In this document: positions 1-43,910 of the stretch, piece by piece | How the letters are laid out: each line of letters opens with the position of its first letter | Position numbering within the stretch: the first letter of the stretch is position 1 | Assembly (NCBI GenBank): GCA_017617715.1 | Contig: JAFZVQ010000041.1 | Coordinates: forward strand, 1-43,910 | Reading direction: 5' to 3' | DNA: 43,910 nucleotides | DNA from: Bacteroidales bacterium | GTDB taxonomy: Bacteria; Bacteroidota; Bacteroidia; Bacteroidales; UBA932 | The notes under the pieces: generated by a model | Seen by the model: the letters and a program-made list of their open reading frames with translations, nothing else | What the model was told of the DNA's origin: nothing | Databases searched by the model: none | Translations under genes and position numbers: made by a program

Positions 1-1
1 C

Positions 2-94
2 AACAGAGTGGCGGAGATGCCGAACGGAGCGCCGCCGGAAGCCTTCCGGGACCTCCTCCCGGACCGTTGGAAAAAGAACGAGCAGGGCATCTGA
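2..94 (+). CDS. C-terminal end of an unidentified gene (partial)
   Basis: An open frame enters from the left edge and stops with TGA at 92-94, giving about 30 residues that end WKKNEQGI. The composition (PPEAFRDLLPDRW) reads like real protein rather than noise, and no competing gene covers it. It points toward the minus-strand operon that ends at 211, so the two transcription units converge on the hairpin at 149-188. The family cannot be recognised from this tail. It probably belongs to the same mobile element, which continues beyond the window. Confidence 0.5.
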   Translation, partial: NRVAEMPNGAPPEAFRDLLPDRWKKNEQGI

Positions 95-148
95 CCCTGC
101 TTTCTTTATGCCTCGCCTACGGCAACGCGGAGACGCTTACTTTGAAAA

Positions 149-188
149 ACGAAAAGGCCCCCCCGTCAACTTTGAGCGGCCTTTTCGT
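149..188 (-). terminator. Intrinsic terminator of the mobile-element operon
   Basis: Perfect 11-bp inverted repeat, ACGAAAAGGCC at 149-159 and GGCCTTTTCGT at 178-188, with an 18-nt loop. Read on the minus strand the second arm runs into a T-rich tail, which fits termination of the leftward operon ending at 211. The stem's own TTTT could also stop rightward transcripts, so it may be bidirectional. Confidence 0.75.
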
Positions 189-210
189 AGAAAAGAAAAG
201 GGAAAAAGGG

Positions 211-945
211 TTACATGGAACCGAACCGCACGCCCATAACCATTGCCACGAGTTCGGCATCCTCAAAGGCCGCACCCCTTGCCAATCTGGTAACGAGGTC
301 TGCGGCATCATAAGCGATTCCGGCAAGGGGCCGGGGCTCCATTTCCTCGGCTGCTTTCCGGCTCATCGCGTCAAGTTCCGCAACCATGGCCGCCGCCTCC
401 CGTATCTTCTTTACGTGCTTGAGGTGCTTTTCATCCACTGCCAAAGTGAAACGCGGCTCTATCTCCGCAATGAAACGGGGGTGCACCCTGAGTTTGCCAC
501 CACGGAACACGAGAAGCGAATCCAGAGCCGGGCACGGCCCAATAAGACTTTTATAACACCCGTTTACCGCGCCGGAAAGGTCGTTAAAATCGTCTTTCAC
601 TTGCTTTGTTAGTAGTTCCTCCAAAGTCTTCAACGCCCACTCCCTGCGCACCTTTGGGGCCGGGAAAAGCCCGGATTTCTCCAATTTGTCAAGGGTGCGT
701 TTTAGTACGGCATCCTCAACGGCGGAAGAGCCTTCCGAAATAATGGCCCGATGTATGGTTTCATTGTTGAACTCTTCAAGATTGCACCTTGTGAGCGCGT
801 CCGGGATTCTTGCGAGGGCTTCGTCAAGTTCCCGGAAACACTGGGTTTGGTAGTCAATAAGGCCCTGCTTGATAAGCACCTTGCCCCGGCCTTCGCTTTT
901 CAACACCGGGGGCACTTTGTAGGCATCGTGTAACTGTCCATTCAT
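211..945 (-). CDS. Hypothetical mobile-element protein, 244 aa
   Basis: I do not recognise a named domain. The protein is soluble, with no signal peptide or membrane segment, and is rich in charged and predicted helical sequence. Its last third (KKIREAAAMVAELDAMSRKAAEEM) looks alpha-helical. It is the last gene of the leftward operon that begins with the integrase, 19 nt downstream of the 103-aa gene, and it is followed by a strong terminator. That position, among DUF3853/DUF6291-type genes, suggests an accessory function of an integrated element. Nothing in the sequence supports a specific biochemical role. Confidence 0.75.
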   Translation of the reverse strand: MNGQLHDAYKVPPVLKSEGRGKVLIKQGLIDYQTQCFRELDEALARIPDALTRCNLEEFNNETIHRAIISEGSSAVEDAVLKRTLDKLEKSGLFPAPKVRREWALKTLEELLTKQVKDDFNDLSGAVNGCYKSLIGPCPALDSLLVFRGGKLRVHPRFIAEIEPRFTLAVDEKHLKHVKKIREAAAMVAELDAMSRKAAEEMEPRPLAGIAYDAADLVTRLARGAAFEDAELVAMVMGVRFGSM

Positions 946-964
946 GGCTAAACGTTTTTATTGG

Positions 965-1276
965 TTAATCCTCGTTTGAAAAAATGCTCTTGGGCTCATC
1001 GCCAGGGAACCAACTTTCAAGGCCGTTTTGGAGGTAGTAATCTACTTTCTCCCGGAATTTGGCATCATTGGCCCGTACAAACTTTTTGATTCTGTCGAAC
1101 GGATAGAACGGCATCCCGTCACTGATAAAGAACTCTACGCGGTCGCGCCCCGGCTCTGCGCTATAACTGCGCTTCCACGCTTGCACGTGGGTGTGTGGGT
1201 TGTAGTCGATACGTTCAAATCTTGCCGTTCCTCTTGTGAAGGCAAAGACGTTGGAAATGTTTACTTCTTTCTGCAT
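965..1276 (-). CDS. Small hypothetical protein, 103 aa
   Basis: The frame is open further upstream, but the extension (to 1411) overlaps the neighbouring Cys-rich gene and has hydrophobic, low-quality composition. The natural start is the internal Met beginning MQKEVNISNVFAF at 1276. The remaining 103 residues are polar and mostly basic, with RVEFFISDGMPFYPFDRIKKFVR in the middle, and end in an acidic tail (SIFSNED). No transmembrane segment or known motif is visible. It sits 11 nt after the Cys-rich gene and 19 nt before the 244-aa gene, so it is very likely co-transcribed with them. Confidence 0.65.
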   Translation of the reverse strand: MQKEVNISNVFAFTRGTARFERIDYNPHTHVQAWKRSYSAEPGRDRVEFFISDGMPFYPFDRIKKFVRANDAKFREKVDYYLQNGLESWFPGDEPKSIFSNED

Positions 1277-1287
1277 GGTAGTAGGGT

Positions 1288-1518
1288 TTATTTGTTTGTT
1301 ACTTTGATTTCCTGGAACCAGACGGAAACCCCGTCGGAACGGTCGAAGCAAGAGCACGCAAGCCGTAAAGAGCTGCAAGTACAACCCGAGTTGAAGTAGC
1401 ACCCTTTGCAAGCGTCACGCGGTCGCAAGTCCTGGGGGACGGGCACCACGACAAGGGAAACGCCCCGCCGCTTGATAACCGCCCCCACGGGCTTTGTAAT
1501 GGTTGGTAATTCTCTCAT
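1288..1518 (-). CDS. Small Cys-rich protein, possible zinc ribbon, 76 aa
   Basis: A 76-aa basic protein with closely spaced cysteines: CKGCYF at about 38-43, then a C-x-C pair, a further C, and C-S-C followed by FDRSDGVSVWF. This arrangement suggests a small metal-binding module, although the sequence does not prove the ligands. The start ATG at 1518 lies about 14 nt after a clear TAAATTTG -7 box (1533-1540, minus strand), so it may be expressed from its own promoter as well as from the operon. The role is unknown. I infer an accessory gene of the integrated element. Confidence 0.65.
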   Translation of the reverse strand: MRELPTITKPVGAVIKRRGVSLVVVPVPQDLRPRDACKGCYFNSGCTCSSLRLACSCFDRSDGVSVWFQEIKVTNK

Positions 1519-1532
1519 AATTTGGAATAATT

Positions 1533-1540
1533 CAAATTTA
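1533..1540 (-). promoter_or_regulatory. Candidate -7 promoter box for the Cys-rich gene
   Basis: On the minus strand this reads TAAATTTG, a perfect match to the Bacteroidota TAnnTTTG box, ending about 14 nt from the ATG at 1518. No convincing TTTG -33 box is seen at the usual distance. A small GCCCG-TTTC-CGGGC hairpin occupies that region instead. Confidence 0.45.
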
Positions 1541-1640
1541 GCCTTTTTCTTGCCCGTTTCCGGGCGATTTGGGACACTTTCGCGGGCAAATGGTAGCAGA
1601 CTGCCACAAGAGCGGGGAAGTGGCTAAAATCGGCCCTGAA

Positions 1641-2549
1641 TTAAAAATCTATATATCCCGTGGAATCCGGCTCCGGGCCTGGTTCCTCTCTGGGCTGATT
1701 CTCGGCACGATAGCGGGCAATTGCTTGCCAATCTCGCACCCCGTTCCACTCTCTGCGCTCCATTTCATTCCAGAACTCCGCCGCGTCAAATTCCGCGCGC
1801 CCTATATCTTCAAGGAATTGCCGCAACTCTTCAAAGCTGTGCGGCCTCTGGCCATGGGAATACCGTTTCAACCTTGCGGCACGCTCTTGGGCTGCGGTCT
1901 GCTTTTCTCGCCCTTCCTTGAAGGCAACAAGGGCCCACGATTTCGCGTCCAGAGAATCGGCTTTATTGAAACGCTCGGATTGCACGAAATCCGCCAAGAG
2001 CATACTATCGTAATTTGCCGCACCCTCTAAAAGCCTCTCCTCTTCCTCTGGTGTTAAATACTGCGAAAAATCGAAATTCCCACCGTCCAAACCTTCCGCG
2101 CACGCCTCGCGTGCGTCTTGGGTTTCGGTTTGGTTTTTCTCTTTTCCTTTTTCACTTTCATATTTCCCTTTTATAGTTTCCTTTTCACTTTCCCCTTTAT
2201 ATTCCCCCAAATTATCGCCTTTTTCCGCCCCTCTTGCCTCCCTTCTCTCGCGCCTCTCTTGGTTGTGCTGCTCCCTAAACTCTCTGCGGAAATTAACACG
2301 GCGGTTTGTTTCGAGGTCCGCGTCTATTTGTTCCCTCCAACTTGCGAACATCGCCGCCGCCTGGCCTTCCAGATTTGGCACGGTTCCGAACTTTACATAT
2401 TTGAGAATTGCCCGCGTAAGACTTGCCGCCACTTCGTCGGAAAAGAAGTCGAAAAGCGGCTCCCACTCCAAATGAAAAGCCGCGTATTTTTTCGGGGCCT
2501 CGTAATCCTCTGGAACGGTAGTATTGTAATTTCTCTTTGCCATATTCAA
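1641..2549 (-). CDS. DUF6291-type mobile-element protein, 302 aa
   Basis: The N-terminal ~85 residues have the pattern of the DUF6291 family found in phage and mobile-element replication modules: a hydrophobic/aromatic stretch (EPLFDFFSDEVAASLTRAIL), then KY--G, then an A/F-rich helix ending REQIDADLE. A long, highly charged low-complexity linker follows (about 90-150, dominated by E, K, R and Q). The C-terminal half is acidic and helical, with FNKADSLDAKSWALVAF and a tail rich in E and P. The architecture (N-terminal domain, charged linker, C-terminal domain) resembles replisome-organiser or primosome-like proteins, but that role is inference. It lies 82 nt downstream of the DUF3853 gene. 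Confidence 0.7.
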   Translation of the reverse strand: MNMAKRNYNTTVPEDYEAPKKYAAFHLEWEPLFDFFSDEVAASLTRAILKYVKFGTVPNLEGQAAAMFASWREQIDADLETNRRVNFRREFREQHNQERRERREARGAEKGDNLGEYKGESEKETIKGKYESEKGKEKNQTETQDAREACAEGLDGGNFDFSQYLTPEEEERLLEGAANYDSMLLADFVQSERFNKADSLDAKSWALVAFKEGREKQTAAQERAARLKRYSHGQRPHSFEELRQFLEDIGRAEFDAAEFWNEMERREWNGVRDWQAIARYRAENQPREEPGPEPDSTGYIDF

Positions 2550-2612
2550 AAAATCATAAGTTCTTCAATTTGTGGCGGGAAATCTCCGATTTACTGCGTA
2601 TCTTTGTACTGC

Positions 2613-2687
2613 AACGTGAATCGTCGGATTTCTACAACTCCACTTCTTTTTCATGCTCCCCGGGGATGGTACCCGCCGGGGAGTTTT
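2613..2687 (+). ncRNA. Candidate small RNA antisense to the 3' end of the DUF3853 gene
   Basis: On the plus strand a perfect TATCTTTG -7 box (2599-2606) is followed after about 50 nt by a strong hairpin: 8-bp stem CTCCCCGG at 2656-2663 with CCGGGGAG at 2676-2683, then TTTTCTTTCT. That is the layout of a short terminated transcript running against the leftward operon. The -33 box is not at the ideal distance (a TTTG lies 26 nt upstream). The hairpin overlaps the C-terminal codons of the DUF3853 gene, so part of its sequence is also constrained by coding. Confidence 0.35.
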
Positions 2688-3018
2688 CTTTCTGTTTCTT
2701 CCACTTGTGGCCGTTGAGGATTTCGTCGGCCTTCCGATAGTCAACATATATTTTCCCACGTGGGCCCGTCTGGTAGATAGCGGGCGCAAGTGCTCCCTTT
2801 TTCAATCGCTGAGCGGTCAAGTGACTAACATTGTAGCGGGATTCAATCGCCGCAAGCCCTTGCCCGTATCTGGTGCTATCGGAGAAATCCAAAACTTCCA
2901 CGCCTGGGGCCTCGGTCTGCCTCGCTGCGGGCTCCTTCTTAATGATGCTATAACCGGAATCCTCCAGAACTCCGATAAATTCCTCAACTGTCAAGGTGGC
3001 AATAAATTGGCCTTTCAT
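2632..3018 (-). CDS. DUF3853 family protein, excisionase-like DNA-binding, 128 aa
   Basis: The start is taken at MKGQFIATLTVEEF (3018). The upstream extension to 3183 is Cys- and aromatic-rich and overlaps the next gene. The core matches DUF3853: an N-terminal LTVEEFIGVLE helix, a short variable linker, then RYGQGLAAIESRYNVSHLTAQRLKKG, a helix-turn-helix of the type that recruits a small DNA-binding module, and KIYVDYRKADEIL at the end. DUF3853 proteins accompany tyrosine recombinases in Bacteroidota elements and are presumed to act like excisionases or regulators. A TACCTTTG -7 box at 3047-3054 (minus) is correctly placed. The C-terminus is lysine- and glutamate-rich and overlaps a plus-strand terminator-like hairpin. 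Confidence 0.75.
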   Translation of the reverse strand: MKGQFIATLTVEEFIGVLEDSGYSIIKKEPAARQTEAPGVEVLDFSDSTRYGQGLAAIESRYNVSHLTAQRLKKGALAPAIYQTGPRGKIYVDYRKADEILNGHKWKKQKENSPAGTIPGEHEKEVEL

Positions 3019-3136
3019 ATACCAAAGTAAATTTGATTTCTGGGGGCAAAGGTAAACCACACTAAACAACAAAAAAATATGGCGCTTATAACCTTTGCAA
3101 TAGGTCATAAACGCCGCGTTGTGGCAATGTGTTTTT

Positions 3137-3535
3137 TTATTCCCCCCTGAGAATCCTTTCCCGTTCTCGTTGTATCTCTGCAATCCGGCGGTTACTCTCT
3201 TCTATCTGCTCCGCAAGTTCTCGCTTTTGCCGCTCCAACTCTTCCCACTCTTCGCGCTCCTTCCGTTCGGATTCTTCGCGGCCTCTCTTGCTTGCCCGGT
3301 CAATCGCGTTTTGTAGTTCGCTCTCCCTTCCACACCATCCGACAACGGCAAAGAGCCCTAACAATCCCGTTACCCATTTGAGCACGGTTGAAACTGTATC
3401 AAAAACCCTTTCGGGCCATTGAAGATATATTTTTGTAGCTCCGCCGACAATAACCACGAGCACGAGTACGACCATTGCCGTTAAACTGCCAAGAAAGAGC
3501 ACGCCCCAAAAGCTGTATTTCTCAAATAGTTTCAT
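3137..3535 (-). CDS. Small membrane protein with cytoplasmic coiled coil, 132 aa
   Basis: Two hydrophobic segments (about residues 10-34, LFLGSLTAMVVLVLVVIVGG, and 52-67, KWVTGLLGLFAVVGW) precede a long, strongly charged helix from about 75 to 130 with E/R/K/Q heptads, a predicted coiled coil. There is no catalytic motif. Its start overlaps the end of the 232-aa gene by 14 nt, which implies translational coupling in the integrase operon. Similar two-TM-plus-coil proteins occur in mobile elements without an assigned function. Phage spanin or holin accessory roles are conceivable but unsupported here. Confidence 0.65.
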   Translation of the reverse strand: MKLFEKYSFWGVLFLGSLTAMVVLVLVVIVGGATKIYLQWPERVFDTVSTVLKWVTGLLGLFAVVGWCGRESELQNAIDRASKRGREESERKEREEWEELERQKRELAEQIEESNRRIAEIQRERERILRGE

Positions 3536-4220
3536 TCTTCAACGTGTTAATTATTGCGTTTATCTTGTCTGTGTTGCCGTTGCTTCCGGCATACGATTTA
3601 AGAGCCGCTGCCGATATTCCCCAATGTTCCGCTATTTTCTTTTGCATTCCCCGCGCCGGGAAGCAGTCGGCAAGGGCTTGCCCGGCCCTTCCTTCCTCCG
3701 GCCTGGTAGTCTGTCCGCGCTTGTAAATAAATTTATATTCCGTGTCCAAATACCCGGCCCCCTGAAGGGCAACGGCCAGAGCACGCGCCGCCGGATTCCC
3801 TTCTATCATTTCCGGCACGCTCTTTTGTTCCCTTTCCGGCTGCATCTTGTCGAACACTGCAAAACATATCCGGGACAATCCCGCGCACTGCTCGCAAATG
3901 CCGTTTAATCGGTGCACAAGCAACGCACGCACCCCCGCCGGGCAACTTACCGCCCCCGCCTCCATATCGTCCGACAATGCCCGTATTTGCTCAAATACGG
4001 CAAGTTCCTTGCGATACTTCGCAATCAATCCGGAACGCCCGGCCACTGTCTGCAATTCCTCGCAACTCCGGGACAACTCCCGCCAATCCCTTTCCGCATA
4101 CTCGCACCGCCGCAAATCGTGCTCCAGAGTGTCCGCACCTTCAAAGCGGCCACTTTCCCGCGCCCGTGTGCAATACGCCTCCAGACGGGCGCAAACCCTT
4201 AAATATTCGCTTAAAATCAT
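3522..4220 (-). CDS. Hypothetical mobile-element protein with C-terminal HTH-like region, 232 aa
   Basis: The ATG overlaps the integrase stop codon (ATGA, 4217-4220), so it is translationally coupled to the recombinase. The N-terminal two thirds are helical and rich in Arg, Glu and Cys (LRVCARLEAYCTRARESGRF, CEQCAGLSRICF). The last ~60 residues (KKIAEHWGISAAALKSYAG followed by INAIINTLK) have the look of a helix-turn-helix. Genes of this size and C-terminal pattern sit directly behind integrases in several Bacteroidota elements. The function is unknown. I infer a DNA-binding accessory protein, with modest certainty. Confidence 0.65.
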   Translation of the reverse strand: MILSEYLRVCARLEAYCTRARESGRFEGADTLEHDLRRCEYAERDWRELSRSCEELQTVAGRSGLIAKYRKELAVFEQIRALSDDMEAGAVSCPAGVRALLVHRLNGICEQCAGLSRICFAVFDKMQPEREQKSVPEMIEGNPAARALAVALQGAGYLDTEYKFIYKRGQTTRPEEGRAGQALADCFPARGMQKKIAEHWGISAAALKSYAGSNGNTDKINAIINTLKNETI

Positions 4221-5611
4221 AGTCCGATACCCTCCAAGTTGTTAAATTTCTTCATTGCCTCGGCCTTGGCCGCGCCCACAATGTCAATATACGGTTTCAT
4301 TGCCTGGTAGTCACTGTGCCCCGTCCACTGCATAACGATTTCGGGGGCAATTCCCATGGTAAGGGCAAGCACCACGAAAGAACGCCGCCCGGCATGGGTT
4401 CCGATAAGCTGATATTTCGGCACAACCTTTTCGACCTTCTTTCCGGCCTTGTAATAGTCCATGTTCGTGGGCTCGTTAATCTCGCAAAGTTCGCAAAGGT
4501 CTTTAATATACCCGTTCATTTTCTGGTTACTGATAACGGGCAATGCCAGACCGCCGGGGAACTCCTGGGCCGCGTACTTGTTGAGGATTTCGCGGGCATA
4601 GTTGTTAATATCAATCGTTACACGGTCGTGCGTTTTCTTCGTCACCACCTGCAACCCGTCCTCCGTAATATCGAAACGCCTGAGTTTGGCCATGTCGGAA
4701 TAACGCAAGGAAGTGAACGCACAAAAGCAAAAGCAATCCCGCGTTTTGGCAAGTGCCGCCGCATCCTCCACGCGCTTTTCGTACTCTTTCCCGTCTGCCG
4801 TGTGTAGTGTTACCTTTGTGCCGTTTTCCGGGATTTGGTAGCGGTATAAACGCATTAACTCCGACGGGGTTAAGTAGATAACGGGCCGTTGTATTACTTT
4901 GATTTTGGGCTGATAAGAGCACACTTTTTCGATATAGCCTTTTCTTGCCGCCCATGTAAGGAACCACCGCAAGAGCCGGAATTTCTTTTCAATCGTGCGG
5001 TTCGTCAAGTCCTCGCCTTTGAGGTTGTTAACAAACTCTTTGATTCCGGCCTCGCTGTTGAGGTGTTCCAGACTGTCGAACCCCTCCAACTTCTTGCCAA
5101 ATCCCAACATTGTAACCGTTGTGCCCTTGGCCCACTCCCTTGCGTCCTTCTCTTCCTCCACGAACTCCGCGAAGTAGTCCGGAACACGCTTTGCGGCCCT
5201 TTCTGCCTCCGCCTGGGCCATGGCATCCGCCAACGCCTGGGCCTCGGCCTCTGCCTTCTCCCGCTTGCTTTGTACGGTCTTTCTGGTGCTTCCGGTAAGA
5301 GCTGCCAATTTGTCGCGCAACTCTTCAACCGTTGGTTTGTATGCCTTTGATAGCCCGCTCTCGTGCTCGTCGAATCCAACCACGATTTTACGCATAAGGG
5401 CATTTATTTGGCTTCCGGTAAGGCCGTGGGAGTTTGTGACCTTCTGGGGCATGGAAACGGCCTTGGCGGTATTATTCCAGAACTCCGGCAAAACGCTTTG
5501 CCCTATTGTAGTGAGTAGGCGCGTGCCGTGCATTGATACCGAAACCCTGATGGGGTGCTCCCCATTGTCATACGCAACCGGGGAAAGATTGAACCTTGCT
5601 TGCTTGTACAT
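4217..5611 (-). CDS. Tyrosine recombinase (phage-type integrase), 464 aa
   Basis: This enzyme catalyses site-specific recombination for integration and excision of the element. The start is taken at MYKQARFNLSPV (5611), because the 58-residue upstream extension is Cys/Phe-rich and crosses the promoter. The layout is an N-terminal arm-binding beta region (about 1-80), a charged Ala/Glu/Lys helix (~115-150), a SAM-like core-binding domain (~150-235) and a catalytic domain. Catalytic residues are visible: Arg303 in TSLRYSDM, Lys about 325, His406 and Arg409 in THAGRR, His432 in TGHSDY, and nucleophile Tyr441 in KPYID. All are intact, so the enzyme should be active. It is the first gene of a leftward operon driven by a promoter at 5672-5702. 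Confidence 0.93.
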   Translation of the reverse strand: MYKQARFNLSPVAYDNGEHPIRVSVSMHGTRLLTTIGQSVLPEFWNNTAKAVSMPQKVTNSHGLTGSQINALMRKIVVGFDEHESGLSKAYKPTVEELRDKLAALTGSTRKTVQSKREKAEAEAQALADAMAQAEAERAAKRVPDYFAEFVEEEKDAREWAKGTTVTMLGFGKKLEGFDSLEHLNSEAGIKEFVNNLKGEDLTNRTIEKKFRLLRWFLTWAARKGYIEKVCSYQPKIKVIQRPVIYLTPSELMRLYRYQIPENGTKVTLHTADGKEYEKRVEDAAALAKTRDCFCFCAFTSLRYSDMAKLRRFDITEDGLQVVTKKTHDRVTIDINNYAREILNKYAAQEFPGGLALPVISNQKMNGYIKDLCELCEINEPTNMDYYKAGKKVEKVVPKYQLIGTHAGRRSFVVLALTMGIAPEIVMQWTGHSDYQAMKPYIDIVGAAKAEAMKKFNNLEGIGL

Positions 5612-5671
5612 AGTGCGGAATTTTGATTGGTACGGGCTCCCGAAAAACTGTGTATTTCCGTTACGCCAATA

Positions 5672-5702
5672 CAAAAATACACACTTTTTTTGAATATAGC
5701 AA
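5672..5702 (-). promoter_or_regulatory. Promoter of the integrase operon
   Basis: On the minus strand a TATTTTTG -7 box (5672-5679) is preceded, after 19 nt, by a CTTG/TTGC -33-like element (5699-5702). The distance to the integrase ATG at 5611 is about 60 nt. The -7 box is perfect and the -33 box is approximate. Confidence 0.5.
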
Positions 5703-5800
5703 GGTATAAAGAAATTATTTTTAGGACACAAAAACGCAAACAGACAACGAGCAACAAATATTTTTTGCATCTTGGAGAAAACCACAAAAAATTATCGGAT

Positions 5801-5869
5801 AGTCCTTCTATCTCAACGAAAAACAAGCGGTCGCCTGCGGCGGCCGTTTTTCGTTGAGATAGAAGGACT
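5801..5869. repeat. Perfect 24-bp inverted repeat, candidate element boundary/att site
   Basis: The arms at 5801-5824 and 5846-5869 are exact reverse complements (24 of 24). They enclose a 21-nt GC-rich loop (5825-5845) that can itself fold. The repeat lies just outside the integrase promoter, where attachment sites of tyrosine-recombinase elements are normally found, and no ORF covers it. It could be the recombination site, a bidirectional terminator used as an integration target, or a MITE-like hairpin. Only one copy is in the window. Confidence 0.7.
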
Positions 5870-5901
5870 GACTTCCAATCCCCCTTCAGGTGCGCCTCAG
5901 G

Positions 5902-5933
5902 CTTGCACTATTGCTGGAAAATTGCTACTTTTA
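5902..5933 (+). promoter_or_regulatory. Weak candidate promoter for the leader peptide/lipoprotein pair
   Basis: CTTG at 5902-5905 and TACTTTTA at 5926-5933 (one mismatch to TAnnTTTG) are separated by 20 nt. They lie about 55 nt upstream of the small ORF at 5988. The spacing is right and the boxes are imperfect. Confidence 0.35.
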
Positions 5934-5987
5934 CAACTTGTGTTTCAAGATTGTTATGCCAAATAGAATAAAAGTAATGTTAACTAT

Positions 5988-6125
5988 ATGAAAGCAAAAG
6001 AGTTATATGTTTCGCCCCGTGTGGGCATTTATGCTGATGCCGTTGAACAGGCATTAGCATTATCTTATAACCAGAGTGAGCGGACCGAAACGCTCTACAT
6101 GATTTCGGAAGAAGAGGACCTTTAA
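5988..6125 (+). CDS. Short leader-type peptide preceding a surface lipoprotein, 45 aa
   Basis: A complete 45-codon ORF lies exactly 11 nt upstream of the lipoprotein gene at 6137. The peptide begins MKAKELYVSP, contains VEQALALSYN in the middle and ends in the acidic tail SEEEDL. It has no signal peptide or membrane segment. The same plan (Lys start, Y-x-S-P, then xE-x-x-L-x-x-S, then an acidic EEE tail) is seen in the peptide at 27861-28007, which stands at the same 11-nt spacing before another large lipoprotein. I recall short peptides of this general pattern being common in Bacteroidales genomes. I know of no assigned function. A translational-coupling or signalling role is inference. Confidence 0.6.
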   Translation: MKAKELYVSPRVGIYADAVEQALALSYNQSERTETLYMISEEEDL

Positions 6126-6136
6126 GGATTACGACG

Positions 6137-8335
6137 ATGAAAACAATTTGGAAATATATAATCGTTGCCCTGGCAGGTCTTTCAATTCTTGCCTGCAACA
6201 AAGAAGTATTGGATCCTTCTGCTGAAGATAACAAGTCTTCCGAGGATGTATATACCTATGTCATTGCCATTGATGAAGGCACCAAGACATTTCTGGACGG
6301 AGACCATATTGCCTGGGAAGATGGTGATTCAGTTGCCTGGTGTGTTGTGGATGGTTCTTCTGTATACCCAGGTTATTCTGAAATCATCCTGTCCAATCCG
6401 CGCATGTTTAAAGTCAAGTGCCCATTCTATATAAACAAAGGCGCTCATATCTATGCCTGCGCACAAAGCTACTCAATCGATTATTCCGGAGGGGCCAGTT
6501 TTTATATTCCGACAGACCAGCATGGCGTCATTCAGAATTCCATGCCGATGGTTTCCCTGCCTATAGAGGTTGCTGCGGGCATCAACAGCAACGTGGAAAC
6601 GCCTGCCGGACTGGCCAGTTTCGTCAATCTTGGTGCGGTAATCAAGTATAACGTGTATACAAGCGACACGGCTTATGGTGCCGAACAGATCCAGAGCATC
6701 ACGTTCGAAGCTACTTCCCCCATTGCCGGTGATTTCGATGTCGATCTTCCCACCGTTTCCGAGACGTCCATTCCTTCTCCTTCCGGCCTCACAGAAAAAT
6801 GCGTCACATCTTTCCTTGATACTCCGGAAGAGGCGGGAATCGACAAAGCCAACGGATTAAAAGTCTACCAGGTAGTGGCTCCCGGAACGCTTTCCGGCAC
6901 GGTAACGGTAACCACGGATGCCGCCGTTTATTCATATTCAGTCTCGAATATTGAATTCGAACGTGCATCCATCAAAACCCTCAACGTGAACCTGGCCAGT
7001 ACAAATGCCACCAGGCGCACACTGGCAGATTTCGAGACTTTGTTGACGGCCTGCGAATGGCAGTTGGTCTCAGTCGCTGCTTCCGATGGCACTGATATTA
7101 CCCAGAATGCCGGAGACGCTTTGACATTCAATGCAGACCACACTCTGTCCCTGACCTGCAACACGCCTGATCAGGTGTACAATTACAATACCGACGAATG
7201 GGTTGATTACCGTTTGGGCTACTCATCATGGGATGATGTGACACGGGAATGGTCTTTATCTGGTTTCTACGGTGCTTATCCCCAACTGAACTTTACCAGT
7301 TATGCCTATCCTCTGGCAATTGTCACCGACAATACTTATGCTCAGGAATACAACATTGTTTCGCTGACTAATGCTACTTTAGTTCTGGATTACCAGTCGC
7401 TTTTCACCATCACCTTCACCAATCCAGCCACGCCCGCCCCGACTACCCCGGAGGCTCTGCTGACGGCGCATGAATGGGAACTCACATCTGTGCTCCGAAA
7501 GGGCCAATATGATACTGAGTTTTATGATTATACTGAAACAGCCGGTAACAAGATGACGCTCAATGCAGACCATAGTTTTGCCTTTGACTGCACTGCCAAT
7601 AATGGCTATGTGTTTGATTATCATAATGGATGGGGCGAGATTCATTCGGATTTAAGTGATTGGGGAGGATTCTGGACAGACCCCAATACAGTTCTTGAAT
7701 GGTCTTACTCAGAGAGTGGCGGAACGAACTACCTCGCTTTCACCGAATGTGCTTATCCTCTGGTGATTATTGACGAGATTATCACATCTCCCCAGTCTTA
7801 CGAGATCGCCGTGCTTACGGACTCTTATCTTGAATTGCATCATCATAACGCGGAACCGAACGCTAACGGCTCCATATTCGACTACATCATCACCTTCACC
7901 ATCCCTGGCGAAAAGAGCCGGGTCGAGGGCTTGCTGACTGCGCACAATTGGGAATTGACCTCTGTGACACGCGACGGGGCTGATGTTACTGAAACCGCCG
8001 GCAACTCAATGACGCTCAACGCGGACCATAGCTTCAGCTTCAACTGCAGTGCTCACAATGGTTTAACGGCATACTATCCCGGGTATCCTAATTGCGTGAC
8101 TGATCCTTCTTATGATCTCGGCTATTCCTGGGCGACTTATGAATGGTCCGTATCTTTCGGTGCTGTCACATCACTGGCCTTCACTCAGTACAGCTATCCT
8201 TTGGTTGTAGTTGACTCGGACTATTCGAACAAGGCTCTGTCTTATGAAATTGCCACGCTGGACGACAGCACCCTTGTACTTGAGTACAATCACAGCACGG
8301 ACGGTCTTTACAGAATTACGTACACGGCAAAATAA
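6137..8335 (+). CDS. Surface lipoprotein with fimbrillin-like N-terminus and three repeat domains, 732 aa
   Basis: A short N-terminal signal ends in the lipobox SILAC (Cys20), so this is an outer-membrane lipoprotein, probably surface exposed. Residues ~35-290 resemble the fimbrillin-like fold common in Bacteroidales (TKTFLDGD, then IAWEDGDSVA). Three repeats of about 140-150 residues follow, starting near residues 296, 437 and 594. Each opens with a variant of LLTAHEWELTSV, then TAGN-MTLNADHSF-F-C, and closes with YPLVVVD-, SYEIATL- and LVLEY. The repeats diverge in sequence but keep this order, consistent with old tandem duplication of a beta-barrel or lipocalin-like unit. Function is unknown. 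Adhesion or glycan binding is plausible. It is preceded by the 45-aa leader peptide. Confidence 0.75.
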   Translation: MKTIWKYIIVALAGLSILACNKEVLDPSAEDNKSSEDVYTYVIAIDEGTKTFLDGDHIAWEDGDSVAWCVVDGSSVYPGYSEIILSNPRMFKVKCPFYINKGAHIYACAQSYSIDYSGGASFYIPTDQHGVIQNSMPMVSLPIEVAAGINSNVETPAGLASFVNLGAVIKYNVYTSDTAYGAEQIQSITFEATSPIAGDFDVDLPTVSETSIPSPSGLTEKCVTSFLDTPEEAGIDKANGLKVYQVVAPGTLSGTVTVTTDAAVYSYSVSNIEFERASIKTLNVNLASTNATRRTLADFETLLTACEWQLVSVAASDGTDITQNAGDALTFNADHTLSLTCNTPDQVYNYNTDEWVDYRLGYSSWDDVTREWSLSGFYGAYPQLNFTSYAYPLAIVTDNTYAQEYNIVSLTNATLVLDYQSLFTITFTNPATPAPTTPEALLTAHEWELTSVLRKGQYDTEFYDYTETAGNKMTLNADHSFAFDCTANNGYVFDYHNGWGEIHSDLSDWGGFWTDPNTVLEWSYSESGGTNYLAFTECAYPLVIIDEIITSPQSYEIAVLTDSYLELHHHNAEPNANGSIFDYIITFTIPGEKSRVEGLLTAHNWELTSVTRDGADVTETAGNSMTLNADHSFSFNCSAHNGLTAYYPGYPNCVTDPSYDLGYSWATYEWSVSFGAVTSLAFTQYSYPLVVVDSDYSNKALSYEIATLDDSTLVLEYNHSTDGLYRITYTAK

Positions 8336-8348
8336 TGCCTTGATATAT

Positions 8349-9044
8349 ATGAAGAAATTAATCAATATTATCCTCGTTGCTGCGGTGCTTGCCCTGACGG
8401 TAGGCTGCGGCAACAACCCGAAGGGCGGAAAGACCGGCGAGGCTGAAGCAGAGGTTCAGGCAGAGGCGGATTCGCTCGTAAAAGTTGAAAAGACAATGAA
8501 GACAATGGAAAAAATCGCAGCAATGCCCGAGGAGCCGGTTTTCGACATCGTGACCAGCCTCGGCACCATCAAGGTCCGTCTCTACGCCGACACCCCCAAG
8601 CATCGCGAGAACTTTGCCAAGCTTGCGTTCGAAGGCTTCTTCGACGGACTTCAGTTCCACCGCATCATCAAGAACTTCATGATCCAGGGCGGTGATCCTC
8701 TGACAAAGGATCCCAACAGGGTGGCGGAATACGGCACTGGCGGTCCCGGCTACCAGATCGAAGCTGAGATCCGTCCCACGCACCACCACAAGAAAGGCGC
8801 CCTCGCCGCCGCCCGCAAAGGCGACATAGCCAACCCCATGAAGGAATCCAGCGGCTCCCAGTTCTACATCGTCCAGAGCGAAGAAGGCTGCCGCCACCTC
8901 GACGGGGAATACACCATTTTCGGCGAGACCATCGACGGCTTTAAGGTGATCGACGACATTGCTGCCGTCCAGACCAACCAGCGCGGCCTTCCCGACAACC
9001 CCATTTTCATCCTTTATGTAAAATATGATGATGAATTGAACTAA
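8349..9044 (+). CDS. Lipoprotein peptidyl-prolyl isomerase (cyclophilin type), 231 aa
   Basis: The start at 8349 (MKKLINIILVAAVLAL) gives a classic lipoprotein signal with Cys20 (TVGC). The upstream frame from 8211 only overlaps the previous gene. After a Glu/Ala-rich linker (residues 30-60), residues ~64-230 form a cyclophilin domain: LGTIKVRLY, FHRIIKNFMIQGGDP at 103-117 with the catalytic Arg, GTGGPGYQIEAE, and SGSQFYI. It should catalyse cis-trans isomerisation of X-Pro bonds and assist folding of periplasmic or outer-membrane proteins. It lies only 13 nt after the lipoprotein gene and may be co-transcribed with it. Confidence 0.9.
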   Translation: MKKLINIILVAAVLALTVGCGNNPKGGKTGEAEAEVQAEADSLVKVEKTMKTMEKIAAMPEEPVFDIVTSLGTIKVRLYADTPKHRENFAKLAFEGFFDGLQFHRIIKNFMIQGGDPLTKDPNRVAEYGTGGPGYQIEAEIRPTHHHKKGALAAARKGDIANPMKESSGSQFYIVQSEEGCRHLDGEYTIFGETIDGFKVIDDIAAVQTNQRGLPDNPIFILYVKYDDELN

Positions 9045-9055
9045 GCCGGCCAACT

Positions 9056-9072
9056 TTGGCACAGGCTTTGCA
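9056..9072 (+). promoter_or_regulatory. Sigma-54 type (-24/-12) promoter match
   Basis: TTGGCAC, five bases, TTGCA: the GG (9058-9059) and GC (9070-9071) doublets are separated by the required 10 nt, a full match to the sigma-54 consensus. It lies 11 nt after the cyclophilin stop. No plus-strand gene follows, only a structured stretch ending in the hairpin at 9127-9154, so it may drive a small RNA. Confidence 0.55.
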
Positions 9073-9113
9073 ATATAGTTTAACCGAATAGTTTTTTCAT
9101 AGGTTAAATTTAG

Positions 9114-9126
9114 GTTAGAATTGCAA
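9114..9126 (+). repeat. 13-bp direct repeat, left of rhuM
   Basis: GTTAGAATTGCAA, followed immediately by a GC hairpin. The identical 13-mer, also followed by a GC hairpin, recurs at 10250-10262. The pair brackets the rhuM gene. Confidence 0.6.
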
Positions 9127-9154
9127 ACGCCCCGCGTCGAGAGATGCGGGGCGT
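9127..9154. terminator. Hairpin terminator at the 3' side of rhuM
   Basis: ACGCCCCGC (9127-9135) pairs perfectly with GCGGGGCGT (9146-9154) across a 10-nt loop. On the minus strand a T-containing tail (GTTTGCAATT) follows, so it can end rhuM transcription (stop at 9174). On the plus strand it would end a transcript from the sigma-54 promoter. Confidence 0.6.
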
Positions 9155-9173
9155 GTTGTATAAGAGGAGTAAT

Positions 9174-10175
9174 CTACTCTCCAAGAAGAAGACTAACTTC
9201 TTTGTCGAAGTCGGAGACAATCTTTTGAGTCTTATTGTAGGTGTCGTATTCCTGCTCCGCTTTGCGCTGGGCATCTTCGTGAGATACTCCACCCTTGTTG
9301 TGGTCTGGAAGAATCTGGAAACGCCTGAATGCCAGGAATTCATTGACGCTGGCTGCGAACTGCTCCATTGTGAATGTGTTCTCATTTTCTATGAGATCCT
9401 CAATGTAGTCGAAGTAGCCGGACACGGCTCGTTCAAGTCGCTTTATATCTTTTTCCGGGAGGAAATTCTTCGCAACAGATACGTCAGATTTCAGGATGCG
9501 CCCGTCCGGAGAGTTCTTCCACGTCGTCAGTCCCATATGCTCCTTACTGCTATCGGCACCGTCAAAAATGATCTCTGCGGCTGTTTTCCCGGTGATGGCA
9601 TAATGGAACTTGTTCTGAATCATGGCGTAGAAGTCCTTCGTGGTTGGTGCTGAGCGGTCATAGTCGATGCTGCATTCCGCGTAAATGTCTGTTATCTGCT
9701 GCCAAATCCTGCGTTCGCTGGCGCGGATGGATCTGACCCGTTCCAAGAGTTCCCGGAAATAATCCTTTCCAAAGATGTCGCCGCCGTCCTTCATCCTGCG
9801 GTCGTCCAGGACAAAGCCCTTTTTGATGTATTCTTTTAATATGCCGGTTGCCCAGATTCGGAATGCGGTGGCTCGGGCTGATGATACGCGGTAGCCAACA
9901 GCGATAATGGCGTCCAAGTTATAGAAATTTCGGTCTCGAGTAACCATCCGGTTTCCTTCCCTCTGAACTGCCGAGAAATACTCGGTGGTTGCCTCCTTTG
10001 AAAGCTCACCTGATTCGTATATATTCTTAAGGTGCAGACTAATATTGTCTGGAGTGCAACCAAACAGAGCAGCCATTGCTTTCTGTGTGGCCCAAATACT
10101 TTCGTTCTTTAATACTACATCAACCTTTACATCCTCTGTGGGCGTATTGTAGATAAGCAACTTAAAATCCTTCAT
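9174..10175 (-). CDS. rhuM: RhuM family protein, 333 aa
   Basis: The whole protein fits the RhuM family, named from Salmonella SPI-3. It has an N-terminal helix-turn-helix-like region (SIWATQKAMAALFGCTPDNISLHLKNIYESGEL), the very conserved VTRDRNFYNLDAIIAVGYRVSS-TAFRIWAT block at about 76-110, and a helical C-terminal part ending DKEVSLLLGE. Length is normal for the family. The biochemical function is not established. The N-terminal block is shared with phage antirepressor-like proteins, and rhuM genes are typical cargo of islands and mobile elements. Here the gene is isolated, has its own complete promoter, and is bracketed by a 13-bp repeat plus hairpins, which suggests it arrived as a unit. 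Confidence 0.9.
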   Translation of the reverse strand: MKDFKLLIYNTPTEDVKVDVVLKNESIWATQKAMAALFGCTPDNISLHLKNIYESGELSKEATTEYFSAVQREGNRMVTRDRNFYNLDAIIAVGYRVSSARATAFRIWATGILKEYIKKGFVLDDRRMKDGGDIFGKDYFRELLERVRSIRASERRIWQQITDIYAECSIDYDRSAPTTKDFYAMIQNKFHYAITGKTAAEIIFDGADSSKEHMGLTTWKNSPDGRILKSDVSVAKNFLPEKDIKRLERAVSGYFDYIEDLIENENTFTMEQFAASVNEFLAFRRFQILPDHNKGGVSHEDAQRKAEQEYDTYNKTQKIVSDFDKEVSLLLGE

Positions 10176-10199
10176 GGCGGCATCTCAATATGTACTAAG

Positions 10200-10231
10200 C
10201 AAAGTTAAGCAAAGAATGATAATCAGTCAAA
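10200..10231 (-). promoter_or_regulatory. rhuM promoter
   Basis: On the minus strand a TTTG -33 box (10228-10231) is followed after 20 nt by a perfect TAACTTTG -7 box (10200-10207), placed 24 nt upstream of the rhuM ATG at 10175. Confidence 0.65.
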
Positions 10232-10249
10232 ATAAAGTTTGGAAATAAT

Positions 10250-10262
10250 GTTAGAATTGCAA
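10250..10262 (+). repeat. 13-bp direct repeat, right of rhuM
   Basis: Second copy of GTTAGAATTGCAA (first at 9114-9126), again running directly into a GC hairpin. Confidence 0.6.
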
Positions 10263-10263
10263 G

Positions 10264-10289
10264 TCGCCCGCGCTGTGAAGCGCGGGCGA
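10264..10289 (+). terminator. Intrinsic terminator with T-rich tail
   Basis: TCGCCCGCG (10264-10272) and CGCGGGCGA (10281-10289) form a 9-bp stem with an 8-nt loop, followed by TGTTTTATTATTT. It is oriented to stop rightward transcripts. No plus-strand gene precedes it now except the sigma-54 promoter region left of rhuM. This fits an ancestral short transcript that was split by the rhuM insertion. Confidence 0.6.
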
Positions 10290-10315
10290 TGTTTTATTAT
10301 TTAACTTTTATTTGC

Positions 10316-10334
10316 ATATTTGCGTTAACTAATC
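10316..10334 (+). promoter_or_regulatory. Promoter/leader copy 1 (before the small membrane protein)
   Basis: A 19-nt block, ATATTTGCGTTAACTAATC, includes the -7 box (CATATTTG, one mismatch) and the presumed untranslated leader. An identical block occurs at 10775-10793. The ATG follows 11 nt downstream without a Shine-Dalgarno sequence. Confidence 0.5.
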
Positions 10335-10345
10335 CGCGTATTTCT

Positions 10346-10762
10346 ATGCTGAAGATTCCTACCAGGCATCTGCTGTTGGTCAATGGCCTTCTCTGGACGG
10401 CCATAGGGACGAGGATTATGCTGATAGGCATTGACTATTATGGACGGCTGGAGAGCATTCCGTGGTGGTATTTTCTTCTGTCGGCCATCGTCTTTATTGG
10501 ATTCTGGTTCATGTTCACGGGTGTGGTGCGCAAGTACGCGGCGCGGATTATGGCCATGTCCGAGCCTAAGACATCCATTTTCAAAACCTTCAGCATCAAA
10601 GGGTACATCATCATCGCTTTCATGATCACCCTCGGCATCACGCTCAAACGCATCCCTCAGGTGCCGGATTCCTTCATAGCCTGGTTTTACTGCGGTCTCG
10701 GCCCCGGCCTCCTGTCCGCCGGAATCCGTTTCATCATCCGCTGGGCAATGCCGTCCAGTTGA
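10346..10762 (+). CDS. Small integral membrane protein, 138 aa
   Basis: The start is MLKIPTRHLL at 10346, chosen because the upstream frame (10289) would begin inside a terminator and promoter. Four hydrophobic segments are evident: about 8-28 (LLLVNGLLWTAIGTRIMLIGI), 39-60 (WWYFLLSAIVFIGFWFMF), 83-100 (GYIIIAFMITLGITL) and 110-132 (FIAWFYCGLGPGLLSAGI). A basic loop between the second and third segments suggests an inner-membrane protein with cytoplasmic Lys/Arg. It is a conserved-type small membrane protein of unknown function. Its promoter, leader and first four codons resemble those of the next gene, bcp. Confidence 0.75.
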   Translation: MLKIPTRHLLLVNGLLWTAIGTRIMLIGIDYYGRLESIPWWYFLLSAIVFIGFWFMFTGVVRKYAARIMAMSEPKTSIFKTFSIKGYIIIAFMITLGITLKRIPQVPDSFIAWFYCGLGPGLLSAGIRFIIRWAMPSS

Positions 10763-10774
10763 CGGGAAATTATT

Positions 10775-10793
10775 ATATTTGCGTTAACTAATC
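10775..10793 (+). promoter_or_regulatory. Promoter/leader copy 2 (before bcp)
   Basis: Identical 19-nt block to 10316-10334. Here the -7 box is the perfect TATATTTG (10774-10781). Two candidate ATGs follow, at 10796 and 10802. Confidence 0.55.
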
Positions 10794-10801
10794 TCATGTT
10801 T

Positions 10802-11263
10802 ATGCTCAAGATCGGAGATAAAATGCCGTCGTTCGAGGTCGTCGACCAGGACGGGAATACAGTCAAGTCTGAGGACTTCATCGGCAAAGGCCGCAAAACC
10901 ATCGTCTATTTCTATCCCAAAGACAACACTTCCGGCTGCACGGCCGAGGCCTGCTCATTCCGGGACAATTATGCCGCCCTCACCGCTGCCGGCTACAATG
11001 TCGTGGGCGTGAGCAAGGACAGCGCCAAGTCGCACACCGGCTTCCGGGCAAAGTTCGAGCTGCCGTTCCGCCTGCTGGCAGACACGGGCCTGCAGATGCT
11101 TCAGAGTTTCGGTGCCTGGGGCGAAAAGAAAATGTATGGCAAAACGACGATGGGCACCCTGCGCCGTACGTTCATTTTCGACGAAAACGGCATCCTCGAG
11201 CGCATCATCGAAAAGGTGGACACCAAAAACGCAGCGGCCCAGATTCTCGAGACCGAGATATAG
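10802..11263 (+). CDS. bcp: Thioredoxin-dependent thiol peroxidase (Bcp/PrxQ), 153 aa
   Basis: This atypical 2-Cys peroxiredoxin reduces hydrogen peroxide and organic hydroperoxides using thioredoxin, in the cytoplasm. The fold signature is complete: KIGDKMPSFEVVDQDG, then VYFYPKDNTSGCTAEACSFRD, with peroxidatic Cys46 and resolving Cys51 in the PrxQ C-x4-C spacing, the later catalytic Arg in TLRRTFIFDENG, and an Ala-rich C-terminal helix. I place the start at MLKIGDK (10802), which aligns with family N-termini and with the duplicated leader. An ATG two codons upstream (10796) is possible. Confidence 0.95.
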   Translation: MLKIGDKMPSFEVVDQDGNTVKSEDFIGKGRKTIVYFYPKDNTSGCTAEACSFRDNYAALTAAGYNVVGVSKDSAKSHTGFRAKFELPFRLLADTGLQMLQSFGAWGEKKMYGKTTMGTLRRTFIFDENGILERIIEKVDTKNAAAQILETEI

Positions 11264-11286
11264 CGGTATTAATATATTTTTTTTGT

Positions 11287-11294
11287 TATCTTTG
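11287..11294 (+). promoter_or_regulatory. -7 promoter box for the lipoprotein at 11325
   Basis: TATCTTTG is a perfect TAnnTTTG box, about 30 nt before the ATG. The upstream region is A/T-rich without an obvious TTTG -33 element. Confidence 0.5.
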
Positions 11295-11324
11295 CATATA
11301 TCCGAATAGTCGGTTTTTTCAGAT

Positions 11325-11906
11325 ATGAAACGATTCTTTTTTCTGGCTGCTTTGATTGTTGTTTTCTCCGCTTGCACGGGTGAATTGTTCAACGTCGACA
11401 ATGAACTTGACGGTTATTGGTATATGTCTTCTTTGCGAATCGTCGTAGAGAAGCCCGACGGGAGCAAATTGAACAAGGATAAGGAATATACGACTTCGAA
11501 TTCGCCAAGATTCATGAACGTAAACGGCACTTCTTTCGAGCCCTATGATAATCACGGAAAGCTCGAATGGAACTCCCTGAGAATGACGGCCGGGAATCTG
11601 TATACCTTCGACCGCTCCGGCGTCCGCGACAACGACAAGGTCAAGTTTGAGTCTTCTGGTAATGCTATCATGGTTTATGGATTCTCCACAATGGACTACT
11701 ATGTAGGCAGTGACGGATCTCCACTGGACTATAATGGTGACGGAGTTATTAATTATTGGGACATGGTGTTTACCTCCGGAGCCGGCTACCCTCTGTCGAC
11801 CTACGACTACAGCATAAAGTCTGATGGCGGGCCCCTGTCGGTAACGTGCATCGTGACGTTCTCCTCAACAGACAAGGCATCCCTTGAAGCCTGGCTCAAA
11901 GAATAG
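11325..11906 (+). CDS. Hypothetical lipoprotein, 193 aa
   Basis: A signal peptide (MKRFFFLAALIVVFSAC) gives a lipidated Cys17. The rest is rich in Asp, Gly, Tyr and Ser with alternating hydrophobics, suggesting a small beta-barrel or lipocalin-like fold: LDGYWYMSSLRIVV near the start, then TFDRSG, and ALMVYGF-type strands. An acidic DYNGDGVINYWDMV stretch at about 135-148 resembles a single EF-hand/dockerin-like calcium loop (D-N-D-G-V-I-N), though it may be coincidental. No named family is recognised. It is monocistronic or loosely followed by the 195-aa gene 28 nt downstream. Confidence 0.7.
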   Translation: MKRFFFLAALIVVFSACTGELFNVDNELDGYWYMSSLRIVVEKPDGSKLNKDKEYTTSNSPRFMNVNGTSFEPYDNHGKLEWNSLRMTAGNLYTFDRSGVRDNDKVKFESSGNAIMVYGFSTMDYYVGSDGSPLDYNGDGVINYWDMVFTSGAGYPLSTYDYSIKSDGGPLSVTCIVTFSSTDKASLEAWLKE

Positions 11907-11934
11907 TAGTCCACGCTTCCTGGCAGGTGTAATT

Positions 11935-12522
11935 ATGGCTTCCGGAGATAATAACGATTCACGCAAGAACCGGACGGTCTATAGTGACGACCGCTATGTC
12001 ATTGGCAAGGAAGAAGACCCCGGCACCGACATAATCATAGAAAACGACCCGGCTTACGACGTGATTGCCCTGTATCCCGATAGCGTCGTTGACTACTGCC
12101 TTGTCGAAGTGGCCCCCGGCTGCCACGGTCGTAATGAGCATTGGATGGCGCTCGTCCAGGCCTGCCGGAAGCTCTTTGTCGACGCTGACGGCGAAGCTGT
12201 CTGGCATTACGATGCCGCCAAGGCCGACGCCGTGCAGATAAGCGTCGCAGAGCTGTTTGCGCCCGTCGCAGACGGCAAGATGAACTACCGCAAGGCTTTT
12301 CTCCGCCCCCCGTACCCCAATGGCTACACCGATGCCGATTTCGACCGCGTCAACGCCGCCCTGTTCCCGAATGGCACGGACTCTCTTGAGGTGTATGAGT
12401 GGACCACCGGCTGGTCGGAATACTTCGACGAAGGCCATGAATGGTGGGGCACGCTGTGTCTGACCGTTCTCGACAAAACCCTGGACCGGATAGTCGTGAT
12501 TATGGCTTCTGCCACCGACTGA
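11935..12522 (+). CDS. Hypothetical acidic cytoplasmic protein, 195 aa
   Basis: The start is taken at MASGDNNDS (11935), since the frame from 11884 overlaps the preceding lipoprotein gene. No signal peptide or membrane segment is present. The protein is acidic, with SVVDYCLVEVAPG, an aromatic-rich segment (FDEGHEWWGTLCLTVLD) and a hydrophobic C-terminal strand (RIVVIMASATD). The small globular, W/E-rich character is reminiscent of immunity-type or SMI1-like proteins, but no diagnostic motif is visible, so this is only a suggestion. It lies between a lipoprotein and a broken toxin-antitoxin locus in an accessory region. Confidence 0.65.
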   Translation: MASGDNNDSRKNRTVYSDDRYVIGKEEDPGTDIIIENDPAYDVIALYPDSVVDYCLVEVAPGCHGRNEHWMALVQACRKLFVDADGEAVWHYDAAKADAVQISVAELFAPVADGKMNYRKAFLRPPYPNGYTDADFDRVNAALFPNGTDSLEVYEWTTGWSEYFDEGHEWWGTLCLTVLDKTLDRIVVIMASATD

Positions 12523-12619
12523 CCGACACCGGGAACTCAGCAGCGCAGATACCTCCGCCATAGTGTCTGTGAACGACAAGATCGCCTCGGGGCGTATTAT
12601 AGATGGTGATTTTTATTTT

Positions 12620-12677
12620 TATACCCTATTTGATATAATTTTATAAAAATCATTATATTTGTACCCGATTGGGTATA
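12620..12677 (+). promoter_or_regulatory. hip promoter with palindromic operator
   Basis: A perfect TATATTTG -7 box (12654-12661) abuts the palindrome TACCC-gatt-GGGTA (12662-12675). A further half-site TATACCC (12620-12626) lies upstream and matches the outer arm GGGTATA (12671-12677). Binding of the HipB-like protein here would occlude the start of transcription, the usual autoregulation in this family. Confidence 0.6.
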
Positions 12678-12685
12678 AGAATAAT

Positions 12686-12883
12686 ATGCTGTCTACACAT
12701 ATCAAACAAAAGCGGAAGAAATACGGGCTGACACAAATCGAGTTGGCCCAGCGTGCTGGCGTGGGGCTGCGGTTCATCCGCGACCTTGAACAGGGCAAGC
12801 AAAGCTTGCGAATGGACAAAGTCAATGACGTCCTGGCTCTCTTCGGGGAGTGTCTTGGGCCAATATCTAAAGTCGAATTATGA
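12686..12883 (+). CDS. hipB: HipB-type XRE antitoxin/repressor, 65 aa
   Basis: A single XRE-type helix-turn-helix domain spans nearly the whole protein: IKQKRKKYGLTQIELAQRAGVGLRFIRDLEQGK. It is typical of HipB repressors that autoregulate hip operons and neutralise or sequester HipA kinases. The start is taken at MLSTHIKQ (12686), because the earlier TTG start (12659) lies within the promoter/operator. Its stop overlaps the next start by 4 nt (ATGA). The antitoxin appears intact although its partner is broken, so it may persist only as a DNA-binding regulator. Confidence 0.88.
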   Translation: MLSTHIKQKRKKYGLTQIELAQRAGVGLRFIRDLEQGKQSLRMDKVNDVLALFGECLGPISKVEL

Positions 12884-13307
12884 AACAAGCAGATATTTAT
12901 GTGAATGATTCCTTCTGCGGTATCTTGACGGAAGATGAGGAAGGTTATCATTTCCGCTACGACGACTTTTATCTGAAGAGGGCGGACGCCGCCCCTTTGA
13001 GCCCTACAATGCCACTGACGTCCATTCCTTACGAAAAAGAAATGATGTTCCCTGTATTTGACGGGCTCATTCCGGAGGGATGGCGCTGTCTTTCACTACC
13101 GGCGGAGAAAAGTCGGGATTTGACCGTAGTACCTTTCTGTCGGCGATGCAGAACAGTGGACTGACAGATGTCCAATCGACCTTCCTGATAAAGAGAATCG
13201 TATCTGCAGCCCCTGCCTGGGACAGCCTGATCGAACTGTCCTTCCTCCCAAACAAGATGAAAGACGCCTACCGGCAGCTCCTGAAGATCCGCCTGGCAAG
13301 GTTGTAG
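12880..13307 (+). pseudogene. hipA: Broken HipA (N-terminal domain joined to C-terminal tail)
   Basis: Codons from 12880 encode a HipA N-terminal subdomain: IYVNDSFCGILTEDEEGYHFRYD, then LSPTMPLTSIPYE and FPVFDGLIPEGW. After the Trp the frame becomes nonsense and stops at 13164. From 13080 a second frame encodes a recognisable HipA C-terminal end (ALSFTTGGEKSGFDRSTF, FLIKRIVSAAPAWDSLIELSFLPNKMK). The whole kinase core between them is missing. The join falls at the shared GGATGG near 13078-13083, as expected for an internal deletion with a +1 frame change. The toxin should be inactive. Confidence 0.8.
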
Positions 13308-13444
13308 GTTAGTCAGGGCAGCATACAACACCCCTGCACCCGGGGGGTGGACTGGCCAAGGTAACTCAAGTGCTCGTTGCGTGTCGTAGCGCAGTCACCC
13401 GACGAGCGCCAGAAATATATTCCAGATAAATCGTTCTCCGCTGA

Positions 13445-14461
13445 TTACATCCTGAAGAAGAAATAGTAGCAGACGGCGGCGACATACCTGCCGGTGCTGG
13501 AGAATTTGGCGACGGTGGAGCCGCTGCGGTCGCCGAGGTTGCCGTCGTTGTAGATCTGGCCGATGCGGGAGCCGCCGGCCTCTTCGACCGAGCCGTTCGG
13601 CTGTATGCGGCCTATAGGAGAGCCGGTTTTGTCGTATACCATTCCCTTGGCATTGAATGAGCCAACGGTGCCGCTGGCGGAAGTGACTTTACCGTCGGAT
13701 GACACATGTCCGATGCGTTGCCCGGACTTGTTATATACGTTGCCGCTTGCATCTATCTTGCCGATGACATTTCCGGTAGGGGATGTGAAGTTGCCGGCCG
13801 TGACCTTCATCATGTTGGCTTTGAAATTGGCCTCAGCCTCAGCCTCGCGCTTTTTCTGCTCCTCGCGTGCCGTCTTCATCTTCTGGAGTTCGCCGGGCTG
13901 CAGATAGTCATGGAGGAAGAAGAACGCCACGAGCTCGCGGGTCGCCTCGCATGAGAAATATCCCAGACGCCGGCCATAGATGGTGATATCCTGGCGCGTG
14001 ACCACTCCGCAGGGCTCTCCGTTGATTGCCACGCCGCCGTTCTGGATGGTCACTTTCATGTCAAGGTCCAAGATCTCCAGGCCGTCGTCGGTGAGCTTCG
14101 CCACCACTTTGCCTTCGTTGTTGGCGATTGCCCCTTTGTCGTAATACACCTTGTAGGCGATGAACTTGCCCAGCATGGGACCGGATTCATACTGCTTCTT
14201 GCTGATAATCATATTCTTGCTGGAATGCCAGGCACCGATGAGCGTGTCCCTGCTGCTCTCGATTATCTTGCATCCCGCATTCTTCTGCGCCTCCGCCTTG
14301 CGCTGCATCTCGGCCTCGGCCTCGCGTTTGCGGTTCATAAGCTGCTCAACCTGGTTGCCGCCGTATGGGTCGTCCTGGGCGTTTGCCACCGCTGAAGCGC
14401 CAAAAGCAATGAGCACTACCAGCGCCCAGCGAATCACACAAAAAATATTTCCGGTTTTCAT
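13445..14461 (-). CDS. Exported protein with C-terminal beta-repeat region, 338 aa
   Basis: A cleavable signal peptide is evident, with the site after ANA (VANA-QDD), so the protein is periplasmic or outer-membrane associated. Residues ~38-60 and ~200-222 are Glu/Lys/Arg/Ala-rich helices. From about 226 a series of short repeats (TGNVIGKIDASGNVYNKSG, IGHVSSDGKV, VGSFNAKGMVYDKTG, IGRIQPNGSVEEAGG, IGQIYNDGNL) of ~21 residues is expected to form a beta-solenoid or small beta sheet. Similar G-x-I-G repeats occur in Bacteroidota proteins without an assigned role. A TATATTTG -7 box at 14503-14510 (minus) serves it. The gene is divergent from the Big2 lipoprotein at 14554. Confidence 0.75.
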   Translation of the reverse strand: MKTGNIFCVIRWALVVLIAFGASAVANAQDDPYGGNQVEQLMNRKREAEAEMQRKAEAQKNAGCKIIESSRDTLIGAWHSSKNMIISKKQYESGPMLGKFIAYKVYYDKGAIANNEGKVVAKLTDDGLEILDLDMKVTIQNGGVAINGEPCGVVTRQDITIYGRRLGYFSCEATRELVAFFFLHDYLQPGELQKMKTAREEQKKREAEAEANFKANMMKVTAGNFTSPTGNVIGKIDASGNVYNKSGQRIGHVSSDGKVTSASGTVGSFNAKGMVYDKTGSPIGRIQPNGSVEEAGGSRIGQIYNDGNLGDRSGSTVAKFSSTGRYVAAVCYYFFFRM

Positions 14462-14553
14462 ATTGGGATGATTGAAAGGGTTAATACTGTCTCGTAATGT
14501 GGCAAATATAAGGAAAAAAGCGTAACTTTACGGCATAACCTGATTATTATGAT

Positions 14554-16857
14554 ATGAAATCCAAATTGTTAGCCGCCCTGGCGTTTGCCGCAGTCATATT
14601 GTCAGCCTGCAATCGTACACCGGCAGAAGTCTCCGTGACCGGCGTCTCCCTTTCGGACACTGAAATAGAACTGATTGCCGGACAGACACATAATTTGACA
14701 GCTACAGTGGCCCCGGATAATGCCACCAACAAGAAAGTCGAGTGGAAATCAGGAGTGCCGGGCGTAGCCACTGTGGATGACGACGGCCTCGTGATCGCGC
14801 TCGCAATGGGAGCGTCCACCATCACCGTAACCACCGTGGACGGCGGTTTCAAGGCGAGCTGCGCCGTCATCGTGAAGAAAAGGGTCATCCCGGTAGAATC
14901 TGTATCCCTCAATCATAGTGAATTCGCAATGGACGAAGGCGGCGACCTGTACCTCTCCGCCTCGGTTCTTCCAAAGGACGCCACGGATCCTTCCGTCATC
15001 TGGACGGCCAGCCCGGAAAGCGTGCTCTCGGTTAATGAATCCGGCAAGGTTCACGCAGAAGGCCCGGGAGAAGGCGACGTGACCGTGACCACCGTGGACG
15101 GCGGTTTCAAGGCAAGCTGCCACATCACTGTCAAAGCCAAGACAGTCAACGCTGAAAGCGTGACGCTGAGCAAAGACAAACTGGAGCTGACGGTCGGCGA
15201 GACCGCGACTCTCACAGCCACCGTGCTGCCGGAAAACACCACCGACAAAACAATCGACTGGAGGAGCGCCGACACTTCGATTGCGACTGTCGACCAGAAC
15301 GGAACGGTCACGGCAGTGGCCCCGGGTAAGGTCAACATCAGGGCTGTCTGCGGCGCCAAGGAAGCTATATGCGAAGTCTCGGTCAAGGCGATTCAGGCCA
15401 CGGGCTTGACAGTCGAGCCTCAAACCGCAACCCTGATGGAAGGGGAAACCATACAGCTCAAGGCAACTGTGTACCCTGCATCCGCAGACCAGACGGTCGA
15501 ATGGGCGTCAAATGACACCAAAGTGGCGAAGGTCGATGCCAACGGCCTTGTGACCGCAACCGGAGCGGGCAAGACACAAATCTACGCCCGGTCCAAGGCA
15601 TTCAATAATGTCAAGTCCTATTGTGAACTGACCGTCAACCAGGACACGTCTCTCAAGGGAATCGCGCTGAGCTCCACCATAATGACACTCAAGGCCGGAG
15701 AGTCCCGTACACTGACCGTAACATTCACCCCTTCCTATGCCGCCAACAAGAATCTCAAATGGTCATCCAGCAACAATGCCGTAGCGGCGGTAAGCCAGGA
15801 AGGCATGGTCATGGGTATGTCCGAAGGGGAGGCCACCATTACCGCCACGTCCGAGGACGGCGGCCACACCGCAAGCTGCAAGGTGACGGTGTCCGGAAGC
15901 TCCGGGCCGATCGTTTACTACTGGCATAATTCAGTTTGTTACATGAATGGTGCCCCCGACCCCCGCAATGGAGCCTTCAACGCCGACAAGTTCACTGCAT
16001 TGGCCGAGTGGACCAAAGGCGCCGACTGTGTGGGGAAGACCTTATATACGTTAGAGTATTATAAAGACCACGGCGTCACATGCCTGTATTTGTGCAAGGA
16101 CAGGGAACCCGTCAGGAAACTGCCCGATGCTATCAAGAATAGTCCGGTAAGCGGTTTCTGTGCTATGGAAAACTATTATGCACTGCTTTTAAAGAACGGC
16201 AAATGGGACTACTCCGTATGGAAGGGCAAGTATGGTGAAGATCCGGTAGAAGTCCGAATCACCGGCACTTTCAAGGAATTTGACCATCCCAAAATTGCGG
16301 CTTTGAATGACGGCCGGATAATTGTGGCCGTCCGGATAACGGATTCTTTCAACGACAGATTCCTGGCCAAGTACGTAATTAACAATAACAGTAATTCAGC
16401 CGATGAGTACATCATCCACCCTCATTGGAGTATGTACCCGGCCATTGCTGTATCAGAAAGCGGAGATGATTATATATTCGGAGTTGATATAGACTCTGAT
16501 GATGTGAATTATTACAAGGGCTACCTGTACAAGAATGGAGTATTTGTTTCATCTTACGATAAAGTGATATACGACTGCAACGGGGCAGTGGCCTTTCATA
16601 GCGGTGATGTTTATACGGCTGTACATGATCAGAAACAGGTGCAAACCAGGATCCGCAAAGGCGACAGCGTAATCTATACCATTTTCGACAAAAGGTACGT
16701 TTCGCCTGAAAGCAATCGTCCTATGTACATTACAAAGTCCGGAGATCTATATCTGGCGGGGTCATATACAAGCGAGGGAAGCGCCCTGTTTTTGAACGGG
16801 GAACTGTTGTATTCCGGTGACTACCGGGATTTTGAGATTTATTGTATAGCAGAATAG
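14554..16857 (+). CDS. Lipoprotein with five Big2 Ig-like domains and a propeller-like C-terminus, 767 aa
   Basis: The signal peptide ends at lipobox LSAC (Cys19). Five bacterial Ig-like (Big2) domains of ~82-87 residues follow, from about 27 to 446. Each has the hallmark order V--V-L----EL--GET--L-ATV-P-NAT-K-V-W-SS---VATVD-DG-V-A---G---ITV-T-DGGF-ASC-VTV. The remaining ~320 residues contain recurring blade-like patterns (V-YW-NSV-YMNG, LYLCKDREPVRKL, SGDVYTAVH, SGDLYLAGSY), suggesting a beta-propeller. It is anchored to the outer membrane and probably surface exposed, with adhesion or glycan binding as an inference. Its closest relative in the window is the gene at 33811, which has the same domain order throughout. 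Domains 1 and 2 share a 26-nt identical DNA segment. Confidence 0.85.
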   Translation: MKSKLLAALAFAAVILSACNRTPAEVSVTGVSLSDTEIELIAGQTHNLTATVAPDNATNKKVEWKSGVPGVATVDDDGLVIALAMGASTITVTTVDGGFKASCAVIVKKRVIPVESVSLNHSEFAMDEGGDLYLSASVLPKDATDPSVIWTASPESVLSVNESGKVHAEGPGEGDVTVTTVDGGFKASCHITVKAKTVNAESVTLSKDKLELTVGETATLTATVLPENTTDKTIDWRSADTSIATVDQNGTVTAVAPGKVNIRAVCGAKEAICEVSVKAIQATGLTVEPQTATLMEGETIQLKATVYPASADQTVEWASNDTKVAKVDANGLVTATGAGKTQIYARSKAFNNVKSYCELTVNQDTSLKGIALSSTIMTLKAGESRTLTVTFTPSYAANKNLKWSSSNNAVAAVSQEGMVMGMSEGEATITATSEDGGHTASCKVTVSGSSGPIVYYWHNSVCYMNGAPDPRNGAFNADKFTALAEWTKGADCVGKTLYTLEYYKDHGVTCLYLCKDREPVRKLPDAIKNSPVSGFCAMENYYALLLKNGKWDYSVWKGKYGEDPVEVRITGTFKEFDHPKIAALNDGRIIVAVRITDSFNDRFLAKYVINNNSNSADEYIIHPHWSMYPAIAVSESGDDYIFGVDIDSDDVNYYKGYLYKNGVFVSSYDKVIYDCNGAVAFHSGDVYTAVHDQKQVQTRIRKGDSVIYTIFDKRYVSPESNRPMYITKSGDLYLAGSYTSEGSALFLNGELLYSGDYRDFEIYCIAE

Positions 16858-16881
16858 TCTTCTGGCACTTTACGGCCGCAG

Positions 16882-18030
16882 ATGAAATTCAGGACGTTCA
16901 TCATATTCTTCCTGCTGTTGGGCGTGCTGCCTGACATTTACCTGTGCACGGGCCCGGCCGCCGGCGCCCTTACGGTGTGGAAGATGTGCATTTGCCTCCC
17001 GACCCTGGGGGTCTTGGTGTGCCTGCCCCTGATAGGCATGGGCAAACGCTACACCGATGCCGTGAACGTTTTTTCCTACCTGTCCTTCATATTCGAAGCG
17101 CCGAAGTTCTTCGGCTGCCTGCTCGCCGCCATCTGCCTCCACCTCATTGGCGCAGGGCCTACGGTATCCGCACTGGTGGGGCTTGGCACAGGAATCGCCA
17201 TAGCCGGCACGTTCGCCAGCTATATTTTCCTGGTCTCCAAGCACTTGCGGGTCAACGACCTGGAGCTTTCGTTCCCCTCCCTCCCGGAAGGCTTCGACGG
17301 GCTGCGCATCTGCCAGCTGTCCGACCTGCACCTCGGCTCGCTGGGCAGGGCGCGCAAATATGTGCGCCGCGTCATCGACACCGCGAACGCTCTCTCGCCC
17401 GAGCTCATACTCTTCACCGGCGACCTCGTCAGCTTCGAATCCAAAGAGGCGGACGCCTACCTGAAGGACCTTTCGCGCCTCTCCGCGCCCCTGGGCATCA
17501 TCGCCATACGCGGCAACCACGATTACATGATGCACGGCCCGCAGAGCGAAGAGATGCGCGGCAAAGACATGCAGCGCCTGCTCGATATGGAACGCTCCCT
17601 TGGCTGGAAGTTGCTGCTCAACGGCAACATCCTGCTGCAGCGCGGCTCGGACCGCATCGCCATTGCCGGCGTGGAGAACATTTCAGTCAACCCCTTTTTC
17701 GTGCCCACCGGAGGCGACCTTCCAAAAGCGCTCGAAGGCATCCCGGAGGGCACCTTCACCATACTGATGTCCCACGACCCCAGCCACTGGCGCACCGAAG
17801 TGCTGCCTGCCTCGAACGTGGAGCTCACGCTTTCCGGCCACACCCACGGGCTTCCGTTCAAGACCGCCGGGACGCATTTAGCAAGCTGGCGGCTGCGCGA
17901 GTCGCACGGCGTCTACACCGAAGGCGCGCGCGTGCTGCATGTCTCCCACGGGCTTGGCAGCGGCTTCGCCTTCCGGCTCGGCGGCTTCCCGCGCGTGGAC
18001 ATAATCACCCTCAAACGTCAATCCAACTGA
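16882..18030 (+). CDS. Membrane-anchored metallophosphoesterase (YkuE-like), 382 aa
   Basis: The N-terminal ~120 residues hold three to four hydrophobic segments. A calcineurin-like phosphoesterase domain follows with all five metal-binding blocks: SDLHLGS (147-153), TGDLVS (179-184), GNHDY (211-215), MSHDP (296-300) and SGHTHG (318-323). YkuE-type members of this family process phospholipid or lipid-linked head groups or UDP-linked lipid precursors at the membrane. The exact substrate cannot be read from sequence. It is followed 7 nt later by a lipid kinase and then by PlsC, which supports a role in envelope lipid metabolism. It starts 24 nt after the Big2 gene. Confidence 0.88.
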   Translation: MKFRTFIIFFLLLGVLPDIYLCTGPAAGALTVWKMCICLPTLGVLVCLPLIGMGKRYTDAVNVFSYLSFIFEAPKFFGCLLAAICLHLIGAGPTVSALVGLGTGIAIAGTFASYIFLVSKHLRVNDLELSFPSLPEGFDGLRICQLSDLHLGSLGRARKYVRRVIDTANALSPELILFTGDLVSFESKEADAYLKDLSRLSAPLGIIAIRGNHDYMMHGPQSEEMRGKDMQRLLDMERSLGWKLLLNGNILLQRGSDRIAIAGVENISVNPFFVPTGGDLPKALEGIPEGTFTILMSHDPSHWRTEVLPASNVELTLSGHTHGLPFKTAGTHLASWRLRESHGVYTEGARVLHVSHGLGSGFAFRLGGFPRVDIITLKRQSN

Positions 18031-18037
18031 AACTTAT

Positions 18038-18964
18038 ATGGAAAAATGGTACATGATCGTCAACCCGCGCTCCGCCAGCGCTGCTACCGGAGACACCTGG
18101 GTTGAATCCCAAAAAGCACTCACCGACGGCGGACTTGAAGTCGAAGCCGTCACCACCGCCCATGCCGGGCATGCAATAGAACTCGCACGTGATGCCGCTG
18201 CCAGGGGCATCAGGAAATTCATAGCCGTCGGAGGCGACGGCACCATCCACGAAGTTATGACCGGCCTGTTGCGCTTCTGCGACGCAGAAAAGGTAGACAT
18301 GGGCGAGTTCACCCTGGGCGTCCTGCCCTACGGCACCGGCAACGACTGGATCCGCTCCGCCGGCATTCCCAAGGACATGGCGGCCGCAGCCGGCTGCATC
18401 CTCAAGGGCAAGACGGCAAAGGAGGACGTGGTGCGCATGACCTTCGAAAACGGAGTTTTCTGCATGGCCAACATAGGCGGCATCGGCCTCGACGCCGACA
18501 TCTGCTACCACACCAACACCCTCAAGAACAAGGGCCGCAAAGGCGAATTCCTCTACACCATGGTGGCCCCCTATTCCATCTTCACCAAGGACCGTCAGCC
18601 GGTGGAAATCGAGATGGACGGCGAAAAGGTCTACAGCGGCAAGCTGTACACCGTGGTCATCGGCAACGGCATCTACCGCGGCGGCGGGCTCAAGCAGACC
18701 GAGGAGGGCGGCAACTGGTCCGACGGCCTGCTGGAAGCGTCCATCCTGCCCGGATTCAACCGTATCAAGGGCATGAAGGTGATGATGCACGCCCTGAGCA
18801 ACGATCTCGCGGCCCAGCCGGAAATGATCACCCGCCGCTTCCGCAAGCTCACGGTGAAGCCCCTCGGCAAGCCCGACCGCGTGGAGGCCGACGGCGAAAT
18901 CCCCGGCACCACCCCCGTGACCGTGGAGCTCACGGGCCAGCAGATCAATATAATCGTAGCCTGA
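18038..18964 (+). CDS. Diacylglycerol/sphingosine-type lipid kinase (YegS/DgkB family), 308 aa
   Basis: A DAGK catalytic domain is recognisable from the N-terminus: MIVNPRSASA, the nucleotide-binding GGDGTIHEVM at 65-74, and GTGNDW at 99-104. The C-terminal beta domain includes FCMANIGGIGLDADICY and ends with VEADGEIPGTTPV, the usual acidic metal/substrate region. It should transfer phosphate from ATP to a lipid hydroxyl, such as diacylglycerol or a sphingoid base. Bacteroidales make sphingolipids, so either substrate is possible. Spacing to the phosphoesterase (7 nt) and to plsC (3 nt) indicates an operon. Confidence 0.92.
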   Translation: MEKWYMIVNPRSASAATGDTWVESQKALTDGGLEVEAVTTAHAGHAIELARDAAARGIRKFIAVGGDGTIHEVMTGLLRFCDAEKVDMGEFTLGVLPYGTGNDWIRSAGIPKDMAAAAGCILKGKTAKEDVVRMTFENGVFCMANIGGIGLDADICYHTNTLKNKGRKGEFLYTMVAPYSIFTKDRQPVEIEMDGEKVYSGKLYTVVIGNGIYRGGGLKQTEEGGNWSDGLLEASILPGFNRIKGMKVMMHALSNDLAAQPEMITRRFRKLTVKPLGKPDRVEADGEIPGTTPVTVELTGQQINIIVA

Positions 18965-18967
18965 GCC

Positions 18968-19606
18968 ATGGAGGTCCATGGAAACGGAACCATAAGGGAG
19001 GCCCGTCTGGGCTTCTCTTCATGCCTGCTGCGGGCGATCGGATACCTTATGGTCCACCTGGTCCAGCGGCCAAAGCTCTGCGGCCCGAAGCCGGCGCTGG
19101 ACAAGCCTACGGTTTTCGCCTGCCGGCACGTTGGGATGATAGATGCCACAATCCTTATAGCGGCCTATCCCAAAATGGTGCTGCATCCGCTTGCCGCGCT
19201 GGACTATGTGGAGAAGAATGCGTTCACGCGCTGGTTCTTCACCAACGCCATGTGCATCCCCATCGACCGCAAGAACCATTCGCAGCAGTGGCTGGAAGAT
19301 TCGCTGGCCGCTATGCAGAAGGGAGAGAGCATCATCATTTATCCGGAAGGCACCCGCAACTACGAGAAAAAGGGACTGATGCCGTTCAAGCGCGGTGTGG
19401 CAGCGCTTGCCGCCAGCAGCGGCGCACAGATTATTCCTGTCTACAACGCCAACTGGAGTTTCCCGCACCGCTACCGTTACGCCATGGGCGAGCCCTTCCA
19501 CATCGACCCTGTCCCTCCAGAAGGCGCCACCCATGAATGGGAACTGGCCCAGGCCGCCCGGATACGCGAAAAGGTACTCGCCCTGGAGCCCCTGGTGAAT
19601 CCTTAA
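18968..19606 (+). CDS. plsC: 1-acyl-sn-glycerol-3-phosphate acyltransferase (PlsC family), 212 aa
   Basis: This membrane-associated acyltransferase carries the HX4D catalytic pair (His54, Asp59 in CRHVGMIDA) and the substrate-binding block YPEGTRNYEKKG at ~125-136, with a downstream KRGVAALA segment. It acylates lysophosphatidate (or a related lyso-lipid) to phosphatidate. A short hydrophobic N-terminal segment (LRAIGYLMVHLV) fits peripheral membrane attachment. It overlaps nothing and follows the lipid kinase by 3 nt. Together the trio looks like a small lipid-remodelling operon ending at the bidirectional terminator at 19612-19648. Confidence 0.92.
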   Translation: MEVHGNGTIREARLGFSSCLLRAIGYLMVHLVQRPKLCGPKPALDKPTVFACRHVGMIDATILIAAYPKMVLHPLAALDYVEKNAFTRWFFTNAMCIPIDRKNHSQQWLEDSLAAMQKGESIIIYPEGTRNYEKKGLMPFKRGVAALAASSGAQIIPVYNANWSFPHRYRYAMGEPFHIDPVPPEGATHEWELAQAARIREKVLALEPLVNP

Positions 19607-19611
19607 ACTTG

Positions 19612-19648
19612 AAACGGGAGCAAGCCCTACAGGCCGCGCTCCCGTTTT
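19612..19648. terminator. Bidirectional terminator between plsC and the TerB-DnaJ gene
   Basis: AAACGGGAGC (19612-19621) pairs with GCTCCCGTTT (19638-19647), followed by T. The minus-strand reading also has the TTTCAAG side. It overlaps the last codons of the minus-strand gene ending at 19627, so it serves both converging operons. Confidence 0.7.
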
Positions 19649-20379
19649 ATCGCTTCGTAGGCTTCCTGGATCTGGCGGAACTTTTCCGCGGCGGCTTTCT
19701 GGACTTCTGGGCCCAGCGTGGCGACTTTGTCGGGGTGGTTCTTCATGGCCATGCGTCGGTAGGCTGTCTTCACTTCGTCGTCGGTGGCGGAAGGGGAGAT
19801 GCCCAGCACGGAATAGGCCGACCCGGTGTCTTTAAAGAACATGGAGATCACCGACGCTGCGTCTGCGGCGCTGATGCCTATGGCGGCCGCAATCGACTCC
19901 AGGACGGTCTTTTCGCTCTTGCTGAATTCTCCGTCGGCAATGGCTATCTGGGTGAGGTAGTGGAAGAGCTGCAGGCGCTGGGAGTAGTTCATGTAGCTGG
20001 CGATCTGCCGCCCCACGGAGTAGATGTCGATGTTCTGCCGGCCCAGCTCGTCGAGCATACGCATGGCCTCCGGCACGGCCGCATCGCCGAAGTTGCGCCG
20101 TACAAAATCCTTGACGTAGTCCAGTTCGGACTGGAGCGTGCGGCCGTCTGCCCTGATCACCGCCGACGACAGCACGAGCAGGCTCACCATGAAGCTGTTG
20201 CGCTGCTCCGTGGCGGAGTAGCCCCGGGCGCTCCGGGCCGGGTAGCCGGCTCCGCTGAGCAGCAGTATCCTGTCCAGGTGCCTGTCCACCACGGAGCCAA
20301 GGAAGTAGCCGATCAGGCCGCCGATCGGTCCGAACGACGCCCATCCAAGCACTCCGCCTATCCATCTGACCGCGCCCAT
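19627..20379 (-). CDS. TerB-DnaJ (DjlA-like) co-chaperone, 250 aa
   Basis: An N-terminal glycine-rich hydrophobic stretch (WIGGVLGWASFGPIGGLIGYFLG, about 6-28) is a likely membrane anchor. A TerB-like helical domain covers ~50-175, with acidic patches such as VIRADGRTLQSELDYV and IAIADGEFSKSEK. A C-terminal J domain (~189-250) carries the essential HPD at 215-217 in KNHPDKVA. The layout matches DjlA-type membrane-anchored J proteins that recruit DnaK. It is the last gene of the leftward run from 23371, 3 nt after the SprT-like gene. Confidence 0.88.
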   Translation of the reverse strand: MGAVRWIGGVLGWASFGPIGGLIGYFLGSVVDRHLDRILLLSGAGYPARSARGYSATEQRNSFMVSLLVLSSAVIRADGRTLQSELDYVKDFVRRNFGDAAVPEAMRMLDELGRQNIDIYSVGRQIASYMNYSQRLQLFHYLTQIAIADGEFSKSEKTVLESIAAAIGISAADAASVISMFFKDTGSAYSVLGISPSATDDEVKTAYRRMAMKNHPDKVATLGPEVQKAAAEKFRQIQEAYEAIKRERGL

Positions 20380-20382
20380 AGC

Positions 20383-21066
20383 TTACATCATTGAGACTGA
20401 CTTTGCCGTGACCGTGAGCGGGTGCCGGGCGGAAATATGCGTGCTGACTTCGTCTTCAGGGGGGAAGAAGACGTTGAAAGCGGAGGAGGTGGGAAAACGG
20501 TTGAACCAGGGGTCGTTTTCCATGTAGTACCGTATTCCGGCCACTTCGGGACTGCTTCCGACGGTGCGGTGGTAGGCGGTGATGCGCTGGGCTATGCGGG
20601 GGAGGAGCTTGAGCCCCTGCCTGCCGTCCTTGAAGCTGACGATTGCCACCACGTGCCACTTGGGGCGCTGGTCGACCAGGGCCTCCCGCTGGTCTTTGGT
20701 GGTGTGGTGGGAGACGCGGATGTGGCGGCCGAAGCGGCTGTTGATGTCGTTCATCATCCGGCGGAAGACCGTGCCGTGCGCAGAGCTGTCCTTGATGCCG
20801 TTGAGACGGATGTAATAGTGGATCATCTCATGGATTATGGTGTCTTCCAGCTCGGACTGGGGCAAATCGAAGCGGGTGCTGATGCGGAGCTTGAAATCGT
20901 AGTGCTCGGGCGCCCGGAAGGGTTTCTTCCGGGTCTTGAAGGTGCACTGGCCGACATAAGTCGCCGCATTGCTCAACGCCAGGGGTATCTTCGGCAGTTT
21001 CCCGCCGAAAATCAAGGAGTTGAACTCATCGAAGCGCGCTTCTATGAATGTGAGGTCGGCTTTCAC
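20383..21066 (-). CDS. SprT-like zinc metalloprotease-domain protein, 227 aa
   Basis: The N-terminal half carries the SprT-like fold: FIEARFDEFNSLIFGGKLPKIPL, then the zinc-binding HEMIH at 79-83 in DTIIHEMIHYYI, and SAHGTVFRRMMNDIN with the third likely ligand His. Related eukaryotic SPRTN proteases cut DNA-protein crosslinks. Bacterial members are mostly uncharacterised. The C-terminal ~90 residues contain no extra motif that I recognise. It directly abuts the lipoprotein gene upstream (1-nt junction) and the DnaJ gene downstream, so it is co-expressed. Confidence 0.85.
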   Translation of the reverse strand: MKADLTFIEARFDEFNSLIFGGKLPKIPLALSNAATYVGQCTFKTRKKPFRAPEHYDFKLRISTRFDLPQSELEDTIIHEMIHYYIRLNGIKDSSAHGTVFRRMMNDINSRFGRHIRVSHHTTKDQREALVDQRPKWHVVAIVSFKDGRQGLKLLPRIAQRITAYHRTVGSSPEVAGIRYYMENDPWFNRFPTSSAFNVFFPPEDEVSTHISARHPLTVTAKSVSMM

Positions 21067-21558
21067 CTATCTGTTCTTCCTGACTTCGATGATGTCGGAT
21101 TCCCGGGATGCTTCGATCAGGCTGTCGAGGTAGGCGTTTATGGCCAGGATGCCGTTCCAGAGGTCTTTGGGAGGCCAGGCGTTGTCGGCACTGCAGCTGA
21201 TCCGGCTTTTCTCGTAGCGGATATACACGTGCCACATGGTGCCGTCCCTGACGTCGAATGGCGGGCGGTATGAGTTCTTGAGCTTGTGGAGCTTGTGCTC
21301 GTTGATGAGGGCGGTGAGCTTCTCCGCCGCATCTTCCGGCACGCGGAGTACGGTGAAGTCGGAATTGTGCTTGGCCCAGGTGAGGGTGAGGCCGTTATCC
21401 TTGGAGACTTCCAGAAGGTAGTACTCGGCCGGGTACTCACGCATGTTGGACTCCTTGTATTCGTACTCCTTGAAGGCCCCTTCGGGCTTGCGGTTGGCGT
21501 CTTCCTTGCCGCATCCAAACAGAGACATAATCATTGTCAGCGCTATAATAAACTTCAT
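21067..21558 (-). CDS. Hypothetical lipoprotein, 163 aa
   Basis: The start is taken at MKFIIALTMIMSLFGC (21558), which gives a lipobox Cys16. The frame open to 21726 only reads antisense-style Arg/Pro-rich sequence over the sulfatase gene. The mature protein has a charged N-terminus (KEDANRKPEGAFKEYEYKESN), then alternating strands (YYLLEVSKDNGLTLTWAK, FTVLRVPEDAAEKL) and a YRPPFDVRDGTMWHVYIRYE core. No family is recognised. It lies 11 nt after the sulfatase stop and abuts the SprT-like gene, within a leftward operon. Confidence 0.72.
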   Translation of the reverse strand: MKFIIALTMIMSLFGCGKEDANRKPEGAFKEYEYKESNMREYPAEYYLLEVSKDNGLTLTWAKHNSDFTVLRVPEDAAEKLTALINEHKLHKLKNSYRPPFDVRDGTMWHVYIRYEKSRISCSADNAWPPKDLWNGILAINAYLDSLIEASRESDIIEVRKNR

Positions 21559-21569
21559 TTCTTGTCGGT

Positions 21570-22958
21570 TTAAAAGGGATTCTGGGGCGGGGCGAAATCG
21601 TAGAAGGTCTTGTAGGGGAACCTGCGGGGCGCTCCCGGCTTGTCGGGATAGAAGTCGGGCATCTCGTCCACGCGGGCCTTGAGGGGCGCGAGGCGCTCCT
21701 GCAGCTCCGCAGGGGCGTCTTTCCACTGCAGAGGGCTCTTGAACTCCGGATCCGTGCGGTAGTTGTAGATGCGGCCGTCCCAGAAGTAGGCGTAGTCGTC
21801 GTCCATGGCGTAACGGGAGGCCTTGGGCGACGGGGTGGTGGGCCAGAGGGGGTTGAAGTGGACGAGCACCAGGTCCTTGCGCACCGGCTCGCGCCCGCAG
21901 ATTTCGGGGTAGAGGCTCACTCCGTCGAGCTTCCAGTCGGCCGGAATCTCCACGCCGGCTATGTCGGCGATGGTGGGCATGATGTCGGTGAGGTCGACCA
22001 GGTGGTCGCTCACGCGCCCGGCGAGGCGGTCGCCCCAGGTGATTATGAGCGGCACGTGGGTGCCGAGGTAGGTGGGCTCACCCTTGCCGCCGCGGTATTC
22101 GTGGCCGTCGGAGTGCTTGGAGAGGATGCGGGTGGAGGTGCCGTTGTCGGTGGCGAAGATGAAGACTGTGTTGTCCCAGACGCCGCGGTCCTTTAGTTTC
22201 TGCACCATGGCGCCGACCTGCTTGTCGAGGTACTTCACCATGTATTTGAAGTAGGCGGTGTCGGCTCCGGCTGTGAAGCGGCTGTCGTAGCAGTCGTCCC
22301 ACTGGGCGTCGTCGGGGGTGGTGGTGTGGGGAGTGTGGACCAGCGGCTCTGTGTAGTAGAGCAGGAAGCGTTCGCCGGCGTCAACCTTGCGGTCGATGTA
22401 GTCGAAGGCGTAGTCCTGCATGGCGTCGGGGCCGTAGATGGCGAAGTCGTAGCGCTTGCCGTTGTTGTCCCACATGCTGTTGGCGTAACGGTCGGTCTGG
22501 CGCGGGCCGCGGCTCTCCATGTACATCTCCACCTGCGAGCAGAACGATTCGTCGAAGCCGGCCTTGGGCAGCATGGCGCGGCTCCGTCCGAGCTGCCATT
22601 TGCCCACGATGGCGGTGCCGTAGCCGGCTTGTTTTGCTACCTGGGCAAAGGTGTGCTCGTCTTCGTTCATGTAGCCGAAGGCCACGTAGTTGCGGTCGTT
22701 GTAGAGGCCCGTCATCACCTGCACGCGGGAGGGGGAGCTCAGCGGCTGGGCGTTCATGTTGGTGTAGCGTATGCCCTGTGAGGCGAGGGCGTCGATGTTG
22801 GGCGTCTCGTATTCTATGCCGCCGTAGCAGCCGAAGCACTCGGCGCCGATGTCGTCGGCGAAGAAGAAGACTATGTTGGGCTTGGCGGGCTGGACTTGGG
22901 ATGTGCAGCCGGCGAGGGCTGCGAGCCCGCCTATGCCTGCCGTGAGTTTACGTATCAT
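21570..22958 (-). CDS. Serine-type sulfatase, outer-membrane/periplasmic lipoprotein, 462 aa
   Basis: It belongs to the type I (formylglycine) sulfatase family, which hydrolyses sulfate esters, typically on host or algal glycans in this phylum. The lipobox Cys18 follows GLAALAG. Metal-binding Asp35-Asp36 sit in FFADDIG. The activation motif reads PLSSPSR (72-78), so the residue converted to formylglycine would be Ser74 rather than Cys, which requires an anSME-type maturase. GKWQLGR, HTPHTT and the ATDNGTSTR block complete the active site. The length is normal. It overlaps the upstream plug-like lipoprotein gene by 4 nt (ATGA), indicating translational coupling. Confidence 0.92.
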   Translation of the reverse strand: MIRKLTAGIGGLAALAGCTSQVQPAKPNIVFFFADDIGAECFGCYGGIEYETPNIDALASQGIRYTNMNAQPLSSPSRVQVMTGLYNDRNYVAFGYMNEDEHTFAQVAKQAGYGTAIVGKWQLGRSRAMLPKAGFDESFCSQVEMYMESRGPRQTDRYANSMWDNNGKRYDFAIYGPDAMQDYAFDYIDRKVDAGERFLLYYTEPLVHTPHTTTPDDAQWDDCYDSRFTAGADTAYFKYMVKYLDKQVGAMVQKLKDRGVWDNTVFIFATDNGTSTRILSKHSDGHEYRGGKGEPTYLGTHVPLIITWGDRLAGRVSDHLVDLTDIMPTIADIAGVEIPADWKLDGVSLYPEICGREPVRKDLVLVHFNPLWPTTPSPKASRYAMDDDYAYFWDGRIYNYRTDPEFKSPLQWKDAPAELQERLAPLKARVDEMPDFYPDKPGAPRRFPYKTFYDFAPPQNPF

Positions 22959-23371
22959 TTTTTCTTGGTTTTGATCACGATTGCGCCGCCGGCGGGTATG
23001 GTGCCGAGGATGGCCGCGCTGTCTTTGTCGAGCACGGATATGAGCTGGATGTCGCTGAGCTTGACGCCGCTGATGCTTTTGGCTTCGGCGCCGTCTATCA
23101 TGATGATGGCTTTGTCGAAGCGGGCGAAGTCGGTCACGTTGTCCTGCAGGAAGGCGTTGGTGTCGTTCTTGTAGCGGCTCACGTCGTCCGCCGTGGGGCC
23201 GTAGCCCTTCACGGAAGAGAGCTTCTTGGCTATGGCGGTGTTTTTGGCCTGGGCCTGGGCTTCGGCTTGGGTGCCGGTGTTCTTGAGCTGGTTGTTGGCC
23301 TGGTAGCCGGGGCCGCAGCCGGCAGCGAGCATGGTGGCCAGCGCCACGATTGTCAGGAGTCTGTTTCGCAT
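22955..23371 (-). CDS. Stand-alone TonB-receptor plug-like lipoprotein, 138 aa
   Basis: The signal peptide ends at Cys19 (MLAAGC). After an Ala/Gln/Asn-rich linker (~22-55), the last 75 residues resemble the plug region of SusC/TonB-dependent receptors: AIIMIDGAEAKSISGVKLSD, then ISVLDKDSAAILGTIPAGGAIVIKT, equivalent to the IDG...I-SI-VLKDASAAAIYGSRGANGVI-ITT pattern. There is no beta-barrel. The free-standing size suggests an adaptor or gating accessory to a receptor encoded elsewhere. It starts the leftward operon and is coupled to the sulfatase. Confidence 0.75.
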   Translation of the reverse strand: MRNRLLTIVALATMLAAGCGPGYQANNQLKNTGTQAEAQAQAKNTAIAKKLSSVKGYGPTADDVSRYKNDTNAFLQDNVTDFARFDKAIIMIDGAEAKSISGVKLSDIQLISVLDKDSAAILGTIPAGGAIVIKTKKK

Positions 23372-23389
23372 ATCGTTTATGTATTTAAT

Positions 23390-23471
23390 CGTTCTCCGGC
23401 CGTAAATTTAAAGATTTCGCCCGACTTTATCAAGAGGTGGCGGTCTCCTCGTCATGCCCGACCTGATCGGG
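23390..23471 (+). repeat. Dispersed direct repeat, copy 1 (~82 bp)
   Basis: It begins CGTTCTCCGGCCGTA, includes GATTTCGCCCGACTTT and CTCCTCGTCATGCCCGA, and ends with the small hairpin CCCGA-cctga-TCGGG. It matches 23892-23975 with only a few differences and small indels. Confidence 0.75.
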
Positions 23472-23638
23472 AATTCCTTCGGCTGTCATTCTGAGCGTAG
23501 CGAAGAATCTCGTAGCGAAGAATCTCCTGGGTGGGACTGTGGTGAAAGGTCGCAGAATCTAAAGACAATGCGCTGAAATAGGCCATATAAGGGAAGTGTT
23601 GTGTGGGCTCAATGTCATGGCTAACCAAGGCACCCGAT

Positions 23639-23718
23639 AAAAAACATAAGAGCACGTCCTCCAGGAGGAACCATGCTCTTATTTATGATCCACGGCCGAT
23701 TCGACGACCGATCACTTG
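23639..23718 (-). ncRNA. Candidate small RNA with its own promoter and terminator, ~80 nt
   Basis: Start and end are both defined by sequence signals on the minus strand. A complete promoter (TTTG, 19 nt, TATCTTTG) places the start near 23718. A strong hairpin (outer stem ATAAGAGCA/TGCTCTTAT at 23646-23654 and 23674-23682, inner palindrome TCCTCC-A-GGAGGA) is followed by six T residues (23644 to 23639). An upstream hairpin (GGTCG...CGGCC) adds structure. There is no ORF. The promoter-hairpins-terminator layout recalls the Bacteroidales-1 RNA motif in general plan. I cannot confirm membership. Confidence 0.55.
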
Positions 23719-23724
23719 CCAACA

Positions 23725-23755
23725 CAAAGATATAACAATAAATTATATCTCCAAA
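23725..23755 (-). promoter_or_regulatory. Complete Bacteroidota promoter of the small RNA
   Basis: Minus strand: TTTG (23752-23755), a 19-nt spacer, then TATCTTTG (23725-23732). Both boxes and the spacing match the phylum consensus exactly, and no protein-coding gene lies downstream. Confidence 0.65.
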
Positions 23756-23802
23756 ATAATATTTTTTGTATCGCATAAATACCGCCACTTGATGTAAATG
23801 AT

Positions 23803-23889
23803 GCCCTCCGGGTGCGGGAGAGCGTGATTCGCACCCGGGGTGAGGAAAATGCTGCCCTCCGGGTGTAGGAGAGGCTGATTTGCACCCGG
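23803..23889. repeat. 51-nt tandem duplication of a hairpin unit
   Basis: Units at 23803-23838 and 23854-23889 both start GCCCTCCGGGTG and end GCACCCGG, offset by 51 nt. Each can fold through CCGGGTG/CACCCGG. Copy 1 has a perfect 9-bp stem (23808-23816 with 23830-23838). Confidence 0.7.
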
Positions 23890-23891
23890 GT

Positions 23892-23975
23892 CGTTCTCCG
23901 GCCGTATATTATTTAAGATTTCGCCCGACTTTCACAAGAGCTGGCGGTCTCCTCGTCATGCCCGACCTGATCGGG
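23892..23975 (+). repeat. Dispersed direct repeat, copy 2 (~84 bp)
   Basis: Second copy of the repeat at 23390-23471. It is followed by a CATCTCCCCGCC stretch instead of copy 1's AATTCC, and then by a GTCATTCTGAGCG motif, as in copy 1. Confidence 0.75.
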
Positions 23976-24276
23976 CATCTCCCCGCCGGGTGGGGAAGGC
24001 CCCGAGCCCTGTCATTCTGAGCGCAGCGAAGAATCTCTCCCGGCGACTGAAGGTACAATCCCTGACACCTTCAGCCTTGAAAACCGCCAAAAACAAGGCC
24101 GAAGGTACATCTGCCGGCACCTTCGGGCTATGCTGGGGACGCAATCGGGAGAGAATACGGCATAATCCCTCCCGATTCGAGAAAAAAATGTCCGTTTGGG
24201 AGGGAGTGAGGTGAAAACGCTCCCGAGAGCCTTCCCATTTGTCATTCTGAGCGCAGCGAAGAATCTCTTTTCCGGC

Positions 24277-24400
24277 GGTATAGTGTCCCCTGGCTCCACC
24301 TTCGCAGCTTCGCTGCTCGTCCCTGATCCGCTGCTTCGCATGCGGAATGGACCCATTCATAGGCCATGGGCGGCCACGTTCCGCCAGGGGACACTATACC
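24277..24400. repeat. Large hairpin/MITE-like element with 18-bp terminal inverted repeats
   Basis: GGTATAGTGTCCCCTGGC (24277-24294) is the exact reverse complement of 24383-24400. The 88-nt interior contains smaller inverted repeats (CAGCTTCGCTG, GGCC-ATGGGC-GGCC). There is no ORF and no clear target-site duplication. Confidence 0.7.
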
Positions 24401-24483
24401 TCTAAACAAATCATCTCCAAAACTATCAGTGACATGCCAGTTGGATTGTTAGTCGGCAACTTGTGGCGTATCCGGACAGAAAT

Positions 24484-24514
24484 AAAAAAGGCCGGGCACT
24501 TTCGCGCCCGGCCT
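24484..24514 (-). terminator. Terminator of the 1098-aa lipoprotein gene
   Basis: On the minus strand, an AGGCCGGGC/GCCCGGCCT stem (24489-24497 with 24506-24514) with an 8-nt loop is followed by six T residues. It lies about 40 nt beyond the stop codon at 24553. Confidence 0.85.
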
Positions 24515-24552
24515 CGGAAGAGTTATAACTCAATTATTCATTGAGTTGAGAT

Positions 24553-27500
24553 TTAATTGATTACAACGTTCGTGTAAGTAAGAGCCGGATCGGTAACTTC
24601 TTGTCTGTGGGTCACTACGTCTCCAATCAGATCGGCATCCACAGGAGGATTCGACAAAGCTACAGGAGTGCCATTGATATTGGCGGAAGAGAGAATTGTG
24701 AGAGGCTTGCCGGCTGCGCCAAGAGTATAGTAGGCGGCCATCTCTGTTCCATCGTCTTCAAAGCCTCCGAAAAGGATACCAGCAGTTATACCGCTGCCCG
24801 AAATTGAGCCTCCTAAGGTGAAATCCTTTATGGTGTTTTCGCGGTTGGCACGGCCAAAGACCAGACCGGAGAAGAAGTCCCCCTGAGTGTTAGTCGCCGT
24901 AATATTGCCGGAGAAATAACCTCCAGTAATGGATGCACTGCCGTAAGCGGCAAAACCAGCGACTTCTGTGCCATCAGCGGCTCCGTTAACAGTGATGTCA
25001 CCGGTATTAAAGCAATCGGTGAAAGAGCCGAAGAGCGCTCCGTTAATGGCACCGACACGGACCTTGGCAGGAGCATTGACAGTGATATTACCGCTATTGG
25101 AGCACCTTGTCAGGTCGTTTCCGGAACTGGAATACACTCCCTGAACTCCTCCAATATAACTGTAAGCACCCGTATAAGTAAAGTTGGATACATCAATACT
25201 GCCGGAATTAGAGCAATCTGTAAGATCGGAATCAGTTTCCATGGATCTGGCAAGTACGCCACCGACATACATTATGCTTGGCATATTGCACCCGTCAATT
25301 GAAATAGACTTGTCATTGCTGCATCCGGTCATTTTGTTTGAATATCTGAACGCTCCAACAACGCCGCCTATTGCAGACGCATCTGAATCCTTGTCCAGTT
25401 TGACAGTGATTTCCCCATGATTTTGACAGTTAGATACTGTTGCCGTATTTGCATCAGCATAAATATAACCAATAACACCCGAAATGAAATTGACGTATTT
25501 CACTCCATTAATGTTCTTTCTTGTGACCGACAGATCGGCGTAATTTGTACAATCGGAAGCCGGACCATAACACATACCGACAAGGGCCCCCAGTCTGGTA
25601 GTAGCTGCCAAGTCATATACAGTTATTGAAGAACCTGTCTGGGCAGAGCACTCGGAGATTGAGCCTCCTGCACCTAAATATCCGACTATTCCTCCAAAAT
25701 TCAAAGTTGAACTTGCCTGATTGGTGGTCAAAGTTGTGGCATCAAATGAAAGTGTAATCGTGGCTCCCAGATTGCAATTCTCAACGGGTTTGGTAGTCTG
25801 ACCGACAATACCACCTATATGGGAAGTTTTGGAAGCATCTGCAATATTCATCGTAGGGGCGAGATTGTCACAGTCGACGAGTCTGGCAAGCGTATAACCA
25901 ACGATTCCTCCAAAAGTATGACCGGATCCGGCAGTCGCATCAATAGTCGTGTTGATTGTAATGGCGCCGTAATTGTCGCAGTTTTGCACAAGGGTGGTGT
26001 TGTCTCCGACCACTCCGAAACATCCTCCGCAATTAGGGACTTTTGTTCCAAAAGACCCGGTTGCAAACTCCGAATCGGTACCTCCGTTTGAGAAATCACC
26101 TGTAAGACTCACCGCTCCGCGATTTATGCAGTCCTTTGCAGTAATTGCGGCAGTGCCGCCCAGGCCACCGGCAATTCCGCCGACAGAAGGACGGGCATTA
26201 GCCACGGTCATTCTGCTGGTTAATGATACTTCTCCTTCATTGGTGCAAGAATCAAGTGCACACTCACCGACGCCGATGATGCCGCCTAAGTTAAAATATC
26301 CACCGGTCGCGCCATTCCAGTTAGCAGAGATTTTTCCGCTGTTGTGGCAGCTCAAGATGGTACCGTAGTTCTTTGTGTACCCGCTCTTTTTAGAAGAAGA
26401 GCCAGCATTCAATCCAGTACAGCCAACTATGCCACCGATATATACGTTCCTTAAAACTTTACCAGTTCCTTCTTCCAAGCCGTTAACGGTGATGTTGCCA
26501 TGGTTTGTACAGTCCTTTACTCGCACATTGGTGGACGGGGCGATGAAGACACCTACTACACCGGCTACATACTGGGTTTTTTTCACGGATCCCATGACGA
26601 AATCAGTGTTGATAGCACCATAATTATGGCAATCTTCGACGCGTGAGGAATTTACTTCCATCCTGCCGACTATTCCGGCAAGGGAGCGCTGATCGGTGAG
26701 CGTACCGTTAGCCGTAATAGGAGCTCTGTTTGTCACACCTGAGACTGTGCCTCCGGAAAGAAGTTTAGTTACAGGACCGAAATTGCCACTCATAGGCACA
26801 GACTCAAAAGCACAGGAAGCGTCAATTGTGAAGTTCTTGACTGTTCCGGTAACGGTAGCAAACATGGAGACGCCCCCATTGCTCGTCCAGTGGCTGATGG
26901 TGTGGTGCTGGCCGTCGAAGAGGTTGGCGAAGGAGGCGCGGGTGGTGACGGTCTGGCTGCTGAGGTCGAGGTCGTTTACCACGTAGGCGTCTTTGGCGGT
27001 GTCGTCGTCGAGGAAGGCGACGAGTTCGGCGCCGTTCTCGATGACGCAGACTTCAGCGCCCTTGTCGGTGGCGCCGAGGGCGCCGAGCTTGCGGCCCTGG
27101 CCGGGAGTGCTGAGGTCGAGGTCGGCGGTGCCGGAGACGAAGCGTCCGGTGCCGGCGGTGATCTGGGATGCGGTCCTGGTGAATACGCGGATGCCGTGGT
27201 ACACTGCAGGCTTGACTGCGATCCAGTAGCCGGAACCGGCAGATACGTTGGTGGGGTCGCAGGTCACGGATGCGGAGGCGCCGGTCATGGTGGCGGTGGC
27301 GTCATCGTTGGTGTGGATGATCACACGTGCGACGTCGTTGCCGGCGTTGACCCTGAGGAAACTGACGGCGCTTGTGAAGTTGAAGTCGGCGCCGTTGTCG
27401 GAGGTGGCGGTGGCCACGAGGGTTGCCGGGTCGATGCTCTTGCCGGCCGGAATGGTCTGGACGGCGGGAATTGTGTATTCATCGGCCGAAGCGCCCGCTG

Positions 27501-27849
27501 CGGAAGCCGGGAATATGCCCTTCACGGGCACGAAACCGGAAGGTACCGGGCCGGTGAACGTGGCAACGTCGGTGTCGGCGCCGCCCGTGAGGCCGAGAAC
27601 TTCTTTATTGTTGCTGGCGTCATAGACGGCAAGCTGGTCGCCGTCGGCCCATTTCCAGGTGTAGCCGTCGGCATCGTCGATATAGGCTTTGGTGCCGTCG
27701 AACCTGGCGGTGATGGTAAGGGTCACCATCTCAGTGACTGCCTGCTCGCCGGGGTTGTCGGCGGGGGTGTCGGGAAGGATTTCAGAAGGCGTGCATGAAA
27801 CGAGCACGGCTGCGCAGAATGCTGCGAAAATCAGAAGATGCTTTTTCAT
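24553..27849 (-). CDS. Large surface lipoprotein: fimbrillin-like N-terminus plus beta-helix repeats, 1098 aa
   Basis: The lipobox is LVSC (Cys19). Residues ~40-270 form a fimbrillin-like domain (GTKAYIDDADGYTWKWADGDQLAVYD, SGYWIAVKPAVYHGI). From about 285 to 1050 there are some fifteen to twenty irregular repeats of 35-50 residues with the pattern GGIVG------ -DC-N-G-I-----, for example VAGVVG, VGGIAGGLGG, FGGIVGYLGAGG, IGGVVGAF and IGGVQGVY. This is typical of a right-handed parallel beta-helix related to GLUG-type repeats. Such proteins act as adhesins or polysaccharide-binding surface proteins, but the ligand is unknown. It is preceded at 11 nt by a 48-aa leader-type peptide and followed by a strong terminator. 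Confidence 0.85.
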   Translation of the reverse strand: MKKHLLIFAAFCAAVLVSCTPSEILPDTPADNPGEQAVTEMVTLTITARFDGTKAYIDDADGYTWKWADGDQLAVYDASNNKEVLGLTGGADTDVATFTGPVPSGFVPVKGIFPASAAGASADEYTIPAVQTIPAGKSIDPATLVATATSDNGADFNFTSAVSFLRVNAGNDVARVIIHTNDDATATMTGASASVTCDPTNVSAGSGYWIAVKPAVYHGIRVFTRTASQITAGTGRFVSGTADLDLSTPGQGRKLGALGATDKGAEVCVIENGAELVAFLDDDTAKDAYVVNDLDLSSQTVTTRASFANLFDGQHHTISHWTSNGGVSMFATVTGTVKNFTIDASCAFESVPMSGNFGPVTKLLSGGTVSGVTNRAPITANGTLTDQRSLAGIVGRMEVNSSRVEDCHNYGAINTDFVMGSVKKTQYVAGVVGVFIAPSTNVRVKDCTNHGNITVNGLEEGTGKVLRNVYIGGIVGCTGLNAGSSSKKSGYTKNYGTILSCHNSGKISANWNGATGGYFNLGGIIGVGECALDSCTNEGEVSLTSRMTVANARPSVGGIAGGLGGTAAITAKDCINRGAVSLTGDFSNGGTDSEFATGSFGTKVPNCGGCFGVVGDNTTLVQNCDNYGAITINTTIDATAGSGHTFGGIVGYTLARLVDCDNLAPTMNIADASKTSHIGGIVGQTTKPVENCNLGATITLSFDATTLTTNQASSTLNFGGIVGYLGAGGSISECSAQTGSSITVYDLAATTRLGALVGMCYGPASDCTNYADLSVTRKNINGVKYVNFISGVIGYIYADANTATVSNCQNHGEITVKLDKDSDASAIGGVVGAFRYSNKMTGCSNDKSISIDGCNMPSIMYVGGVLARSMETDSDLTDCSNSGSIDVSNFTYTGAYSYIGGVQGVYSSSGNDLTRCSNSGNITVNAPAKVRVGAINGALFGSFTDCFNTGDITVNGAADGTEVAGFAAYGSASITGGYFSGNITATNTQGDFFSGLVFGRANRENTIKDFTLGGSISGSGITAGILFGGFEDDGTEMAAYYTLGAAGKPLTILSSANINGTPVALSNPPVDADLIGDVVTHRQEVTDPALTYTNVVIN

Positions 27850-27860
27850 AAGTCCGTCGT

Positions 27861-28007
27861 TTAGCTAAGTGAATATTCTTCTTCATTTTCGTCAAAGATG
27901 ACGTTCGGGGCCGAATTGGGCCCTGAGGTACAGAGGATCGCTTCCAGAGGGAAGCCCATGATCCTACACCACGGGGATGCGTAGTCTAGTGTGCTTAAAT
28001 GCTTCAT
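27861..28007 (-). CDS. Short leader-type peptide preceding the 1098-aa lipoprotein, 48 aa
   Basis: The ORF starts at MKHLSTLDYASP (28007), after an AT-rich leader (TAATAACGTATAAATATAACTTATTA), and stops 11 nt before the lipoprotein ATG. The peptide shares a plan with the 45-aa peptide at 5988: a basic start, Y-x-S-P, ten or so residues, [VL]E-x-[AI]-L-[AC]-[LT]-S (LEAILCTS here), and an acidic EEE tail (DENEEEYSLS). There is no signal peptide. I infer translational coupling or a peptide partner of the lipoprotein. The frame open up to 28094 lies over the promoter and is not used. Confidence 0.6.
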   Translation of the reverse strand: MKHLSTLDYASPWCRIMGFPLEAILCTSGPNSAPNVIFDENEEEYSLS

Positions 28008-28093
28008 AATTAATAAGTTATATTTATACGTTATTAGTCGTTCCAAGGGGCGCCGGCACACGCCGGAGCCTTCGGGCGCGCGGGCCTGAACCA

Positions 28094-28101
28094 CAAAGAT
28101 A
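28094..28101 (-). promoter_or_regulatory. -7 box for the leader peptide/1098-aa lipoprotein operon
   Basis: TATCTTTG on the minus strand. The transcript would carry a ~75-nt untranslated leader containing a CCGGC-GTGT-GCCGG hairpin (around 28049-28062) before the 48-aa ORF. Confidence 0.55.
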
Positions 28102-28118
28102 GATAATATTTGTAAAAA

Positions 28119-28817
28119 CTATCCTTTTTTCTGGCAATTTTTGCACAGCCTGATGCCGCCGACGGCGAGGAGGGTCTGGGCGAGAAGGTAGGTGCTCATC
28201 ACGCCGAAGCCGCTCATGAAGGGGCTGAGGGAGCCGAAGTTGCGCACGGCGATAAGGCTGTCGGAGAAGGTGAAGAGCAGGGCGCCGCACAGGATTATCC
28301 ACCATGTCGCGCCGCCGAACCTGAGCACGCCGGCCAGGCCGCTGAAAATCAGCATCATGAGTGCCAGGGCGTAGATGCCCATGGGGGCCAGCATGACGCC
28401 GTTCACGCCTATGATCAGGGCGAGGGCTGCTGCGGCAGCGATGGCGCCGGCGATGGCCGCAACCCAATGCCAGAGCTTGAGGCCCTTCCAGGATATGCCG
28501 CCGAACAGGGACATGTAGAAGATATGGCCGATGAGGAAGAGAACTATTCCTCCGGCGAAGAAGGCGAAGCCCTTGCCTATCAGCATGGTGTCGCCGGCGA
28601 AGCCGAAGAGCTGGGCGGTCATCAGAAGGGCGGCCTGCCTGCCTGGCACTATGCCCCGGCACAGAAGATAAGCTAACGTGGTGATGCAGAGAAGCGGCAT
28701 CAGGGCGGGCTTCACAATACGCTCCAGTTCGCCTTCGCTCAGGCATCCTGCAAGATTGAGCACACAGCACACCGCAAAGAACACGGCGGGAATTATCCAA
28801 AGTTTCAGTTTTCTCAT
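28119..28817 (-). CDS. YhhN family integral membrane protein (lysoplasmalogenase-like), 232 aa
   Basis: Seven to eight hydrophobic segments span the protein. The family hallmarks are present: FGFAGDTMLIGKGFAFFAGGIVLFLIGHIFYM (about 72-104) with the conserved Asp and His, and FTFSDSLIAVRNF (about 183-195). YhhN/TMEM86 proteins hydrolyse the vinyl-ether bond of lysoplasmalogens in animals, and bacterial members are poorly characterised. Plasmalogen metabolism is plausible in an anaerobe but not shown here. The C-terminal CKNCQKKG tail is Lys/Cys-rich. The -7 box TAATTTTG lies at 28837-28844 (minus). Confidence 0.85.
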   Translation of the reverse strand: MRKLKLWIIPAVFFAVCCVLNLAGCLSEGELERIVKPALMPLLCITTLAYLLCRGIVPGRQAALLMTAQLFGFAGDTMLIGKGFAFFAGGIVLFLIGHIFYMSLFGGISWKGLKLWHWVAAIAGAIAAAAALALIIGVNGVMLAPMGIYALALMMLIFSGLAGVLRFGGATWWIILCGALLFTFSDSLIAVRNFGSLSPFMSGFGVMSTYLLAQTLLAVGGIRLCKNCQKKG

Positions 28818-28863
28818 AACGAATCCGATTTGTTTACAAAATTATAATTAATTTTACATACTT

Positions 28864-29166
28864 ATGGGATTATTCAATTTTTTCGGCGAAAGCGAGCACC
28901 GGGTGTTCAATTACAAGCCAATATACTACGATCCGGAAGAAGAGAAGCGTAAACAGATGTTCGGCGCCGTGGACGGCACGCTCGAGAAGGAAAAGAAGGA
29001 GGGTACCTACGTGCCCGGTTCCTACATCAAGGGCTCCCTGCGCGACGGCGCCTACAGCCGCACCCGCACCCACCTGGGCAAGACCCACACCATCATCGGC
29101 ATCATCAGCCTGCTGCTGATAGTGGCGATCCTGTATTTCATTGCCAAATTCTATTCGATGCTGTAG
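28864..29166 (+). CDS. Small tail-anchored membrane protein upstream of mutL, 100 aa
   Basis: A charged cytoplasmic N-terminal part (MGLFNFFGESEHRVFNYKPIYYDPEEEKRKQMF, then a Lys/Glu-rich linker) is followed by a single C-terminal membrane segment (IIGIISLLLIVAILYFIAKF, ~76-95). This organisation and its position immediately before mutL (1-nt gap) suggest a conserved Bacteroidales hypothetical protein. No enzymatic motif is visible. It is the first gene of the operon running to 32716. Confidence 0.75.
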   Translation: MGLFNFFGESEHRVFNYKPIYYDPEEEKRKQMFGAVDGTLEKEKKEGTYVPGSYIKGSLRDGAYSRTRTHLGKTHTIIGIISLLLIVAILYFIAKFYSML

Positions 29167-29167
29167 G

Positions 29168-30964
29168 ATGGGAAAGCTGAAAGTACTCTCCGCCCGGATT
29201 TCCAACATGATCGCCGCCGGGGAAGTGGTCCAGAGGCCCGCTTCCGTGGTCAAGGAGCTGATGGAGAACGCCGTGGACGCCGGTGCGACGCAGGTGGACG
29301 TGGTCATCACCGATGCCGGCCGCACGCTGGTGCAGGTGATCGACAACGGCTCCGGCATGAGCCCGTCCGACGCCGTGCTCTGTTTCGAGCGCCACGCCAC
29401 TTCCAAGATAGCGACCGCCGCCGACCTTGAAAACATCCTCACCTACGGCTTCCGCGGGGAGGCGCTGGCAAGCATTGCCGCCGTCGCCCAGGTGACGCTC
29501 CGCACGCGCCGCGCCGGCGATGACACGGCGACGCAGGTGACCTTAAGCGGCGAGGAGGCGGTCCGCACATCCTCCGTCTCAGCGCCCGTGGGCTCCAATT
29601 TCGCCGTCCGCAACCTGTTCTACAACACCCCCGCGCGCCGCAAGTTCCTGAAGTCGGACAACGTGGAATTCAAGCACATAGTTGAGGAATTCACGCGCAT
29701 CGCCATACCCCGTCCCGAAATAGGATTCACCCTGTCCCACAACGGCAAGGAGGTCTTCGTGCTCCGCAAGGCGCAGTCCCTGAAGTTCCGCATCCAGGAC
29801 GTCATAGGGCGCAACGTGGTCGGCGAGGTGGTGGACGTGGTCGCCGACACCTCCATCGTGAAAATCAGCGGATTCGCAGGGCGTCCCGAAAGCGCGCGCA
29901 AGGCCCTTGGCAACCAGTTCTTCTTCGTGGGCGGGCGCTATTTCCGCAGCCCCTACCTCCACAAGGCGGTCATGAAAGCCTACGAGGAATTCGTCCCGGA
30001 CGGCCTCACCCCGTCGTACTTTATCTTCCTGCAGGTGGATCCCCATTCGGTGGACGTGAATATCCACCCCACCAAGACCGAAATCAAGTTCGAAGACGAC
30101 AACGTCATCTTCCAGGTGCTCTATGCCGCCGTGCGCGAGGCTCTTGGGCGCGGCAGCTTCGGCGCGAGCCTGGATTTCGACTCCGAAGGTGCCGTGGAGT
30201 TCCCCAGCAGGGGCCGCGGTTTCGATGAATTCAAGGGCTCGTCCTTCAGCCCGTCGGTGGAGTTCGACCCGACCTTCGATCCCTTCAAACCGGCCGCCGA
30301 TGAGCCTCCGGTGCAGAGGGACCCCGTGCCTTCCTACGAGCGCGGCGGGCTTTCCGGCCGCAAACCCGACTTCGGCCGGCTCTTCGATTCGGCGCAGGCC
30401 GCCACGGAGCTTATGGTCATCCAGGGCCGCTTCATAGTGAAACGGAGCGAATCGGGGCTGATGATAGTGCACATACGCCGTGCCTGGGAGCGCATCCTCT
30501 ATGAAAGCGCGCTCCGTGCGGTGGCGGAAGGGGAGCACGTCACCCAGACCGCCCTCTTCCCGGTGCAGGTGCGGGTGGGTGTGGAGCAGCGGCTGCTGTT
30601 CGACGAGAACGCCCAATTGCTTTCCAGCCTCGGGTTTGACATCACCCCTATCGGCACGGACACGGTGGCGGTGGAGGGCGTGCCCGAGGGCTACAGCTGT
30701 GAGCCGGGAAAGGTGGAGCAGATGATAGGGGACCTGGTGCTCATCCTGTCCGACTGCGGCACGGGACTTGAAGCGGTGATGCAGCAGAAGACGGCGTCCA
30801 AGTTTGCGATGCTCGGGTCTGTGAACGCCCAGGTGCCGGATTCCCCGCAGGCGGCGCAGCATCTGCTTGACACGCTTTTTGCTTGTGAAAACGCAGAGTT
30901 CACCTCCAACGGCCGCAGGATTGTGTCGGTGCTGGGGGCGGACGAGATTGAAAAGAGATTTTAG
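29168..30964 (+). CDS. mutL: DNA mismatch repair protein MutL, 598 aa
   Basis: The start is MGKLKVLSARISNMIAAGEVV at 29168; nine earlier codons overlap the preceding gene. The GHKL ATPase domain is intact: IAAGEVVQRPASVVKEL, VIDNGSGM, and TYGFRGEALASI. The transducer domain follows (FFVGGRYFRSPYLHKAV, VDVNIHPTKTEIKF). The linker (~340-415) is proline/acidic. In the C-terminal dimerisation domain the endonuclease motif DQHA-x2-E-x4-E is replaced by HIRRAWERILYE (around nt 30466-30501), and the final CPHGRP-like block reads TSNGRR, so the nuclease site looks lost. It should couple MutS mismatch recognition to downstream factors. Confidence 0.96.
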   Translation: MGKLKVLSARISNMIAAGEVVQRPASVVKELMENAVDAGATQVDVVITDAGRTLVQVIDNGSGMSPSDAVLCFERHATSKIATAADLENILTYGFRGEALASIAAVAQVTLRTRRAGDDTATQVTLSGEEAVRTSSVSAPVGSNFAVRNLFYNTPARRKFLKSDNVEFKHIVEEFTRIAIPRPEIGFTLSHNGKEVFVLRKAQSLKFRIQDVIGRNVVGEVVDVVADTSIVKISGFAGRPESARKALGNQFFFVGGRYFRSPYLHKAVMKAYEEFVPDGLTPSYFIFLQVDPHSVDVNIHPTKTEIKFEDDNVIFQVLYAAVREALGRGSFGASLDFDSEGAVEFPSRGRGFDEFKGSSFSPSVEFDPTFDPFKPAADEPPVQRDPVPSYERGGLSGRKPDFGRLFDSAQAATELMVIQGRFIVKRSESGLMIVHIRRAWERILYESALRAVAEGEHVTQTALFPVQVRVGVEQRLLFDENAQLLSSLGFDITPIGTDTVAVEGVPEGYSCEPGKVEQMIGDLVLILSDCGTGLEAVMQQKTASKFAMLGSVNAQVPDSPQAAQHLLDTLFACENAEFTSNGRRIVSVLGADEIEKRF

Positions 30965-30967
30965 AGA

Positions 30968-31663
30968 ATGTCATACTACTATCAGGACAACAGCGGCGGC
31001 TTCCTGTCCCGCATCCCCAAAGTGACCAAGAACCTGATCCTGGTCAACGTGGTGGTGTTCCTGGCCACGATAATCAATGAGAATTTCATGATAGGCACCT
31101 TCGGGCTGTTCTATCCCACGTCTCCGTATTTCCGCTGGTGGCAGGTGGTCACGCACATGTTCATGCACGGCGGCTTCTGGCACATCCTGTTCAATATGTA
31201 CACCCTGTTCATCTTCGGGGTGGTGGTGGAGCGGATCATCGGGAGCAAGAAGTTCCTGCTGTTCTATTTCATCTGCGGACTGGGCGCCGCGGCGCTTCAG
31301 ATGGGCACGCAATACATTGAGATGCAAGCGTTTCTGAATTCCGATTCGAAGCTTGCGCTGGAGTCTGTCATTGCCCTGAAGAGCACGCCCACAGTGGGCG
31401 CTTCGGGCGCGATCTACGGGGTGCTGATCGGTTACGCCATGCTGTTCCCGCAGTCGAAGCTCACGCTTATTTTCCCGCCCGTGACCTTGAGCGCCAAGTG
31501 GATGGTGATCATTTTCGCTGTGATCGAGCTGTTCACCGGGGTGGTCGGGTTTGCCGACGGAGTGGCGCATTTCGCGCACCTCGGCGGCATGCTGATAGGC
31601 TGGATCATGATTAAGGTCTGGAGGAAGAGGGGAGTGCTGTTCGATCAGGATACTTTGATATGA
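30968..31663 (+). CDS. Rhomboid family intramembrane serine protease, 231 aa
   Basis: There are six to seven transmembrane segments. The catalytic dyad is visible: Ser146 in GASGAIYG and His204 in HFAHLGGMLIG. The supporting HGGFWHILFN block (67-76, with the oxyanion His/Asn) and the W-R-type L1 loop (YFRWWQVVTHMFMH) are also present. It cleaves single-pass membrane proteins within the bilayer. The substrate is not deducible. It begins 3 nt after mutL and overlaps the next gene by 4 nt. Confidence 0.95.
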   Translation: MSYYYQDNSGGFLSRIPKVTKNLILVNVVVFLATIINENFMIGTFGLFYPTSPYFRWWQVVTHMFMHGGFWHILFNMYTLFIFGVVVERIIGSKKFLLFYFICGLGAAALQMGTQYIEMQAFLNSDSKLALESVIALKSTPTVGASGAIYGVLIGYAMLFPQSKLTLIFPPVTLSAKWMVIIFAVIELFTGVVGFADGVAHFAHLGGMLIGWIMIKVWRKRGVLFDQDTLI

Positions 31664-32223
31664 AAGAGATAATTGATGAAGCCGTCCGGGTGCTTAAGGC
31701 GGGCGGCGTGATCCTGTATCCCACCGACACTGTGTGGGGGCTGGGATGCGATGCCACCAACGCCGAGGCGGTGGCGAAAGTGTTTGCCGTGAAGCGGCGC
31801 AGCGAGGCGAAGTCGCTTGTGGTGCTGGCGTGCGACCTGGATATGGTGGCGCTGCACATCAGGGAGATTCCCTCGATTGCGATAGATCTGGTGGAGGTGA
31901 ACGACGCTCCGATGACTATCGTGTATCCGGGGGCGCAGGGGCTGGCCGCGAATGTGGTGGCGGAAGACGGGTCCGTGGGGATCAGGATTCCGCATCATGA
32001 GTTCTGCGAGGCGCTGATCCGCCGTTTCCGCCGGCCGATAGTGTCCACGTCCGCAAATGTGTCGGGGGAGCCTTCGCCGGCTTCGTTCAGCGAGATTTCG
32101 CAGGAGATCCGGGATGCGGTGGACTGGTGTGCGCCGCGTAAGTTTGAAGCGGGGGCGACCGGCCGCCCGTCTCAGATCATCAAGCTCGGCCTCCGTGGAG
32201 AGGTGGAGATAATCCGTCCGTAG
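31660..32223 (+). CDS. tsaC: L-threonylcarbamoyladenylate synthase (TsaC/YrdC/Sua5 family), 187 aa
   Basis: It makes threonylcarbamoyl-AMP from threonine, bicarbonate and ATP for the t6A37 modification of ANN-decoding tRNAs. The YrdC fold signature is clear: GGVILYPTDTVWGLGCDATN at the N-terminus, then AVKRRSEAKSLVVL with the KxR substrate-binding residues, and STSANVSGEPSP at ~128-139. The length fits the single-domain TsaC form without the Sua5 C-terminal extension. It overlaps the rhomboid stop by ATGA and precedes the phosphodiesterase by 1 nt. Confidence 0.95.
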   Translation: MKEIIDEAVRVLKAGGVILYPTDTVWGLGCDATNAEAVAKVFAVKRRSEAKSLVVLACDLDMVALHIREIPSIAIDLVEVNDAPMTIVYPGAQGLAANVVAEDGSVGIRIPHHEFCEALIRRFRRPIVSTSANVSGEPSPASFSEISQEIRDAVDWCAPRKFEAGATGRPSQIIKLGLRGEVEIIRP

Positions 32224-32224
32224 A

Positions 32225-32716
32225 ATGTATATCGGTCTTATTTCGGACACCCACGGGGTGTTTGGGGAGCAGTTCAAGGAGTTCTTTGCGCCGGTGGACG
32301 TGATCTGGCATGCGGGGGACTGGGGCGGCGACGTGTCGTTCGCGGAGGAGATTGCGGCGTTTAAGCCTGTGGTGGGAGTCCGGGGCAACTGCGACGGTTC
32401 GGGAATACGGTATATGTATCCTGAAACCCAGTTACTTAAGCTGCAGGGCGTCAAGGTGCTGATGATGCATATCGGCGGCTCGCCTGGGCATTATTACCCG
32501 GTGGCGAAGGCCCTGATCGAGGAGCATAAGCCGGATGTTTTCATATGCGGGCATTCGCATATCCTGAAAGTGATGAGGGATCCGGACTATGGTCTGCTGT
32601 ACATTAATCCGGGCGCTGCAGGGCTGCAGGGATGGCAGCTTGTGCGCACCGCGCTGCGGTTTAAAATCGAGAATGGTGAAGTTAAAGATATGGAAGTCTT
32701 TGAATTACCAAAATAA
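32225..32716 (+). CDS. YfcE/MJ0936-type metallophosphodiesterase, 163 aa
   Basis: A compact calcineurin-like phosphoesterase with the full metal-ligand set: SDTHG (7-11), HAGDWGG, RGNCDGS, MMHIGG and CGHSH, ending in NPGAAGLQ. Members hydrolyse phosphodiester model substrates, and the physiological target is mostly unknown. It is the last gene of the mutL operon. A promoter for the downstream mini-lipoprotein is embedded in its last codons. Confidence 0.92.
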   Translation: MYIGLISDTHGVFGEQFKEFFAPVDVIWHAGDWGGDVSFAEEIAAFKPVVGVRGNCDGSGIRYMYPETQLLKLQGVKVLMMHIGGSPGHYYPVAKALIEEHKPDVFICGHSHILKVMRDPDYGLLYINPGAAGLQGWQLVRTALRFKIENGEVKDMEVFELPK

Positions 32717-32729
32717 AGTGGTACTTTTG
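32699..32729 (+). promoter_or_regulatory. Complete promoter for the Cys-rich mini-lipoprotein
   Basis: TTTG (32699-32702), a 19-nt spacer and TACTTTTG (32722-32729) match both consensus boxes and the spacing. The -33 box lies inside the last codons of the preceding gene. The leader is about 35 nt. Confidence 0.7.
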
Positions 32730-32770
32730 CAGGTTAGTTGAATAGTTTAACGTTTTAAAAATTGAAAATC

Positions 32771-33004
32771 ATGAAGAAGGTTATTATTACCATGGCTATT
32801 GCAGCTCTGTGCTTCAGCTCATGCTGCTGCAACAATCAGAACAAGAAGGCCGAAGGCGAGGCCGAGAAGACCGAGTGCTGCGACAAGTGCAAGGAAGAAG
32901 GCAAAGAGTGCAGTGGTGACTGCAAGGATTGCGCTGAAAAGTGCGAGCAGGCCGCTGAGCAGGCAGCCGAGCAGGTTGTCGAGCAGGTTCAGAACGCTGA
33001 GTAA
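32771..33004 (+). CDS. Cys-rich mini-lipoprotein, possible metal binder, 77 aa
   Basis: The start ATG is at 32771; a TTG three codons earlier is less likely. The short signal MKKVIITMAIAALCFSSC leaves a Cys at position 18, followed by two more. The mature part has seven cysteines in a 25-residue charged segment (CC-x2-C-x5-C-x3-C-x2-C-x3-C, within ECCDKCKEEGKECSG), then an Ala/Glu/Gln heptad helix (EQAAEQAAEQVVEQV). This could bind soft metals or form disulfides, and the helix may oligomerise. No family is named with confidence. It has its own promoter and terminator, so it is monocistronic, and its end overlaps rsmE by 16 nt. Confidence 0.75.
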   Translation: MKKVIITMAIAALCFSSCCCNNQNKKAEGEAEKTECCDKCKEEGKECSGDCKDCAEKCEQAAEQAAEQVVEQVQNAE

Positions 33005-33711
33005 ACCTGAGTCACAGCTACCAGTGCAGCCGTCTCCGTCCGGAGGCGGCTTTTTCCTAATGTGACCGGCACCCACCCCCGGCTCAGCGCCAGCTCCGCC
33101 TCCTGCGGCGAAAAATCCCCCTCCGGTCCGATCAGGATACAGATGCCGGAGCTTTCCGGGGGTGCCCCTGTACCTCCGGAAAGCACTTCTGCAATCGTGT
33201 GCTTGGGGCCGTCGAAGCAGTAGCAGATCATCTTCAGGGCGTCGGAGGGCGCGGAGAGGATGAATTCGCGGACGCTGACGGGGGCGGCGATCAGGGGGAT
33301 GGCGCCCTTGAGAGATTGCTTGGCGGCGGAGCGGACAAGCCGCTCCAACCTTTCGGTTTTCAGGACTTTACGTTCGGAGCGCTCGCCTATCACGGGCGCA
33401 ATCACGTCCACCCCGATCTCAGTAGCCTTCTCCACGAACCACTCGAAACGGTCGATATTCTTCGTCGGGCACACGGCCATCGTGAGATGGTACGGGTGCG
33501 AGCCGAAGCCGGGCTCGCCGGAGACGATACGTGCCGTGGCCCCCTTCGGGTCGGCGTCCTCGAGGACGCAGCGGTACAGCGTGCCGCGCCCGTCGATCAC
33601 GGCGATCTCATCGCCCACCCTGTGCCGCAGCACCCGCACGCAGTGCGTGGATTCCTCCTGGTCGAGCCGCACCAGCCCGCCGTCGGTGTTTTCGCTGAAG
33701 AATAGTTCCAT
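32989..33711 (-). CDS. rsmE: 16S rRNA m3U1498 methyltransferase RsmE, 240 aa
   Basis: This SPOUT-class enzyme methylates N3 of U1498 in 16S rRNA using SAM. The N-terminal PUA-like part (MELFFSEN, HCVRVLRHRVGDEIAVIDGRG) is followed by the SPOUT knot: CPTKNIDRFEWFVEKATEIGVD, SERKVLKTERLERL, AAKQSLKG, and the SAM-binding ILIGPEGDFSPQEAELA and LGKSRLRTETAAL. The start is set at 33711; the frame continues upstream through the divergent intergenic region into antisense sequence of the Big2 gene, which is not real coding. The promoter region is the 34-bp repeat at 33720-33753. The 3' end overlaps the mini-lipoprotein gene. Confidence 0.95.
   Translation of the reverse strand: MELFFSENTDGGLVRLDQEESTHCVRVLRHRVGDEIAVIDGRGTLYRCVLEDADPKGATARIVSGEPGFGSHPYHLTMAVCPTKNIDRFEWFVEKATEIGVDVIAPVIGERSERKVLKTERLERLVRSAAKQSLKGAIPLIAAPVSVREFILSAPSDALKMICYCFDGPKHTIAEVLSGGTGAPPESSGICILIGPEGDFSPQEAELALSRGWVPVTLGKSRLRTETAALVAVTQVYSAF
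33029..33055 (+). terminator. Terminator of the mini-lipoprotein, embedded in rsmE coding sequence
   Basis: GCCGTCTCC (33029-33037) pairs with GGAGGCGGC (33042-33050, one G-U pair) across a 4-nt loop, followed by TTTTT (33051-33055). It lies inside the 3' part of rsmE on the other strand, so these bases serve both functions. Confidence 0.75.
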
Positions 33712-33719
33712 ATCTTCTG

Positions 33720-33753
33720 CAAATATGGCAAAAAAACGGCAAACTGTAGAAAT
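33720..33753 (-). promoter_or_regulatory. 34-bp repeated promoter-like block, copy 1 (rsmE side)
   Basis: Identical over 34 nt to 37704-37737. On the minus strand it contains a TTTG element and ends with ATATTTG, 8 nt before the rsmE ATG. Copy 2 is at the same 8-nt distance from the SusD ATG. On the plus strand it lies 57 nt upstream of the Big2 gene. Confidence 0.6.
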
Positions 33754-33810
33754 ACCAAGTACCGAAAAATATTTATATTTGCGGAGAAGCACTAACAAAC
33801 GTATCCCGTT

Positions 33811-36132
33811 ATGAAACGAATCCTCTTCGCTCTCGCGGCGCTGCTCGCCCTGGCCGCCGGCTGCAAAACAGAAGTTGACCCCACCTCCGTTAGGCTCGAC
33901 CAGCACGAACTCACGATCCACGTGGGAGAGACCATCACGCTGGTGGCCACCATCGCCCCGTCCAACGCCACCAACACGGCAGTGGGCTGGAGCAGCTCCA
34001 AGCCCACCGTGGCCGATGTCGACAAGGACGGCAAGGTGACGGCCTTGAGCGAAGGCATGACGAGCATCACCGTGGCCACCCGCGCCGGCGGCCTCACCGA
34101 CGCCTGCATCGTCACGGTGGCGAGCAAGCCCGTCCCGGTCATCGGCGTCAAGCTGGACAAGATGGAGATAGAGATAACGGAGGGCGACACCTACGGCCTC
34201 ACCGTCACCGTGGAGCCGGCGAACGCTACCAACCAGGCCGTGACCTTTTCCAGCAGCAATTACGAGGTGGCGAGCGTGGACAACCTCGGCTACGTCCACG
34301 CCCACAAGGCCGGCAAGACCACCGTCACCGTGAAGACGGAGGACGGCGGCTTCACTGCAAGTTGCGAGGTGTCGGTCGTCATCAAAACGATCCCCGTCTC
34401 GGGCGTCTGGGTGCAGCCTGACGAGTTGACGCTGGAGAAAGGACAGACCGCCACACTCCAGTGGTACGTCGATCCCGAGACCGCCACCGACCGCTCCGTC
34501 AAGTTCACCAGCAGCGACGCCAAGGTCGCCACCGTTTCCGCCGATGGCGTGGTCACTGCCGTCGATTACGGCACCGCCACAGTCACCATCACAACCAACG
34601 ACGGAGGCTTTACCGACGAGTGCAAGGTAACGGTAGCTGCTGTGGCCGAAAGTGTTTCCGTGAAGCCGGATACGGTAGAATTAGTTGAAGGCCAGACCGT
34701 TCAGCTCAGTGCGAGCGTTTCCCCGAAGGATGCGCTGCAGGATGTCGATTGGGCTTCAGGGGATAACAACATTGCCACGGTCGATGCGGGCGGCCTTGTT
34801 ACCGCGATAGCTCCCGGTACAGCAAAGATTTACGCTCGTTCAAGGGCATATACGGACAAGCAGGGCTACTGTGAAGTGACGGTCACGGCTGAATATTCGC
34901 TCAAAGGCATCAGCCTCACACCCTCCGAACTCGACCTGAAGGTGGGCGAAGCCAGGACTCTTACCGTAATCTATACCCCCGAATACGCTGCCAACAAAAC
35001 CGTCAGCTGGAAATCAAGCAACGGCGATGTGGCTTCAGTCTCTGCCGAAGGCAAGGTGGTGGCGCTCTCTGAAGGCACTGCCACTATTACTGCCACCTCC
35101 GAGGAAGGCGGATTCACCGCAAGCTGCCTGGTAAACGTAAGCAAAACCGAAGGCGCCAAAGTGTACTATACGCTCTGGTCGACCAACACATTGTTCTTGA
35201 ACGGGACCGAAGACCCGATGACAGGATTCTTCGACATTCGGACTGATACATATAAGTTTAGGTACGATTATCTTGAAGGCATGTGTCACGATGATACGGA
35301 TATGTATTCGCTTGAGAATTATTACGAATGGGAAAAAGGCGGTACAGACCATTCTGATCCTTATCTTTGCAAGAATCGCAAGCCTCTCCATAAGGTGATC
35401 AGAAAGAATGAGCGAGACTCGTTTATTTACATGTCTTGCTGTAACGGTACGGCGGCCATTGTCTATAAAAGAAGCGATATCTCCTTCAGTTATTACATCG
35501 TTAAAGTCAATCCGGACGGGACAAACACGACAATGGACATCTCCGGAAACTTCGACAAAACTTTCAACATCCATTGCGCCTCGGCGCCGAATGGAGATGT
35601 GCATGTGGTGGCAAGTGTTACCGATTCATTCGGTGATGGATACCTGGCGCATTTAAAATATGCTTCTGACGGCAGTTGCACTCCGACCATGCTGAAAAAA
35701 GTGTACTGGGTCGGGGAGTTTTGGCCGGTAGTTGACATCTCCGAAGAAGGAGATGTATTCATCCTGTCCAATGACGCGAATTGTGAAGCTATATTATACA
35801 AGAACGGGAAACAGGAATCCGTATTCGAAACGGCGATGGGTGAGGACGGGGTTCATACTCCTCTTGCACTCCGTGCCTCAGGCGGACACGTTTATACAGC
35901 GGTCCAGTATGATAGCGACAGTCATAATTACTACGTTGAGCGGTGTGACGGAAATGTTATCAGGACGCTGGATATAGGCGGCCAAAGCACTCGTCAGATA
36001 AAGAATCCCATTGAAGTGTCTTCTTCCGGCGATTTTTATCTGGTAGCGACTGGTACCATCTACAAGAATGGCAATACCCTGTACACGGTTGCGGATGGTG
36101 ATTCATTTACGGGGTTCTGCGTAGTGGAATAG
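33811..36132 (+). CDS. Lipoprotein with five Big2 Ig-like domains and a propeller-like C-terminus, 773 aa (paralogue)
   Basis: The lipobox is LAAGC (Cys18). Five Big2 domains run from ~24 to 448, each ending in a G-F-T-x-x-C-x-V-x-V or equivalent strand. The fourth is the odd one: it has AKIYARSRAYTDKQGYCEV where the others have a T-DGGF turn, and the paralogue at 14554 has the same substitution in its fourth domain. The C-terminal ~325 residues match the paralogue's propeller-like domain (V-YTLWSTNTLFLNG, YLCKNRKPLHKV, GGHVYTAVQYD, SGDFYLVATGTIYKNG). Its stop is 15 nt from that of the converging SusD gene. It is likely surface exposed. Confidence 0.85.
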   Translation: MKRILFALAALLALAAGCKTEVDPTSVRLDQHELTIHVGETITLVATIAPSNATNTAVGWSSSKPTVADVDKDGKVTALSEGMTSITVATRAGGLTDACIVTVASKPVPVIGVKLDKMEIEITEGDTYGLTVTVEPANATNQAVTFSSSNYEVASVDNLGYVHAHKAGKTTVTVKTEDGGFTASCEVSVVIKTIPVSGVWVQPDELTLEKGQTATLQWYVDPETATDRSVKFTSSDAKVATVSADGVVTAVDYGTATVTITTNDGGFTDECKVTVAAVAESVSVKPDTVELVEGQTVQLSASVSPKDALQDVDWASGDNNIATVDAGGLVTAIAPGTAKIYARSRAYTDKQGYCEVTVTAEYSLKGISLTPSELDLKVGEARTLTVIYTPEYAANKTVSWKSSNGDVASVSAEGKVVALSEGTATITATSEEGGFTASCLVNVSKTEGAKVYYTLWSTNTLFLNGTEDPMTGFFDIRTDTYKFRYDYLEGMCHDDTDMYSLENYYEWEKGGTDHSDPYLCKNRKPLHKVIRKNERDSFIYMSCCNGTAAIVYKRSDISFSYYIVKVNPDGTNTTMDISGNFDKTFNIHCASAPNGDVHVVASVTDSFGDGYLAHLKYASDGSCTPTMLKKVYWVGEFWPVVDISEEGDVFILSNDANCEAILYKNGKQESVFETAMGEDGVHTPLALRASGGHVYTAVQYDSDSHNYYVERCDGNVIRTLDIGGQSTRQIKNPIEVSSSGDFYLVATGTIYKNGNTLYTVADGDSFTGFCVVE

Positions 36133-36147
36133 CCCCAGGCACATCCA

Positions 36148-37695
36148 TTACCTGTATCCGGGGTTCTGTGCAAGTCCAGGGGTGGCGTTCATGGCCGCCT
36201 GCGGAATGGGAAAGAGATTCAAGTATTCGGGGAAGCTCCGGCCTGCATAGGAGCCTCCCTTCCATTGCCACTGGTAATCAGAGCTGCCTCCGTACTTGCC
36301 GAAGCGGATCAGATCCATCCGGCGTCTGCCTTCAAAATAGAATTCACGGGACCACTCGTCGCATATCTCATCAAGCGTATAGATGTCCTTTGTCGCGGCG
36401 TTGGCCCTTTTACGGAGATGGTTTATAGCACTGGCGGCGTCTCCGGTGGCGATTCCGCCGCTCTGGCGGGCCGAAGCCTCGGCGAAAGTCAGATAGGCTT
36501 CCGCCGCGCGCATCAGGAAGAAGTCGGTATCAGGAAACTGAGCGCTGATGGTACTGTTACCTAATGTTGTGTAGTTATTGTACTTGGCGACAGCAAATCC
36601 CGCCTTGAAGTCACCGAGGTCCTCGTTATTGATTCTGCGGCCCCGCGAGTCCATGATTGCGCGGTCATCGCAGGCAGCTTTTGCAAAATCCTTAGGGCCG
36701 GCCTCCGGGACATCATCGGAGGGGAACCACTTGGCAACCAGATCAGAACGCGCCCGGTTCCATCCCCAGGCCTCTGTAGTACCATTGGAATCCACCATGT
36801 CGGCATCGTGGGAAGAGGCGATCAGGAAAAACGTTGCGCCGGCAATGTTGTGACCCATACCTTTCTCCGGGATGGGGAAAATGGCTTCGTATGCGGCGTC
36901 GGTCTCTCCATTGTCGGCCATGAACAGCATCTGGTAGGCACTCCAGGACCCCATCACGGTGGTATTGAGCCTGTAAGGGGAGAACATCACCTGCGCGGCA
37001 TATTGGGCTGCCTTTCCGTATTGTTGCGAACCTGTATACACTTCGGAATTCAGATAAAGGCGCGCAAGGAGAAGCCACGCAGCGGACTTGTCAACACGGC
37101 CGTAATCAGGGTCGGACGAGTTTTTGGCTCGAGCTGGGCTTAAATGAGGCTCTATTTCCAGCAACTCACTCTCAATGAAATAGAACATCTCGGAACGGGA
37201 GTACCGGACAGCATTGTCGAGGGTGTCGCCGGTCAGGAAAGGAACATTCCCCCATCCATCCATCAACAGGTAATAATGCAGGGCACGGAGGAATCGCACT
37301 TCGGCCGTCATCAATTCATCGTAACTCTGATAATCTTGCAAGTATCTGTTACATAATGAAATACCTTCGTAAAGACGGAAAAAGAACGCGCTTAGCAACG
37401 GATGAGATGCATCATAGGCGTTGAAACAGTAATTCACTATACCTTCATCTCCAATTCCACTGACAGCCTCATCCGTAGTCAGTTCGTAGGCATTCCACAT
37501 CTGGCGGATATATCCGGAAGAAGGATTGTTTCGGGTCATGATATCGTCCTCCGTAAAAATGTCATAGCACGCATGAAACAACTCTCCCGGAATCGTGTCC
37601 GTACCCAGATCAGGATGTTTTTCTTCACATGAAGTGAGACCTGCTGCCAGCAGAAAGGCAAGCGTCGTAATGATAGTACCGATAATTCTTTTCAT
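36148..37695 (-). CDS. Orphan SusD/RagB family outer-membrane lipoprotein, 515 aa
   Basis: This is a glycan- or peptide-binding lipoprotein that normally caps a SusC TonB-dependent transporter. The lipobox is GLTSC (Cys23). The RagB/SusD pattern is clear: TPR-like helices with VRFLRALHYYLLMDGWGNVPFL at ~130-153, VDKSAAWLLLARLYLNSEVY, and the C-terminal block FFLMRAAEAYLTFAEA, INHLRKRAN and WSREFYFEGRRRMDLIRFGKY. The length is normal. No susC gene is adjacent on either side, which is unusual. It converges on the Big2 gene (15-nt gap), and its promoter lies in the 34-bp repeat copy 2. Confidence 0.92.
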   Translation of the reverse strand: MKRIIGTIITTLAFLLAAGLTSCEEKHPDLGTDTIPGELFHACYDIFTEDDIMTRNNPSSGYIRQMWNAYELTTDEAVSGIGDEGIVNYCFNAYDASHPLLSAFFFRLYEGISLCNRYLQDYQSYDELMTAEVRFLRALHYYLLMDGWGNVPFLTGDTLDNAVRYSRSEMFYFIESELLEIEPHLSPARAKNSSDPDYGRVDKSAAWLLLARLYLNSEVYTGSQQYGKAAQYAAQVMFSPYRLNTTVMGSWSAYQMLFMADNGETDAAYEAIFPIPEKGMGHNIAGATFFLIASSHDADMVDSNGTTEAWGWNRARSDLVAKWFPSDDVPEAGPKDFAKAACDDRAIMDSRGRRINNEDLGDFKAGFAVAKYNNYTTLGNSTISAQFPDTDFFLMRAAEAYLTFAEASARQSGGIATGDAASAINHLRKRANAATKDIYTLDEICDEWSREFYFEGRRRMDLIRFGKYGGSSDYQWQWKGGSYAGRSFPEYLNLFPIPQAAMNATPGLAQNPGYR

Positions 37696-37703
37696 CTCGA
37701 ATA

Positions 37704-37737
37704 CAAATATGGCAAAAAAACGGCAAACTGTAGAAAT
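37704..37737 (-). promoter_or_regulatory. 34-bp repeated promoter-like block, copy 2 (SusD side)
   Basis: Identical to 33720-33753 and again 8 nt from a minus-strand ATG (37695). It is followed on the plus side by a dispersed 26-nt repeat (37741-37766) and then by the paralogue remnant. Confidence 0.6.
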
Positions 37738-37740
37738 TCC

Positions 37741-37766
37741 GGTACCGGAGGAGTGCAGAATCTGGC
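37741..37766 (+). repeat. 26-nt dispersed repeat, copy 1
   Basis: It begins GGTACCGGAGGAGTGC and ends AATCTGGC. It matches 38971-38996 at 23 of 26 positions. Confidence 0.5.
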
Positions 37767-37802
37767 TTCCAGGCCAGGAAGTGCACTTTCCACCGGCTTT
37801 AA

Positions 37803-37886
37803 TCCTCGCTTAAAGTGCGAAAACCACTCTCAATTGCAGATATTGCCCTTGGCGAGTACCGGAAATGGGTCTGCGTGGTGGAATAG
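37803..37886 (+). pseudogene. 3' remnant of a Big2/propeller lipoprotein paralogue
   Basis: An open frame of 27 codons after a TAA (37800) ends GEYRKWVCVVE-stop. The Big2 lipoprotein at 14554 ends GDYRDFEIYCIAE-stop and the one at 33811 ends SFTGFCVVE-stop. The last ~20 nt (GGTCTGCGTGGTGGAATAG) differ from the 33811 gene's end by only a couple of changes. The upstream 34-bp repeat also matches the region before the 33811 gene. I infer a third paralogue that lost almost all of its coding sequence. Confidence 0.45.
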
Positions 37887-37910
37887 TCAGGGATTACAAG
37901 CTTGTAGTCT

Positions 37911-37942
37911 CTTGGTTTTGGCTTTTCTTTGTGTTAACTTTG
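37911..37942 (+). promoter_or_regulatory. Promoter of the Bro-N gene
   Basis: CTTG (37911-37914), 20 nt, then TAACTTTG (37935-37942), about 16 nt before the ATG at 37959. Confidence 0.5.
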
Positions 37943-37958
37943 TGGAAAACGAAAGGCT

Positions 37959-38831
37959 ATGTCTGATGTTGAAAGAATACAGTTGTTCGAGAACAAAAAG
38001 GTTCGGACAGCGTGGGATGAAGAGAAGCAGGAATGGTACTTCTCTATCGTGGACGTTTGCGGTGTATTAACTGATCAGCCCACTCATGAGCGGGCAAGGA
38101 ATTATTGGAAAGTCCTGAAAAACAGGCTGAAGAAAGAGGGAAGTGAAGTGGTTACAAAATGTAACCGGTTGAAACTGATAGCCGAGGATGGCAAACCAAG
38201 AGAAACGGATGTTGCAGACATGGCCGTAATGTTTCGCGTTATTGAATCCATCCCATCCAAGAAAGCCGAGCCCATTAAGATCTGGATGGCACAAGTGGCC
38301 GCTGAGCGCATAAACCAGGCTATCGACCCTGAGCGTAGCATTGATCAGGCAGTGGCCGACTATCGCCGATTGGGTTATTCTGAGGCCTGGATTAATCGCA
38401 GAATCAAGACCATCGAAATCCGCAAAGGACTAACGGACGAATGGAAGCGGGGCGGAATTACAAAAGAAGTTGACTTTGCTTTCCTGACAGACCTTATGTC
38501 TAAGACCTGGAGCGGCCTTACAACAAAGGAATATAAGAAGTACAAAGGCCTGACAAAGGAGAACCTCCGGGATAACATGACAAATATGGAACTGCTGCTG
38601 AACGCTCTTGCCGAAGAAACCGCCACAGAAATCAGCAAACAGCGCAACCCGGAAGGTTTGTCAGAGAATGCAGGCGTTGCAAAAGAGGGTGCGGAGGTCG
38701 CAAAAGCCACCCGCAAAGAGGTCGAGAAGCGTATCGGCCATAGCGTGGTTTCACCAGAAAAAGCATTAGACTATATCACATCTCCTGAGGAACTCCCATT
38801 CCCGGATGAGCAGAAGGGTGAAGAACAATAA
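37959..38831 (+). CDS. Bro-N domain (phage antirepressor-type) protein, 290 aa
   Basis: The N-terminal ~110 residues are a Bro-N domain: IQLFENKKVRTAWDEEKQEWYFSIVDVCGVLT, then ARNYWKVLKNRLKKEG, TKCNRLKLIAEDGKPRETDVADM and MFRVIESIPSKKAEPIKIWMAQV. The middle region (~115-215, ERSIDQAVADYRRLGYSEAWI and a LTTKEYKKYKGLTKENLRDNM block) is the usual companion of chromosomal Bro-N genes, which resemble DNA-damage-inducible protein D and phage antirepressors. DNA binding and a regulatory role are expected from the family, with no target known. The C-terminus is acidic. It is probably a mobile-element-derived cargo gene, closed by a terminator at 38839-38864. Confidence 0.85.
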   Translation: MSDVERIQLFENKKVRTAWDEEKQEWYFSIVDVCGVLTDQPTHERARNYWKVLKNRLKKEGSEVVTKCNRLKLIAEDGKPRETDVADMAVMFRVIESIPSKKAEPIKIWMAQVAAERINQAIDPERSIDQAVADYRRLGYSEAWINRRIKTIEIRKGLTDEWKRGGITKEVDFAFLTDLMSKTWSGLTTKEYKKYKGLTKENLRDNMTNMELLLNALAEETATEISKQRNPEGLSENAGVAKEGAEVAKATRKEVEKRIGHSVVSPEKALDYITSPEELPFPDEQKGEEQ

Positions 38832-38838
38832 ACGTTGA

Positions 38839-38864
38839 AAAGGTCGCATCGCATCGGCCTTTTA
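38839..38864 (+). terminator. Terminator of the Bro-N gene
   Basis: AAAAGGTC (38839-38846) pairs with GGCCTTTT (38857-38864, one G-U pair). It starts 8 nt after the stop and ends in T residues. Confidence 0.6.
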
Positions 38865-38944
38865 TTCTTCGTCGCTCCGGGAGATTCTTCGTCGCTCCGG
38901 GAGATTCTTCGTCGCTACGGGAGATTCTTCGTCGCTACGCGACT
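38865..38944. repeat. 20-bp tandem repeat, four copies
   Basis: The unit ATTCTTCGTCGCTCCGGGAG is repeated four times head to tail, with C/A variation at one position. It is the reverse complement of the core of the GAGCG-AGCGAAGAATCTC motif found three times at 23485-24267, and it runs on into CTCAGAATGACAGG, completing that motif. Confidence 0.85.
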
Positions 38945-38970
38945 CAGAATGACAGGGTGGGCGCGTTCCC

Positions 38971-38996
38971 GGTAGCGGAGAAGTGCGGAATCTGGC
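38971..38996 (+). repeat. 26-nt dispersed repeat, copy 2
   Basis: Second copy of the repeat at 37741-37766, directly beyond the tandem repeat and the AGAATGACAGG motif. Confidence 0.5.
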
Positions 38997-39072
38997 ACCC
39001 ACCCGTTGCGCTGCCGCATATCGTGCCGTCATACGCGTTTTTTTTCTTAAATTTGCGTAAATTATAAAAGAT

Positions 39073-40362
39073 ATGAAGAAATTATTATTGCTTTTCGCTT
39101 CTGCCTTCCTGCTATGGGCATGTTCGAAGGATTTTGAGCCTGCAGCACCCGCGCAGGCGGATTGGCTGGAGCGCACAGAGGGTTTCCAGAACAAGTATGA
39201 CATGGAGCAGATTGTGGTACTGAGCCGTCATAACATCCGCACTCCTCTGGTGGGAAAGGGTTCTGTCCTTTCACGTCTCACCAACCCCTCATACCAATGG
39301 TTCCAGTGGCAAGACCCTGCCAGCAACCTCACCGCCAAGGGCGTGCGTCTCGAATCCAGGATGGGCGATTTCTTCCGCGAATGGCTTACGAATGAAGATT
39401 TTATCAATCGTTATGAGACCGACCCCGGCTCATACCGCTTTTATGCCAATGCGAAGCAGCGTTGCCAGCTTACCGCCCGCACGTTTGCGGACGCCTTGTT
39501 CCCGGGCGCCAATCCGGAGGTTGAAATGAAAGTAAAGTTCGACACAATGGATCCGGTGTTCAACCCGCAAATCACCAAGTTGCCGACAGGCTTCGAAGCT
39601 AAGGCACAAAAGGAGATAAGCGCCATCATGGGAGACCTCAACGAAGGCGCAGCCGCCCAGTTTGCCATGATAGAAAAGGTAATCGGCATTAATCACGCCC
39701 CCGCTTTTCCGGACACCATGTCCTTTTCCCAGTTTCCTTCCTCAATAGGTTTCAAGGTCAACGCAGAACCGTTCATGACCGGTGGCCTCAAGATGGCCTG
39801 TACGGTGTCCGACGCCCTGGTGCTCCAGTATTACGAAGAACCCGACGCCCGCAAGGCCGCTTTCGGGCATGAGCTCAAAGACGTGGACTGGGTGGATATC
39901 GCACTGGTCAAAGAACGCTATGGAGACGCCCTCTTCACCGCCCCGTCTGTGGCTGTAAACGTAGCCCATCCGCTTCTGCAGACCATGCTGTCCGAACTTC
40001 AGGAGAGCAAACGCTGCTTCTCATTCCTCTGCGGGCACGACTCCAACATCGGCAGCGTGCTTGCCGCGTTGGACACCGAGCCGTACGACCTGCCGCAGAC
40101 CATAGAAAAGAAGACCCCCATCGGCGCAAAAGTGGTCATTGAGAAGTTCAAGGATAAAGACGGTGCCGAATACGCCGACATTTGGATCGTTTACGCTTCC
40201 ACAAGCCAGATCCGCAGAGAAAGCAGTTTGTCCTATTCCAATCCGCCGGTTGCTGTGCGCCTGCGCTTGAACGGGTTATCCGAAAACGCCGACGGCCTCT
40301 ATGCCCTCGCCGACGTGGAGAAGCGCTTCTCCGATGCCATCGCTGCCTACGATTCCCTCTGA
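39073..40362 (+). CDS. Histidine acid phosphatase family lipoprotein (phytase/Agp-like), 429 aa
   Basis: A signal peptide with lipobox LLWAC (Cys17) places it in the outer membrane or periplasm. The branch-2 histidine phosphatase motifs are present: RHNIRTP at 52-58 (catalytic His53, with Arg52 and Arg56) and the distal proton-donor GHDSN at 321-325. The length and the helical insert (~150-300) resemble glucose-1-phosphatase/phytase and multiple-inositol-polyphosphate-phosphatase relatives. It should hydrolyse phosphomonoesters, possibly phytate. It is probably monocistronic, 30 nt upstream of the NlpC gene. Confidence 0.9.
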   Translation: MKKLLLLFASAFLLWACSKDFEPAAPAQADWLERTEGFQNKYDMEQIVVLSRHNIRTPLVGKGSVLSRLTNPSYQWFQWQDPASNLTAKGVRLESRMGDFFREWLTNEDFINRYETDPGSYRFYANAKQRCQLTARTFADALFPGANPEVEMKVKFDTMDPVFNPQITKLPTGFEAKAQKEISAIMGDLNEGAAAQFAMIEKVIGINHAPAFPDTMSFSQFPSSIGFKVNAEPFMTGGLKMACTVSDALVLQYYEEPDARKAAFGHELKDVDWVDIALVKERYGDALFTAPSVAVNVAHPLLQTMLSELQESKRCFSFLCGHDSNIGSVLAALDTEPYDLPQTIEKKTPIGAKVVIEKFKDKDGAEYADIWIVYASTSQIRRESSLSYSNPPVAVRLRLNGLSENADGLYALADVEKRFSDAIAAYDSL

Positions 40363-40392
40363 TAAGGTTTTCAGATACAAATCAGCCATATT

Positions 40393-41319
40393 ATGTCGCT
40401 TTTAACAGTGTTCACCTGGGCGGTCGTTGCGCTGTCGTCCAGTTTTATGAGGGCGGAACCCGACTATGAGGCTCCGCTGGAGAACCAGATGCTGATGGGC
40501 GCCCTCGTCCAGACCACCGGCGAGACCAACCGCTACTGGCTCAAGGTTGAGGCCGAAGACTACACCGGCTGGGTCACCGAAATGTCCCTCCACATGCTCT
40601 CCGACAAAGAAAAGGAAAGCTATCTCGAAGCCCCGAAATGGATATGCGTGACCGAGTACGCCCGCATCCGCAAGGCGCCGTCCGAAGCATCTGCGCCCCT
40701 CTGCGACTTCACGATGGGCAACCTGGTGCGCCAGACCGGCGGCAGCAAGGACGGCTGGGTGGAGGTGCTCCTGCCCGACGGCCGCAAGGGCTGGGTGCTT
40801 GAGCACCAGGTGATGGACTTCCGGACGTGGGCGGAAAGCCGCTGCGGCGCATCCCCTGCGGCAGCCGGCACTGAAGGCCCCGGCCCCGACCTGTCCTTCT
40901 GCAGGCGTGAGCTCACGGGCCTTGCCTGCGGTTTCGCCGGCACCCCGTACATGTGGGGCGGCAACTCCATCAAGCACTTCGACTGCAGCGGGCTGGTGAA
41001 ATTCTGCTACTTCATGAACGGCATAATCCTCCCCCGCAACGCCCGCCAGCAGATCCACTGCGGCACGCCCCTGAGAGACGACGAATGGGAGCCCGGCGAC
41101 CTGCTTTTCTTCGGCTCACGCAAACCCCTGAAAGTCACCCACGTAGCCATGTATATCGGCAACGGCAGCATAGTCCATTCCTCCCAGCTCGTTCGCATCA
41201 ACACCCTGAAGGAATACGGCCGCGAGCCCGTCGGCGCCTGCCGCATCCTCGGCAACGTGGACCGCGACAAAGGCATCATCTCCATACTCAAGAGTCCTTA
41301 CTATTTCAAACAAGACTGA
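40393..41319 (+). CDS. SH3-like plus NlpC/P60 peptidoglycan hydrolase, 308 aa
   Basis: The N-terminus is a weak signal or anchor (MSLLTVFTWAVVALSSS). Two bacterial SH3-like modules follow: ~24-66, with YTGWVTE, and ~84-142, with YARIRKAP and DGRKGWVLEH. The C-terminal NlpC/P60 domain has catalytic Cys198 in FDCSG, His250 in VTHVAMYIG and a third polar residue around His262. The family cleaves gamma-D-Glu-DAP bonds in peptidoglycan stem peptides, as in dipeptidyl-peptidase VI. It lies 1 nt before radA, so the two may be co-transcribed. Confidence 0.92.
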   Translation: MSLLTVFTWAVVALSSSFMRAEPDYEAPLENQMLMGALVQTTGETNRYWLKVEAEDYTGWVTEMSLHMLSDKEKESYLEAPKWICVTEYARIRKAPSEASAPLCDFTMGNLVRQTGGSKDGWVEVLLPDGRKGWVLEHQVMDFRTWAESRCGASPAAAGTEGPGPDLSFCRRELTGLACGFAGTPYMWGGNSIKHFDCSGLVKFCYFMNGIILPRNARQQIHCGTPLRDDEWEPGDLLFFGSRKPLKVTHVAMYIGNGSIVHSSQLVRINTLKEYGREPVGACRILGNVDRDKGIISILKSPYYFKQD

Positions 41320-41320
41320 C

Positions 41321-42694
41321 ATGGCGGCTAAAAGCAAAAGCGTCTGGTACTGCACCAGTTGCGGCAACGAGAGCCCGAAATGGATGGGGCGCTGCCCTGC
41401 CTGCGGCGAATGGAACACAATGGTAGAGGCTCCCGCGGAAGCGAAGAAGGCCGGCGGGAGCGCATCCGCCAGAAGCGGCGCCGAAGCCCGCAAGCCCCGC
41501 AAACTGAGCGACGTGGACTTCTCCGCCGAAGCCCGTAAGGCCCTCGGCATAGCCGAACTCGACCGGCTGCTGGGCGGCGGCATGGTGAACGGCTCCCTCA
41601 TCCTCATCGGCGGCGAGCCCGGCATCGGCAAGTCCACACTGAGCCTGCAGATTCCCCTTGGCTGCCCTTCGCTGAAGACGCTCTACGTGACCGGTGAAGA
41701 AAGCGAGAAACAGGTGAAAATGAGGGCGTTGCGCCTCGCCCCCGACGGCATCCCCGACGACTGCCTGATCTTCTGCGAGACGCGGATCGAAGACGTTATC
41801 GAACAGGCCCGCGCCCTGCAGCCCGACCTTATGATAGTGGATTCGGTGCAGACCATGTACACCGACGCCCTCGAGAGCACGCCCGGCTCCGTGAGCCAGA
41901 TCAAGGAAGTGGCCGCCATGCTGCTGCGTTTCGCCAAAGACAGCGGCGTGCCGGTGATCCTGATCGGTCACATCACCAAAGACGGCTACATCGCCGGTCC
42001 CAAGGTGCTGGAGCACATCGTCGACGTGGTGCTGCAGTTCGAAGGCGACAACAAAGGCTCCTACCGCATACTCCGCAGCATCAAGAACCGCTTCGGCAGC
42101 ACCTCCGAGCTCGCCGTGTTCGAAATGACCGGCAGCGGCCTGCGGGAGGTGCCGAATCCGTCGGAAATGCTGATTCCGATGCATGAGGAGGGCCTCAGCG
42201 GCACCGCCATCGCCGCGATGCTGGACGGCACGCGCCCGCTGCTCTTCGAGGTGCAGGCGCTGGTCTCGTCCGCCGCCTACGGCACCGCCCAGCGCTCCGC
42301 CACCGGCTTCGACGTGCGCCGCCTCAACATGCTGCTCGCGGTGCTGGAGAAGCGCGCCGGCTTCCACCTGAGCGCCAAGGACGTGTTCCTCAACATGGCC
42401 GGGGGGCTCAAGGTCAGCGACCCCGCGTGCGACCTTGCCGTGATCTGCGCCGTGCTTTCGTCCAACTTCGACTATCCGCTGCCGCTGAACTGCTGCTTCG
42501 CCGGGGAAGTGGGCCTGAGCGGGGAAATCCGCCCCGTTGCCCAGAGCGACCGCCGCATCAGTGAGGCCGCCCGTCTGGGTTTCAAGAAGATATTCATCAG
42601 CTCCTACAGCAGCATCGACGGCAAAACCCCCTCAGGCATACGGGTCGTCAAGGTCGCGGACGTGCCGGAGCTCGTGAAGGCGCTGTTCAGATGA
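41321..42694 (+). CDS. radA: DNA repair protein RadA (Sms), 457 aa
   Basis: RadA is a hexameric helicase-like recombination factor that extends D-loops during homologous recombination. All hallmarks are present: an N-terminal zinc finger C-x2-C-x10-C-x2-C (Cys11, 14, 25, 28), Walker A GGEPGIGKST (97-106), Walker B LMIVDSVQT, the RadA-specific KNRFG (255-259), and a Lon-like C-terminal domain from ~275. Its linker (35-65) is rich in Ala, Lys and Arg. It overlaps the converging gene by 8 nt (42687-42694). Confidence 0.97.
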   Translation: MAAKSKSVWYCTSCGNESPKWMGRCPACGEWNTMVEAPAEAKKAGGSASARSGAEARKPRKLSDVDFSAEARKALGIAELDRLLGGGMVNGSLILIGGEPGIGKSTLSLQIPLGCPSLKTLYVTGEESEKQVKMRALRLAPDGIPDDCLIFCETRIEDVIEQARALQPDLMIVDSVQTMYTDALESTPGSVSQIKEVAAMLLRFAKDSGVPVILIGHITKDGYIAGPKVLEHIVDVVLQFEGDNKGSYRILRSIKNRFGSTSELAVFEMTGSGLREVPNPSEMLIPMHEEGLSGTAIAAMLDGTRPLLFEVQALVSSAAYGTAQRSATGFDVRRLNMLLAVLEKRAGFHLSAKDVFLNMAGGLKVSDPACDLAVICAVLSSNFDYPLPLNCCFAGEVGLSGEIRPVAQSDRRISEAARLGFKKIFISSYSSIDGKTPSGIRVVKVADVPELVKALFR

Positions 42695-43898
42695 CCAGGA
42701 TGTGGTGGTTGCCCAGAGGGGTGCGGAGGAAGTAGCGCTTAAGGTCTGAGGCCGAGTGGCAGGACGGGCTCACAAGCACCTGGGTGCGGCAGAGATTGTC
42801 CTCGTAGCTGTTGGCATACAGTTCCACCTCTTCGTCGATGCAGTTCAGCATGTCGGCGCTTATCTTGTAGATGCGGGCCTTGCCAGTGGGCAGCTCGCCG
42901 TGGATCGCGACGCCGATGCCGGATTCGAAATGGGTGTCGTAGCGGTAGTCGGTGACCATGTTGAGCGGCACGGTGCAGTGGGCAAACAGGAAGCTGCCCC
43001 CTGAAATCCGCGAAAGGTTCACCTGGAAGCCCGATTTTCCGTAATGCTGGCGCACCACGGCCATCGACAGCATGGCCGGGATGTCACCTTCGCAGGCCGC
43101 CACGAAGCCCTCTGCGTTGAGCATCGCGAGGGCAAGGCAACCGGTGTTGCCAAGGGCCGTGAGCATATCGAAGCAGCGGAGGGTGAGACCGTCCAGCCTA
43201 TAGTCCGTAATTATCTGGCGCAGAGCGCGGTAGATGGCCTGCGAGCCGCTGAAGTCGGCGTCGCTTATCGGCCGGCCGTACTTCGGCTCGTTCACTGGTT
43301 TGAGAGCCACGGCTCCGCTGGCTTCACCCTTGCCGGCCTTGACCATGGCGACTAGTTCTTCAATGGGTATATCCACTATTTCGGCCCCGAGCATGTCGCG
43401 GACCTGCTCGTAATCCACGGCGCTGCTGATGAGCCAGTCCGACGGATGGCCCACCACGCCGTAGCGCTTGCCTTCCAGTACGCCAAGGTCGGCGAAAGGC
43501 TGGATAAGCGGAGAGACCACACGCGAACGCCTGGGATAGTAGCGGTTCAGTTCCGAAGCTATATGCTCGATGGAGCCGTGGATAATCTCCCCGTCCATAC
43601 CCTGGGCGCGCAGCCACGCAAGGATCTCCATGGACGCGGCGAGCGAATTGCTCTGGCCGCTCGTGAGGAGCCGCACGCGCGCCCCCTCGTGCCCCTGGAA
43701 CACCTCCTTGAAGATGGCCTCCGTCCCGCCCGTGCGGACGTAGATTATATCGCCCACGGCGCCGTAGTCGGAAAAATCCGTTTCACGATAGTCGAAAGTC
43801 TGCCCCACAGCAGCCTCTATATCTTTGATAAACTGCTCGTTATGGGCATTCTTGGCAAGCTCGCCATGCAGGTCGGAAGTCAGGGTGAATAGTCTCAT
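42687..43898 (-). CDS. L-fucose/L-arabinose isomerase-like protein, 403 aa
   Basis: The protein resembles the isomerase-like proteins related to FucI/AraA: an N-terminal Rossmann-like half (TSDLHGELAKNAH, LLTSGQSNSLAASMEILAWL) and a C-terminal half with DGLTLRCFDMLTALGNTGCLALAMLN, ACEGDIPAMLSM and AHCTVPLN. The Glu-Asp pair in CEGDIPA is in the usual metal/substrate region. The protein is shorter than true FucI (~590 aa), so substrate and activity are uncertain. The ATG at 43898 lies only 4 nt after a TATATTTG box (43903-43910), so it may be translated from a leaderless or very short-leader transcript. Confidence 0.8.
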   Translation of the reverse strand: MRLFTLTSDLHGELAKNAHNEQFIKDIEAAVGQTFDYRETDFSDYGAVGDIIYVRTGGTEAIFKEVFQGHEGARVRLLTSGQSNSLAASMEILAWLRAQGMDGEIIHGSIEHIASELNRYYPRRSRVVSPLIQPFADLGVLEGKRYGVVGHPSDWLISSAVDYEQVRDMLGAEIVDIPIEELVAMVKAGKGEASGAVALKPVNEPKYGRPISDADFSGSQAIYRALRQIITDYRLDGLTLRCFDMLTALGNTGCLALAMLNAEGFVAACEGDIPAMLSMAVVRQHYGKSGFQVNLSRISGGSFLFAHCTVPLNMVTDYRYDTHFESGIGVAIHGELPTGKARIYKISADMLNCIDEEVELYANSYEDNLCRTQVLVSPSCHSASDLKRYFLRTPLGNHHILVI

Positions 43899-43902
43899 AC
43901 CA

Positions 43903-43910
43903 CAAATATA
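43903..43910 (-). promoter_or_regulatory. -7 box immediately upstream of the isomerase-like gene
   Basis: TATATTTG on the minus strand, ending 4 nt from the ATG at 43898. The -33 region lies beyond the window edge. Confidence 0.5.

Follow-up and report, generated by a model that had tools for sequence, protein, structure and literature searches.

Two short genes lie directly ahead of genes for large surface lipoproteins in the DNA stretch analysed here (43,910 nt, hereafter the window), which is contig C84 of a Bacteroidales draft genome (G000; 2.32 Mb, 86 contigs, 76.6% complete). Both loci are arranged exactly as an earlier sequence-only reading had placed them, with a short ORF ending 11 nt ahead of the lipoprotein gene (Table 1). 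In peptide 1 the conserved N-terminal part runs to the residues ALALS and is followed by an acidic tail. It matches profile A1, made of 12 peptides, with E 3.1e-12 and profile A2, made of 62 members from the genus, with E 2.0e-5, peptide 1 being included in both; peptide 2 matches A1, in which it is likewise included, with E 1.2e-19. The two lipoproteins share an N-terminal domain, as had been proposed: an iterated domain profile, which was started from the lipoprotein of peptide 2 and iterated over the partner set with both window lipoproteins included, matches them at 5e-55 and 6e-31. The 1098-aa lipoprotein also gives a GLUG match of 17.4 bits (below the cut-off of 20.5) and a match to the Mfa1 family NF038041 with E 0.002, far under the cut-off.

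Table 1. Features of the two peptide-lipoprotein pairs of the window
Feature	Position	Strand	Description
Weak promoter-like box TACTTTTA	5926..5933	+	62 nt upstream of peptide 1; 1 mismatch to TAnnTTTG
Peptide 1	5988..6125	+	45 aa, MKAKELYVSP...EEEDL; ATG at 5988, stop at 6125
Intergenic gap, peptide 1 / lipoprotein	6126..6136	+	11 nt; length not conserved in the family
732-aa lipoprotein	6137..8335	+	Mfa/fimbrillin-like N-terminal domain (TKT..W..GD pattern), common to both partners
1098-aa lipoprotein	24553..27849	-	N-terminal domain as in the 732-aa lipoprotein; weak GLUG-motif match further along
Intergenic gap, peptide 2 / lipoprotein	27850..27860	-	11 nt
Peptide 2	27861..28007	-	48 aa, MKHLSTLDYASP...AILCTS + acidic tail
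Promoter-like box TATCTTTG	28094..28101	-	94 nt upstream of peptide 2

Two other features of the window were recorded. A long hairpin with a stem of ~32 bp and a 4-nt bulge lies upstream of peptide 1, at 5800-5870 (MFE -52.1 kcal/mol, z -10.8), and is perhaps a two-way terminator or the remnant of a small mobile element. The 767-aa lipoprotein encoded at 14554-16857 carries repeated segments that look Ig-like by eye; no family peptide lies ahead of it, nor ahead of six further lipoprotein-like genes of the window.

Spacing, background of short ORFs and promoter boxes

The identical 11-nt spacing at the two loci had been taken as a sign of a functional unit. Over 85 distinct peptide-lipoprotein pairs the gap ranges from -14 to 43 nt, with a median of 15; it is 11 nt in four pairs, two of which are those of the window, and 8-15 nt in 36. 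Given this range, the shared spacing is a coincidence.

The background of short ORFs was counted in a congener (G032), picked for having the most profile matches; 400 kb of its contig C16 were read from the first base, not around the matches. An ATG ORF of 30-70 aa is found near the start of 51 of 80 lipoprotein-like genes vs 83 of 183 others ("near" meaning that the ORF ends between 48 nt before and 15 nt after the gene start), these and the other counts of lipoprotein-like genes being approximate because a simple longest-ORF caller and a crude lipoprotein pattern were used. The background is thus too high for a short ORF near a gene start to be informative by itself, and "any short ORF just upstream" was dropped as a criterion. 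When the family motif is required, a peptide precedes 9 of 80 lipoprotein-like genes vs 0 of 184 others in the same 400 kb (Fisher 1.6e-5), and the window gives 2 of 9 vs 0 of 32 (p 0.04), leaving out of the count a 27-aa ORF that matched the profile and adjoined no gene start. The excess over chance lies in the family motif; the mere presence of an ORF and the 11-nt spacing are uninformative.

In 22 of 84 pairs the 150 nt ahead of the peptide contain the motif TAnnTTTG, which we take to be the Bacteroidetes -7 promoter box. The interval from the peptide start to the lipoprotein start contains it in 2/84, compared with 0/84 for a control stretch inside the lipoprotein gene. Since the boxes lie upstream of the peptide and rarely between the two starts, the peptide and lipoprotein genes probably form one transcript.

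A peptide family with a constant N-terminal part and a variable tail

The peptide belongs to a large family in Bacteroidales and relatives. Peptide 2 as a single query gave weak matches in relatives; with strand considered, several of the 35 loci from this search are short ORFs just ahead of lipoproteins and many are chance matches. Of 101 genus genomes, 91 contain a match to profile A1 at E<=1 and 71 at E<=0.01; the genome of the window itself contains 29 matches to A2 at E<=0.1. The family consensus consists of Y-x(1,2)-P, a strand-like stretch, [LIF][CA]xS and a variable acidic tail. All A2 members share the initial Met, the Tyr and the Pro, and the Ser of CxS reaches a conservation of 90% or more. 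The recurring unit, the fimbrillin-like lipoprotein behind the peptide, the acidic tail and a YxSP-based profile, all put forward from the two window copies, were each upheld.

The loci read yielded 107 distinct peptides that reach E<=0.01 and contain Y-x(1,2)-P, and family-wide counts were made on this set. The loci were chosen by peptide score, around the kinase described below or as whole stretches, and never by lipoprotein. The peptide is under purifying selection at the amino-acid level. Pooled pN/pS is 0.39 over 34 pairs whose proteins are at least 50% identical; this threshold in itself reduces pN. The closest pair has pS 0.60 and pN 0.09. Motif, conservation and pN/pS support the earlier suggestion that the peptide itself is a functional product. 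Together with the domain-specific pairing given below, they also speak against functionless chance ORFs, an explanation that was already disfavoured and is scarcely credible even with the many short ORFs that end near the starts of non-lipoprotein genes.

A leader and a tail can be distinguished in 100 of the 107 peptides. Leaders are at least 70% identical in 12 pairs, and in 9 of these the tails are less than 40% identical; the best leader-sharing pairs are near-identical up to CxS and have wholly different tails. The tails are rich in D, E, G and N, contain Cys in 1/100 and carry an aromatic residue within the last eight positions in 95/100. A constant N-terminal part joined to a variable tail is the usual look of leader and core, and the modularity seen in 9 of the 12 pairs suggests a genetically encoded precursor of the RiPP type.

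Searches against known families gave little. A Pfam/NCBIfam scan of the 62 A2 members at E<=1 yielded no more than isolated hits of one member each to unrelated families (9 and 3), and none of the 62 matches the known Bacteroidales RiPP precursor models PF14406, TIGR04149 and TIGR04139. The peptide profile has no match at E<=1 among solved structures, and an AlphaFold model of the peptide (pLDDT 51.0) is too poor for a fold search. A literature search of titles and abstract openings found no description of the peptide family or of the module described below, which does not establish absence from print. A sub-family with the motif DTEIS[LI]VM and proline-rich or basic tails was noted at loci L256-L258 (G094, G185); no lipoprotein was found directly behind it in L257 and L258.

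Partner lipoproteins and gene order

A lipoprotein start lies within -45 to +130 nt of 85 of the 107 peptides. Of the other 22, several belong to the module or adjoin other secreted genes. An N-domain profile, made with the signal peptide removed, matches 79 of 84 partners. The domain may be called Mfa/fimbrillin-like from weak Pfam matches: PF13149 (Mfa-like fimbrillin) is matched at E<=0.01 by 4 of 40 partner N-domains, the best at 2.4e-6, and by none of the other 36. The N-domain profile has no match at E<=1 to solved structures, and an AlphaFold model of the domain (pLDDT 43.5) is too poor for fold comparison. In the 400 kb of C16, the peptide lies ahead of 9 of 15 domain-bearing lipoproteins vs none of 65 lipoprotein-like genes without the domain (p 2.2e-8), by a profile that leans towards paired genes because it was trained on peptide partners, including those of C16, and that still found six unpaired domain lipoproteins. 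The corresponding counts in the window are 2/2 vs 0/7 (p 0.03).

Gene order differs in other genomes. In G211, seven of eight peptides examined lie directly after a large gene on the same strand, at gaps of -6 to 44 nt, and the eighth precedes a large gene. Six of those seven large proteins end in a similar motif, which we take to be a T9SS-like sorting tail; the seventh is without it, and the one protein scanned against Pfam gave no match. A peptide ahead of a lipoprotein is present in G211 as well, at L107. At L139-L142 of this genome the peptides form a sub-family with tails that end like R-x-S-x-W-x-D-x-E, mostly just after large genes whose products have a C-terminal motif in common. In G078 the gene ahead of one peptide encodes a PKD-domain protein whose Por_Secre_tail match is weak (E 9.6e-4) and stays under the cut-off. 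Repeated copies also occur: at L146 (11408-11698, G000 contig C15) two different peptides stand in tandem ahead of one fimbrillin-like lipoprotein, and at L098 (G012 contig C74) three similar peptides (71-80% identical) each precede a different lipoprotein, one without the shared domain.

This gene order bears on two explanations that give the peptide a role close to its neighbour. As a cis-acting leader ORF, the peptide would couple or attenuate translation of the lipoprotein by being translated itself. The close spacing, the probable shared transcript and the position upstream of the gene to be regulated, found in the window and for 85/107 peptides, agree with this. A coupled uORF, one of the functions first suggested, nevertheless cannot serve as a general explanation, since homologues come after secreted genes, as in G211 and G078, or lie within the PqqD/kinase/peptidase operon. 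The variable gap, the purifying selection on amino acids and the tandem peptides of L146 weigh against it as well, and a cis leader is considered quite improbable. The other explanation is that each peptide is a small chaperone or targeting adaptor in the cytosol, dedicated to binding its nascent surface protein and aiding the export or folding of that protein; it agrees with the domain-specific pairing, with the peptides that precede a lipoprotein and with those adjoining large genes in G211. It is opposed by peptides in PqqD/HprK operons that have no surface gene directly beside them, by the L098 peptide whose lipoprotein lacks the domain and by tails that vary freely behind a constant N-terminal part, and it is regarded as unlikely.

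A PqqD/kinase/peptidase/ABC module and the proposed pathway

Two modules with the gene order kinase-peptidase-PqqD-ABC are present in the window's genome, on contigs C27 and C64, in trans to the window. Their kinases (HprK) are 44-49% identical to the HprK of G078 over the matched part. The C64 PqqD, one of two copies in this genome, scores 54.7 bits against PF05402, above the cut-off of 23.4, and the ABC protein of C27 passes both PF00664 and PF00005. The S24/S26-type, signal-peptidase-like protein remains below curated cut-offs (18.9 bits to Peptidase_S24 and 27.8 bits to archaeal signal peptidase), as does the kinase (ScmC 23.3 bits, PEPCK_ATP 20.6 bits). The kinase is found in 82 of 101 genus genomes, and the same gene order, with ABC genes called by profile, in 24 of 33 genus loci read.

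Peptides are part of such modules in several genomes. With all genes on the same strand, the order is PqqD-peptide-HprK-S26-ABC in G190 and peptide-HprK-S26-PqqD-nucleotidyltransferase-like-ABC in G078, whose peptides are in the search profile, and PqqD-peptide-HprK-S26 in G229, peptide-PqqD-HprK-S26 in G506 and peptide-HprK-S26 in G177, whose peptides are outside it; nucleotidyltransferase-like is the label we presume for the extra protein of G078. Module, peptide and lipoprotein come together at one locus in G213 (peptide-lipoprotein-ABC-S26-PqqD-(246 aa)-HprK) and, within the window's genus, in G134 (HprK-S26-PqqD-peptide-lipoprotein, gap 13). Among 1847 small ORFs scanned in the surroundings of 62 kinase loci, with a few genomes represented twice, same-strand peptides were recovered at 1.8e-9 in G078, 8e-6 in G506, 1e-5 in G134, 1.7e-4 in G229 and 0.024 in G177, the last four not being part of the profile used. 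A putative recognition protein is linked to the precursor: PqqD adjoins the peptide in G190, G229, G506 and G134, and is in the same operon in G078 and G213.

Co-occurrence across the order points the same way, with p values that take no account of phylogeny. The kinase is present at E<=1e-15 in 15 of 198 order genomes. It is found in 6/6 genomes with at least two peptide matches to the broader profile A5 (E<=0.01) vs 9/192 others (p 6.5e-8), A5 containing members from several of the peptide-positive order genomes. With at least one match at E<=0.05 the counts are 8/14 vs 7/184 (p 3e-7), and with convincing matches by eye to the genus-only profile A2 they are 7/8 vs 8/190; G190 was scored kinase-negative in the co-occurrence count, though its module was later read.

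The linkage is firm in some lineages but indirect for the window, because peptides occur in genomes lacking a kinase match, because there is no enrichment near modules and because the genus-wide association is not seen among the more complete genomes. G032 has 29 peptide matches at E<=1 and no HprK match at E<=0.001 even with a wider profile, and the kinase may be missing from this 91% complete draft; G097, with a paired peptide and domain lipoprotein, and G266, with a peptide-like frame overlapping a lipoprotein start, also have no HprK match. No peptide was found near the modules in 34 kb read of the window's own genome, and the surroundings of genus modules (523 kb) hold four peptides at 3 of 32 loci, about the density elsewhere. 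At 28 non-genus HprK loci, a recognisable peptide lies within 1.5 kb in 4 and none in 24. The genus-wide association of peptide and HprK (78:13 vs 4:6, p 0.003 at the loose E<=1) is not seen among genomes at least 90% complete (p 0.37).

PqqA/PqqD and the lasso B1 systems are RiPPs with a stand-alone PqqD-type recognition protein. Like them, the present system combines a short precursor of constant N-terminal part and variable tail with a PqqD-family protein and an ABC exporter. It differs from them in that motif scans (PP-loop cyclase in 3 of 24 regions, all distant; CxxxCxxC in 2 of 24, outside the module) and gene lists read by eye showed no RiPP ring-forming enzyme of a known type in the module, and in that its precursors are for the most part dispersed outside the module and encoded in pairs with a surface lipoprotein. 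A parallel to the SynChlorMet cassette (ScmC, PqqD-like ScmD) lies in the kinase, whose best NCBIfam match is ScmC (E 3.4e-5, 23.3 bits against a cut-off of 125); the radical SAM enzymes that this cassette carries were not seen in the module. The GG-leader RiPPs of Bacteroidales share the hosts and the association of precursors with an exporter, in their case peptidase-containing ABC transporters (PMC10352776), but the peptide consensus is without a double-Gly motif and no A2 member matches a GG-leader precursor model.

Another related system is that of the lasso accessory genes, in which, according to PMC8498205, an HPr-kinase homologue phosphorylates the C-terminal Ser of the precursor (paeninodin, pseudomycoidin) and a nucleotidyltransferase also occurs. 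A lasso-peptide-type pathway proper would agree with this set of genes, since lasso clusters are known to carry HPr kinase, PqqD and nucleotidyltransferase as accessory genes (PMC8498205, PMC7533575), and the module has the PqqD-type B1 counterpart together with an HPr kinase homologue, an optional tailoring gene. The asparagine-synthetase-type cyclase was not found in the module in a scan of 24 module regions for SGGxDSS-like motifs, of which three matches lie kilobases from the module on the opposite strand, and an S24/S26-type peptidase takes the place of the lasso transglutaminase-like protease; such a pathway is considered highly improbable.

The reading we favour, with moderate confidence, is that the peptides are putative RiPP-like precursors, matured in trans and co-transcribed with a surface lipoprotein. 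Peptide and lipoprotein would be made from one transcript, and PqqD would bind the N-terminal part of the peptide as a leader. The kinase would then modify the peptide, in some lineages with the nucleotidyltransferase-like protein; the modification may be of phosphate or nucleotide type, by analogy with the HPr kinase homologue acting on a lasso precursor (PMC8498205). The S24/S26-type peptidase would cut near the CxS motif and the ABC protein would export the tail. In the window's genome, the C27 and C64 modules would serve in trans the dispersed precursors represented by the 29 profile matches. The most speculative step is that the exported tail might bind to, or be displayed with, the co-encoded surface protein. 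Among the functions first suggested, a secreted signal peptide comes closest to this precursor reading; no hydrophobic Sec-type signal was seen in the peptide by eye, and the link to secretion would be a RiPP-like maturation and export module.

A broader version, less probable than not, is a genome-wide system in which precursors encoded at many dispersed sites would be matured by one or two central PqqD/kinase/peptidase/ABC modules, each precursor being co-expressed with its own fimbrillin-like lipoprotein or secreted protein. The resulting modified peptides, private to such surface proteins, might be displayed, serve as released signals or be required for assembly. The genes concerned are tiny, numerous per genome in some gut and rumen Bacteroidales and mostly beside a large surface-protein gene. 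If the proposal is true, they would represent an unrecognised route to surface or secreted peptides in these bacteria, tying peptide modification and export to adhesin-like surface lipoproteins, and small genes without a Pfam/NCBIfam model and an orphan PqqD/HprK/S24-S26/ABC module would explain each other. A search with a pair of peptides from congeners led to two named loci, 100% and 57% identical to the first of that pair, in "Bacteroidales bacterium" MAGs from yak and water-buffalo omasum.
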